Shown here one piece after another: positions 1-43,946 of a stretch of DNA of 43,946 nt; the stretch's first letter is position 1, and every line of letters begins with the position of its first letter. A program made the translations under genes and the position numbers. The notes beneath the pieces were generated by a model. That model ran no database searches. It had not been told where the DNA came from and saw only the letters and a list, made by a program, of their open reading frames with translations. Source of the stretch: Candidatus Gastranaerophilales bacterium (lineage in GTDB: Bacteria; Cyanobacteriota; Vampirovibrionia; Gastranaerophilales; Gastranaerophilaceae); the NCBI GenBank assembly GCA_944325565.1, contig CALVAT010000008.1, positions 1 through 43,946 of the forward strand, given 5' to 3'.

Positions 1-78
1 GTCAGGTTTTATGAGAGGCTTTGATTTTGTGAAAATTGTAAAAATGGGGGCTTCACTATGTGAACAATGTGTCACTCC

Positions 79-159
79 AAAAATTCGTTCACGTCGCTTA
101 CCTCTCACAAAACCAGCCACTGGCTGCTTTTGTTCGGCAGAGCCTTATCACGAATTTTT
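79..159. repeat. Nested palindrome in the gene-free left end (1-381)
   Basis: The first 338 bases carry no convincing gene. A perfect 10-bp inverted repeat (AAAAATTCGT at 79-88, ACGAATTTTT at 150-159) encloses an 11-bp hairpin with one mismatch (108-118 with 122-132, loop ACT). Weaker complementarity continues outward to about 50 and 190. The nested form resembles the palindromic spacers near 7.2, 26.2 and 43.6 kb, although the sequences differ. It could be an intergenic repeat or the 3' structure of a gene lying to the left. A 75-codon open frame here (11-238) has no start signal or protein-like composition. Confidence 0.5.
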
Positions 160-338
160 CTCGAACATCATTTGTTACATTACTAGCTTCAGGCTCATTA
201 AATTAAAACATTACATTTGTAACATTTTGTTGCAATAAAAAAAATCCTTCACACAAAAGTAACAAAAAATATCTTCACTGTTTTTAAAATTTAATACTTA
301 AAGAAAATAAAAAACATGTATAAAATATAATGATTTGC

Positions 339-347
339 TGGTATAAT
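339..347 (+). promoter_or_regulatory. Extended -10 promoter of prs
   Basis: TGGTATAAT is a perfect extended -10 element (TGnTATAAT). No good -35 is visible, as is usual for extended -10 promoters. Transcription would begin near 354, leaving a short leader of under 30 bases with the ribosome site AAGGAAGG just before the prs start. Confidence 0.6.
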
Positions 348-381
348 TTAGTTGTTCTGGCAACAAAGGAAGGAATGAAAA

Positions 382-1392
382 ATGGAATTGACTATGGAAT
401 TTCCCCAGCGTGAAAAAACAATCAATCCGACCCATGACATCAAACTTTTTTCAGGTCGTGCACATAAAGAACTTGCACAGGAGCTTGCAGATTATTTAGG
501 TACCAGCGTCGGACCTATGATTATTAAAAATTTCGCAGACGGAGAAATTTACGTACAGGTACAGCAAAGTATAAGAGGTGATGATGTTTTCATTGTTCAG
601 CCTCTCTCAAATCCAGTTAATGAAAATCTTATGGAACTTTTAATCATGATTGATGCGTTTAAAAGAGCCAGCGCAAAATCAATCACAGCCGTAATTCCTT
701 ACTACGGATACGCCCGACAGGACAGAAAAACCTCCGGCAGAGAAGCTATTACAGCTAAACTGGTTGCAGATTTGTTAACCACAGCCGGCGCTAACAGAAT
801 ACTGGCAATGGATTTGCACACCGGTCAGATTCAAGGATTTTTTAATATACTTGTTGACCATATTTACGCTACTCCTGTTTTGACTGAATATATTAAAAAT
901 CTAAATATACCAAAAGACAAACTTGTTGCAGTAAGCCCGGATACAGGCGGAGTTCAACGAACTAGAGTTTTTGCAAAACAACTTGATTGTCCGCTTGCTA
1001 TCGTCGATAAAAGACGTGACAAACATAATGAAGCCATTGCAGACCACGTTATCGGCGATGTTCAAGGAAAAATTTGTATCCTCGTTGATGACATGATTGA
1101 TACAGCAGGTACAATCTGCGAAGCTTCAAAACTTCTTATAAGAGAAGGGGCAGAAAAAGTATATGTATGTGCAGCACACGGGATTTTATCAGGGCCTGCT
1201 ATACAGCGTCTTGAAGATGCACCTGTTGAAGAAGTTATCATTACTAATTCGATTCCGCTTGATAGAGAAGTTTCATCCAAATTTACACAGCTTAGTATTG
1301 CACCTATTTTGGGAGAAGCAATCTCTAGAATCCACGATAATGAATCAGTAAGCTCTTTGTTTGGTTTTGAAAAAGAGTATAAATCATACTAA
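382..1392 (+). CDS. prs: Ribose-phosphate pyrophosphokinase (PRPP synthetase)
   Basis: Makes phosphoribosyl pyrophosphate from ribose 5-phosphate and ATP in the cytoplasm, feeding purine, pyrimidine, histidine, tryptophan and NAD synthesis. The 336-aa protein shows the family signatures in order: SGRAHKELAQELA near the N-terminus, the catalytic flexible loop YYGYARQDRKTSGREAITAK, the metal-binding stretch DLHTGQIQGFF, and the PRPP-binding loop ILVDDMIDTAGTI. Length is slightly above the usual 310-330 aa because of a short N-terminal extension. The ATG is preceded by a strong ribosome site (AAGGAAGG). A second ATG five codons in (MEFPQRE) is possible but has a poorer site. The gene stands alone, with its own extended -10 promoter and a hairpin terminator behind it. 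Confidence 0.97.
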   Translation: MELTMEFPQREKTINPTHDIKLFSGRAHKELAQELADYLGTSVGPMIIKNFADGEIYVQVQQSIRGDDVFIVQPLSNPVNENLMELLIMIDAFKRASAKSITAVIPYYGYARQDRKTSGREAITAKLVADLLTTAGANRILAMDLHTGQIQGFFNILVDHIYATPVLTEYIKNLNIPKDKLVAVSPDTGGVQRTRVFAKQLDCPLAIVDKRRDKHNEAIADHVIGDVQGKICILVDDMIDTAGTICEASKLLIREGAEKVYVCAAHGILSGPAIQRLEDAPVEEVIITNSIPLDREVSSKFTQLSIAPILGEAISRIHDNESVSSLFGFEKEYKSY

Positions 1393-1416
1393 TAAAAATT
1401 AAGAAGAGAGAGTATA

Positions 1417-1448
1417 AAAAACCCGATATCATAAGATATCGGGTTTTT
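1417..1448. terminator. Bidirectional terminator between prs and flgE
   Basis: A perfect 14-bp stem (1417-1430 with 1435-1448, loop ATAA) has a GC core, CCCGATATC, flanked by an A-run on the left and a T-run on the right. It can therefore end transcription from both convergent sides: prs on the plus strand and flgE on the minus strand. Confidence 0.9.
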
Positions 1449-1491
1449 AAGATGAAATAAAATTATACATTTTTAACGGGTTAAATTATCA

Positions 1492-2865
1492 TTATCTGCC
1501 TAATGTGGATAATGTTTGCAGTATCTGGTTTGTAGCGTCAAATACACGGCTGTTTGCTTCAATAGCTCTTTGAGCAACAACCATTTCTGCAAATTCAGAC
1601 GCCAGATCAACGTTAGAACCTTCCAAGACACCGGATATGACGCTGCCGAAAGCATTGGAGTTTATGCTGCCGTATAGGGCAATACCGCTGTTAGCGCCTA
1701 CTGTATAAGTATTACTTCCTTCTGCAACCAGACCATTCGGGTTAACAAAACTTGCAAGTTGAATCTGTAAATTTGCCGGTTCTACAATACCATCATGAAT
1801 TGTAAGGTTATCTCCGGTTATAATACGACCATTATTTAAAGTGTATTTAAATATCATGTTATTAGGATTATCAGGATCCTGCATAACGCTAAGTGTATCA
1901 CCGTTACCATACTTAACATCAATGATACCGTTTTCACTGATTGAAACAGATGTATAGTTTTGAGAATTTAAATCACTCGGAGCTCCTGCAGCTATAGTCT
2001 GGTGATAATTTAAAGCCTGCGTTGCATATACTCCGTTTGTATCGGTAGAATCAAACCCCATAACAGTAGCAATGTTAGAGGCCTGAACATCAGCGTCACC
2101 TGCGTCACCGTTTTGGAATTCCATTCTGCTGGCGCCACCGGGAGTATTTATAGTAATTCCTCCGTTTTGTAAAACAGCTGTGCCTCCGCCTAATTCTGCA
2201 TTTATGGCACCGATAAGATCATTAACCGTCATATCGGAAGAAACATCAATGACATGATTTGTAGGTGCACCGGTATTATCATAGGTGATAATAGTAAACG
2301 CACCGTCCGTAACCCCGCCCGATGTAATACCATTCAAGTCGCTCAACGCTGTATTTTCCATCTGCTCATTTGTTGACGCAGTTGTAACAGTAGAAATATA
2401 CGTAGGAATTTTAACCGGTGTTGTGCTTGAGGTTGTGTCTAAAAGAGTGTCTGTACCCAGTACTTTATACCCGCTTGACGTAACAAGATAGCCGTCAGAA
2501 TCAACTGTAAAATTACCGTCACGTGTATAAAGAACACCGGCCGTCGGGCTGGATACAGTAAAGAAACTGCTGCCGTTAATAAAAAGGTCAGTGTTTAAGC
2601 CTGTTGTCAGGGTTGTACCGGAAGAAAAATCTCTTGCAATAGATGCTGTTGTAACACCTATACCGATTTGTTTGGGGTTGGTACCGCCTAAATCTCCGGA
2701 GGGCGCCTGTCCGACAGAGGATGTATTGTAATACACATCGGAAAAGTTCACTTTTGATGCTTTAAACCCGATTGTATTCATGTTGGCGATATTATCAGCA
2801 ACTACGCTGATTTTTGTTTGTCCTGCATTCATGCCGCTGATTGCAGAGTAAAATGATTGTGTCAT
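1492..2865 (-). CDS. flgE: Flagellar hook protein FlgE
   Basis: Structural subunit of the flagellar hook, exported by the flagellar type III system and polymerised outside the cell. The 457-aa protein has the rod/hook N-terminal signature (SFYSAISGMNAGQTKISVVA, then DNIANMNTIGFKAS) and the matching C-terminal helix (residues about 417-457, with EFAEMVVAQRAIEANSRVFD). The middle has hook domains, plus an insertion at about 174-272 resembling the flagellin/hook IN motif (SDMTVNDL). That module is also present in the neighbouring FlgD. The start is firm, with GGGAGG six bases before the ATG. It is the last gene of the fliJ-fliK-flgD-flgE run and ends at the terminator shared with prs. Confidence 0.95.
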   Translation of the reverse strand: MTQSFYSAISGMNAGQTKISVVADNIANMNTIGFKASKVNFSDVYYNTSSVGQAPSGDLGGTNPKQIGIGVTTASIARDFSSGTTLTTGLNTDLFINGSSFFTVSSPTAGVLYTRDGNFTVDSDGYLVTSSGYKVLGTDTLLDTTSSTTPVKIPTYISTVTTASTNEQMENTALSDLNGITSGGVTDGAFTIITYDNTGAPTNHVIDVSSDMTVNDLIGAINAELGGGTAVLQNGGITINTPGGASRMEFQNGDAGDADVQASNIATVMGFDSTDTNGVYATQALNYHQTIAAGAPSDLNSQNYTSVSISENGIIDVKYGNGDTLSVMQDPDNPNNMIFKYTLNNGRIITGDNLTIHDGIVEPANLQIQLASFVNPNGLVAEGSNTYTVGANSGIALYGSINSNAFGSVISGVLEGSNVDLASEFAEMVVAQRAIEANSRVFDATNQILQTLSTLGR

Positions 2866-2905
2866 TAATCCTCCCGTTTTATTTTTAAATGTATAATTTT
2901 ATTTT

Positions 2906-3808
2906 TTAATCAAATATTTTGTTTATAATTCTTTCAAGAATACTTTGCTGCTCGGCATCGGTATTGCCTGAGCCGCCTGAGCTGCCGCCTGAACTACTTC
3001 CGCCTCTGTCAAAATCTAATATACAGGTTTCAAGGTCGCCGTTTTCGTTCTGGAACATCTGTAATGCACTGACAAGGTTGCAGGCATCAGCTGAACTGTC
3101 ATTTGTTTTTCCGTTTGTAATACTTATTGAGTCAAAATCTCCTTTGGAAATTGTTAAAATACCGTTACTAATTGAAGTTTTAACCCCTGCTTTTTCAAGT
3201 TCCTTTTGCAAATCGCCCACTGTCATATCAGATGTTACTTTGATATAGGTATTATTTTTCTGCATGCTGTTGGCATTTTGTGTGGTGAGTGTTATATAGC
3301 CCTCTTTAAGTGAAGAAATATTATTCAACTCACTAAGTTTTTTATTCGCAATAACATCCGCAGAAGACGCAGCAGCACCGTCCGTAACAGCAGCAACCAA
3401 TCCAAGCGGGTATTCAGTCCCGTTAACGGTAACGGTTGCTGATTCACCGGTAAAGTTTGCACTTGTGACAACACCGGTAATGAGTCTTGAAGTGTTATTG
3501 GGGTCAACAATTTGAACAGTTTTACCGACAAGACTGTTTGCCTGTTGAATAATATTGTTCTGGTTAATTGTGTCGTTAAGCTCCTGGAGCTCTGTCAACT
3601 GTGTAAATTGAGCCTGTTGAGCAAGCATTTCCGAGTTATCCATAGGATCCATCGGATCTTGATTTTTTAATTGCTCTAGCATAAGCATCAAAAATGCATC
3701 TCCGTCAAGCTCCTGCGATGCACCGCTTTGTTGCCGTTCTTTTGCTTGATTTACAGCCGTATTCGACTGCATATTTATTAATTCTTGTTGTATAGATGAG
3801 TATGACAT
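2906..3808 (-). CDS. flgD: Flagellar hook assembly protein FlgD
   Basis: Hook-cap protein that sits at the tip of the growing hook and guides FlgE polymerisation. The conserved N-terminal capping segment is clear at residues 34-78: LDGDAFLMLMLEQLKNQDP followed by MDNSEMLAQQAQFTQLTELQ. Residues about 93-140 match the start of the FlgD core domain (SLVGKTVQIVD...GVVTSA). Residues 158-252 are an inserted module similar to one in FlgE, with SDMTVGDL followed by SNGILTI. After it comes a Gly/Ser-rich linker and a short charged C-terminus. At 300 aa it is longer than typical FlgD (about 220-230), and the insertion explains the excess. Strong ribosome site GGGGAAGAG. The gene lies between fliK and flgE. 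Confidence 0.93.
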   Translation of the reverse strand: MSYSSIQQELINMQSNTAVNQAKERQQSGASQELDGDAFLMLMLEQLKNQDPMDPMDNSEMLAQQAQFTQLTELQELNDTINQNNIIQQANSLVGKTVQIVDPNNTSRLITGVVTSANFTGESATVTVNGTEYPLGLVAAVTDGAAASSADVIANKKLSELNNISSLKEGYITLTTQNANSMQKNNTYIKVTSDMTVGDLQKELEKAGVKTSISNGILTISKGDFDSISITNGKTNDSSADACNLVSALQMFQNENGDLETCILDFDRGGSSSGGSSGGSGNTDAEQQSILERIINKIFD

Positions 3809-3829
3809 TTTCTCTTCCCCTTAAATTTA

Positions 3830-5470
3830 TTAGACTTCGTAGTCGACCTTACCATTATGTTGTATCATTGTTTGCGTATTTTTAATCTCAACGCCGCCGT
3901 TCATCTCAATTTCACCTTCTTCAAAACCTGATGAATCAGCAGTGTATGAGCTTTGTGCGTTGGATTGATTTGTCTGATTATGATGACTTGAATTGTTTTG
4001 ACTATCGAAAGATTGATTAAACTGATCTCTTTCAAAGTTCATTGCGTTGTTGGCGGATTCCTGCGTACATTCAACTTTAATATTATTTACGTTTACACCC
4101 TGAGAGCTAAGGTTGGATTTTAAAGCCTCAATATTTTTGTCAAACAGGTCTTTCACCTGCTGGTTATCCGTTAACATTTTTGCAGTAATACCGTCTTTAG
4201 AATTCATAATTTCAACTGACACTCTGCCAAGATTTTCCGGCTGCAAAACAATGGAAACCTTATTGTTTCCCGTCTGCTGCAGTTGTTCAAACTGTTTATT
4301 TACCTGCTCCAGTATACTGTTTTGATTCAACTGATTTTGTAAAACAGAAGAAGATGTTTTTGTTGCTGCAGAAAGTTGTGAATCAAGCTTTCCGGCAAAG
4401 GTTTCTGTCCCTGTCAATGTTCCGGTTGAAACATCCGAATTCGCTTCCACAGACATTTTCATAATCTGTTCCTGAGCATTATTTCCGTTTAGGGTTCCAT
4501 TTTGTTGTTGAGAAGAAGAATCAGTTGTACTTGATTGTGTTACTACTGTATTTGTATCCTCAAGCTGCGTCATTTGCGCAACAGCTTTGTCTTTTATTGT
4601 TGAGGTTGTGTCTTTGTTCTCCATTGCATTAGCCAGAGAATTCTCTTTTGTATTAGCCGCAACTTCTTGAGTAACTTTTATTACCGGTGCGTTATCAGCT
4701 TCCGTATCTGCAGGAGTAAGAGCAACGGCATCAGGATCAGCCGTTTGCTGTACATTTTTTATCAAATTCGATTTTTCATCCACTGTTTCCTGTGTTGCCT
4801 CTTGAGCAATGTCTTGTACCGCTTGCAATGTTTTAGTATCAATTTCTATATCAGCAGTAGCGGCAGTAACAGCATCGGTGCCAACAACAGCAGAGTTTTG
4901 TGTTGCTTGGGTTTGTATTGATTGAGTTTGTATTGATTGGGTTTCAGCGGATGTTTGAACCTGTTCTATATTTGAAAGAATCTGTTCATTAGTGATAACA
5001 TTTTGTACCGGATTTTCCAACAATAAAACCGCTGCATTTTGTTGTGTTGTATTTGCTTGTGTTGTATCTGTTTGTGGTGTTGTGTCCGTTTGTGATGTTT
5101 CTGTTTCCTTTGGCTTTGTAGCAGATTCTGTTTGTTGAGAATTTGTTTCATCAACAGCGGTTGTTTGTTTTTCTTCTGTTTGTGATTTTTCGCTGTCTTT
5201 TATTTCTTGTTTATTGTCATTAGTATCAGTTTTGTTTGTATTATCTGATTTGCTGCTGTTTTGAACATCTTTTGTATCTTTTGCATAATCCTGTTTTTGA
5301 ACATTAGTTTTATTTTCAGACTTATCGGCATATGATTTTGTTGCATTATCAAGCGCCGCAGAAAAAGCGTCCGTATCGTCAAAGTTGTTATAACTTTTAG
5401 AAGAGGAAGTTAAGTCAGATGCCGTATTCGACACCAGAAGCTGTATTGAATTTGTAAATTGTGCGCTCAT
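3830..5470 (-). CDS. fliK: Flagellar hook-length control protein, FliK-like
   Basis: FliK is the molecular ruler that stops hook export at the right length and switches the export apparatus to late substrates. The 546-aa protein has the typical form: a long low-complexity region rich in Gln, Thr, Ser, Asn and Asp (residues about 25-380, with QTQS/QTD repeats such as two copies of IQTQS), then a compact C-terminal Flg_hook domain (about 400-475) with VSIVLQPENLGRVSVEI and a following KDLFDKNIEALKSNLSSQG stretch. A Gln/Asn/His-rich tail follows. Primary sequence outside the C-terminal domain is not conserved in this family, so the call rests on that domain, composition and position between fliJ and flgD. 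Ribosome site GGAAGAGG precedes the ATG. Confidence 0.9.
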   Translation of the reverse strand: MSAQFTNSIQLLVSNTASDLTSSSKSYNNFDDTDAFSAALDNATKSYADKSENKTNVQKQDYAKDTKDVQNSSKSDNTNKTDTNDNKQEIKDSEKSQTEEKQTTAVDETNSQQTESATKPKETETSQTDTTPQTDTTQANTTQQNAAVLLLENPVQNVITNEQILSNIEQVQTSAETQSIQTQSIQTQATQNSAVVGTDAVTAATADIEIDTKTLQAVQDIAQEATQETVDEKSNLIKNVQQTADPDAVALTPADTEADNAPVIKVTQEVAANTKENSLANAMENKDTTSTIKDKAVAQMTQLEDTNTVVTQSSTTDSSSQQQNGTLNGNNAQEQIMKMSVEANSDVSTGTLTGTETFAGKLDSQLSAATKTSSSVLQNQLNQNSILEQVNKQFEQLQQTGNNKVSIVLQPENLGRVSVEIMNSKDGITAKMLTDNQQVKDLFDKNIEALKSNLSSQGVNVNNIKVECTQESANNAMNFERDQFNQSFDSQNNSSHHNQTNQSNAQSSYTADSSGFEEGEIEMNGGVEIKNTQTMIQHNGKVDYEV

Positions 5471-5507
5471 TCTTAATCCTCTTCCCGTTTCTTAACTTAA
5501 ACTTTGC

Positions 5508-5954
5508 TTAAACTCTTGCGTACCTTGCCGATGACATGTCATCAAGTTCACGCGTCTGATAATGCTCATAAGACTGATAGTATTTCTTTTTCTGGTTTTC
5601 TTTAAGCTTTTCAAGAACTTTTTTCTCTTTAATAATTTCGTTAACTTCTTTTCTTTTAAGCTCCAGAACTTTGGAAATATTCTGTATAACAACTTTTTGA
5701 TTAGAAATATCAACAATCAATTTGTTGATAAAATCTTTGTAGCGTTGAACCTCAACTAAATCAAGGTCGTTTCCGCTCTGGAACACGTTCATTAATGCTT
5801 CGTTAATTTCCTGTTGATAACCTTCAAGTGTTCTTTGTTTTTGCACAGCTTCTTGCAAGCCTCTTTGAACTTTAGAAAGCTCTAAAAGCTTCTGTTCAAG
5901 AAGTTTTTCCTTAATATCCAATACCACCTGAAGTCTGAATTGAAACTTTTTCAA
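5508..5954 (-). CDS. fliJ: Flagellar export protein FliJ
   Basis: FliJ is a small soluble coiled-coil stalk of the flagellar type III ATPase, promoting export through contact with FliI and FlhA. The 148-aa product is almost entirely predicted helix with heptad-like Leu/Ile/Val spacing, and it begins FQFRLQVVLDIKEKLLEQKL, the usual FliJ opening (F-x-F-x-L-x-x-V-L). The start is TTG at 5954, with a good AAGAGGTAAGG ribosome site; no ATG is near. It is the first gene of the minus-strand flagellar run. The usual upstream partner fliI is not in this window, because recA diverges immediately beyond it. Confidence 0.88.
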   Translation of the reverse strand: MKKFQFRLQVVLDIKEKLLEQKLLELSKVQRGLQEAVQKQRTLEGYQQEINEALMNVFQSGNDLDLVEVQRYKDFINKLIVDISNQKVVIQNISKVLELKRKEVNEIIKEKKVLEKLKENQKKKYYQSYEHYQTRELDDMSSARYARV

Positions 5955-6001
5955 ACCTTACCTCTTTATCATTTTTTCACCAAGTCTAAATAATTTGCAT
6001 G

Positions 6002-6027
6002 CGAATATACTATTCGGACAAATTATA
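6002..6027 (-). promoter_or_regulatory. Flagellar operon -10 with adjacent palindromic operator
   Basis: On the minus strand a TATAAT box (6027-6022) precedes fliJ. The predicted start of transcription, near 6015, falls inside the perfect inverted repeat CGAATA-tac-TATTCG (6002-6016). That placement is typical of a repressor site. The arms resemble the CGAAC...GTTCG LexA/DinR box of Gram-positive bacteria but with T for C and one extra central base, so a link to SOS control of recA is only a guess. No clear -35 is seen. Confidence 0.4.
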
Positions 6028-6101
6028 TATATACAGGTTACTACATGCGTCTTTTTTACTAAATCCTCTAAAAACAGGATTTTGTTGCTGATAAAAATTA
6101 T

Positions 6102-6130
6102 TTGTATAAAACACCTAAATAATGTAAAAT
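6102..6130 (+). promoter_or_regulatory. recA promoter
   Basis: TTGTAT (6102-6107) and TAAAAT (6125-6130) are separated by 17 bases, giving a start near 6136 and a leader of about 28 bases with GGGGAGAAAG before the recA ATG. It is a moderate match to the sigma-70 consensus. Confidence 0.5.
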
Positions 6131-6164
6131 AGTTTCAAGGCTTAAACAAAGGGGAGAAAGACTA

Positions 6165-7190
6165 ATGGCAGTAAAAGAAAAAGACGAAACAGTTGCTGTT
6201 TCTGATGAAAAGAATAAAGCATTAAAACTTGCTATCGAAAAAATCGAAAAAGATTTCGGTAAAGGCTCTATTATGAAACTCGGCGACAAAACAGCCGTTG
6301 CCTGTGAAGCAATTCCTACAGGTGCTCTTGCTCTTGATATTGCGCTTGGCATAGGCGGAGTGCCCAGAGGCCGTGTAATAGAAATCTACGGTCCTGAATC
6401 TTCAGGTAAAACAACTCTTGCCCAGCACATTGTTGCAGAATGCCAGCAAAGAGGCGGAATTGCTGCGTTTATCGATGCTGAACACGCACTTGATCCGGAA
6501 TATGCAAGAGCATTGGGTGTTAATGTTGACGAGCTTTTAATATCTCAGCCCGACACAGGTGAGCAGGCGCTAGAAATTGCAGAAGAACTTGTACGCTCCG
6601 CCGCTGTCGACGTTGTAGTTATCGACTCTGTTGCAGCCCTTGTTCCGAAAGCTGAAATAGAAGGTGCAATGGAAGACCAGCAAATGGGCTTGCAGGCTAG
6701 ACTTATGAGTAAAGCGCTGAGAAAATTAACAGGTATTGTCGGCAAAACCAATACAACTGTAATTTTCATCAACCAGTTACGTCAAAAAATCGGTGTTATG
6801 TACGGAAACCCCGAAACAACAACAGGCGGTAACGCTCTTAAATATTACTCATCCGTTCGTCTTGATATCAGAAGATGCGATTCCATCAAAAAAGACGACA
6901 AGGATATCGGTAACAGAGTAAGAGTAAAAGTTGTTAAAAACAAAGTTGCTCCGCCGTTTAAAACCTGCGAATTTGATATTATTTTCGGTAAAGGTATTTG
7001 CAAACTCGGCTGCATACTGGACGTTGCAGTTAATATGGATATAGTAAAAAAAGCAGGTGCCTGGTTCAGCTACAACGACGAAAAACTAGGACAGGGACGT
7101 GAAAAAGCAAAAGAATACTTTGAAGCTCACCCCGAAGTGTTGGCCGAAGTTGAAGCTAAAGTAAGAGAAAAACTTGCTTCCGACAGATAA
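6165..7190 (+). CDS. recA: Recombinase RecA
   Basis: Forms helical filaments on single-stranded DNA, carries out strand exchange in homologous recombination and activates SOS cleavage. The 341-aa length is normal. Visible landmarks are the N-terminal [20 protein letters not shown], Walker [12 protein letters not shown], the Walker B-like [15 protein letters not shown], the DNA-binding L1/L2 regions ([36 protein letters not shown]) and [15 protein letters not shown]. The ATG has a strong GGGGAG site. Upstream the flagellar operon diverges. Downstream come a large palindromic spacer and then a nuclease/helicase pair that probably supplies RecA with single-stranded ends. Confidence 0.98.
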
Positions 7191-7206
7191 CTATAACAAA
7201 AATATC

Positions 7207-7367
7207 AGAATAATTTTTGATTGAAAATTTTATACGGAACTTTCTAGAACAACTTATTGAAATAACGGCAAGGCGAGTGTGTTTGAGCGCAGCGAGTTCG
7301 CGAGCCTGAAATTGAAATTAGTTGTTCTGAAAGTGAAGTATCAGAATTTGAAATAAAAAATTATTCT
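7207..7367. repeat. Long inverted-repeat element between recA and the GNAT gene
   Basis: The left arm (7207-7263) and the reverse complement of the right arm (7312-7367) align over about 57 bases with only scattered mismatches, for example AGAATAATTTTTGATT against AGAATAATTTTTTATT and ACTTTC-AGAACAACT shared near the inner end. The ~48-base loop contains GC-rich sequence that is itself partly self-complementary (AGGCGAG with CTCGCG). It has no coding potential. It could be a MITE-like non-autonomous element, an intergenic mosaic repeat or a very long transcript hairpin that also ends recA transcription. No convincing target-site duplication is seen. Confidence 0.75.
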
Positions 7368-7397
7368 TAATTTACTTAACAAACACATAGGAGCATT

Positions 7398-7895
7398 ATG
7401 TTTGACTGGGTTAGAATAGAAACCGATGAACAAATAAAAGAACTTTGTGTACTTGCTAAAGAAATCTGGAACGAGTATTCAATTTGCTTTATCTCGCAAG
7501 AGCAAATTGATTATATGCTCGAAAAATTTCAATCGGAAGCCGTTGTAAAAGACCAGATTAAATTTCAAAGATATCAATACTATTTTCTTGAAGAAGACGG
7601 TGAAAATTTCGGATATTTTGCGATTCAACGCCAAAAAGACAACCTGTTTCTCTCAAAAATCTATATTAAAAAGGATTTTAGAGGCAAAGGTTATGCACGA
7701 AAAGCGTTTGTTAACGCGATAATTCCTATTGCAAGAGAACTTGAGCTGCCTAAAATCACTCTTACCGTTAACAAGTATAACTTTGCCTCAATAATGGTTT
7801 ATGAAAAACTAGGATTCGACAGAGTTGAATCAAAAGAGTTTGATATAGGCAACGGCTATATAATGGACGATTACATATACGAATATACTATATAG
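7398..7895 (+). CDS. GNAT-family N-acetyltransferase
   Basis: Predicted acetyl-CoA-dependent transferase; the acceptor is unknown. The 165-aa protein has the GNAT fold order: a charged N-terminal helix, a central strand (NFGYFAIQ), the LSKIYIKKDFRGKGYARKA motif A that binds the acetyl-CoA pyrophosphate (R/Q-x-x-G-x-G/A pattern, residues about 92-104), and the C-terminal motif B (NKYNFASIMVYEKLGF). The ATG is preceded by TAGGAG with good spacing. The next gene starts three bases after its stop, so it is probably translated with the nuclease/helicase pair. Nothing ties its activity to DNA repair, and the linkage may be only transcriptional. Confidence 0.88.
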   Translation: MFDWVRIETDEQIKELCVLAKEIWNEYSICFISQEQIDYMLEKFQSEAVVKDQIKFQRYQYYFLEEDGENFGYFAIQRQKDNLFLSKIYIKKDFRGKGYARKAFVNAIIPIARELELPKITLTVNKYNFASIMVYEKLGFDRVESKEFDIGNGYIMDDYIYEYTI

Positions 7896-7898
7896 ATT

Positions 7899-10463
7899 AT
7901 GGAACAAATTTTATCCCAGCAAAATCTTCCCGATAAAACGAATTACCGATTTTTTGCATTCAATATTCTAAAAGCAAAAGCAAAAAATTTGTTTAAAAAC
8001 AATGCTGCTCTTGAGTGTCTGGCAAAATCAGATTATTTTTTTCAGGAACTTGCAAACACTTTTGGCAACCTTTATCAGCAGGGCGTAACCCCTGATAAAT
8101 TTCTTGCTGCCGTAAAAAGTATAAAGACTTCCGATACGGATAGCCAAAGACTTTTGCTTATTGCCGAACTTTACAACACTTACATAAATATAATGCAGCA
8201 AAACGCCTTTAAATTGCCTTTTTCTTTCCCGAACACTTGCAGCATAGAAAACACGCAGAATCCCGAAATAAAACAGCGTATAGATTTTCTGTTAAAGAGC
8301 TTTTGCGCGGGCGGCATACCATCTTTAGAAACCTCCGAGTCACAAAACATAGAGTACCTTGAGTTTTCTGATATACAAAGCGAAACCCTTTATATAATAG
8401 AAGAGATTAAATCACTGGTAGAATCGGGGCTGGCAAGTTTTTCTCAAATAGCTGTTTTTATTGATAAAACAGAAGCCAGAAAAAAATTCTTAGACCTTGT
8501 AAAAGCACAAAAACTGCCTGTTATAAGCAGTATTTACAACGAAGATTACGAAAACCTTAAACATAAAATTAATCTTTATCAGAGGATTTGCGAGGTTTTT
8601 CTTGAATTAAAACTCGACGCATTTTCTTATGACGCAATAAAAAACATAAATCTAACATCAAGAGCACAAAAAGAAATTTGTTTTGAAGAACTGGACGAAC
8701 TTTTTAAAACAATACTTCTTGATGTTGTAGAAAATCCCTACAGCGTCGATAAAGTTTTCACTAAAAAAGAAAACAGCCAAAAATCCCTTCTGGAAACTGT
8801 TTTTATACTGTGGAACACATTTGAAGAAAAAGACAAAGCGGCTTTGAGTGCGGAATTCAATGCAATAAAGAACTTTTATGAGGATTATAAAAATAACAAT
8901 TATGCTAAAGCAATTGAAACTCTTATTAAAAAGAATCTTTCAAAGTTCGAAAATACACCCGTAAAGGAGTCACTGCTCGGGAAAATAAAAAGCCTCAACG
9001 ATTTACAGAATCTTTTTGAAAAACTGGCTTCCCCGCCTGAGTTTGATTCTTTTAAAGAGATTATGCAGGGACTTCCAAAAGATGAAGAACTGTCTAAAAA
9101 TGCTATTTTTCTTTCGTCAATCACAACGGATATAAAAAAGCTGAAAGACATAAAATATGTTTATATCGCAGGGCTTACACAGAACAACTATCCGGGCGCT
9201 AATACTTCATATCCGTTTATTTCTTCCCAAACAAACATTGCACTTTTAGCTGAACTGAAAAAAATCAGCGCTGATGTTGAATACTTTTTAAAAACGGATG
9301 AAATCCACTTTGAACAGCAGCTTTATGCTTTTTGTAACGTAATGGGACTTGCAAAAAGCAAACTTACACTTGCAACACACACCTACGAAGCCAAAAAGCA
9401 GACACAGCCGTCAGTCTTTTTTAAACTGCTGAAAGATATTGACCCTAAAAACTTTAAACAGATAAATACAAGCCAAAATCCGGAAACAATAAAAGAATCA
9501 GCTCTAGAGCCTTCATCGGATGAACAAACTAAAGAAGCGGTTATTAAACCCGACGATATTTTAAGGCTCAATGCTTCCGCTATCAACACTTATTTAAAGT
9601 GTCCGAGAAAATACTATTATAAAAATCTTTTGAACTTAAAAGAGCCATATACATTTGCGGCAAGCTACGGAAGCATAGTACACGCAGTTTTTCAGGTGTT
9701 AAACACAAAATACAAAGATAACTACACTAAAGATACGGCAACAGAACTTGCCAATATTTTGTTTGATTCTGCCAAAAATGAGGACAGAGCAAAACAAGCT
9801 GGTTTTTCCGACACGGATATTGAACTTGTAAAAGCAGCAAGCGAGCTTTCACTGTCCGAGATGAAAAATAATTTTTACGACGCAGTAGCTGATTTTGATT
9901 ACTCAGGCGGCTTTGACCACCCGCCCGTTAATGCCGTATGTGAAAAATCCTTTTTCTTTACGCTTGATGAATTGCCCAATGTTTCTTTTGACGGAAGAAT
10001 TGACGCTATTATAACGGATTCGGACGGCCAAACAAGCGTAATAGACTACAAAACAGGCAAAGATAAAACTAACACGCTCGATTATGCCGTGAGCGAATAC
10101 GGCGTGAATTTTAAACTAAAAACAGGCAAAGACCCGTCCAACATAGAGAATTTACAAAAAGCCTATGACTATCAGATTCCGCTTTACTACCTTGCAATAC
10201 AAAACAGCAGGGATTTAGAGGAGTTCAAAAACAGAATATCTCAACTCGGACTGGTTTATATAAGACCAAAATCAAAAGATAACGGCTGTAATGAGGATTT
10301 TATCAGCGCAGACAGGCTTGAGCAGTATAAAGACAAAATTATACAAAATTTAAAAGAAACAGTCATAGACAAAATTTTGGCCGAAACTGACTTTAAACCC
10401 GAAAAAAGCTGGGATTGCGACAACTGTGCATACAAATACCTTTGTGACAGAGAGGATGACTGA
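7899..10463 (+). CDS. addB: AddB-like exonuclease with Fe-S PD-(D/E)XK domain, short helicase part
   Basis: Predicted nuclease subunit of an AddAB-type complex that trims double-strand breaks for RecA. The 854-aa protein ends in a RecB/AddB-type PD-(D/E)XK nuclease domain: LKCPRKYYYKNLL (Cys568), YGSIVHAVF, FDGRIDAI and VIDYKTGK. Cys568 together with Cys840, Cys843 and Cys849 (C-x2-C-x5-C) reproduces the spacing of the AddB iron-sulphur cluster. The N-terminal ~540 residues keep a weak inactive-helicase resemblance (YVYIAGLTQNNYPG near 425) but I see no Walker A, and the protein is about 300 residues shorter than classical AddB. No clear ribosome site, so it is likely translated by coupling from the GNAT gene. 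Its stop overlaps the helicase start by one base. Confidence 0.82.
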   Translation: MEQILSQQNLPDKTNYRFFAFNILKAKAKNLFKNNAALECLAKSDYFFQELANTFGNLYQQGVTPDKFLAAVKSIKTSDTDSQRLLLIAELYNTYINIMQQNAFKLPFSFPNTCSIENTQNPEIKQRIDFLLKSFCAGGIPSLETSESQNIEYLEFSDIQSETLYIIEEIKSLVESGLASFSQIAVFIDKTEARKKFLDLVKAQKLPVISSIYNEDYENLKHKINLYQRICEVFLELKLDAFSYDAIKNINLTSRAQKEICFEELDELFKTILLDVVENPYSVDKVFTKKENSQKSLLETVFILWNTFEEKDKAALSAEFNAIKNFYEDYKNNNYAKAIETLIKKNLSKFENTPVKESLLGKIKSLNDLQNLFEKLASPPEFDSFKEIMQGLPKDEELSKNAIFLSSITTDIKKLKDIKYVYIAGLTQNNYPGANTSYPFISSQTNIALLAELKKISADVEYFLKTDEIHFEQQLYAFCNVMGLAKSKLTLATHTYEAKKQTQPSVFFKLLKDIDPKNFKQINTSQNPETIKESALEPSSDEQTKEAVIKPDDILRLNASAINTYLKCPRKYYYKNLLNLKEPYTFAASYGSIVHAVFQVLNTKYKDNYTKDTATELANILFDSAKNEDRAKQAGFSDTDIELVKAASELSLSEMKNNFYDAVADFDYSGGFDHPPVNAVCEKSFFFTLDELPNVSFDGRIDAIITDSDGQTSVIDYKTGKDKTNTLDYAVSEYGVNFKLKTGKDPSNIENLQKAYDYQIPLYYLAIQNSRDLEEFKNRISQLGLVYIRPKSKDNGCNEDFISADRLEQYKDKIIQNLKETVIDKILAETDFKPEKSWDCDNCAYKYLCDREDD

Positions 10464-12913
10464 TGGAAAGTATATTGAAAAATACTTTGGAAAATATTGC
10501 AAACGGGCTGAATGACGCGCAAAAACAGGCAGTGCTCAATCCTCTTGAATCCTGCACAAAAATCGTTGCAGGTGCCGGAACGGGAAAAACTCAGATTATC
10601 TCCCGACGTTTTACAAAGCTTGTGCTGGACTTAAAAAATCAGGGCGTGGAAAATCCGCAATCAAAAATACTTGTAATCACTTTTACGGACAAGGCCGCAG
10701 GCGAGATGAAAGACAGAATCGTAAAAACTCTGGAATCCAACGGCATCAAAGCTCTTGGCACGGAAGATTTGTGGATTTCCACCTTTCACAGCTTTTGTAT
10801 GCGAATTTTAAGAAAATATTCAATCGAAGCAGGCTTATCACCTTCTTTTAAAATGGCTGACGAAAAACAGCTCAAAGAAATCTATGACAGGCTTATAAAA
10901 CGCATAAAATACGGGGAACTGCTTAATATTGATGAAGTTTCAAGCCTGAACAAAGTCAGCGATATAGACACACTGCTTGAAGACATTTACGGAGTAATAA
11001 AAAAAATAAAATCCCTCGGGATTTCACCGCAGGAATTTTTAGAAAAATCTGTAAAATCCACAAAAGATTTTTCACAAAACTTGATGAATACGCCTTTCAA
11101 GTTCGAAACAAAAGAAGATTACGCAGACAGCTGGGCAAGACATTTTACCCCCTACACGGATGACAGTCTGATACTAAACGGAGATGTTTTTGACGCTATT
11201 GCAAAGCCAAAGCTGATACTTGATAAAAACGGAAAAAGAAAAGCAATTGAATACTCTATGGCTCAGGGTTTTCCTGAAAATATACCTCTGATTGAAGAAA
11301 CAGAACTTTTGCTTACAAAAATCATTGCACAAATTTACGACCTTTATCAAAAAGAGCTTGAAAAAGAAGATATTGCCGACTTTGACGACCTGATAAACAA
11401 AACGATACAGATTTTTAAACAAAACGAACTTATAAAAACATACTATCAAAAGTATTTTAAACATATTATTGTAGACGAGTTTCAAGACACCAACGGCGCA
11501 CAGCTCGAGCTTATTGAACTACTTCTTGACCCCGAACAGGCGGATTTGACCTATGTAGGGGACAGAAAACAATCAATTTACGGCTTCAGATACGCTCAGA
11601 TGGAAAACCTTGAGGTGCTTCATCAAAATGTTGAAAAAAAATATTCAAAACATTTTACCCCGATTAACCTTTCTATAAACTACCGCTCTACGCCCGAGGT
11701 TTTGAATGCGGTAAATTTTGTCACGCAAAACGAATTGAAACTTCAAAATGAAAATTTGAGTGCAAACCCGAACACAACCTTCCCCGATACAAAAAAGGAC
11801 GTAAAAGTCACGGTGATAGACGAGTTTGAAAACGCTCACGAACTGCAAATCGCGCAGGCAAATTATATAGCACAGGAAATAGAAAGTCTTATCTCACGTG
11901 ATAATGCAGAATTTAAAGACTTTGCCGTGCTTGTAAAATCACACTCACAGGCTGATATCATTGAACGTGAACTAAAAAAGAAAAATATCCCCTCAATCAA
12001 AAAGGTAAACACAGGCTTTTTTGAAGAAAATGTTGTCAAAAATGCACTAAGCGCTTTAAGACTAATAAAAAACACTGAAGATGAGCAGGCTTTGATACGT
12101 CTTTTAAAGGTTAACAACTCCGATGCTGCTATTTATGCGATGAAAAGAGAGTTTGACAAAAATCTTAAAGAAATAATTGAGCCCGATGAGCTTAAACGAT
12201 TGAATTTTGCTCAGAAGTTTCTGCTGCTAAAAGAGGGTGAAAAAGTGGAACATCCGCTGCTGGATTCGATTTATGAAACAATAAATTACCTGAGAAAAAA
12301 TAAAAATTCTCTGACTCTGCTGCAGATATTTGAAATTATAAAAGAAAAACTTCCTCTCTACTGTTTGAAGACAAAAACTGCGCAAACAGACTCCGTAAGC
12401 ATCAGCAGTAATCTTTCAATTCTTGAAAAAATAATAGATGATTTTGAGCAGAACGAAAACTACATCAGTATTAACAGGCTGATTGATTATCTGGAACAAA
12501 TCAAAGATGACAGGAATTTTGAACTCCCGTCAATTAACACGGGCGAGGTTAATGCCGTTCAAATCCTTACAATACACGCCTCTAAAGGATTGGAATACTC
12601 TTACGTTTTTGTTTTAAGCATAGCAAATATGTCAAAAAATCCTGACAAATCAGGGATAATTTTTGATATGCAATACGGTAACAAACCGGGTTTTGGGATT
12701 ATAGCCAACAAATTTAACGGCAAAGATACACCCAAAGCCCTTATATACAAACAATTATGGAAAAAGCCCAGAGAAGAAAACGAAGCATTAAGGCTGTTTT
12801 ACGTCGCTGTGAGCCGTGCAAAAAAATATCTCAACGTATTGAGTTTTGAGCCTTATGCCTCTGTAAAACCCGTTGAATACATAGACAATCTTTCAAACTA
12901 CATCAATGTATAA
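10463..12913 (+). CDS. addA: UvrD/AddA-like superfamily 1 DNA helicase
   Basis: Predicted 3'-5' DNA helicase acting with the nuclease encoded just upstream. The 816-aa protein has all SF1A motifs: Q motif LNDAQKQAV, Walker A AGAGTGKTQ (36-44), Ia LVITFTDKAAGEMKDRI, II VDEFQDTN, III YVGDRKQSIYGFRYA, IV INYRS, V ILTIHASKGLEYSYVFVLS and VI RLFYVAVSRAKKYL. The C-terminal nuclease domain of classical AddA (about 1200 aa) is missing, so the pair would have one nuclease site, in the AddB-like partner. PcrA/UvrD is an alternative, but the ATGA-type coupling (stop TGA and start ATG sharing a base) with the nuclease argues for AddA. The last 11 bases overlap the convergent XRE gene. Confidence 0.85.
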   Translation: MESILKNTLENIANGLNDAQKQAVLNPLESCTKIVAGAGTGKTQIISRRFTKLVLDLKNQGVENPQSKILVITFTDKAAGEMKDRIVKTLESNGIKALGTEDLWISTFHSFCMRILRKYSIEAGLSPSFKMADEKQLKEIYDRLIKRIKYGELLNIDEVSSLNKVSDIDTLLEDIYGVIKKIKSLGISPQEFLEKSVKSTKDFSQNLMNTPFKFETKEDYADSWARHFTPYTDDSLILNGDVFDAIAKPKLILDKNGKRKAIEYSMAQGFPENIPLIEETELLLTKIIAQIYDLYQKELEKEDIADFDDLINKTIQIFKQNELIKTYYQKYFKHIIVDEFQDTNGAQLELIELLLDPEQADLTYVGDRKQSIYGFRYAQMENLEVLHQNVEKKYSKHFTPINLSINYRSTPEVLNAVNFVTQNELKLQNENLSANPNTTFPDTKKDVKVTVIDEFENAHELQIAQANYIAQEIESLISRDNAEFKDFAVLVKSHSQADIIERELKKKNIPSIKKVNTGFFEENVVKNALSALRLIKNTEDEQALIRLLKVNNSDAAIYAMKREFDKNLKEIIEPDELKRLNFAQKFLLLKEGEKVEHPLLDSIYETINYLRKNKNSLTLLQIFEIIKEKLPLYCLKTKTAQTDSVSISSNLSILEKIIDDFEQNENYISINRLIDYLEQIKDDRNFELPSINTGEVNAVQILTIHASKGLEYSYVFVLSIANMSKNPDKSGIIFDMQYGNKPGFGIIANKFNGKDTPKALIYKQLWKKPREENEALRLFYVAVSRAKKYLNVLSFEPYASVKPVEYIDNLSNYINV

Positions 12914-13220
12914 AATGATATACAGCTTTATAAAAAGTGCTCAGTTCTTCATCACTCATTGAAGCAATACATTGATTTATTTCATCAACAATTTGAGAGC
13001 GGCTTTTAACAGTTTCTGTTTCAAAAAAATCAATGACACTGACCCCAAGTGCAGCAGCAATCTTTTCTAAGGTTTCAATTGACGGTTTGCTGTAAGAATT
13101 TTCCAATCTGACAATACTTCTATGATTCATACAAACCATTTCAGCCAGCTTTTCTTGAGAAAGTTTTTTTCTCTTTCTGATTTCTTTTATTCTTGCGCCA
13201 ATCAAGTCTGAATTTAACAT
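12903..13220 (-). CDS. XRE-family helix-turn-helix regulator
   Basis: Predicted DNA-binding repressor. Residues about 6-65 form a Cro/CI-type five-helix domain: IGARIKEIRKRKKLSQEKLA, then MNHRSIVRLENSYSKPS as the recognition helix, then ETLEKIAAALGVSVIDFFE. The remaining 40 residues (DEINQCIASMSDEELSTFYK) are a short helical tail that may dimerise; there is no peptidase or cupin domain. Ribosome site AGAGAGG before the ATG. It converges on the helicase gene with an 11-base overlap and diverges from a glycosyltransferase gene. The intergenic palindrome at 13319-13336 is a plausible target. Confidence 0.88.
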   Translation of the reverse strand: MLNSDLIGARIKEIRKRKKLSQEKLAEMVCMNHRSIVRLENSYSKPSIETLEKIAAALGVSVIDFFETETVKSRSQIVDEINQCIASMSDEELSTFYKAVYHFIH

Positions 13221-13288
13221 AATACCTCTCTATTTACAGCTTAATCGGCAAACAAAGATAAAACTACGCACTTTTGTGTCGTAAAATA

Positions 13289-13336
13289 TTGATTTTTAAT
13301 ACATATGTGTCCTATAATCATGACATTGATGTCATG
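13289..13336 (+). promoter_or_regulatory. Promoter with palindromic operator before the glycosyltransferase
   Basis: TTGATT (13289-13294) and a perfect TATAAT (13313-13318) are separated by 18 bases. Immediately after the -10 lies a perfect inverted repeat, CATGACAT-tg-ATGTCATG (13319-13336), so the predicted start near 13325 is inside the palindrome. A related ATGTCATA half-site follows at 13361-13368. The position is right for repression by the divergent XRE regulator, which is an inference. Confidence 0.65.
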
Positions 13337-13381
13337 CTAACCACTAAAAAATACATGCAAATGTCATATCAGGAGAACAAT

Positions 13382-14491
13382 ATGAAAAATAGAATAGGTA
13401 TAATAGAATCAGGTTTTATGTCAAATTATCTGCAGGATTTTATAAACTGCTGCGAACAAAACGGCATAGAAATAGATTTGTTCACCTATTACAGAAATTC
13501 CAATTACGCAAAATACGCCAAAAACGTTTACAGGTTAAAAGAGGTTTATCTCCCCAAAAAAATAAAATCCAAACAACCGCTGGAAAATGAAATAAAAAAA
13601 CTTGTTGATATAAACAGCTATGACTATATTTTAACAGACTGCATGGGACTGTCATTTACCTGCAATATTTTTCATAATATTTCTCTTACACAAAGAATGG
13701 CAATAACTCGAAATTTTTTATACAGAAAATTGCTTCAGTTTAGCCACAAAAAACAGATTGAACACGAAAAATACTATTACAGAAACTGTCCTAAGACAGT
13801 AGTTGTTTCAAATTACTTAAAACAGGATTACGCAAAAAACTGCGGAATAAATTCCGACAGCATAATTGTTGCATATCCCGGAACAAACAACGAGCATCTT
13901 TTAAATTATCCTCTACAAAAAAATAAGAATATCTTTACTATAGGTGCAGTAACCTGCGGTTTCGTTACAAAAGGCGGGTATAACGTATTAAATGCCCTCA
14001 GAATATTAAAGAAAAAATATTCCCCCGCTCAATTGCGGGTGAGAATAATCAATCCCAATTATCAAAAACAAAAAATACTGCATCTTTATCTTAAATTTTT
14101 TAATCTGACGAAATACATTGATTTAATACCTTATCAAAAAGATATTAACAAATTCTATAAAACACTGGACTGTCTTGTATGCGCAAGCAACTATGAAGCC
14201 TTCGGCAGAATTGTAACAGAAGGAATGTTGTGCAATGTTCCGGTTATTGTCGGCTCGAATGTAGGTGCAGCAGACATCATAAAAGACGGAGAAAACGGTT
14301 TTATTTTTGATGCAAAAGATCCGGCCAAAAATCTTGCACAAAAAATTGAAGAAGTGATAAAAATAAGCGCCAAACAAGATAATACTCTTGAATCAATTAC
14401 CGGAAAAGCTCTGCAAACAGCCAAACAGCTAAGCTGGGCAAACTTTGCAAAAAATATTTTCTATGGACTATATCCAGAGCTACGTTTGTAA
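13382..14491 (+). CDS. Glycosyltransferase, GT4-like (GT-B fold)
   Basis: Predicted nucleotide-sugar-dependent transferase for a surface polysaccharide or glycolipid; donor and acceptor unknown. The 369-aa protein has an N-terminal acceptor half with little conservation (IGIIESGFMSNYLQDF opening) and a well-conserved C-terminal donor half: GAVTCGFVTKGGYNVLNALR, then IDLIPYQKDINKFYKTLDCL, then EAFGRIVTEGM with the E-x7-E pair Glu272/Glu280, and GSNVGAADIIKDGENGFIFD. I chose the ATG at 13382 because AGGAG lies seven bases before it. The open frame extends upstream to 13274, but that part covers the promoter and palindrome. It stands alone, so a cell-surface pathway cannot be assigned from neighbours. 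Confidence 0.85.
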   Translation: MKNRIGIIESGFMSNYLQDFINCCEQNGIEIDLFTYYRNSNYAKYAKNVYRLKEVYLPKKIKSKQPLENEIKKLVDINSYDYILTDCMGLSFTCNIFHNISLTQRMAITRNFLYRKLLQFSHKKQIEHEKYYYRNCPKTVVVSNYLKQDYAKNCGINSDSIIVAYPGTNNEHLLNYPLQKNKNIFTIGAVTCGFVTKGGYNVLNALRILKKKYSPAQLRVRIINPNYQKQKILHLYLKFFNLTKYIDLIPYQKDINKFYKTLDCLVCASNYEAFGRIVTEGMLCNVPVIVGSNVGAADIIKDGENGFIFDAKDPAKNLAQKIEEVIKISAKQDNTLESITGKALQTAKQLSWANFAKNIFYGLYPELRL

Positions 14492-14530
14492 ACTTATGTA
14501 AATATTTTTAGCAAATTAACAACTTTCTCC

Positions 14531-14558
14531 TAAAGTTCATTAAACTTTAAGCCGATAA
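14531..14558 (+). promoter_or_regulatory. Candidate sigma-28 (FliA) flagellar promoter
   Basis: TAAAGTTC (14531-14538) and GCCGATAA (14551-14558) match the FliA consensus (TAAAGTTT, 11 bases, GCCGATAA) at 15 of 16 positions; the spacer is 12 rather than 11. Transcription would start near 14566, about 30 bases before the 126-aa gene. TAAAGTT also forms a 7-bp inverted repeat with AACTTTA at 14543-14549. Confidence 0.7.
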
Positions 14559-14596
14559 CAAATCTGTGGAACAAATATCAAACAGGAGAAGATAAA

Positions 14597-14977
14597 ATGA
14601 CAGAAAACATTCGCGGAATTGGTATCAACACAGGTTCAGTAAATCCTTATGGCGCTCAGGCAAAAGGCAGTGAAGCAAAGCCGGAAGAAAAACAACCCGA
14701 GGTAAAAACAAACACACCTCAAAACCAAACAGTTAAACCGGAAGATGTATTGGCTTATATGGCTAATTCGGCAGTAGTTGTTAATCCGAAAGCCACAACA
14801 AAGACTTACGACGTATCAAAATATGTCACACCTGAACAGGCAGCACGTATTGCAGGTTTTGTAACAAGCTTTGAAGATCAGGTAGCAAAAGGCTTGATTG
14901 CAATAAATGAAATGGAAGAATTTGAAGGACTTTCTGAAGCTGCAAAATATGAAATAGCTGCTGCTATGGTTCAATAA
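14597..14977 (+). CDS. Protein of unknown function, possibly flagella-regulated
   Basis: Not recognised. The 126-aa product has a disordered N-terminal half rich in Pro, Glu, Lys, Gln and Asn (residues about 10-50), then a short region KPEDVLAYMANSAVVV, and a probably helical C-terminal part (YVTPEQAARIAGFVTSFEDQ to EAAKYEIAAAMVQ). There is no signal peptide, membrane segment or cysteine. The ATG has a clear AGGAGA site. The upstream sequence matches a sigma-28 promoter closely, which would make it part of the late flagellar regulon: for example an export chaperone, a secreted filament-associated protein or an anti-sigma factor. It shows no FlgM signature that I can identify, so the role is open. 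A hairpin terminator follows. Confidence 0.75.
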   Translation: MTENIRGIGINTGSVNPYGAQAKGSEAKPEEKQPEVKTNTPQNQTVKPEDVLAYMANSAVVVNPKATTKTYDVSKYVTPEQAARIAGFVTSFEDQVAKGLIAINEMEEFEGLSEAAKYEIAAAMVQ

Positions 14978-15034
14978 GTACGAAAAAGATTCATACACTA
15001 TACCTCCAACTTCTCCGATATTAATATACGTTTG

Positions 15035-15065
15035 AAGCCTTTAGCATAATGCTTAAAGGCTTTTT
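15035..15065 (+). terminator. Terminator after the 126-aa gene
   Basis: Stem AAGCCTTTAGC (15035-15045) pairs with GCTTAAAGGCTT (15051-15062) with one bulge, loop ATAAT, followed by a T-run. It lies 58 bases downstream of the stop at 14977. Confidence 0.85.
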
Positions 15066-15068
15066 ATT

Positions 15069-15296
15069 ATGTATAATTTCAGTATGTATATAATTGAATT
15101 GATTGCAAAATTAATAAAAAATGAAAAAAAGGCAAAACCGGACAACATGCCGCCTGAGGTCGATTATGAAAACACATGTAATCATGTATTTCTTCCGATT
15201 GACAGCACAGGAGAAACTCTTGCCTGCTCAAAATGCGGGCTGGTAGTAAAAAACGAACCGTCTATGGTTAAGCCTAAAAATCCCTTTACAATGTAA
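15069..15296 (+). CDS. Small zinc-ribbon-like protein
   Basis: Unknown function. The 75-aa protein has a short hydrophobic/charged N-terminal helix (IIELIAKLIKNEKKA) and a candidate metal site: TCNHVFLPID followed by LACSKCGLVV, i.e. C-x-H and C-x2-C, like a treble-clef or zinc ribbon. The start is uncertain. The ATG at 15069 directly follows a terminator. The ATG at 15084 (MYIIEL) lies seven bases after a perfect TATAAT at 15072-15077, so a leaderless transcript from that second ATG is possible. Neither start has a good independent ribosome site. It stands alone between two terminated or promoter-bearing units. Confidence 0.65.
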   Translation: MYNFSMYIIELIAKLIKNEKKAKPDNMPPEVDYENTCNHVFLPIDSTGETLACSKCGLVVKNEPSMVKPKNPFTM

Positions 15297-15314
15297 AGAT
15301 ATTTGACTTTCATA

Positions 15315-15344
15315 TTTACGTAAACAGGGGCTTTGAAATATAAT
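15315..15344 (+). promoter_or_regulatory. Promoter for the MerR-like coiled-coil gene
   Basis: TTTACG (15315-15320) and a perfect TATAAT (15339-15344) are 18 bases apart, with a predicted start near 15351. This leaves an unusually long leader of about 120 bases before the coding region. Confidence 0.5.
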
Positions 15345-15371
15345 ACTTATAATTAATATATATTTCATAAG

Positions 15372-15446
15372 ATCAAGAGGCGAAGTCCGGCACTAATAAA
15401 ATATACAGTGTGCACGGGGTTTTGAGGAAAGGTTTCCACAAAATCA
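15372..15446 (+). promoter_or_regulatory. Structured 5' leader, possible cis-regulatory RNA
   Basis: The leader between the promoter and the TTG start is GC-richer than its surroundings. The strongest element is a hairpin at 15419-15446, where GGTTTTGAGGAAA pairs with TTTCCACAAAATC through a GGAA-aggt-TTCC tip with two imperfect pairs. Upstream, CCGGCACT and AGTGTGCACGG can form an interrupted stem. I do not recognise a known riboswitch. It could be a new regulatory leader or a small RNA. Confidence 0.4.
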
Positions 15447-15471
15447 AGGATTTCAAGAAGGAAGGGTAACC

Positions 15472-16137
15472 TTGAGTAATATTACTAACGGGCATTTAAA
15501 TTCTTCATTAAAACATTTCTCCGTCGAAACAGTCAGAAATCTTTTAAATACTGACAACAAGGGCATAGCTAAATTGTGTGCTCAGGTTTCTTTAATGCCC
15601 AAAAAAGATGAATATGGCAGAACTTATTTTACCAAAGATGATTTGGAAATTTTAAGACGGGTTAACGCCATGAATCAGGAGGTTCAGGAGGTCAAAAATC
15701 TGAACAAAAAATCCTATGCTTCAGTACCTCTAAAACCTAAAAAACCTACCAATACGCCGGAGCCGCAGATATGTCCACAGCCCGTTGAAAATAATCTCGC
15801 GGATGGAATACAGCCGATGCCTCAGACCGTTAATTTTCCTATGAAAATGAATTCAAATATTGCAATTGAAAAAATTTGTTCAGCATTTTCTGATATGGAA
15901 ATCAGCCTGAGAGAAAAAATGTCACAATTACTGGAAGAAAAATTGGACGAAAAACTCGATGGCATGGACGAGGTTGTGGTTGAGCTTGTCAGATGCAAAA
16001 CAGAAAACGAAACTTTGCGATACAAAATGAACGAGCTTAATAAAGAAGTTTATAACCTTAAAAACGAATTGAGCAAATACAAACCGCTGGGATTGGGATT
16101 TTATATAAAAAACGGCGGTGATTCCTCACTTATATAA
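15472..16137 (+). CDS. MerR-like helix-turn-helix protein with coiled-coil tail
   Basis: Predicted DNA-binding protein of unknown target. Residues about 12-60 resemble a MerR/excisionase winged helix (SVETVRNLLNTDNKGIAKLC, then DEYGRTYFTKDDLEILRRV). A Pro/Lys-rich linker (80-115) follows, and from about 125 to 205 a long coiled coil (SLREKMSQLLEEKLDEKLDG, then ENETLRYKMNELNKEVYNLK). Length 221 aa. The start codon is TTG, supported by AAGGAAGGG five to seven bases before it and by the lack of an upstream ATG in frame. A structured leader of about 120 bases precedes it. Coiled-coil MerR-like proteins of this kind can act in nucleoid or plasmid organisation, but nothing here decides that. Confidence 0.7.
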   Translation: MSNITNGHLNSSLKHFSVETVRNLLNTDNKGIAKLCAQVSLMPKKDEYGRTYFTKDDLEILRRVNAMNQEVQEVKNLNKKSYASVPLKPKKPTNTPEPQICPQPVENNLADGIQPMPQTVNFPMKMNSNIAIEKICSAFSDMEISLREKMSQLLEEKLDEKLDGMDEVVVELVRCKTENETLRYKMNELNKEVYNLKNELSKYKPLGLGFYIKNGGDSSLI

Positions 16138-16192
16138 TTATTTTTGTTTTAAATTTTTTTGATTGTATAATAAATTTTCAAGGGAGAAATTT

Positions 16193-16816
16193 ATGAGCAA
16201 AAATAATTACGTATATGTACTGGACGGAAAATTATACATTAATCTTACTAATCTATGCACAAATGACTGTGTATTCTGCATACGCTCGATAAAAGATGAT
16301 GTTGTCGGAGCAAACCTTTTTCTTGACAGTGAAAAACTTGATGTTGAAGAAGTAAAAAAACAGCTAGATGACATCAAACCTGAAAATTATAAAGAAATAG
16401 TCTTTTGCGGATATGGCGAACCAATCTTAAAACTAGAAGAATTAAAAGAAACCGCAAGATATATCAAAGAAAAATATCCCCACCTGAAAACAAGAATCAA
16501 CACAAACGGACACGGAAATCTGGTATACAAAAGAAATATTGTTCCAGAATTAAAAGGCTTGATAGACAGTGTTTCCATAAGCTTTAACGGTGAAAATAAA
16601 AAAATCTACGATGAGCTATCCAGACCCAAAATAGAAAATGCCTACGAAGGAATGAAAGAATTTATAAAAGAATGTGTCAAAGCAGGTATCCAAACCACTG
16701 CAACTATTGTAACAGGCTACAAAAACTACAAAGTTGATTTAAAAGACTGCAAAAATCAGATAGAAAATCTCGGAGCAACTTTTAGAGAAAGACCCTGGCT
16801 GGACAATGGATATTAA
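16193..16816 (+). CDS. TatD-associated-type radical SAM protein
   Basis: Predicted 4Fe-4S enzyme using S-adenosylmethionine; substrate unknown. The 207-aa protein opens with VLDGKLYINLTNLCTNDCVF and carries the cluster motif Cys22-x3-Cys26-x2-Cys29. Next come the glycine-rich SAM loop IVFCGYGEP, the strand TRINTNGHGN and the substrate-side VSISFNGENKKIYDELSRP. The short length and the NLTN-C-x3-C-x2-CIR opening fit the family named for proximity to TatD nucleases. No TatD gene is in this window. I chose the ATG at 16193 for its AGGGAG ribosome site; the frame is open from 16163. A TATAAT at 16166-16171 gives a likely promoter. The stop lies four bases before the convergent vWA gene end. Confidence 0.85.
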   Translation: MSKNNYVYVLDGKLYINLTNLCTNDCVFCIRSIKDDVVGANLFLDSEKLDVEEVKKQLDDIKPENYKEIVFCGYGEPILKLEELKETARYIKEKYPHLKTRINTNGHGNLVYKRNIVPELKGLIDSVSISFNGENKKIYDELSRPKIENAYEGMKEFIKECVKAGIQTTATIVTGYKNYKVDLKDCKNQIENLGATFRERPWLDNGY

Positions 16817-16820
16817 TAAA

Positions 16821-17546
16821 TCAATGTAAAATGATTTTGCCCTGCACTTCTTTTCTTGCACCAAAAGAACTCTGCAAACTCTCTAAGAGTTCTGCGGCAG
16901 TGTTTGCGCTATAAAATTTTCCGCTTGTAACAAGTGCAGTGCATTTAAGCTGGTTGTTTGCTTCTGTATCATAAATATTAAAGGCAATAACATCTATAAA
17001 AATATCCTGACGGGTTTTAGTTAGCTCCATAACATAATCACACGGACTTTCATCACAGTTTTCCCCGCCGTCAGAGAGAAGAATGATTCTTTTCTTGCCG
17101 TTTACTCCCGCAAAATCTGAATTAACCGCCTGTTTTAGAGAATAGGTAATAGGTGTCCAGCCTGTTGGTTTCAGACTGAAAAGTGCACTTTGGATTGCAG
17201 CACCGCTGTTTTTTGACATAGGAACAATAAGAGAACTGGCTTTGCAGGCAGCATTGGGGAGTACAAATCCGCCTTTATGCCCGTAGACCCTTAAGCCCAC
17301 CCTTTTTTCGGGAGGCAAGTTAGGTATCAGCTCCTGCATGGTATCAAGTACCATATTGATTTTGCTCGTACCATGAAGTTTTTCACTCATACTGTTAGAA
17401 AAATCAACAATAAATAGTATAAATTCTTCCTCCGCTCCCTTAGGGTCAAAACTCTGACATGGAGCGGATTTTACAAATGTACTCTTTACAAAAATCAAAA
17501 AAAGTACTATAAATATAACAAGTAGTTTACTGGATGTAGTTTTCAT
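16821..17546 (-). CDS. Exported von Willebrand factor A domain protein
   Basis: Predicted extracytoplasmic metal-dependent adhesion or binding protein. A signal peptide or N-terminal anchor spans residues 1-28 (SKLLVIFIVLFLIFV core, then KSAPC). If the cysteine at 30 is lipidated it would be atypical, since no canonical lipobox is seen. The vWA domain fills the rest of the 241 aa. The MIDAS motif is complete: Asp48-x-Ser50-x-Ser52 (DFSNS), a Thr in GWTPITYSL, and Asp in LLSDGGENCD. Paired cysteines (NCDESPCD) suggest disulphides. The start is only 28 bases from that of the divergent nitroreductase-fold gene, and I see no clear ribosome site. vWA proteins often act with AAA or protease partners, but none is adjacent. 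Confidence 0.85.
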   Translation of the reverse strand: MKTTSSKLLVIFIVLFLIFVKSTFVKSAPCQSFDPKGAEEEFILFIVDFSNSMSEKLHGTSKINMVLDTMQELIPNLPPEKRVGLRVYGHKGGFVLPNAACKASSLIVPMSKNSGAAIQSALFSLKPTGWTPITYSLKQAVNSDFAGVNGKKRIILLSDGGENCDESPCDYVMELTKTRQDIFIDVIAFNIYDTEANNQLKCTALVTSGKFYSANTAAELLESLQSSFGARKEVQGKIILH

Positions 17547-17574
17547 AACGTGTTAAATATTGGAGTCAATTAAG

Positions 17575-18105
17575 ATGTGTGCAGCAGCGCAAGCCCCTGC
17601 GAAAAGTTTTGCAAATTTACTTAGTACAGCTAAAGGTATCAAAAAATTTAAAAAGAAAATACCCCCCGTTGAGGCTATAACTCAAATAGTAGACTCGGGT
17701 AAGAGTGTATTGCCTGTCGAGTTATCTAAAAGGTTAGAATTTATAGTTATCTATGATGAAAAAATGAAAAACCGTATGGCTCAGGCTTCAGAGTCCATGT
17801 TTCACAATCTTTATGAAAAATCAACAAACGAAATCGATAGAGCCAAACTAAACGCTTATATGCATTACTCTATGTTTTTTATAAAAGCACCTGTAGTAAT
17901 TGCTCTTATTCAAAAATCACCTTTTGAGGCTAATTTAAATGACATGATAAAAGCAATGGAAATCTGTTCAGAAATATATCATCTGGATATTTTTGAACTT
18001 ATGCCACAATTGAATGCTCACAGAGATTTTGCTGATATTTTAGGCTTTGAAAAACCTGCACAGGTTTTAACAATTCTTTCCGTCGGATATACAGAATCTA
18101 ATTAA
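17575..18105 (+). CDS. Degenerate nitroreductase-fold protein
   Basis: Function uncertain. The 176-aa protein follows the nitroreductase layout: AKGIKKFKKKIPPVEAITQI at the place of the usual R-R-S-x-R-x-F start, LEFIVIYDEKMKNRMAQASE in place of the QPWxFIVV segment, KAPVVIALI in the centre, and ADILGFEKPAQVLTILSVGY at the C-terminus, where the family has its closing 'ILG...GYP' strand. The FMN-contact residues of active members (the first arginines and the SxxNxQPW loop) are replaced, so flavin binding is doubtful. I chose the ATG at 17575, preceded by GGAG, over an upstream TTG at 17560 that overlaps this site. It diverges from the vWA gene across 28 bases. Confidence 0.6.
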   Translation: MCAAAQAPAKSFANLLSTAKGIKKFKKKIPPVEAITQIVDSGKSVLPVELSKRLEFIVIYDEKMKNRMAQASESMFHNLYEKSTNEIDRAKLNAYMHYSMFFIKAPVVIALIQKSPFEANLNDMIKAMEICSEIYHLDIFELMPQLNAHRDFADILGFEKPAQVLTILSVGYTESN

Positions 18106-18183
18106 CTTTTACGGATGATTGCATTTTAAAGCTGAATTTTATATATTGATTAATATTACTTTTAGCAATATATGGAGTTTAGT

Positions 18184-19059
18184 ATGTTATCTTTCATAAA
18201 CAATCATCATCATTTTATTTTTACAGTTTTACCGGACTTTTTGCACAACAAATGGACATTGATGGTTATCAACTTATTTATATTTGCCTGTTTAATAAAG
18301 ATAGCTAATTTATTAATAGATAAATTTATTGATAAAATAGCCCAGTACAAAAACGATTACGAGTTTAAAAAACAGCTGATTACACTAAAATCAATTGCAA
18401 AATCAATTGTTGACACAGTAATTGTAATGTTCGCCGGAATATACATTTTAAATGTTCTGGGTGTAGATATAAGACCTATTCTCACAGCTGCCGGTGTTCT
18501 GGGTGTTGCAGTAGGTTTTGGGGCAAAGAGATTTTTCGAAGATATTATCACAGGCGCATCACTTTTGTTGGAAGGACAGGTACGCGTAGGTGATTATATT
18601 GAAATTTCTGGTCATGAAGGCGTTGTAGAAAAAATAGATATAAAACTTATACAAATCAGAGATTTGCAGGGCCGTGTCCATTATATAAGAAACGGTATGG
18701 TGGATATTGTTGTAAATTATACCCGTGATTTTGCTTATTATGTATTTGATCTGGGTGTAAGCTATGATGCTGATATAAACTATGTCATACAGGCTTTAAA
18801 AGAAACAGATGAAGAGTTTAGAGCGAATGCCACGTGCAAAGATTGTGTACTTGCTCCTTTAGAAATCCTCGGCGTGGACAAATTTGATGATTCCGCTGTT
18901 ATCGTAAGAGCAAGAATTAAAACCAAACCAATAAAACAATGGGAAGTAGGTCGTGCATTCAATAAAGCAATAAAAGAAAAATTTGATGCTAAAGGTATCG
19001 AAATCCCATTCCCTCAGACAACTGTCCACATGGTTAAAGATGAAAAAAGTTTGTGCTAA
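18184..19059 (+). CDS. mscS: Small-conductance mechanosensitive channel, MscS family
   Basis: Inner-membrane channel that opens on membrane tension during hypo-osmotic shock. The 291-aa protein has three membrane segments (about 25-45, 78-100, 105-130), the last being the pore helix with the Gly/Ala pattern AAGVLGVAVGFGAKRFFEDI. The beta domain LLLEGQVRVGDYIEISGHEG follows and then the C-terminal alpha/beta domain ending in GIEIPFPQTTVHM. All are standard for the MscS core, with no extra N-terminal domain. The start at 18184 is supported by GGAG six bases upstream; a possible ATG four codons earlier would place this site inside the gene. It stands between the nitroreductase-like gene and rsfS in the same direction. 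Confidence 0.93.
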   Translation: MLSFINNHHHFIFTVLPDFLHNKWTLMVINLFIFACLIKIANLLIDKFIDKIAQYKNDYEFKKQLITLKSIAKSIVDTVIVMFAGIYILNVLGVDIRPILTAAGVLGVAVGFGAKRFFEDIITGASLLLEGQVRVGDYIEISGHEGVVEKIDIKLIQIRDLQGRVHYIRNGMVDIVVNYTRDFAYYVFDLGVSYDADINYVIQALKETDEEFRANATCKDCVLAPLEILGVDKFDDSAVIVRARIKTKPIKQWEVGRAFNKAIKEKFDAKGIEIPFPQTTVHMVKDEKSLC

Positions 19060-19106
19060 AATAACAAAGCGTCACACTATTAAAAAGTTAAGAAAAGGAA
19101 GTTAAA

Positions 19107-19505
19107 TTGACAGAAATAAGTTCATACAAACTGGCAAGCGTTATCGCAAGAATTTTAGATGACAAGCTTGCAAAGGATATTACAATCTTAAATATCAGTA
19201 ATGTTTCAGTACTGGCAGATTATTTTGTAATATGTTCTGCTGATACAAATACTCAGGTAAAGGCTCTAACCGGCTATATCCGTGATAGAATCAAGCACCT
19301 GTTTGAAAGAATTCCCTCAGGAGAAGAAAATGATTTAAAAAACAGATGGAATTTGCTTGATTACGGTGATGTAATTGTACATGTTCTTCACAGAGAAGAA
19401 AGAGAAACATATGCAATAGAAAAATTCTGGTCACACGCTCATAAAATTGATAGACAGGACTGGGAAGCTGAATCTAAAGAATATTCGGAATACGAAAATA
19501 TATAA
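19107..19505 (+). CDS. rsfS: Ribosomal silencing factor RsfS
   Basis: Binds ribosomal protein L14 on the large subunit and blocks subunit joining when nutrients are short. The 132-aa protein has the family features DDKLAKDITILNISNVSVLA followed by DYFVICSADTNTQVKAL, and the conserved C-terminal WNLLDYGDVIVHVLHREERE and YAIEKFW. The start is TTG at 19107 with the ribosome site AAAGGAAG; no ATG is near. The final 15 or so residues (acidic) extend past the conserved domain. RsfS often follows nadD, which is not here. A terminator lies just behind it. Confidence 0.94.
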   Translation: MTEISSYKLASVIARILDDKLAKDITILNISNVSVLADYFVICSADTNTQVKALTGYIRDRIKHLFERIPSGEENDLKNRWNLLDYGDVIVHVLHREERETYAIEKFWSHAHKIDRQDWEAESKEYSEYENI

Positions 19506-19510
19506 AACAT

Positions 19511-19544
19511 AAAAGAGGCGTAATAAAAATAATACGCCTCTTTT
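19511..19544. terminator. Bidirectional terminator between rsfS and the Cys-rich gene
   Basis: AAAAGAGGCGTA (19511-19522) pairs perfectly with TACGCCTCTTTT (19533-19544) around a 10-base A/T-rich loop. A- and T-runs on both sides suit the two convergent genes. Confidence 0.88.
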
Positions 19545-19563
19545 AATTTATATCTTCAATTCA

Positions 19564-20154
19564 TTAACATTTACATTTGTCGCCTTTGGTCAGCTTTTTG
19601 TATTCATCTTTCTGACACTGGTTTAATATTTCCATAAAACATTTTTTGTGATCTTTTTGTTTGTCTTTTATTTCTGATTTCAAATCTCTTATTTTCTGCC
19701 TTTGTTCGCGTTTGGCACTCCAGCTGCATTTTTCACATTTCATTTTTTCGAGTTTGGCTTTTTCCTGTTTGCAGCACATTTTTAATGGAGCAATTTCATC
19801 AAAGAACTTTTCATCTATACATTTGCCCTTTACTCTTTGTTCCTGACTCAAGCCCAATTTTGTATAAATTTCACATCTTTTTTCAAAATATTTAGTTTTC
19901 CAAGCTTGAATTTCCTCGCAGGAGTTGAAAACAGGAGCGCTTCCGCAGTCACAGTCTTTTTTTCCACATGTTGGACAGGGGTCTTTTTTTTCCTCACACG
20001 GCTTTGCGCAGGGAGATGACGACGGACAAACAATCGGGACTATTGAAGCCTGAGACGGTGACGGGATAGATGTTGACGACGGTACAGGTGCTGCTTGAGC
20101 GCTTAAAATCGAGCACAACATAGCTGCACAGAGGGTGATTGCAGTTTTTTTCAT
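19564..20154 (-). CDS. Exported cysteine-rich protein, Spy/CpxP-like helical tail
   Basis: Unknown function in the periplasm or cell surface. A classic signal peptide covers residues 1-21 (TAITLCAAMLCSILSAQAA). A Pro/Ser-rich segment follows, then a cysteine cluster (PCPTCGKKDCDCG) and a charged helical domain with KLGLSQEQRVKGKC, MCCKQEKAKLEKMKCEKC and DKQKDHKKCFMEILNQCQKD. The mature part has 18 cysteines in about 175 residues. The two 'L-x-x-x-Q' helical repeats resemble the LTxxQ pattern of Spy/CpxP metal- and stress-responsive chaperones, but the cysteines are unusual there. The next gene upstream encodes a Fur-family metal regulator, and an 8-5-8 palindrome overlaps its -10 box, so metal-linked control is plausible. 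The ATG has an AGGAG site. Confidence 0.75.
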   Translation of the reverse strand: MKKTAITLCAAMLCSILSAQAAPVPSSTSIPSPSQASIVPIVCPSSSPCAKPCEEKKDPCPTCGKKDCDCGSAPVFNSCEEIQAWKTKYFEKRCEIYTKLGLSQEQRVKGKCIDEKFFDEIAPLKMCCKQEKAKLEKMKCEKCSWSAKREQRQKIRDLKSEIKDKQKDHKKCFMEILNQCQKDEYKKLTKGDKCKC

Positions 20155-20186
20155 ATAATTCTCCTTAACTTTAAATAACCTTTGTT

Positions 20187-20226
20187 ATTTATAAGTTAAT
20201 TATAAATATTGCATCACATCAGTAAA
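20187..20226 (-). promoter_or_regulatory. Promoter with palindromic operator for the Cys-rich gene
   Basis: On the minus strand TTTACT (20226-20221) and TATAAT (20204-20199) are 16 bases apart. The -10 overlaps a perfect inverted repeat ATTTATAA-gttaa-TTATAAAT (20187-20207). It resembles but does not equal a PerR box (the spacer is two bases too long). The neighbouring Fur-family protein is the obvious candidate binder. Confidence 0.5.
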
Positions 20227-20266
20227 CGACAAAAGAGCAAGGCCTGTCGGGCTATTTTCAAGTACT

Positions 20267-20695
20267 TTAACTATGTTTTTGCGCACAATTTTTGCATTCG
20301 CCATACAGTTCAAACTTGTGTCCGGTGATGCAGAATCCAGTTTTATCCTCTATACTCTTCTCTAGTTCTTTTACCGGACAATCGTCTATGGGTATCATTT
20401 TTTTACATTTCACACATATCATATAATGATGATGGGTGTGAGAATCTTTTACAATTTCATATAAAGCTCTGTTATCATCCAGAGTTGTAACTTTATGGAC
20501 TATATTGAGATTAACAAGTTTTTCGATAATTCTGTAAACAGTAGAGAGAGAGATTTTATTGTTCAATTTTTTTATACTCTCATAAATATCTTCTACTGCC
20601 ATTGGAGAAGCCCCTTGCTGCAGCAATGAAATAACGTCATCTCTGTTTTTTGATGCTCTCAAGCCTTTTAGTTTTTCAGATATTTGATGTTGCAT
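20267..20695 (-). CDS. Fur-family metal-responsive repressor (Zur/Fur type)
   Basis: Metal-dependent transcriptional repressor, cytoplasmic, dimeric. The 142-aa protein has the N-terminal winged helix (NRDDVISLLQQ, ...VEDIYESIKKLN, recognition helix SLSTVYRIIEKL) and the C-terminal dimer domain with metal ligands: THHHYMICVKCKKM (His88-90, Cys94, Cys97), ITGHKFELYGECKNC (His126, Cys134, Cys137). Both CxxC pairs of the structural zinc site are intact. Whether the sensed metal is zinc, iron or peroxide-linked iron cannot be decided from the sequence, although the His/Cys pattern suits Zur or Fur better than PerR. It lies in line with the Cys-rich gene, 112 bases upstream of it. Confidence 0.92.
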   Translation of the reverse strand: MQHQISEKLKGLRASKNRDDVISLLQQGASPMAVEDIYESIKKLNNKISLSTVYRIIEKLVNLNIVHKVTTLDDNRALYEIVKDSHTHHHYMICVKCKKMIPIDDCPVKELEKSIEDKTGFCITGHKFELYGECKNCAQKHS

Positions 20696-20774
20696 TTTTA
20701 TCCCCGTTACAAAAATTTTAACACAGTTTTCGAATTATTGTGACCTCAAATTTGCTAATAAACACCCATCCAAA

Positions 20775-20811
20775 ACAAAACCCCCGCCGAATAACTCAAC
20801 GAGGGTTTTGT
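20775..20811 (-). terminator. Terminator of the acetyl-CoA synthetase gene
   Basis: On the minus strand ACAAAACCC (20811-20803) pairs with GGGTTTTGT (20783-20775), with extra CG pairing inside, followed by a T-rich tail. It lies 20 bases after the stop codon. Confidence 0.8.
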
Positions 20812-20831
20812 GAAATATTGTAATTTTACAA

Positions 20832-22997
20832 CTACTTGCTGCAAGAACAGCATTCGCTTCCGCAGCCGAAGTATTCTTTAACTTCATCAACTCTTACTTT
20901 GATACGTCCGTCAACAGCAATGCCTTCGCCTGTTTTTTCAGAGATAAGCAGCGGGTTGATATCCAGCTCATCAATGAATTTGAAGTCATTAACCATTTGT
21001 GACAATCTAAGAAGAGTTTCTTGAATTTGTGCAATATCAGCAGGTTTAGTGCCTCTTGCACCCTTCAAGAGTTCATAAGCTTTAACTGACTTAATCATTT
21101 CATCAGCATCGATGTCAGTTAACGGAGCAATTCTGAAAGTAACATCTTTCATAGTTTCGATAAATACACCGCCTAAACCGAACATCATCATAGGACCGTA
21201 TTGCGGGTCTGTTGCAATACCGCAAACCATTTCACGGTTGCCTTTAACCATTTCTTGAATGATTACACCTTCAAGACCGTCAATAAGTCCTTTTTCTGTC
21301 AATTTAGCGATTAAGTCTTTGTATTCGGCTCTCAATTGTTCTTCTGACTGGATGTTTACTCTAACACCGCCAACATCAGTTTTGTGAGATGTTGTTTTAG
21401 ATGTCATTTTCATAACAACAGGATAACCGATAGAGTTGCCAAGGTTTACAACTTCTTCTTCGTTAGTTGCAAGACCGTATTTGCAAGCTCTGATACCGTA
21501 TGCATTCAATACGTCGATAGATTCGAGTGTTGTTAACTGTGCACGTCCGTCTGCAACTGCAGCTTTGATGATTTTTTCAGCTTTAGCTTTGTCAACATCA
21601 AATACAGGAATCTTGCCTTCAGGTCTTTCCATCCATTTTCTTTGCTGGTTAAGTCTGTTAAATCCGTCAGCAGCTTCTTCAGCGTACATAAAGAACGGCA
21701 TATTAACGTCCATGTTGGAAAGTTTTGTGAAGAATTCACTCTTAGTCATGAAAATACCGATGATTGGTTTTTCAGGATATTTAGCCTTGATTTCCATCAA
21801 TGCCTGAGCAACATCAATATCTTTCAAACCTAAGAACGGCAAGTAAATAACACCTATCATATCAACGTTTTCATCAGCAATAACAGTTTCAAGTGTTTGT
21901 TTGTAGTGTTCGATAGGAGCCGAAGCAATCATATCTACAGGGTTTTTAACACTTGCTGCAGCAGGTAAGAAACTTCTTAATTTTTCTTTTGTTGCGTCAG
22001 AAAGCTTAGCCATTTGCATACCGTATTCGCAAACAGCGTCTGTAGCCATGATGCCGGGGCCGCCAGAGTTAGTAATAATAGCTACTCTGTCACCTTTCGG
22101 TATCGGAGAAGTTGCAAATACTTTAGCTGTAGCAAAAAGGTTTTTCAAAGAATATTCTCTGATAACACCTGACTGCTGCAATAAAGCGTTAGCAGCTTTA
22201 TCCGCACCTGCCAGAGAACCTGTGTGAGAAGAGGCTGCTGAAGCACCTGCTGCTGAACGTCCTGCTTTTAAAGCAAGGATAGGTTTTTTCTTAGTAATTC
22301 TTGTAGCTAATTTTCTGAAGTTAGCAGGGTTTTGAATAGATTCCATGTACAACAAAATCTGTTGAACATCATCTTCATTTTCCCAGTATTCAATAGCAGT
22401 TTCTGCGTTAACATCAGCCTGATTTCCGATAGAAATGAATTGAGCAAAACCGAGGTTGAGGTCTTTTAAAATGTTCAAGATACCGCCGCCTAAAGCACCT
22501 GATTGAGAAACAAAACCGATGTTGCCTCTTTCAGGAAGAGATTCAGCAAAGCAGCCGTCCATTCTGATATCAGGAGCTGTGTTAACAACGCCCAAGCAGT
22601 TCGGGCCAACGCATCTCATACCGTATTCTTTTAATTTAGCTACGAGTTGTTTTTCAGCCTCAGCACCTTCCGGGCCTGCTTCTTTAAAGCCTGCAGAAAT
22701 AATACAAATACCTTTAATACCTTTTTCGTGGCATTCGTCAATTGCGTTTAATACAAATTTTTGTGCAATAACGATGATTGCTAAATCTACCTCACCGGGG
22801 ATTTCTTTAACGCTTGTATAAGCTTTAAAACCTTGAATTTCTCCGCCTTTAGGGTTAACAGGATAGATATCACCCGTAAAATTATATTCTTTCAATCTTT
22901 TCATGATGTCAGAACCGATAGTATGGTCCTTTGTAGACGCACCGATAACAGCAATAGCTTTCGGACGCATAATTTTGTCTAGTTGTTCTTTTAGCAT
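20832..22997 (-). CDS. ADP-forming acetyl-CoA synthetase (acetate-CoA ligase), fused subunits
   Basis: Converts acetyl-CoA, ADP and phosphate to acetate, CoA and ATP: an energy-conserving last step of fermentation in the cytoplasm. The 721-aa protein is a fusion of both subunits. CoA-binding Rossmann domain at 1-140 (IAVIGASTKDHTIGSD); CoA-ligase domains at about 150-450 with SQSGALGGGI and the phospho-histidine region ASSHTGSLAG (His258); ATP-grasp domain at about 485-700 (YPVVMKMTSKTTSHKTDVGG, MFGLGGVFIE). The C-terminus is an odd cysteine-rich tail (GCGSECCSCSK), not needed for the known reaction. The start is supported by AAAGGTG. A pair of 9-bp direct repeats flanks its -35 region, suggesting control by an unknown regulator. 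Confidence 0.92.
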   Translation of the reverse strand: MLKEQLDKIMRPKAIAVIGASTKDHTIGSDIMKRLKEYNFTGDIYPVNPKGGEIQGFKAYTSVKEIPGEVDLAIIVIAQKFVLNAIDECHEKGIKGICIISAGFKEAGPEGAEAEKQLVAKLKEYGMRCVGPNCLGVVNTAPDIRMDGCFAESLPERGNIGFVSQSGALGGGILNILKDLNLGFAQFISIGNQADVNAETAIEYWENEDDVQQILLYMESIQNPANFRKLATRITKKKPILALKAGRSAAGASAASSHTGSLAGADKAANALLQQSGVIREYSLKNLFATAKVFATSPIPKGDRVAIITNSGGPGIMATDAVCEYGMQMAKLSDATKEKLRSFLPAAASVKNPVDMIASAPIEHYKQTLETVIADENVDMIGVIYLPFLGLKDIDVAQALMEIKAKYPEKPIIGIFMTKSEFFTKLSNMDVNMPFFMYAEEAADGFNRLNQQRKWMERPEGKIPVFDVDKAKAEKIIKAAVADGRAQLTTLESIDVLNAYGIRACKYGLATNEEEVVNLGNSIGYPVVMKMTSKTTSHKTDVGGVRVNIQSEEQLRAEYKDLIAKLTEKGLIDGLEGVIIQEMVKGNREMVCGIATDPQYGPMMMFGLGGVFIETMKDVTFRIAPLTDIDADEMIKSVKAYELLKGARGTKPADIAQIQETLLRLSQMVNDFKFIDELDINPLLISEKTGEGIAVDGRIKVRVDEVKEYFGCGSECCSCSK

Positions 22998-23028
22998 GTG
23001 TTCACCTTTCTTTTGAATTTATGCTTCT

Positions 23029-23067
23029 TTTATAATTTCACGATTAAATTTTCAAAAATCACGATTA
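23029..23067 (-). promoter_or_regulatory. Promoter and direct-repeat operator of the acetyl-CoA synthetase
   Basis: On the minus strand TTTTGA (23057-23052) and TATAAA (23034-23029) are 17 bases apart. TCACGATTA occurs twice, at 23038-23046 and 23059-23067. The period is exactly 21 bases (two helical turns), with one copy inside the promoter spacer and one just upstream of the -35. This is a typical operator layout. Confidence 0.6.
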
Positions 23068-23202
23068 GTTTATTTCCATCACTATAATTATCATACGAAA
23101 ATAATTTTTGTACAAATACGCAGGATGACTAAATTTTTTGAGTGACACATTGAAAAGATGACACTAGATTAAATATTATAAATATATCCCCCGACAAAAC
23201 AA

Positions 23203-23232
23203 TTTGCGAGCAGAAACAAATTAGCATATAAT
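23203..23232 (+). promoter_or_regulatory. Promoter of the aroC-aroK-aroB operon
   Basis: TTTGCG (23203-23208) and a perfect TATAAT (23227-23232) are 18 bases apart, about 35 bases before the aroC ATG. The upstream spacer (22998-23202) otherwise holds a TGACAC pair at 23143 and 23159 and no gene. Confidence 0.55.
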
Positions 23233-23266
23233 TGGCTGTATCAGCAGTAAAAAGAGAGCTTGTTAA

Positions 23267-24370
23267 ATGAACAAATTCAGATTTTTAACCTCGGGCGAAT
23301 CCCATGGCATATGCCTTAACGCAATAATAGAAGGTCTGCCTTCGAATATCTTTATCGACAAGAACTTTATAGATTCAGAACTCGCACGACGCCAGCAGGG
23401 CTATGGCAGAGGCGGCCGTATGCAGATTGAAACAGACAAAGTGCAGATAAAATCAGGTGTCAGATTTTCTAAAACAACAGGTGCGCCTGTCTGTCTTGAA
23501 ATAACAAACAAAGACTGGACAAACTGGCAGACTCCAATGTCTGTTGAAGAGGTAAATCTAAAAGACCCCGATATTTTACAGGCTGTCGAAGCAAAAAAAA
23601 TTACACGTGTACGCCCGGGGCATGCTGATTTTGCAGGTGCATTAAAATACAACCACAAAGACGTAAGAAACATTCTCGAACGCTCAAGTGCCAGAGAAAC
23701 CGCAACGAGAGTAGCTGTAGGCGCTGTGGCAAAATGCCTTTTAAAAGAATTCGATATAACGGCTTCTTCAAAAATTCTTCAAATAGGCAATGCTTTTGAC
23801 GAAGATAGTATGAAAAAAGCTATTGATGAAGCAAAAGAAAACGGCGACACTTTAGGCGGGCGTTTTGAAGTAACGTTTAAAAATCTGCCTGTCGGCTTAG
23901 GGTCTTTTGTAAACTGGGACAGAAAATTAGACGGGTTGCTCGCACAGGCTTTAATGAGCATACCTGCAGTTAAAGCAGTAGAGGTCGGCGCAGGCTGCAA
24001 ATCAGCAGAGCTTAAAGGTTCTCAGATGCATGATGAAATATTTTATGAAAACGGAAAATATTTCAGAAATACCAACAACGCAGGCGGCATAGAAGGCGGA
24101 ATGACAAACGGTGAAGATGTTGTGCTTACCGTAACAATGAAACCAATACCGACAATGAAAAAGCCGCTAAATTCCGTTGATATACTCACAAAAGAACCGT
24201 ACAGCGCACATTTTGAACGTTCTGATACATGTGCTGTCGAAGCGTGTGCAGTCGTTGCCGAGGCTATGTGTGCAATCGTTTTAGCCGATACGTTTTTGGA
24301 AAAATTCGGCGGGGACAGCCTCGAAGAAATTAAAAACAATTTTGAAAATTATAAAAAATTGATAGGTTAA
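23267..24370 (+). CDS. aroC: Chorismate synthase
   Basis: Last step of the shikimate pathway: 5-enolpyruvylshikimate 3-phosphate to chorismate, using reduced FMN. The 367-aa protein has the family signatures FLTSGESHGICLNAIIEGLP near the start, RRQQGYGRGGRMQIE, the FMN-site region RPGHADFAGALKYNHKDVRN followed by ILERSSARETATRVAVGAVA, and NNAGGIEGGMTNGEDV. Length is normal. The ATG is preceded by AAGAGAG. It heads a plus-strand run with aroK seven bases downstream and aroB overlapping aroK, so the three are co-expressed. The promoter is the TATAAT at 23227-23232. Confidence 0.97.
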   Translation: MNKFRFLTSGESHGICLNAIIEGLPSNIFIDKNFIDSELARRQQGYGRGGRMQIETDKVQIKSGVRFSKTTGAPVCLEITNKDWTNWQTPMSVEEVNLKDPDILQAVEAKKITRVRPGHADFAGALKYNHKDVRNILERSSARETATRVAVGAVAKCLLKEFDITASSKILQIGNAFDEDSMKKAIDEAKENGDTLGGRFEVTFKNLPVGLGSFVNWDRKLDGLLAQALMSIPAVKAVEVGAGCKSAELKGSQMHDEIFYENGKYFRNTNNAGGIEGGMTNGEDVVLTVTMKPIPTMKKPLNSVDILTKEPYSAHFERSDTCAVEACAVVAEAMCAIVLADTFLEKFGGDSLEEIKNNFENYKKLIG

Positions 24371-24377
24371 ATAAGAA

Positions 24378-24899
24378 GTGGACGACAAAAAAAATATTGT
24401 TTTAATAGGAATGATGGGCGCAGGCAAAAGCACCATTGGACATTTGCTTGATGAAAAGCTTAAGGACTTTTTTTACCTTGATATGGACAAAGAAATAGAA
24501 AAGCTTGCACAAAAACATATACCCGAAATTTTTGCTCAAGACGGAGAAGAGCATTTCAGAATGTTAGAACATCAGCTTATACAAAAATTTTCCAACTACC
24601 ATAATCAGGTAATATCAACGGGCGGCGGCATTGTAGAAAATATTGAGAACATAAATCTCTTAAAAAAGAACGGGGTAATATTTTACCTTTATGCCAAAGT
24701 GGATACTTTATACAACCGCCTGAAAAAAACAAACGACAGACCGCTTTTAAAACACCCGAACCCCAAAGAACGAATTAAAGAGCTGGTTAAAAAACGTGAA
24801 CCTTATTACAAAATGGCTGATTTTGAAATCAATACCGATAACAAAGATTTGGTGCAAATAGTACAGGAAATTTTGGAAAAATATGAAACAGTCGCATAA
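24378..24899 (+). CDS. aroK: Shikimate kinase
   Basis: Phosphorylates shikimate at the 3-hydroxyl with ATP. The 173-aa protein has the P-loop GMMGAGKSTIG (residues 8-18), the shikimate-binding DMDKEIEKLAQ and FRMLEHQ segments, the Walker B-like STGGGIVE and the lid NDRPLLKHPNP. The start is GTG, seven bases after aroC, with a weak ribosome site, so translational coupling to aroC is likely. Its last 17 bases overlap the start of aroB. The order aroC-aroK-aroB is a compact shikimate operon. Confidence 0.95.
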   Translation: MDDKKNIVLIGMMGAGKSTIGHLLDEKLKDFFYLDMDKEIEKLAQKHIPEIFAQDGEEHFRMLEHQLIQKFSNYHNQVISTGGGIVENIENINLLKKNGVIFYLYAKVDTLYNRLKKTNDRPLLKHPNPKERIKELVKKREPYYKMADFEINTDNKDLVQIVQEILEKYETVA

Positions 24900-25974
24900 T
24901 CTAAAAGTTAATATTCCATCTAAAAGTGCATACAGCTACGATATTATTATCGGAGAAGACTTGCTTGCTCGGGCAAATGAACTTGTTAAGGCACATACAA
25001 AAGCACAAAAATTTTTTATAGTAACTAACGAAACAGTTGCCAATCTCTATAAAAGCAGGCTGAATATAGAAAACTCCTTCTGGCTTATATTAAAAGACGG
25101 AGAAGAATACAAAAATTTTGAAACTTTAAAACATATTATAGACTCCTGTGTTAAAAACCGCCTTGAGCGTCAGGACTGCATAATAGCGTTTGGAGGCGGA
25201 GTTATCGGCGATATGGCAGGGTTTGCAGCGGCAAGCTATATGCGGGGCGTTGATTTTATTCAAATTCCGACAACACTTCTTGCTGATGTGGATTCTTCAG
25301 TTGGCGGCAAAGTTGCAATCAACCATGAGCACGGAAAAAACCTTATCGGAGCATTTTATCAGCCCAAAGCGGTGATTATAGACACAAATGTTTTAAAAAC
25401 CCTTGATTTAAGACAGTTAAAAACAGGGCTTGCCGAAGTTTTAAAATACGCTTTTATTGAAAAAACCTGCGGGTACGAAAAAGATTTTGGTCTGTATGAT
25501 TTTTTAAAACAAAATAGACAAAAAATCTTTGCACTGGATTCTGCAATTGTGTCTGAATTGATTTATATGTGCTGCACCTTAAAAGCCTGTGTAGTCAACA
25601 AAGATGAAACAGAAAAGGGATTAAGAGCAATCTTGAATCTCGGACACACATTTGCCCACGCAATAGAAAATCTAACCAATTACACTGTCTACACTCATGG
25701 CGAGGCTGTTGCAGCTGGTATGAAAATGGCGTTTAAGCTGTCGTTAACAAAGGGGCTTATTGATGAAAACTATCATAATACGGCGGTTTCTTTGATTGAC
25801 GAATACGATTTAATTCCGCCAATGCAGGATTTTGACAAAGAAAAGTTTTATGATGAAATGTTTCTGGACAAAAAAGCACAGAACGGAAAAGTCCGTTTTG
25901 TTTTGCCAAACGGACTTTTCAACGTTGAAATAACTTCTGATGTAAACAAGGAAGAAGTTTTTGAGGTTTTATAA
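24883..25974 (+). CDS. aroB: 3-Dehydroquinate synthase
   Basis: Second step of the shikimate pathway: DAHP to 3-dehydroquinate, with NAD+ and a divalent metal. The 363-aa protein has DGEEYKNFETLKHII, the NAD-binding GGGVIGDMAGFAAASYMRGV, the PTTLLADVDSSVGGKVAINH motif, then KNLIGAFYQPKAV, the metal ligand region GLAEVLKYAF, and LNLGHTFAHAIE followed by HGEAVAAGM. Length is normal. The ATG lies inside the end of aroK (17-base overlap), where an AGGAAATTTTGG region can serve as ribosome site. It ends the operon; a long non-coding spacer follows. Confidence 0.97.
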   Translation: MKQSHNLKVNIPSKSAYSYDIIIGEDLLARANELVKAHTKAQKFFIVTNETVANLYKSRLNIENSFWLILKDGEEYKNFETLKHIIDSCVKNRLERQDCIIAFGGGVIGDMAGFAAASYMRGVDFIQIPTTLLADVDSSVGGKVAINHEHGKNLIGAFYQPKAVIIDTNVLKTLDLRQLKTGLAEVLKYAFIEKTCGYEKDFGLYDFLKQNRQKIFALDSAIVSELIYMCCTLKACVVNKDETEKGLRAILNLGHTFAHAIENLTNYTVYTHGEAVAAGMKMAFKLSLTKGLIDENYHNTAVSLIDEYDLIPPMQDFDKEKFYDEMFLDKKAQNGKVRFVLPNGLFNVEITSDVNKEEVFEVL

Positions 25975-26088
25975 ACGGTTTGCGGACCGGAAAAAGTATA
26001 AAGATGTTTTTGTTAGGAAAGAATAATACCAAAATCTTTGTTTTTTTATTTTTTTTATGTTCATTTTCTTTAATTTTTATACAGCACG

Positions 26089-26364
26089 CAAAAGCTGCGC
26101 TTTTGACTTAGCTTGCCTCTATCTCGAATTGACATTTAGTCAATTCTCGCCAGAGTTCTTGATTAAAAGAAAGAAAATGAACCAAAAGAAAGAAAAGAAC
26201 GCTATACCAAAAGAGATTTTAAAATTCAGAATCGAAAATTTCCGTCCACTCATAAAATGTCAACTTCGGTACGGTAAATTTTCATTCCTTCATTTAAAAA
26301 TCTCTAATCAAGTTCCGTCAGGGCTCCGCCCTGAAACCCGTTACGGCTTACAACGTAAGCCGTA
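26089..26364. repeat. Hairpin-rich intergenic repeat between aroB and the aminotransferase
   Basis: The ~450-bp spacer holds no convincing gene but at least five self-complementary units. Perfect hairpins lie at 26089-26105 (CAAAAGC), 26126-26146 (GAATTGAC), 26319-26333 (CAGGGC) and 26342-26364 (TACGGCTTAC). A longer imperfect inverted repeat has arms 26212-26249 and 26268-26305. CTTGATT / AATCAAG extends it outward across an A/G-rich insertion. The composition changes from A/T-rich to a GC-richer right end. It looks like a mosaic of repeated elements rather than gene remains. Confidence 0.65.
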
Positions 26365-26422
26365 TTAAGAATAAAAATTTATGATATATTATTTCGTTAT
26401 CGAATTACGTAACATATACAAA

Positions 26423-26470
26423 AATAACAAAAGGGGTGCAGTTAAACACCTGCACCCCTTTTTGTTATTT
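26423..26470. terminator. Strong terminator of the class V aminotransferase gene
   Basis: AATAACAAAAGGGGTGCA pairs with TGCACCCCTTTTTGTTATT with one bulge around a 10-base loop. It is the strongest hairpin of the region and ends the minus-strand aminotransferase transcript just past its stop at 26478. It could also stop plus-strand read-through. Confidence 0.88.
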
Positions 26471-26477
26471 AAAGTTT

Positions 26478-27626
26478 TTAAACTAAATTCTCAATAGCAG
26501 CTTTAACCCCAGCTCCGAGTTCAAACTTGTAACCGAGCTTATAAAGGCTTGCCTCTAAAGAACCTACCGCAGCAATAACATCTCTGTCGCAGACAAAACC
26601 AAGCGTTCCCATTCTGAAAATCTTGTCTTTAAGATCATTTTGTCCGTTAGCAACAACAATATCAAAATCTTTTTTCAAAGTGCTTCTGATATCCGGAACA
26701 GTAATGCCTTCAGGAGGATAGATTGATGTAATTGCATTTGAAGCGATTGCATCATCTTCAACCATCGGTTTTAATCCTATTGCCTTAATTGCCGCACGCA
26801 GCGCTTTTGCATGTTTTGCATGACGGGCAAGGATATTATCAAGGCCGTCTTTTTTCATCATCTTTAATGCCTCATTCAGCGCGACAATAAGGTTAACCGC
26901 AGGCGTATACGGTGTTGAATTTGCCCTGACAGATTTTCTGTAAGCGCTCCAATCGAAATAGAAAGACGGATGTTTGCACTGTTCATGCATTTTAAATGCC
27001 TTTTCACTTGCCGCAAGGAACGCAAGCCCCGGCGGAATCATAAATCCTTTTTGCGAGCCTGAAATAAGAACATCAATGCCCCATTCGTCCATTTTACATT
27101 CGATTGCACCTATAGAAGTTACACCATCCACAACAGAAACTGCACCGTGCTCTTTAATCAGCGCAACAAGCTCTTTTAACGGATTTGTTACACCTGTTGA
27201 AGTTTCGTTATGCGTAAGTGTTACTATTTTTATCTCTTTGTTAACGTCAGCATCGAGTCTTTCTTTTAATACTTTAGGGTCAATTGCCTGTCCTGCGGGA
27301 ACTTCTATTTTTTCAACATCAGCGCCTAAAGAAGCAGCAATTTTAGCCCAACGATTTCCAAAGTTGCCTATAACAAGCGACAACACTTTATCCCCTTCGT
27401 TAACAAGGTTAGACAAGGCGCCTTCCATTGCGCCGGTTCCGCTGGATGTATAAATAAACACATCATTTTGTGTTTGAAACAGCCATTTTAAGTCAGCATA
27501 GGTTTCCTCTAATATTGCGGAAAATTCCGTGCTTCTGTGTCCTATAGGATGTTTTGCCATAGCGAGAAGTACGCTTTCGGGAACCGGTGTAGGGCCCGGA
27601 ATCATCAAAAAACTTTTATCTTTCAT
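26478..27626 (-). CDS. Class V aminotransferase (alanine-glyoxylate / serine-pyruvate type)
   Basis: PLP-dependent transaminase of the family that includes alanine-glyoxylate aminotransferase and the cyanobacterial 'soluble hydrogenase small subunit'. The 382-aa protein has MIPGPTPVPESVLLAM, then HRSTEF, TSSGTGAMEGA, the PLP-binding VVDGVTSIGAIE, and the lysine motif LISGSQKGFMIPPG with Lys193 as the Schiff-base residue. The C-terminal ...MGTLGFVCDRDVIAAVGSLE is also typical. The substrate pair cannot be fixed; in fermenters a role in serine/glycine or alanine metabolism is likely. In cyanobacteria relatives often neighbour serA, but not here. It precedes the terminator at 26423. The ribosome site is weak (GGAGAAA). 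Confidence 0.9.
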   Translation of the reverse strand: MKDKSFLMIPGPTPVPESVLLAMAKHPIGHRSTEFSAILEETYADLKWLFQTQNDVFIYTSSGTGAMEGALSNLVNEGDKVLSLVIGNFGNRWAKIAASLGADVEKIEVPAGQAIDPKVLKERLDADVNKEIKIVTLTHNETSTGVTNPLKELVALIKEHGAVSVVDGVTSIGAIECKMDEWGIDVLISGSQKGFMIPPGLAFLAASEKAFKMHEQCKHPSFYFDWSAYRKSVRANSTPYTPAVNLIVALNEALKMMKKDGLDNILARHAKHAKALRAAIKAIGLKPMVEDDAIASNAITSIYPPEGITVPDIRSTLKKDFDIVVANGQNDLKDKIFRMGTLGFVCDRDVIAAVGSLEASLYKLGYKFELGAGVKAAIENLV

Positions 27627-27713
27627 TTAATTTTCTCCATTTAATCTCTTACACAATATAACCCTGATTCACCGCAGATGAATATTTATAATCATCTGTT
27701 GAATTTAAAATAT

Positions 27714-28115
27714 TTAGTGGCAGCTGTGGCCACAGGAGTGATCTTTGTCGTGGTTATGTGAGTGATGATGTTCACCGTGGTGATGTGAACAATTTGGAGA
27801 TGTAGTTTGTTCTAAAGTACCGTTTAATAAATTTTTAACAGCTTCGTCAGTGTTGCCTGAAATGCCCGCAAAAATTTCAATACCCGCTTCATTTAAAGCA
27901 TTAACAGCACAGCCGCCGATACCGCCGCAGATTAATTTATCGATATTTTCGTTTTCCAAAAGCTGTGCAAGCGCACTGTGGCCTTCACCATCAGATGAAA
28001 GTATTCTGGATGAAACAACGCTGTTATTTTCTATTTCATATATTTTAAACTGTTCTGTATGACCGAAATGCTGAAACACATTTTCATTATTATCGTAGGC
28101 AACCGCTATTTTCAT
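27714..28115 (-). CDS. NifX/NifB-type iron-molybdenum cofactor-domain protein with His-rich tail
   Basis: Cytoplasmic metal-binding protein of the dinitrogenase Fe-Mo cofactor domain family (NifX, NafY, MTH1175-like). Residues 1-105 contain the family elements IAVAYDNNENVFQHFGHTEQ, FKIYEI, KLICGGIGGCAVNAL and AGIEIFAG. Residues 108-133 form a tail with 11 histidines and 3 cysteines (such as SHHHGEHHHSHNHDKDHSCG). It could store or deliver nickel, zinc or iron. No nitrogenase gene is in view, so it is not evidence for nitrogen fixation; such proteins are common in anaerobes near Fe-S or hydrogenase genes. It lies upstream of the class V aminotransferase, in the same direction. Confidence 0.85.
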   Translation of the reverse strand: MKIAVAYDNNENVFQHFGHTEQFKIYEIENNSVVSSRILSSDGEGHSALAQLLENENIDKLICGGIGGCAVNALNEAGIEIFAGISGNTDEAVKNLLNGTLEQTTSPNCSHHHGEHHHSHNHDKDHSCGHSCH

Positions 28116-28264
28116 AATAACCCTCTCTTAAAATTTCAATAAAACTATTCTCTCACATTTTTAAAATTAAATAAAGGAAAATTTTTAATTTTTTCATATA
28201 AAAACTCGTGAATATAGAATTTAAACATTTTGAAAAAAACAAAAATTTGTGCTAAACATTTATT

Positions 28265-28921
28265 ATGAAAAGATTTAGTTTTTTAATTACGGTGATTTTA
28301 ACTTGTTTTTTAAGTTTGCCTGTTATGGCTGATGTAATGCCTTATTACACAGGTGCTATAAGTAATGAAACTATAGGTTTTTTGCAGGTGCCTCAGAGTT
28401 TTAAACTTTATCTTTACCCGAGAGAGGATTCTCAAAATATTGAAAATGTAAGCTGGACAAGTACATCTGTAAAACTTAATAAATCAACTATTGAGCCGTC
28501 AGCACTTTTTGCTGCACAAATAGAATCTAAAGACCTTGCTTTTTGCATGGTTGTAGACATGCAAGATGACTGGTACAAAATAATTTACGACAAAACAGAT
28601 AATAAAACAGGATGGATAAAAGTTTCTAAAGCCGATGATTTTTGGAGTTTAAAAGATTTTTATGCATACTACGGGCATAAGTACGGCCTTTATTACATGA
28701 AAAATATTGATTACCGTAAAAGAGGGTACTATAGCGGAGCGGACAAACTCTCTCAAAAACTCGGAGGTTTTACATATATCCGTTCCATAAAACTTAATAA
28801 AATCAGCGGAAACTGGGCTCTTGCAACAATTCTGGATATGGGCGGACAGCTAAAAATAGGTTATATACAATGGAGAGAAGACGATGGCTCCATTATTCTC
28901 TTCCCCAAATTCATAAACTAG
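28265..28921 (+). CDS. Exported SH3-like domain protein
   Basis: Predicted secreted or periplasmic protein. Signal peptide at residues 1-22 (FLITVILTCFLSLPVMA). The body is mostly beta-strand, with a bacterial SH3-like stretch at about 92-118: FCMVVDMQDDWYKIIYD then NKTGWIKVS. A C-terminal beta domain ends WREDDGSIILFPKF. Such domains often bind peptidoglycan or other envelope ligands, but no specific partner is visible. Length 218 aa. The ATG lacks a strong ribosome site, and the spacer 28116-28264 is A/T-rich with no operator that I can define. Its end overlaps the convergent ATPase gene by four bases. Confidence 0.75.
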   Translation: MKRFSFLITVILTCFLSLPVMADVMPYYTGAISNETIGFLQVPQSFKLYLYPREDSQNIENVSWTSTSVKLNKSTIEPSALFAAQIESKDLAFCMVVDMQDDWYKIIYDKTDNKTGWIKVSKADDFWSLKDFYAYYGHKYGLYYMKNIDYRKRGYYSGADKLSQKLGGFTYIRSIKLNKISGNWALATILDMGGQLKIGYIQWREDDGSIILFPKFIN

Positions 28922-31900
28922 ATTTTAATTTTGTTTAACTGACAAAAAGTTTTAAAAGAATTAAAATTCTTTTGAACATCATCCGTAACAGCATCTATTT
29001 CTAGAGCTTCGGCAAGAGATAAAGCTTTTTTGTATGCAGTAACTGCATTTTGTGCGTATGTAGAAGCATTTTGCGGTTTTTTAGAAACCATTTCTTCAAG
29101 ATATTTTGCATAAAGCTGATATACAGAAACCTTTAACAGCTTCATATTATATTTTTTAGTTATCCTTAAAGCTTTTTCTATATACATTTTGGCCGATTCC
29201 ATATCACCCTTAATAATGTATATTTCAGCAATAAGTTTTTTGAGGAGCACCATAAAATAGTAATTTGAAATTTTAGGACTCTTAGCTACTTCCAGTGCTT
29301 TTTGTGCAATATGCAATGATTTTTCACTTCCGTCAGTTACAAGCGTCAGTTTGGCTATATAATACCAGCACAAAAATGCCCCGACAGCGATTTTTTCTTT
29401 TGCAAACACAGTAATCTGTTCATTAAAAATATTCAAAGCCTTAGAAAGATTGCCTTCTTCCTGCAAAATTTTACCTAAAAATACCTTGAGAAGATTTTTA
29501 ACGAGCACATCGTTGTAGTTGTTTGCAAATGTAACAACAGAGAACAAATCAGCCTTAATGTTCTGCCAATCATGTCTATGCAGTTTGTTTAAGATGTTAA
29601 TAAAATTCCACAGTGAAATAACTTCCGGCTCAACAACCTCTTTTGCAGTTTCCTGTGTCAAAGCTATCAATATATCATCAGATTTTTTCAAACTACCCTG
29701 CATTGAATAAGCAAGAGCTTTCGCAAGCTTAACTCTTTGAAGATAATTTTTGTTATTCACATGATTTTTGGCAACAATTTCATCAATAAGTTTTAATATC
29801 TCAAAACTTTTGTTATTTCCCTGAGAAATCAACGCCATTGCTACGGTTAGATTCCCCTCGAGCCACGCTTCATAAATAACATCCATAGATATTCCGTTAA
29901 CAGGTATCTCATGAGAGAGTGCCTTTTCTACAACAGGAATAATGTCATTGCTTGCCGTATTATAGATTTCTTCGGCATTTCCCAGACAGAACATAGCATT
30001 CAATTTTTTCTGTTTAATTAATGCACATTCAAGCTTTTTGTCAGGGCTTTCAATGAGTTTTAACGCCGTATCAACAGACTCAATAACCCCGTAATAATTT
30101 CCGGTCAAAGAGCAGCTTTTGCTGAGATATCCGGCAAGTTCTATTATTTTAGGCTTGTTATCAACTTTCATAGCATTGTTTATCGCTGCAGATAAATAAG
30201 CTATAGCCTCAGCAGGCCTGCTTTGATAAATCAACTTGCCCATACGTTCCTGTATATTGTTAATTATTAGGACTTCGTTTTCAGGCTTCTCTTCCTGCGC
30301 TATTTTCAAACACTGCTTTTGAGAAAGTGTCCACAAATGCTCATCGCCGAGATATGCACAGAGTTTTATATTGTCTGTCCAGATATTTAATGCCAGCAAT
30401 TTTTGGTTCAAGCTTTGAGCAATAAGAGCCTTAAGTGCATTGCTTGAAAGCGTAAAAGAATTAACAATATCAAAAATCTTTTCATTTAAAAGTACAAAAT
30501 CCTTGCTCTGCTTTGCCTTTTCATATACAAAACGCCAGAGCAGTGTATTTTTAAACTCATAAATATTATTATTAAACTGTGAAATGTAAGCATAAGTAGA
30601 GAGCATATTAATTATATTCTGGAACTGCGAAGAATCAATTTTCATTATGATTCCCAGCAGTTTTACATTAAATTTATTGCCCATTATTGCTGCTGTACAC
30701 AGCGTTTTATACGCAAGCGGATGTTTTCTTTGCAAATAATTTAATCTAAGAATAAGAATCTCATATAGATTCTTAGGCAAATTCATTGCAATAGGGTTTT
30801 GATTGTATCTAATTTTGCCGCTTTCCTTATAAAAAGCCTTATTTTCATTTAAAAGAACAATCATTTGCTCAACATAAGCACTATTGCCCTGCGATAAATT
30901 ATAAATTTTTTCAAAAACCTGTTTCGGCAGCGGATTTGAACCTTTTAAGAACATTTTTATCAGGTTATCTGCATCTCTCGGTGACAGCTTTGATAACTTT
31001 ACATCCTCATACTGATTTTGTAAAAGTTTTTCTGAATAAAAATATCCCTGTGTAATACGGCTGTCCTTATAAGAAATAATAAGTTTTATATTATCGCCGA
31101 GATGCCCGTTATCAACAAAATATGACAAAAATTCATAAGACGCACCGTCTATCATATCAAAATCATCAATAATAATAATGAGTTTTGATTTTTTAGACAA
31201 CTCGCAAATAAGCTTTTCCAGAAGAGCAAAAGTAATATCTTTGTTAGTCAAAATATCTTCAAATTTTGCCGTCATGCTGGGGTATAAAAAGTTGAAAAGA
31301 TCTGATATCTCGTCAGGAGTAAAAAACGGCAAACTTTCAGAGAGCATACGTTTTGCCTGACGTAAAAAGTCGTTTGACATATTTGAAAAATTCGGCATGT
31401 TAAAGAAGGTAAGAACAATTTCCTGAAATATTCCAAACGGACTTATTTGAGAATTCGCACTGCATTCCCCCCAAAGCCATATATAATTTTGTTTTAACAA
31501 ATCGCTAAAAAGATATCTCAAAACAGTAGATTTGCCGCATCCTTCGGGCGCACTAAGTCCTATAATCAACTTTTCAGGCTGTTTTAAAGCAGCTATAATG
31601 TGATTTTTTGCTTTTATTTGATCATATTCTTTTGGTTCATAAGGCTGAATTGAATCCTCCTCCGGCAAAATTTGCGGAGAATTAGAATCCTCAGGGAACT
31701 CGGGTTTTAAAACATCTTCCGACTTATTTTTATTATTTTTTTTCGGTGGCTGAACATTATTAATCGGTGATTTTTGTGTAAAGTTTTCAATATTTTTAAC
31801 TATTTTTTCTTCAGACACGACAATCTTGGAATTAATAACAGGCTTGTTCTGCGGCGTTCTTAACTTTTCCCTTTTCAGCCCCTCGGATATTCTATCATCA

Positions 31901-32259
31901 CCATCAGGAACAGCCAGAAGTTCTTTAGAAATTCCTGTATAAATTTTATTTTTGGGCACATCAATAGATACAGAAGTTGAAACAGAATCCTTCATATTTG
32001 ATAAATCAGTGATAGCCACCTCGGCCTTATTCTTTGTAAAAGGATAGCTGCATTTTCTACAGCTTTTAGCGCTGGGAAGGTTTATGCTGTTACATTTTTT
32101 GCAATGTTTTAAAAGCTGCAAACCGCATCTTTTACAATATTCAGACGTTATAGGATTCACCTGTCCGCAAACAGGGCAGACAGATTGTACTTTAGTGTGG
32201 CAATAGCTGCATCTCAGCTGATTATCAGGTATAATTTTTTTACATTTTATACAAAGCAT
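28918..32259 (-). CDS. Zinc-ribbon / P-loop ATPase / TPR-like protein
   Basis: Large cytoplasmic protein of unknown function. Three zinc ribbons open it (Cys pairs 3/6 with 17/20, 28/31 with 42/45, 53/56 with 67/70). A Lys/Pro-rich linker leads to an AAA/STAND-type ATPase domain (about 215-520): P-loop APEGCGKST (237-245) and Walker B KLIIIIDDFDMID. Residues 600-1110 are helical repeats of TPR character, such as SYLSKSCSLTGNYYGVIESV and ALNIFNEQITVFAK. The order ATPase-TPR resembles MalT/adenylate-cyclase-type signalling proteins, but no cyclase, kinase or HTH is attached. It is the third gene of the anti-sigma/sigma run, 75 bases after the sigma gene stop. The ribbons may bind nucleic acid or RNA polymerase. 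Confidence 0.8.
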   Translation of the reverse strand: MLCIKCKKIIPDNQLRCSYCHTKVQSVCPVCGQVNPITSEYCKRCGLQLLKHCKKCNSINLPSAKSCRKCSYPFTKNKAEVAITDLSNMKDSVSTSVSIDVPKNKIYTGISKELLAVPDGDDRISEGLKREKLRTPQNKPVINSKIVVSEEKIVKNIENFTQKSPINNVQPPKKNNKNKSEDVLKPEFPEDSNSPQILPEEDSIQPYEPKEYDQIKAKNHIIAALKQPEKLIIGLSAPEGCGKSTVLRYLFSDLLKQNYIWLWGECSANSQISPFGIFQEIVLTFFNMPNFSNMSNDFLRQAKRMLSESLPFFTPDEISDLFNFLYPSMTAKFEDILTNKDITFALLEKLICELSKKSKLIIIIDDFDMIDGASYEFLSYFVDNGHLGDNIKLIISYKDSRITQGYFYSEKLLQNQYEDVKLSKLSPRDADNLIKMFLKGSNPLPKQVFEKIYNLSQGNSAYVEQMIVLLNENKAFYKESGKIRYNQNPIAMNLPKNLYEILILRLNYLQRKHPLAYKTLCTAAIMGNKFNVKLLGIIMKIDSSQFQNIINMLSTYAYISQFNNNIYEFKNTLLWRFVYEKAKQSKDFVLLNEKIFDIVNSFTLSSNALKALIAQSLNQKLLALNIWTDNIKLCAYLGDEHLWTLSQKQCLKIAQEEKPENEVLIINNIQERMGKLIYQSRPAEAIAYLSAAINNAMKVDNKPKIIELAGYLSKSCSLTGNYYGVIESVDTALKLIESPDKKLECALIKQKKLNAMFCLGNAEEIYNTASNDIIPVVEKALSHEIPVNGISMDVIYEAWLEGNLTVAMALISQGNNKSFEILKLIDEIVAKNHVNNKNYLQRVKLAKALAYSMQGSLKKSDDILIALTQETAKEVVEPEVISLWNFINILNKLHRHDWQNIKADLFSVVTFANNYNDVLVKNLLKVFLGKILQEEGNLSKALNIFNEQITVFAKEKIAVGAFLCWYYIAKLTLVTDGSEKSLHIAQKALEVAKSPKISNYYFMVLLKKLIAEIYIIKGDMESAKMYIEKALRITKKYNMKLLKVSVYQLYAKYLEEMVSKKPQNASTYAQNAVTAYKKALSLAEALEIDAVTDDVQKNFNSFKTFCQLNKIKI

Positions 32260-32334
32260 TAGAAAAACCGCTTTTGTTTAAGCTTATTATATTATAAAGA
32301 TTAGTTCAATTACATACGTAAACATTCGACAGCA

Positions 32335-32928
32335 TTAAAAATGAGATTTAACTATTCTTAATATTTCTATTAATCTCTTGCTTACTTCTGCCTGAGAAAT
32401 ATTTACCTCTTTAGCAATATCTTTTTGCTTAAACTCTTTAACATATCTCAGATAAAAGATCTTCAAAAATTCTTTTGAAGGATTTTCCTTTTGAGCAATC
32501 AAAACTATATCCACAATTTTTTGAAGAAGGTCTTTTCTGACGACCTTTTCTTCAAAAGAATCACGCGGATCAGCTATATCATAAACAAAAGGTTCATATA
32601 CAACAGCAGGTTCAGGTGCTTTGACAACAATTTCAGGTTCCTGAATTTTTGCAGGCACCGGATTTATAAGCACCTCGTGAGTGCTCACATACTTGTTATC
32701 CCTGCGTCTTACCCTGCCGTTTTGTTTTAACACAGTCAAAATTGCCGTATTGGCAACTTTGGCTATATAGTTTTCAATATCTTTAATATTTACATTATCA
32801 AATAACGAGTAGGATCTTTTGTATGTTTCGGAACAAAAATCCTCTATTAAATCCTCATTACCTTTGAACTTGTTATTAGATTTAACTAACTTCTCTATAA
32901 GCTCTCTTTGTTCGTTTATAGTATCCAA
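32335..32928 (-). CDS. Two-domain (ECF-like) RNA polymerase sigma factor
   Basis: Predicted alternative sigma factor. Residues about 20-75 match region 2: EDLIEDFCSETYKRSYSLFD, then IENYIAKVANTAILTVLKQN and RVRRRD. A Pro/Glu-rich linker at 90-115 (AKIQEPEIVVKAPEPAVV) takes the place of region 3. Residues 145-195 match region 4 with the helix-turn-helix: FLKIFYLRYVKEFKQKDIAK, then EVNISQAEVSKRLIEILR. Two sigma domains and 197 aa place it with ECF or ECF-like factors. The start is TTG at 32928; an in-frame stop lies 18 bases upstream and the ribosome site is weak, so coupling from the previous gene is possible. It lies 60 bases downstream of the anti-sigma-like gene, the usual sigma/anti-sigma linkage in reverse order. 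Confidence 0.85.
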   Translation of the reverse strand: MDTINEQRELIEKLVKSNNKFKGNEDLIEDFCSETYKRSYSLFDNVNIKDIENYIAKVANTAILTVLKQNGRVRRRDNKYVSTHEVLINPVPAKIQEPEIVVKAPEPAVVYEPFVYDIADPRDSFEEKVVRKDLLQKIVDIVLIAQKENPSKEFLKIFYLRYVKEFKQKDIAKEVNISQAEVSKRLIEILRIVKSHF

Positions 32929-32988
32929 TTTTGCAATCCAATTCTATAAATATAAAATTAACTTACTTGATTATATCATATCATAGAA

Positions 32989-35900
32989 TTAGAAATTAAT
33001 TATTAAAGTTAAGAAATAATCCGAGTTATAATTTTTCAATTTTGGAACACTAACATACTTCAGAGTATTTTTTATGCTTTTTGTAATAATTGCGTCTATT
33101 TTATCAGACCCGCTGGATTCCAGTACCTGTATACCTTTCATGGTATTGTCAGGTGCAATTTCAAACGTAACTTTTACACTATTATTAAAAGCAACATCCG
33201 AAGCATTCGCCAGATCGTTTTGTAAATTTAATTGAATATTTTTACCTGCAGTTTGTAAATATTCTTTAACAGAAGGTTCAACTGCAAGTTTTTCACTCAC
33301 CTGCCAAGAAAGTTTTGTTATAGAAATAGCGGCAGGTTTATCCGAGAAGGAATTCGTCATAGACTTATTGATATCCTGAGAAACAGCGCCGGAGGTAGTG
33401 TCTTCTTCACTCTGACCTGCTGCATTATTTTGAAAATCAAAAACCTGATTGTCCTGTGCTGTATCAACAGAATCATTATTAGCAGCAGCAATATTTTTTT
33501 GATACATATAATATCCGCCGGCCGCACCGCCTATTGCAAGTAATGCAATAAGAGCACCCGCAATAGCTAGTTTTTTAGTCTTTTTTACAGCTTCAGCGCT
33601 CATAGGCTCCTGTGAAAGATCCAGCTCTACCTGTTCACCCTCCTGAGGTGCGCTTTGTTCATCAAACAGATTTTCAATTTCACCATTTTCAGCTGCCTCC
33701 AGATTTTCATCAGAATCCGGCACGAACTCTTCTCCCTCATCTTTTGCCGGTGTTTCATCTGATTCTCCGGCAAACGGTTCATAATCGGCCTCATCTTCTT
33801 TGTTTTGATAATCATCCGTATCATCGTCTTCATCAGAAAGAAGCCCAAGCAAATCATCGTCCAGCAATTCCTGCAAATCCTCATCATCTGAATTTGCGCT
33901 CTTTGACTGTTCAACTTCGTCCTCAACTTTTTGAGGAGAAGGAATTTGTTCTTCCGGTTCATTTTGTGACAGAGCGATTTCCGGCTGAGGTTCAGCCTTT
34001 TCACTATCTGATTCTAAATTTTCATAGTTGTAATCAGGAAAATCAAAATCAGCAACATGTTGTTCTGTTTCATCTTCAAAAGACTCAATAACAGGCTCCT
34101 GCTTGTTCAACTCAAAAACATCAGCATCTATAGCTGCAGCCTTGTTATCTTCCTCAATTTTTTCAGATTCATCAGCCTCAACTTCCAAATCATCATATTT
34201 TAATTCAACAGGCTCCTGAGGCTGAGAAGACGCCGGCCAGTCCTCCTTATCAGATTCAATAGCAAATTTTGAATCATAAGCCATAACAGTATCAGTTATA
34301 TTAATATTTTGCATTAAACTGTCCGTCTTTGTGTTTTCCTTTTCAGGTTCCTGAGACGGTTCAATTGTATCAAGAGTTTCCAAATCCTCGAGTTCCAACA
34401 AATCAGAACCATTTAAGTTTGATATCTCATCATTTTCCGGCATTGCAGGTTCTTCTTGTTCTTGCACTGCACTGCGAAGCGGAGTTGAAGCGACAACATT
34501 TTCTTCCGGTTGTTCTTTAACACTTTCCGGTTCAGCAGAAATTTCTTCTAATTCCCCGACTTCCTCAAGCTCTCCAATATCATCAATATTACCTAAATCG
34601 TTGTCATCCAATGATATTTCAGGTATTGCAGCATCATCCTCAGACAGAGTTTCGAGCTGCAATGTATCTAAAGATTCAGCTGTATCTGTTTTGATATTCT
34701 CATCTTGCGATATTTCATCAACAACAGCAGGTGTTTCATCAGCAGAATCTTCCACAGCCAGAGGTTCAAGTCCGTCCAAATCCAGCGATATATCATCGGA
34801 TGAGATTTCTTCAAGAGAATCTTCCACAGCCAGAGGTTCAAGTCCGTCCAAATCCAGCGATATATCATCGGATGAGATTTCTTCAAGAGAATCTTCCTCA
34901 ATTAACATATCATCATCTGCCCTGAGTTCATCTGAAGTTTGCTGAGCAACAGCAGGTTCTTCTGTTACATCATCAGCAGCAATTTGTAAATCCTCTGTTT
35001 CGGTCAATGTTTCTTCATCTTCTTCAAGCTTAAACGGCTCTTCAACAGGCTCGCTTGCAAACGCATCAATAGAAGCATTAAGTTCATCAAACGAATCTTC
35101 AGAAGAAACTTCCTCTATTGCAGGCTGTTGTTCAACTTCTTTTTCTGAAACTTCATTATTAGAAATATCATCTATTTCTGTTATCTGTAGAATATCTTCA
35201 TCGTTACTTTCTTCCGGTAACTCAAGAATAGAGCTGCCATCATTATCATCAAGGAGCAATAAATCATCCTCAACAGATTCTTCAACAAGTTTTTCCGGTT
35301 CAGCAGAAGTTTTTTCAGAATCTGAACCTCCACTTTCACCTTCCTTTGTATCAGCAGCAAAAGCCTGTTCTTCAGCATTTACACCCTCTGGAGAAAGAAC
35401 ACCGTCAGAGATTTTTGAAGACTCGGCCGCAGCCAGAACAGAACCCGCAGCAGCTCCGGCAATAACTGTTTTTGCAACCGGAGGTACAGCAGCAGGAGTA
35501 TCTACCTTTTTGGAAGGCCTCGGGAAGTCCTCACTCGCTTTCTCAACCAGTGCCATATGAGCGATAGCTGCTTGATCCACCTCCTCTTTGTTTCCGGATA
35601 AAACACTTAAAGTACTGTCGTTTAAAAGCTCATGATAATTTTTCAATTGCGAAAGTATATCATCAAAATCATTGATATCACAGAATGTATCACGGCAAAC
35701 CGTACAATCAGCAACGTGTTTTATAAAATAGATTTTGTCAGCCTCTGCTGCCTGCTCATCAATCATGCTTACGCATAAAGCGAGAATGTTTTCATGTTCT
35801 TCTTGCGAATATTTTTTCGGAGTTATTTTCAATGCTTCGGCATAAGAAATAAACTCATCAAAAGGTTTTAGTATGTCTAAAGGATAGGTGTAATATTCTT

Positions 35901-36309
35901 CACCATTTTTTTCATATTTAAGCTCTTTTTCCGGAATAAATCCTAAAAATTCAATTTCTTTTAAGGAATTATCAAATCTTACGACAATATAGGCTTCAGG
36001 TTTAATATCGTATTTTACGTGCAGCTTTGGAACAGTAAAAGTCGTATTATTAAAGGTAACTCTTACATCAAACCTTGCATTGTTAGCATAAATATCGGCA
36101 ATTTCAATCTCTTTTGCAAAGACAGCGGACTTATACAGACTGTGGTTAGAAAGTGTTTTAAGCCCATTTTCCGTAAGGTATTTAGCTGTTGCATTCGCAG
36201 CAATCCCGAGAGCATAAACTCTTTTTCTCAAATAAGTATCGTCCACTTTGCATGCAACAAACTTTGCACTATCCAGTACATCTTCCCCGATATTTACCTT
36301 TATATTCAT
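32989..36309 (-). CDS. Giant anti-sigma-like membrane protein: zinc finger, acidic linker, TM, TonB-C-like domain
   Basis: Probable membrane regulator of the adjacent sigma factor. Residues 1-160 are a beta-rich domain (VRVTFNNTTFTVPKLHVKYD, AYIVVRFDNSLKEIEFLGFI) with some resemblance to cyanobacterial DUF1822. Residues 198-205 carry the anti-sigma zinc motif His198-x3-Cys202-x2-Cys205 (HVADCTVC). From about 260 to 905 runs an Asp/Glu/Ser-rich, probably disordered linker with a perfect 24-residue duplication. One membrane segment follows at about 913-936 (LAIAGALIALLAIGGAAGGY, positive inside). The outer C-terminal part (about 995-1106) resembles TonB C-terminal domains (VTFEIAPDNTMKGIQVLESS). 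Anti-sigma factors are normally 100-350 aa, so 1106 is exceptional. It is the first gene of the three-gene run. Confidence 0.75.
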   Translation of the reverse strand: MNIKVNIGEDVLDSAKFVACKVDDTYLRKRVYALGIAANATAKYLTENGLKTLSNHSLYKSAVFAKEIEIADIYANNARFDVRVTFNNTTFTVPKLHVKYDIKPEAYIVVRFDNSLKEIEFLGFIPEKELKYEKNGEEYYTYPLDILKPFDEFISYAEALKITPKKYSQEEHENILALCVSMIDEQAAEADKIYFIKHVADCTVCRDTFCDINDFDDILSQLKNYHELLNDSTLSVLSGNKEEVDQAAIAHMALVEKASEDFPRPSKKVDTPAAVPPVAKTVIAGAAAGSVLAAAESSKISDGVLSPEGVNAEEQAFAADTKEGESGGSDSEKTSAEPEKLVEESVEDDLLLLDDNDGSSILELPEESNDEDILQITEIDDISNNEVSEKEVEQQPAIEEVSSEDSFDELNASIDAFASEPVEEPFKLEEDEETLTETEDLQIAADDVTEEPAVAQQTSDELRADDDMLIEEDSLEEISSDDISLDLDGLEPLAVEDSLEEISSDDISLDLDGLEPLAVEDSADETPAVVDEISQDENIKTDTAESLDTLQLETLSEDDAAIPEISLDDNDLGNIDDIGELEEVGELEEISAEPESVKEQPEENVVASTPLRSAVQEQEEPAMPENDEISNLNGSDLLELEDLETLDTIEPSQEPEKENTKTDSLMQNINITDTVMAYDSKFAIESDKEDWPASSQPQEPVELKYDDLEVEADESEKIEEDNKAAAIDADVFELNKQEPVIESFEDETEQHVADFDFPDYNYENLESDSEKAEPQPEIALSQNEPEEQIPSPQKVEDEVEQSKSANSDDEDLQELLDDDLLGLLSDEDDDTDDYQNKEDEADYEPFAGESDETPAKDEGEEFVPDSDENLEAAENGEIENLFDEQSAPQEGEQVELDLSQEPMSAEAVKKTKKLAIAGALIALLAIGGAAGGYYMYQKNIAAANNDSVDTAQDNQVFDFQNNAAGQSEEDTTSGAVSQDINKSMTNSFSDKPAAISITKLSWQVSEKLAVEPSVKEYLQTAGKNIQLNLQNDLANASDVAFNNSVKVTFEIAPDNTMKGIQVLESSGSDKIDAIITKSIKNTLKYVSVPKLKNYNSDYFLTLIINF
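34745..34897. repeat. 72-bp perfect tandem duplication in the anti-sigma linker
   Basis: A 72-base unit occurs at 34745-34816 and again, without mismatch, at 34817-34888, followed by nine bases of a third copy. It encodes 24 residues (LEEISSDDISLDLDGLEP plus LAVEDS) twice. The identity at DNA level points to a recent, in-frame expansion that lengthens the acidic linker. Confidence 0.95.
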
Positions 36310-36339
36310 AAAAATTCCTCATATTCCGTTCTCTAATAA

Positions 36340-36369
36340 TATAGATTACAGTTCTTAAAAAAATATTCC
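36340..36369 (-). promoter_or_regulatory. Candidate ECF-type promoter of the anti-sigma/sigma/ATPase run
   Basis: On the minus strand GGAATA (36369-36364) and TCTATA (36345-36340) are 18 bases apart, about 30 bases before the first ATG. This resembles the GGAAC / TCTA pattern of ECF promoters and would allow autoregulation. A housekeeping reading (TTGGAA, then TAATCT) is also possible. Confidence 0.35.
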
Positions 36370-36496
36370 AAAACCATGTAATAAATGTTATAATGTAACA
36401 AAATGTTTCATAATTCTATGCATTACCGATTCCGGTAGCAATAAAAAGTTTTCTGCAGTTTTGTATAAACACAGTGTGTAAAAAAGGAGTGTAAGC

Positions 36497-36910
36497 ATGT
36501 CAACAAGTTTCTCAACAATAACGCCAATGAATCCGGCAACAATTTCTAAAAAACCGACGTATGCCGTAAACAGTCAACCACAGCCTGCTGCAAGCACGCC
36601 AATGGACGCACCTTACGGTCAAGAACCCGCTAAAAAGAAAAGCAACTGGTTCTTAAAAACACTTACTGCAGTCGTTGTATTAGCAGCTGCAACTGCTCTG
36701 GGAAGAAAATTCTTGCCTGAAACATTCAATCCCGCAGCAAAATTGGCTGATAACGCAAATTTATGGCAAAAAGGTTTGCATTATGCAAAATTAGGCATTG
36801 CTAAAACAGGCGAATTTATCAATACAAATATCGAAAAAGCCTACGAAGCAACCAAAAACTTCTTTAATAAAAAGAAAGAACCGCCTAAAGAAGCACCTAA
36901 AGAAGCATAA
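36497..36910 (+). CDS. Small single-pass membrane protein of unknown function
   Basis: Not recognised. The 137-aa protein has a disordered N-terminus rich in Pro, Ser, Thr and Gln (1-50), a Lys cluster (AKKKSNWF), one hydrophobic segment at about 53-69 (LKTLTAVVVLAAATALG), then amphipathic helices (LHYAKLGIAKTGEFINTNIE) and a Lys/Pro/Glu tail with PPKEAPKEA. No cysteines or catalytic motifs. The ATG has a strong AAAAGGAG site. A TATAAT at 36389-36394 with TTCCAA 17 bases before it is the likely promoter, divergent from the anti-sigma operon. It is followed by a clear terminator, so it is a single-gene unit. Small abundant envelope proteins of this kind are common in the suspected lineage. Confidence 0.72.
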   Translation: MSTSFSTITPMNPATISKKPTYAVNSQPQPAASTPMDAPYGQEPAKKKSNWFLKTLTAVVVLAAATALGRKFLPETFNPAAKLADNANLWQKGLHYAKLGIAKTGEFINTNIEKAYEATKNFFNKKKEPPKEAPKEA

Positions 36911-36941
36911 TTAAAAAATTCTTTTTACGAAAATATTTTAC

Positions 36942-36974
36942 AAAAGCCGGTACTTTTGTTTAGTACCGGCTTTT
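36942..36974. terminator. Terminator after the small membrane protein gene
   Basis: AAAAGCCGGTACT (36942-36954) pairs perfectly with AGTACCGGCTTTT (36962-36974) around a 7-base loop. It sits between this gene and the convergent ribbon-helix-helix gene and can serve both strands. Confidence 0.92.
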
Positions 36975-37001
36975 AATGTAACTGCTATAACCTGCCGGAA
37001 A

Positions 37002-37148
37002 TTATTTCTCACTTTCAAAATATTTTCTGATAATCGTTACAGCCATATTGCTCGTTGAACGATTTTCCTTATTAGCTTCCTGTTTCAATCTATCGAGCAG
37101 GTCTTTTTCTATTACTATTACAAAACGTTGCTTATCTTCTTTATACAT
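37002..37148 (-). CDS. Ribbon-helix-helix (Arc/CopG-type) regulator, 48 aa
   Basis: A very short gene, easily missed. On the minus strand from the ATG at 37148 to a TAA at 37002 it encodes 48 residues with the full ribbon-helix-helix layout: N-terminal beta strand QRFVIVIE, helix A DLLDRLKQEANKEN, the turn RSTSN, and helix B MAVTIIRKYFESEK. Such proteins form dimers that insert the beta ribbon into the major groove of DNA, often repressing their own promoter or acting as antitoxins. Two 9-bp direct repeats (ACTTATTAC) spaced 11 bases apart lie just upstream. No good ribosome site is seen. It diverges from a 68-aa gene that may be its partner or target. Confidence 0.75.
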   Translation of the reverse strand: MYKEDKQRFVIVIEKDLLDRLKQEANKENRSTSNMAVTIIRKYFESEK

Positions 37149-37156
37149 AGTTATTC

Positions 37157-37176
37157 ACTTATTACCAACTTATTAC
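37157..37176. promoter_or_regulatory. Direct-repeat operator next to the ribbon-helix-helix gene
   Basis: ACTTATTAC is present at 37157-37165 and again at 37168-37176. The period is 11 bases (about one helical turn), which suits cooperative binding of two ribbon-helix-helix dimers. A related GTAGTAAT follows in inverted sense at 37183-37190. It sits just upstream of the regulator's start codon, near its likely transcription start. Confidence 0.6.
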
Positions 37177-37196
37177 AATAGTGTAGTAATTTATTA

Positions 37197-37236
37197 TTGA
37201 CATGTAAATTGCAACAAAGTATGATAGTATCATACT
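37197..37236 (+). promoter_or_regulatory. Consensus promoter with overlapping palindrome for the 68-aa gene
   Basis: A perfect -35 TTGACA (37197-37202), 17 bases, then TATGAT (37220-37225). The -10 lies inside a perfect inverted repeat AGTATGAT-agt-ATCATACT (37218-37236), with a further ATCATAC half-site at 37250-37256. This is the strongest promoter in the window, and binding at the palindrome would block it. Confidence 0.8.
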
Positions 37237-37269
37237 AAATAGACAAAAAATCATACAGAAAGCCAGCCT

Positions 37270-37476
37270 ATGTCACTAAAAGAAAAAATCAACTATGATG
37301 CAAGCCAAATTCAGTGCTGCACAGAAAAAGCCAAAGTACTTTTGAACTTTGTGCTCGATGAACTAGAAACACCGGCAAAATATTGCACTCTGGCTTATTT
37401 CGTAAATACAATGCTAGATGAAATAAATCAGCTTTCCGAACATATCGAAAAAGCGACCTTTGATATGACAGACTAA
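37270..37476 (+). CDS. Small protein of unknown function, divergent from the RHH regulator
   Basis: Not recognised. The 68-aa product is probably all helical (KEKINYDASQIQCCTEKAKV, LLNFVLDELETPAKYC, VNTMLDEINQLSEHIE), with three cysteines and an acidic C-terminus. No signal peptide or membrane segment. The ribosome site is weak. Its very strong promoter overlaps an operator palindrome, and a ribbon-helix-helix gene diverges from it, so it is tightly controlled. Possibilities are a regulator, a toxin-antitoxin component or a phage-derived protein; the sequence does not decide. Its stop overlaps the end of the convergent glucokinase gene by four bases. Confidence 0.65.
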   Translation: MSLKEKINYDASQIQCCTEKAKVLLNFVLDELETPAKYCTLAYFVNTMLDEINQLSEHIEKATFDMTD

Positions 37477-38432
37477 TTGTCTATCAACAAACTTGCCCCG
37501 ATTAATCCGGCACTGTTACCCAGCTGAGCTGGCACAACCTCAACAGCAGCACCCTGAATAGGCATTGCTCTATCTTTTAGAGTTTTCTTTAAAGGCTCAA
37601 AAAGAATATCCCCTGCTTCTGCAACGCCGCCGCCTATAACAATTCTTTCAGGATTTAACAGGTTTACAACACTGGATAAACCAATACCAAGGTACTCGCC
37701 CATTCTCTCAAAAATCTTTTTAGCAACAACATCACCCTGCTGTGCAGCCTGACAAACAATTGCAGGAGTAATAGCAGAAGTAGAACCTGCAATTTCTCTG
37801 AATTTAGCGCTTTTGCCGCCTTTTACATAGTCTTTTGCCATTGCAACAATAGAAGGCCCTGACACATAAGCTTCAAAACATCCTGTATCGCCGCATCCGC
37901 ACAACAATCCGTTATGCATTTCCATTTTTATATGACCGATTTCACCTGCTGCGTTGCTGGCACCGCGCACAAGCTTACCGTTGATAACAAGTCCGGAACC
38001 TATACCGGTACCTACTGTAATACATATAAGATTTTTACAACCCGCTCCGGCACCGTAATTAAGCTCCGCAAGAGCCATGCAACGGACATCATTATCCACT
38101 TTCACAGGGACATTAAACTCTTTTTGCATAATTTCAGCTATAGGAACATCTATCCATCCCGGAATATTGGGCAGTATTCTTACAACCCCGTTATCACAGT
38201 CGATTTGGCCAGGAAAGCCGAATCCTATCCCTTCAATATCGTTCGTTGTAATTTCGGCCTCTTTTAACAAATCTTTAATACACTGTGTGATATTTCCGAT
38301 TGTATATTCATAACCCATTTCCGCACGTGTAGGCACGGTTTTCGGGTGTGAAATTTCGCCATCTTTATTAACAAGCGCAATTTTTACATTAGTGCCGCCT
38401 ATATCCACGCCAACTCTGAATTTTTCAAACAT
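37473..38432 (-). CDS. glk: ROK-family glucokinase
   Basis: Phosphorylates glucose (or a related sugar) with ATP at the start of glycolysis. The 319-aa protein has the phosphate-binding VDIGGTNVKIAL (residues 9-20), GFGFPGQID, the sugar-site VDNDVRCMALAE, ITVGTGIGSGLVINGKLVRG, and the ROK zinc motif with the GH start (GEIGHIKM) followed by CGCGDTGCFEAY. The C-terminal NLLNPERIVIGGGV is also typical. It is an enzyme rather than a ROK repressor, because the N-terminal winged helix is absent. The ATG is preceded by a weak AACATG context (GGGGATTAAGAGA). It converges on the 68-aa gene. Confidence 0.92.
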   Translation of the reverse strand: MFEKFRVGVDIGGTNVKIALVNKDGEISHPKTVPTRAEMGYEYTIGNITQCIKDLLKEAEITTNDIEGIGFGFPGQIDCDNGVVRILPNIPGWIDVPIAEIMQKEFNVPVKVDNDVRCMALAELNYGAGAGCKNLICITVGTGIGSGLVINGKLVRGASNAAGEIGHIKMEMHNGLLCGCGDTGCFEAYVSGPSIVAMAKDYVKGGKSAKFREIAGSTSAITPAIVCQAAQQGDVVAKKIFERMGEYLGIGLSSVVNLLNPERIVIGGGVAEAGDILFEPLKKTLKDRAMPIQGAAVEVVPAQLGNSAGLIGASLLIDN

Positions 38433-38512
38433 GTTCTCTTAATCCCCGTTCTAAATCTAGTAATAATGACATTATCATATCACGAGCAAAAATATTTTTT
38501 AAATATTAAAAA

Positions 38513-38953
38513 TTAAGAATTTTTATTAAATAAATTTTTCTTCAAACCATGTCTGAGCCTGTTGAACTCTCCTAATCTTTCTAAAACATCATCTCTGGTC
38601 ATTTCAACAGTTTTTCTAAAACCCTTCAGAGTATGCAAAGTTTCAGCAAAATCAAAAGGATGTTTCTGGCTGACAAAATTATGTCGTCCGACTCTTAAAT
38701 TAGAGTTAACAAAAAAATTGCTTTTATCATCGCTGGAAATGTTAATACTAAATTCTTTTTTAGGACGGAATCTATCAACAAAACGCTGAAAAACAGTTTT
38801 CACAGGTTCATTAACATTTTCAGGTTCTACGTTTTTTACAAATTCAAACATCAAACTAGCCAGATCATCACCGTATTTCAATGTACAATTTTTTCTTGCA
38901 AGTTTTGTTATATGAACCTGTAGCGGTTTATGCATAAGTTTTAGAATACTCAT
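38513..38953 (-). CDS. Protein of unknown function
   Basis: Not recognised. The 146-aa basic protein starts MSILKLMHKPLQVHITKLAR and has a middle region with VKTVFQRFVDRFRPKKEFSI and a C-terminal FRKTVEMTRDDVLERLGEFN. No signal peptide, membrane segment or metal motif; overall alternating charged helices and strands. The start follows AAGGAC a few bases upstream. It lies between asnS and glk in the same direction, separated from asnS by a hairpin terminator, so it is likely expressed from its own promoter. Confidence 0.65.
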   Translation of the reverse strand: MSILKLMHKPLQVHITKLARKNCTLKYGDDLASLMFEFVKNVEPENVNEPVKTVFQRFVDRFRPKKEFSINISSDDKSNFFVNSNLRVGRHNFVSQKHPFDFAETLHTLKGFRKTVEMTRDDVLERLGEFNRLRHGLKKNLFNKNS

Positions 38954-38976
38954 TTTTAGTCCTTATAAAAATTAAA

Positions 38977-39004
38977 GCAGGTACGTAAAATATAACATAC
39001 CTGC
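38977..39004 (-). terminator. Probable terminator of asnS
   Basis: On the minus strand GCAGGTA (39004-38998) pairs with TACCTGC (38983-38977) around a 14-base loop, followed by TTTAATTTTT. The stem is short, so it may be a weak terminator or leave some read-through into the gene at 38953. Confidence 0.6.
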
Positions 39005-39092
39005 ATTAATTCTTTTGTTAGTTTATTAAATTATGTTTACAAAATTAATTTGCTTAACACACTTGCTCCGGCCAGCGTCAGCACATTAGCCG

Positions 39093-40373
39093 CTAAGGTT
39101 TGAGTCTGTCCATTAATCTCGGGAACGGAATTGTTTCTCTTACGTGGTGCAAGCCGCAAATCCATGCAACAGTTCTTTCAATACCCAGCCCGAATCCGGC
39201 GTGTTTGCAGCTTCCGTATCTTCTTACATCAAGATACCAGTTGAACACTTCTTCCGGCAAGCCCTGTTCTTTAATTTTGGCTTTCAATTTTTCAATATCT
39301 TCTTCTCTTTGACCGCCGCCGATAATTTCGCCGTATCCTTCAGGAGCAATCATATCAACACAGGCTGCTTTGTCGCCTTCCTGTTTCATATAAAAAGCTT
39401 TGATCGCCATAGGATAGTGGTGAATCATAACCGGTTTGTCGAATTCTTCCGAAATCAAAGTTTCTTCATCTCCGCCAAAATCAGCACCCCATTGCGTATC
39501 GTTGCCTTTTTTCTTAAGAATTTCGATTGCTTCGTCATAAGAAATTCTCGGGAACGGACGTTTGATGTTTTCGAGTTTTGAAATATCTCTTTCGAGAACT
39601 TCCAAATCAGCTCTGTTATGTTTTACAACCTCTTGAACAATATATTCAACAAACTCTTCCGCCAAATCCATATCGTCATAAATATCAAAGAAAGCGACTT
39701 CCGGCTCAACCATCCAGAATTCCGTTAAGTGGCGTCTTGTTTTGGATTTTTCAGCACGGAACGTAGGGCCGAAGCAATAAGCCTTACCCACTGCCATAGC
39801 AGCTGCTTCCATATACAGCTGTCCGCTTTGTGTAAGGTAAGCGTTTTCATCAAAGTAATCTACTTTGAACAGGTTTGTTGTACCTTCGCAGGCGTTGGGT
39901 GTAAAAATAGGAGCGTCCACAAGGGTAAAGCCTTTGTTATCAAAGAAATCACGCACGGATTTAATAATTCTGTGACGGACTCTTAAGATAGCTTTTTGTC
40001 TTAGAGAACGCAGCCACAGATGTCTGTGCTCCATTAAAAAGTGGGTTCCGTGTTCTTTGGGTGTAATCGGGTAGTCAACAGATTCGCCTATAACTTTAAC
40101 ATCAGTTGCATCTATTTCATATCCGATTTTTGAACGATCATGTTTTTTCACTGTACCTGTTACTTCAACACTGGATTCCTGTGTAATTTTATCGGAAAGT
40201 TCAAAAACCTCATCTGATACATTGCCCTTAAAAACAACTGCCTGAATTTCTCCTGTACCGTCACGCAGCTGTAGAAAATGCAGCTTGCCGCTTGAACGCT
40301 TATTATAAAGCCAGGCCTGCAGTGTTATTGTTTGTCCTTCGTACTTTGCAATGTCTTCGATGTAGATTTTCAT
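39093..40373 (-). CDS. asnS: Asparaginyl-tRNA synthetase
   Basis: Charges tRNA-Asn with asparagine. The 426-aa class II enzyme has an N-terminal OB-fold anticodon domain ([37 protein letters not shown]) and the catalytic core with motif 1 ([19 protein letters not shown]), motif 2 ([20 protein letters not shown]) and motif 3 ([13 protein letters not shown]). The [17 protein letters not shown] and [12 protein letters not shown] stretches favour Asn over Asp specificity. I chose the ATG at 40373 because AGAGGAAG lies just before it; an upstream in-frame TTG at 40388 overlaps that site. It diverges from ileS, and a small hairpin follows it. Confidence 0.96.
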
Positions 40374-40510
40374 ATAACTTCCTCTCAAATTCTAAAAGAT
40401 TTTTCCATATTATAACATTAACTCTAAAATTGGTCGCACATTAACTTTGCTAATAAATCTTTTTTGTATAAAATTATTAATATATAAACATTAAGAATTG
40501 AGGATATGAA

Positions 40511-43330
40511 ATGTCAGAGAAAGAATTTGAGTTTAAAGACACACTGAACTTGCCGAGAACAACACTTGCAATGCGTGCTAATGCGCCTGTAAGAGAATTA
40601 GAGATTCAGGATTTTTGGGATATAGAAAAAATTTATGAAAAAAATCTTGCTCAAAGAAACATTGAAAACAAATTTGTGCTGCATGACGGGCCGCCGTACT
40701 TGAGCTCACCTAAAATTCACATCGGTACTGCTTTAAACAAAATTCTTAAAGACATTGTCACAAAATATAAAGCTCAAAGCGGTTTCTATGCGCCGTATGT
40801 TCCCGGATACGACGGACACGGTCTGCCTATAGAAAACGCTGTACTTAAAAATATCAAAGACAAAAGCGATATTACAAAATTTCAACTAAGACAAATGTGC
40901 AGAGATTTTGCTATGCAAAACCTCAAAGGTCAGGAAGAAGACTTCCGCCGTCTTGGAGTCTGGGGAAACTGGGACAATCCTTACATAACAATTTCTCCTG
41001 AAGTTGAAGCAGAACAGGTAAGAATCTTTGGCGAAATGTATGAAAAAGGCTACATTGAAAAAGGTTTAAAACCGGTTTACTGGTGTCCTAAGTGCGAAAC
41101 AGCACTTGCCGAAGCAGAAGTTGAATACGCTGATCACACATCAAAAGCGATTTATGTAAAATTTGAGTTTGAAGAAAAAGCACAACAAAAAATCAGAGAA
41201 CTTTCCGGTATTAATTCGGAAGATCCAATATATGCGGTTATCTGGACAACCACCCCGTGGACAATTCCATCAAACCTAGCTATATGCCTTAACTCAAGAT
41301 TCGAATATTCGCTTGTTAACTATTTTGGCGACATTTTTGTTATTGCAACTGATCTTGTAGAAGCATTTGTTAAAGACAACGAGTTTGAAGAAAAAGATAT
41401 AAAAATTCTCGGCTCTGTAAAAGGCAGCGACCTTGAAGGAATGAGAACGGTTCATCCGCTTTATGAAAGATATTCTCCCATACTTCTGGGCGACCACGTT
41501 ACATTAGACGCTGGTACAGGCTGCGTTCACACAGCCCCCGGTCATGGTCTTGAAGACTGGGAAGTCTGTCAGAAATACAATATTGATGTTCTTTCTCCGC
41601 TGGATGCAAAAGGATACTGGACTGACGAAGTCCCTGATATGAAAGGCATTTACTACGAAGAAGGCAACGACATAGTTATACAAAAACTGGATAAAGCTGG
41701 AGCGCTGTTATCGCACAAAACAATCACTCACAGCTATCCTCACTGCTGGAGATGCAAACATCCTGTTATTTACAGAGCAACACCACAATGGTTTGTTAAA
41801 GTAGATAAATTCAGAGATAAAACTCTCGAAGAAATCCGTAACGTAGAATGGATTCCGGCCTCAGGCGAACAAAGAATTGCCAACATGGTAGCATCCCGCT
41901 CTGACTGGTGTATTTCAAGACAGAGAATCTGGGGTGTGCCAATCCCTGTATTCTACTGCAAAGACTGCGGAGAACCCATTGTTACACGTGCAACAATAGA
42001 AAAACTTGCAAAAGTTTTTGAAGAAAGTTCTTCTGATATCTGGCTTAAAGAAGGCCCAAAATATCTTATGCCTACCGCATTTAGATGTCCTCATTGCGGA
42101 AGCAGAAACTTTACAAAAGAAAAAGATATCATGGACGTATGGTTCGACTCTGGTATTACGCACCGTGCTGTTGTTGAAAAACGCTCAAAAGAACTTGGCC
42201 ACCTGCCTGTCGAATTATACCTGGAAGGTTCTGACCAGCACAGAGGCTGGTTCCAGTCTTCACTTCTGACAGCTGTTGCAACAAGCGGAAAAGCACCTTA
42301 TCAAACAGTATTGACACATGGTTTTGTACTGGACGGTGAAGGCAGAAAGATGAGTAAATCTTTAGGCAACACCATTGCTCCGCAGGATATTATTAAAGTA
42401 TTCGGTGCGGATGTACTCAGACTATGGGCGGCATCAGTTGATTACAGAAACGATGTAAGAATCGGTGAAACCGCTATCAGACAGATGGTTGAAATCTTCA
42501 AAAAAATGAGAAACACCTCAAGATTCTTGCTCGGCAACCTCTATGATTTCGACCCCGAGGCTGATTATGTTTATTACAAAGACCTAAAAGCAATAGACAA
42601 ATTTGCCCTGCACAAATTGAATACACTCATCAAAAACGTAACAGAAGCGTTTGACAAATATGAATTCTATAAATACTTCCAGCACCTGCAAAACTTTGCG
42701 GCTGCGGATTTGAGTTCATTCTATCTTGATATTGTAAAAGACAGACTATACACTGCAGGCAAAAAATCACTTTCAAGACGCGCCTGCCAGACAGTGTTGT
42801 TCGAAATATCACAGGCTCTGACCAGAATGCTTGCGCCTGTTATGCCGCATCAGGCAGAAGACATCTGGCAAAATATGCCTGAAAAACAAAGAGGCGGAAT
42901 AAAGAGCGTTCTTTTAACAGATTGGCCAAACACTAACGTTAAATGGGTCAACAATAATATTGAAGAAGAATTCACAAAAATTCTTAAACTCAGAGAAATA
43001 GTAACAAAAGCCATTGAACCGTTGAGAGCGGATAAGGTTATAGGAAGTTCGCTTGAAGTTGCTGTATACGTACAGGGCGGCGACGCTGAACTTTTAAATA
43101 AATATGAAAAAGAACTCGCCAATATCTTTATCACTTCTCAGGCTGAACTTACAGACAGCGCACCCGAAAAAGTTCTTAACAAGCTGGAAGAAGAAGGTTA
43201 CACAATTTATGTAACCCACGCTCACGGGGAAAAATGCGACAGATGCTGGAAATACAGAAAACTCATCAACATAGGCCCGCAGGGCAGCATTTGTCAGGAT
43301 TGTATCAGCGCAATCAATGGCGATGACTAA
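40511..43330 (+). CDS. ileS: Isoleucyl-tRNA synthetase
   Basis: Charges tRNA-Ile and edits misactivated valine. The 939-aa class I enzyme has the N-terminal FKDTLNLPRTTLAMRANAP, the catalytic signature PPYLSSPKIHIGTALNKILK (the usual HIGH reads HIGT at residues 70-73, and the preceding ANG is LSS), the CP1 editing domain with WTTTPWTIPSN and GTGCVHTAPGHG, the KMSKS loop DGEGRKMSKSLGNTI, and the C-terminal zinc finger (CDRCW...CQDC). Length is normal for the bacterial type with the zinc finger. The ATG is preceded by GAGGATATGAA. It diverges from asnS and ends in a strong hairpin terminator. Confidence 0.96.
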   Translation: MSEKEFEFKDTLNLPRTTLAMRANAPVRELEIQDFWDIEKIYEKNLAQRNIENKFVLHDGPPYLSSPKIHIGTALNKILKDIVTKYKAQSGFYAPYVPGYDGHGLPIENAVLKNIKDKSDITKFQLRQMCRDFAMQNLKGQEEDFRRLGVWGNWDNPYITISPEVEAEQVRIFGEMYEKGYIEKGLKPVYWCPKCETALAEAEVEYADHTSKAIYVKFEFEEKAQQKIRELSGINSEDPIYAVIWTTTPWTIPSNLAICLNSRFEYSLVNYFGDIFVIATDLVEAFVKDNEFEEKDIKILGSVKGSDLEGMRTVHPLYERYSPILLGDHVTLDAGTGCVHTAPGHGLEDWEVCQKYNIDVLSPLDAKGYWTDEVPDMKGIYYEEGNDIVIQKLDKAGALLSHKTITHSYPHCWRCKHPVIYRATPQWFVKVDKFRDKTLEEIRNVEWIPASGEQRIANMVASRSDWCISRQRIWGVPIPVFYCKDCGEPIVTRATIEKLAKVFEESSSDIWLKEGPKYLMPTAFRCPHCGSRNFTKEKDIMDVWFDSGITHRAVVEKRSKELGHLPVELYLEGSDQHRGWFQSSLLTAVATSGKAPYQTVLTHGFVLDGEGRKMSKSLGNTIAPQDIIKVFGADVLRLWAASVDYRNDVRIGETAIRQMVEIFKKMRNTSRFLLGNLYDFDPEADYVYYKDLKAIDKFALHKLNTLIKNVTEAFDKYEFYKYFQHLQNFAAADLSSFYLDIVKDRLYTAGKKSLSRRACQTVLFEISQALTRMLAPVMPHQAEDIWQNMPEKQRGGIKSVLLTDWPNTNVKWVNNNIEEEFTKILKLREIVTKAIEPLRADKVIGSSLEVAVYVQGGDAELLNKYEKELANIFITSQAELTDSAPEKVLNKLEEEGYTIYVTHAHGEKCDRCWKYRKLINIGPQGSICQDCISAINGDD

Positions 43331-43349
43331 TCAAAACAAACAATCATAC

Positions 43350-43383
43350 AAAAAAGGTTGAAGATTAAACTTCAACCTTTTTT
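43350..43383 (+). terminator. Terminator of ileS
   Basis: AAAAAGGTTGAAG (43351-43363) pairs perfectly with CTTCAACCTTTTT (43370-43382) around ATTAAA, followed by more T. It lies 20 bases after the ileS stop. Confidence 0.92.
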
Positions 43384-43433
43384 ATTGAATGCTACATGTT
43401 TGTGCATACCTACACTACACTTTGTACCCCTAC

Positions 43434-43580
43434 GTCATTCAGAGCTACTCTTTTTCGTCACCCTGTATTTTATTACTTCCCCCCTCTCCCATGTGGAGAG
43501 GGATGGGGGAGGGGGCAGAAAGTTAGCGTGCCAACTTCATAACAACCTGTCATTATGAGTTACTCTTTTTCGTCATTCTG
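43434..43580. repeat. Direct repeats and first GC-rich palindrome
   Basis: A ~32-bp sequence with core GAG(C/T)TACTCTTTTTCGTCA occurs at 43434-43465 and again at 43549-43580, with 18 of 19 core bases identical. Between the copies is the palindrome CCCTCTCC-catgt-GGAGAGGG (43482-43502) followed by a G-run tail. The same palindrome returns at 43905-43923 with a 3-base loop and a similar G-rich tail, in the same orientation. No gene is seen in 43384-43946. Confidence 0.7.
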
Positions 43581-43651
43581 AGGGAGTAGAACGACCGAAG
43601 AATCTTTTGGAACACATAGATCCTTCGGGCACTGCGTTTCCTCAGGATGAC
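43572..43651. repeat. Imperfect palindromic element of a dispersed repeat type
   Basis: GTCATTCTGAGG (43572-43583) pairs with CCTCAGGATGAC (43640-43651), and inside CCGAAGAATCT (43595-43605) pairs with AGATCCTTCGG (43618-43628). The whole forms an 80-bp two-step hairpin. Elements with this sequence pattern are, from memory, widespread between genes in unrelated bacterial genomes; this was not checked here. The frames through it encode only implausible peptides. Confidence 0.75.
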
Positions 43652-43768
43652 AGTTAATTTTATTATTGTCATTTACGTGGTTTTGGTTTTGCCAACCCTC
43701 ACCTGCATCCGTAATTCGCTGTTGCTCATACGGCTGCTTTCCTCTGTCTTGAATTTTGACTTCCTCTC

Positions 43769-43923
43769 GCAAACGATACTCAATCGTTTGCTCGGCAGAG
43801 TGGGCTCCCTGAATCGTGAGCCCTTCACATGGGCACTGGGTCTGCGACTCGGCGTGCCCGTCAAAATTCGCTCCCGACGGAGAGGATGTTATATTGCGTC
43901 TGTTCCCTCTCCGGGGGAGAGGG
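43769..43923. repeat. Cluster of hairpins at the right end
   Basis: Three further hairpins follow each other: GCAAACGAT-actca-ATCGTTTGC (43769-43791), GGGCTC with GAGCCC (43802-43823), and CCCTCTCC-ggg-GGAGAGGG (43905-43923). The stretch is GC-richer than the genes around it and lacks coding signs. Together with the preceding elements it fills the last 560 bases with repeated or foreign-looking sequence. Confidence 0.65.
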
Positions 43924-43946
43924 GTAGGGTGAGGGGATGATTGTGT

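What the first reader, a model, noticed from the sequence alone, without database searches (positions are those of the whole stretch)
28918..36309. Candidate new envelope-to-transcription system: giant zinc-finger/TonB-C membrane protein, sigma factor and zinc-ribbon ATPase-TPR protein
Seen: three minus-strand genes with gaps of 60 and 75 bases. The first has HxxxCxxC (His198, Cys202, Cys205), ~640 acidic residues, one membrane segment (about 913-936) and a C-terminal domain like TonB-C. The second has sigma regions 2 and 4. The third has three zinc ribbons, a P-loop ATPase and TPR-like repeats. Known: HxxxCxxC (ZAS) proteins bind and hold ECF sigma factors, usually encoded beside them. Inferred: an outer signal sensed through the TonB-C-like domain is passed through the long linker to release the sigma factor, and the ATPase-TPR protein acts as a further switch or scaffold. 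I do not know this combination from described systems.
Basis: partly seen in the sequence, partly recalled or inferred. Interest (0 to 1): 0.8.

Follow-up and report, generated by a model that had tools for sequence, protein, structure and literature searches.

The report
Membrane anti-sigma, sigma factor, ATPase operon
Gut-dwelling non-photosynthetic cyanobacteria carry a conserved gene set that very probably lets a giant envelope-spanning protein hold a transcription factor (an ECF sigma factor) in check and release it on an unknown signal; the basic trick is known, but this protein architecture, and its link to a little-studied cyanobacterial gene pair, appear undescribed.

Summary
The window is from a Candidatus Gastranaerophilales genome. 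Three minus-strand genes encode: (i) a 1106-aa protein with a DUF1822 domain, an internal class I anti-sigma (zf-HC2/ZAS) domain, a ~675-aa acidic linker, one membrane helix and a TonB-C domain; (ii) a 197-aa ECF sigma factor with sigma2 and sigma4; (iii) a triple-zinc-ribbon, AAA_16, TPR protein. The DUF1822 gene lies directly upstream of the sigma gene in 75 of 76 loci; the ATPase gene directly downstream in 70 of 77. An ECF-type promoter, GGAATA-N13-TGYNNTC, precedes the operon in 62 of 70 loci (0.24 expected), which predicts autoregulation. The anti-sigma domain matches RsiW and RslA. Its TonB-C sensing step is not: the genome has no TonB-dependent receptor plug, and the membrane helix lacks TonB's histidine. 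The ATPase is an accessory gene. In photosynthetic cyanobacteria DUF1822 also pairs with sigma genes (one sentence in Kaur et al. 2021), but there without zinc finger or TonB domain. The DUF1822 core probably has a PD-(D/E)XK nuclease-like fold. New variant of a known kind; ligand, regulon and the ATPase's role are unknown.

The parts
36344..36369 (-). Predicted ECF-type promoter of the operon: -35 GGAATA (36364-36369), -10 TGTAATC (36344-36350), about 34 bp before the start codon
   Evidence: Conserved upstream of the DUF1822 gene in 62 of 70 loci against 0.24 expected; the only match to the full motif, one mismatch allowed, in the own genome
32989..36309 (-). Giant membrane protein: DUF1822 - class I anti-sigma (ZAS) - acidic linker - TM - TonB_C
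35809..36288 (-). DUF1822 N-terminal domain (aa 8-167); predicted PD-(D/E)XK nuclease-like fold with D72...D81-x-R83
   Evidence: PF08852 33-36.6 bits, cut-off 25; AlphaFold pLDDT 92; structure alignment
35644..35802 (-). Class I anti-sigma / ZAS domain (aa 170-222), ligands H172, H198, C202, C205
   Evidence: zf-HC2 in 44 of 53 homologues; RsiW Z 6.8 and RslA Z 6.0; H172 at least 90% conserved
33577..35604 (-). Acidic, presumably disordered linker, variable in length
   Evidence: 221 D/E against 29 K/R in aa 226-905
33508..33576 (-). Single transmembrane helix (aa 912-934), basic on its N-terminal side (N-in, C-out)
32992..33237 (-). TonB_C-like extracytoplasmic domain (aa 1025-1106)
   Evidence: TonB_2 in 34 of 34 homologues; the only PDB profile hits are TonB, E 0.13 to 0.32
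32335..32928 (-). ECF sigma factor: sigma2 about aa 1-85, disordered linker 86-127, sigma4 about aa 130-197
   Evidence: TIGR02937 above cut-off; AlphaFold; structure-alignment rows are sigma factors almost throughout
28918..32259 (-). Zinc-ribbon / AAA_16 ATPase / TPR protein (accessory gene of the operon)
   Evidence: DZR 43.1, AAA_16 43.5, TPR_12 32.9 bits, all above cut-off; adjacent in 70 of 77 loci
32050..32253 (-). Three zinc ribbons (aa 3-70)
   Evidence: CxxC at 3/17, 28/42, 53/67, conserved in all homologues examined
31084..31602 (-). AAA_16 P-loop ATPase domain (aa 220-392)
29026..29514 (-). TPR / MalT-like repeats (aa 916-1078)
   Evidence: TPR_12 and TPR_MalT hits

Best explanation
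It is a self-regulated ECF sigma / membrane anti-sigma operon. The sigma factor transcribes the operon from the GGAATA-N13-TGYNNTC promoter. The giant protein sits in the inner membrane with its N-terminal DUF1822 and class I anti-sigma (ZAS) domains in the cytoplasm and its TonB-C-like domain in the periplasm. The anti-sigma domain clamps sigma2 and sigma4 and keeps the sigma factor off RNA polymerase. A change felt by the periplasmic domain (tension, wall or outer-membrane contact, or proteolysis) or by the DUF1822 domain frees the sigma factor, which raises expression of the operon and of so far unknown genes. The long acidic linker gives the anti-sigma head freedom to move. In most of the family a zinc-ribbon STAND-like ATPase-TPR protein adds a cytoplasmic input. 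Shown by computation: gene order, domains, folds, promoter motif. Inferred: sigma binding, topology, signal, release, role of the ATPase.
For: Sigma factor in 56 of 59 relatives. DUF1822 gene directly upstream in 37 of 40 loci (L078 found by profile) and in 75 of 76 in an overlapping named set. Four-ligand signature H-x(24-26)-HxxxCxxC in 61 of 71 proteins, tending to be lost together in some lineages, as known for class I anti-sigma families (PMC7406223). zf-HC2 in 44 of 53; profile hits RsiW, RslA, DdvA; fold matches RsiW (Z 6.8, rmsd 3.9, 62 residues) and RslA (Z 6.0, rmsd 3.3, 56 residues). Sigma fold: the top Foldseek matches are ECF sigma factors such as SigH, sigmaE and SigW. Promoter with the GGAA -35 element typical of ECF sigma factors in 62 of 70 loci. 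Positive-inside rule places the N-terminus inside. The flanking genes are not conserved while the cassette is.
Against: No complex could be modelled, so sigma/anti-sigma contact is untested. The window protein alone gives no zf-HC2 hit. The ZAS domain is internal, not N-terminal as in textbook cases. No target promoter other than the operon's own was found, so an output is not shown. Family f6 has the sigma gene without the DUF1822 gene beside it. The signal and the TonB-C partner are unknown.
Confidence: 0.78

Rival explanations
1. The signal is cytoplasmic: the DUF1822 domain and/or the STAND-like ATPase-TPR protein are the sensors, and the TM plus TonB-C part only anchors the anti-sigma protein to the envelope.
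For: DUF1822 is paired with sigma genes across the phylum even where there is no TM or TonB domain. [quoted passage not shown] The ATPase is adjacent in 70 of 77 loci.
Against: TonB_2 is present in all 34 homologues scanned with invariant residues, which suggests more than a tether. The ATPase is not next to the sigma gene in families f2, f3, f4.
Confidence: 0.3
2. The giant protein is mainly a structural or motor-linked TonB-like envelope protein (GltJ/AgmX-like); its zinc finger binds something else and the sigma gene merely controls its expression.
For: The general layout (cytoplasmic N-terminus with a zinc-binding module, one TM, TonB-like C-terminus) resembles GltJ/AgmX (the TonB-like C-terminus is in PMC8262864; the zinc module from my own knowledge). 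The operon promoter is the only strong target of the motif found.
Against: The four-ligand spacing, zf-HC2 hits and RsiW/RslA fold matches point to an anti-sigma domain, and it is next to a sigma gene in 75 of 76 loci.
Confidence: 0.12
3. It is part of an immune or cell-death system: a nuclease-fold DUF1822, a STAND ATPase and a sigma factor, in line with the cyanobacterial EACC2-caspase context.
For: PD-(D/E)XK-like fold of the DUF1822 domain. Cyanobacterial cassettes combine sigma, DUF1822 and CHAT proteases with sensor domains, proposed as apoptosis/immunity-like (PMC8195603).
Against: No meaningful PADLOC hit. The cassette is near-universal and single-copy in the order, unlike defence genes. 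The nuclease lysine is replaced by arginine.
Confidence: 0.08

Closest known systems
ECF sigma factors with membrane class I anti-sigma factors (SigW-RsiW, sigmaE-RseA, SigL-RslA)
   Same: Two-domain sigma next to a single-TM anti-sigma protein with a cytoplasmic three-helix class I domain (Hx3Cx2C in RsiW and RslA); autoregulated operon with a GGAA-type -35 element
   Different: Here the anti-sigma domain is internal, behind a DUF1822 domain, followed by a very long acidic linker and ending in a TonB-C domain; the operon starts with the anti-sigma gene and often ends with an ATPase-TPR gene
Cyanobacterial ECF sigma - DUF1822 - EACC2/CHAT neighbourhoods (Kaur et al. 2021, PMC8195603)
   Same: DUF1822 gene beside a sigma gene, with a third large signalling protein; short-form cyanobacterial DUF1822 shares the D...(D/E)xR motif
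   Different: Cyanobacterial DUF1822 proteins seen here lack zinc finger and TonB domain, and nearly all lack a TM; gene order is sigma then DUF1822; the third gene is CHAT plus CHASE2 or a periplasmic-binding domain
Cyanobacterial 'SigR' type, region 4 - NB-ARC - TPR_MalT (PMC11119718)
   Same: Couples a sigma region 4 to a STAND-type ATPase with MalT-like TPR
   Different: One fused polypeptide there; separate genes here, with zinc ribbons and an anti-sigma protein
GltJ/AgmX of Myxococcus
   Same: Cytoplasmic zinc module, one TM, TonB-like C-terminus (partly from own knowledge)
   Different: Motility machinery; no anti-sigma domain known to me, no sigma partner

Membership tests
ECF (group 4) sigma factor | Sigma-70 family profile above cut-off | tested here: met
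   TIGR02937 47.3 bits, cut-off 42.9
ECF (group 4) sigma factor | Only sigma2 and sigma4, no sigma3, short linker | tested here: met
   AlphaFold: helices in 2-69 and 132-196, disordered 86-127; sigma structures fill the match lists
ECF (group 4) sigma factor | Autoregulatory promoter with a GGAA-type -35 | tested here: met
   62 of 70 loci; recognition by this sigma is inferred
ECF (group 4) sigma factor | Binds RNA polymerase and directs transcription | not testable with these tools
   needs biochemistry
Class I anti-sigma factor (ZAS) | Hx3Cx2C with an upstream fourth ligand | tested here: met
   61 of 71 homologues; H172, H198, C202, C205 in the window
Class I anti-sigma factor (ZAS) | Three-helix anti-sigma fold / zf-HC2 profile | tested here: met
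   44 of 53 homologues, though not the window protein itself; RsiW Z 6.8, RslA Z 6.0
Class I anti-sigma factor (ZAS) | Encoded beside its sigma factor | tested here: met
   75 of 76
Class I anti-sigma factor (ZAS) | Binds and inhibits the sigma factor | not testable with these tools
   single-chain predictor only
TonB energy transducer | TonB_C domain | tested here: met
   TonB_2 27.5 bits, cut-off 22
TonB energy transducer | N-terminal TM anchor with the conserved histidine that meets ExbB-ExbD | tested here: not met
   TM at 912-934, LAIAGALIALLAIGGAAGG, no His
TonB energy transducer | TonB-dependent receptors in the genome | tested here: not met
   No Plug domain in G000, 93% complete
DUF1822 (PF08852) | Profile above cut-off | tested here: met
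   33-36.6 bits, cut-off 25, but profile positions 3-170 of 370 only
PD-(D/E)XK nuclease | Common fold | tested here: inconclusive
   Nearly all leading structure-alignment rows for aa 1-162 are PD-(D/E)XK folds, best Z 8.4, near the level seen by chance; no Foldseek match with E below 0.001
PD-(D/E)XK nuclease | Catalytic D...(D/E)xK | tested here: not met
   D72...D81-x-R83: K replaced by R
STAND / AAA_16 - TPR regulator | P-loop ATPase followed by TPR | tested here: met
   AAA_16 43.5, TPR_12 32.9 bits; TPR_MalT below its cut-off

The most novel reading that the evidence does not exclude
DUF1822 is a phylum-wide, catalytically dead PD-(D/E)XK-fold signalling module that partners ECF-like sigma factors in Cyanobacteriota. 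In the gut lineage it was fused to an anti-sigma domain and a TonB-C envelope sensor and coupled to a STAND ATPase, which makes a signalling class in which a nuclease-fold domain and an ATPase jointly gate a sigma factor.
Probability: 0.22. Interest if true: 0.8.

Novelty: new variant of a known kind. Interest (0 to 1): 0.6.

Why it matters
Gastranaerophilales are widespread uncultured gut bacteria, and I found no described envelope signalling system for them. An operon conserved across the order, with a precise promoter motif, gives a directly testable entry to their stress or envelope regulation. The link to cyanobacterial DUF1822-sigma pairs offers a first functional hypothesis for a large domain family of unknown function: a partner or regulator of sigma factors.

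Tried and rejected
Regulon search: the full promoter motif, one mismatch allowed, occurs once in the own genome and at the operon in every genus member. A looser motif gave recurrent hits, and the eight inspected all lie inside coding sequence, so no further target could be named. Sequence profiles of the sigma factor found no PDB relative at E 0.01; fold search did. Foldseek alone gave no significant match for the DUF1822-ZAS model. PADLOC gave nothing useful. The sigma profile did not detect the 220-240-aa genes upstream of short cyanobacterial DUF1822; two of four had weak region 4 hits, so those are only probable sigma factors. Literature: no paper on sigma/anti-sigma systems in Gastranaerophilales in the held library, and none on zf-HC2 with TonB that bears on this; subscription papers and supplementary tables of ECF classifications could not be checked.
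Full report
What is there. The three minus-strand ORFs are real, with the stated coordinates and gaps of 60 and 75 bases, and without terminator-like sites in the gaps. Named relatives recovered with the sigma alignment are almost all labelled Candidatus Gastranaerophilales or unnamed gut bacteria, so the genome (2.06 Mb, 93% complete) belongs to that gut lineage of non-photosynthetic Cyanobacteriota.

The giant protein. Its first ~165 residues are a DUF1822 domain (PF08852, above cut-off). Residues 170-222 form three helices that carry H172, H198, C202 and C205. zf-HC2, the Pfam model of zinc anti-sigma domains, hits 44 of 53 homologues, although not the window protein itself at the threshold used. 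A profile of the region finds RsiW (E 0.01), RslA (0.085) and DdvA (0.39), all anti-sigma factors, among its four best PDB sequences. An AlphaFold model (mean pLDDT 92.4) aligns there with RsiW (Z 6.8, rmsd 3.9, 62 residues) and RslA (Z 6.0, rmsd 3.3, 56 residues). The four ligands are present in 61 of 71 homologues and tend to disappear together in some lineages that keep the helices, a pattern in line with the mixed zinc and non-zinc groups reported for class I anti-sigma families (PMC7406223). Then come an acidic linker (aa 226-905: 221 D/E, 29 K/R), which contains a perfect 72-bp tandem repeat, one membrane helix with basic residues on its N-terminal side, and a TonB-C domain (TonB_2 in 34 of 34 homologues; the best PDB profile hits are all TonB).

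The DUF1822 fold. Structure alignments of aa 1-162 are dominated by PD-(D/E)XK folds (Hjc, Eco15I, SPARDA subunits, PvuII; best Z 8.4). This is near the background level for such searches, and Foldseek alone had no E below 0.001, so I treat the fold as probable. Conserved D72 and D81-x-R83 sit where the D...(D/E)xK motif would be, with K replaced by R. Short cyanobacterial DUF1822 proteins show the matching VAD...LECR pattern. I read it as a probably inactive nuclease fold.

The sigma factor. TIGR02937 is passed. The AlphaFold model has two confident domains joined by a disordered linker, and the fold searches return ECF and other sigma factors over both domains.

Conservation. The sigma gene is in 56 of 59 relatives. 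In 37 of 40 loci taken across the order, the DUF1822 gene lies directly upstream. In a second, partly overlapping set of 80 named loci, adjacency is 75 of 76 upstream and 70 of 77 downstream for the ATPase. The surrounding genes differ even within the genus, so the cassette is kept as a unit. The ATPase is not next to the sigma gene in families f2-f4 and some species of the window's genus: it is an accessory.

The promoter. Upstream of the DUF1822 gene lies a TTTTGGAATATTTTTTT...TGTAATCTA element. The core GGAATA-N18-TC occurs in 62 of 70 upstream regions, against 0.24 expected from Markov-shuffled sequences (maximum 2 in 100 draws) and none on the opposite strand or with the pattern reversed. 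Spacing is constant. GGAA at -35 is typical of ECF sigma factors (general knowledge). In each genus genome the full motif is found at this operon, and looser hits that were inspected lie inside genes. The simplest reading is that the sigma factor activates its own operon; other targets are unknown.

Wider context. In 26 of the 30 best cyanobacterial DUF1822 loci a sigma-like gene lies beside DUF1822, there without zinc finger or TonB domain. Other cyanobacterial loci have a probable short sigma gene, DUF1822 and a CHAT protein with CHASE2 or a periplasmic-binding domain. Kaur et al. 2021 noted ECF sigma plus DUF1822 near EACC2-caspase genes in one sentence (PMC8195603). Sigma region 4 fused to NB-ARC and TPR_MalT is reported in cyanobacteria (PMC11119718), a parallel for a link between sigma factors and STAND ATPases.

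How it most likely works. The cytoplasmic ZAS domain holds the sigma factor; the periplasmic TonB-C domain or the DUF1822 domain receives a signal; release of the sigma factor raises the operon and unknown targets; the ATPase-TPR protein adds a further input. Steps shown by computation: domains, folds, gene order, promoter. Inferred: binding, topology, signal, release. TonB-C is unlikely to work as a TonB energy transducer, since no receptor plug was found and the helix lacks the histidine, although ExbB-like proteins exist.

Verdict. The sigma/anti-sigma core belongs to a known kind. The architecture of the anti-sigma protein, its DUF1822 head, its TonB-C tail and the ATPase partner make it a new variant, and I found no description of it in the held library.

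Noticed in passing
window 35809-36288: DUF1822 N-domain aligns with PD-(D/E)XK nuclease folds, with D72...D81-x-R83 conserved also in short cyanobacterial DUF1822.
   Followed up: partly
window 34744-34897: Perfect 72-bp tandem repeat (2.1 copies, 100% identity) inside the acidic linker, which suggests recent length change.
   Followed up: no
window 36380-36420 region: A second conserved element (TTGTTACA-like) lies just upstream of the GGAATA box in the genus and family; possible activator site.
   Followed up: no
window 36497-36910: Divergent gene for a 137-aa protein with one hydrophobic segment, seen beside the operon in the genus only; no Pfam hit.
   Followed up: partly
window 28265-28921: Convergent gene for an exported SH3-like protein overlapping the ATPase gene by 4 bases; found there only in the closest relatives.
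   Followed up: no
L099-L101, downstream of the sigma gene: In family f3 the sigma gene is followed by an exported ~190-aa protein gene and a radical SAM gene that looks like NifB (by eye).
   Followed up: no
L116-L124: Cyanobacterial cassettes: probable sigma, DUF1822, CHAT fused to CHASE2, periplasmic-binding or PsbP-like domains.
   Followed up: partly
L203: Record titled 'uncultured Clostridia bacterium' carries this Gastranaerophilales operon (69% identity): probably a mislabelled MAG.
   Followed up: no
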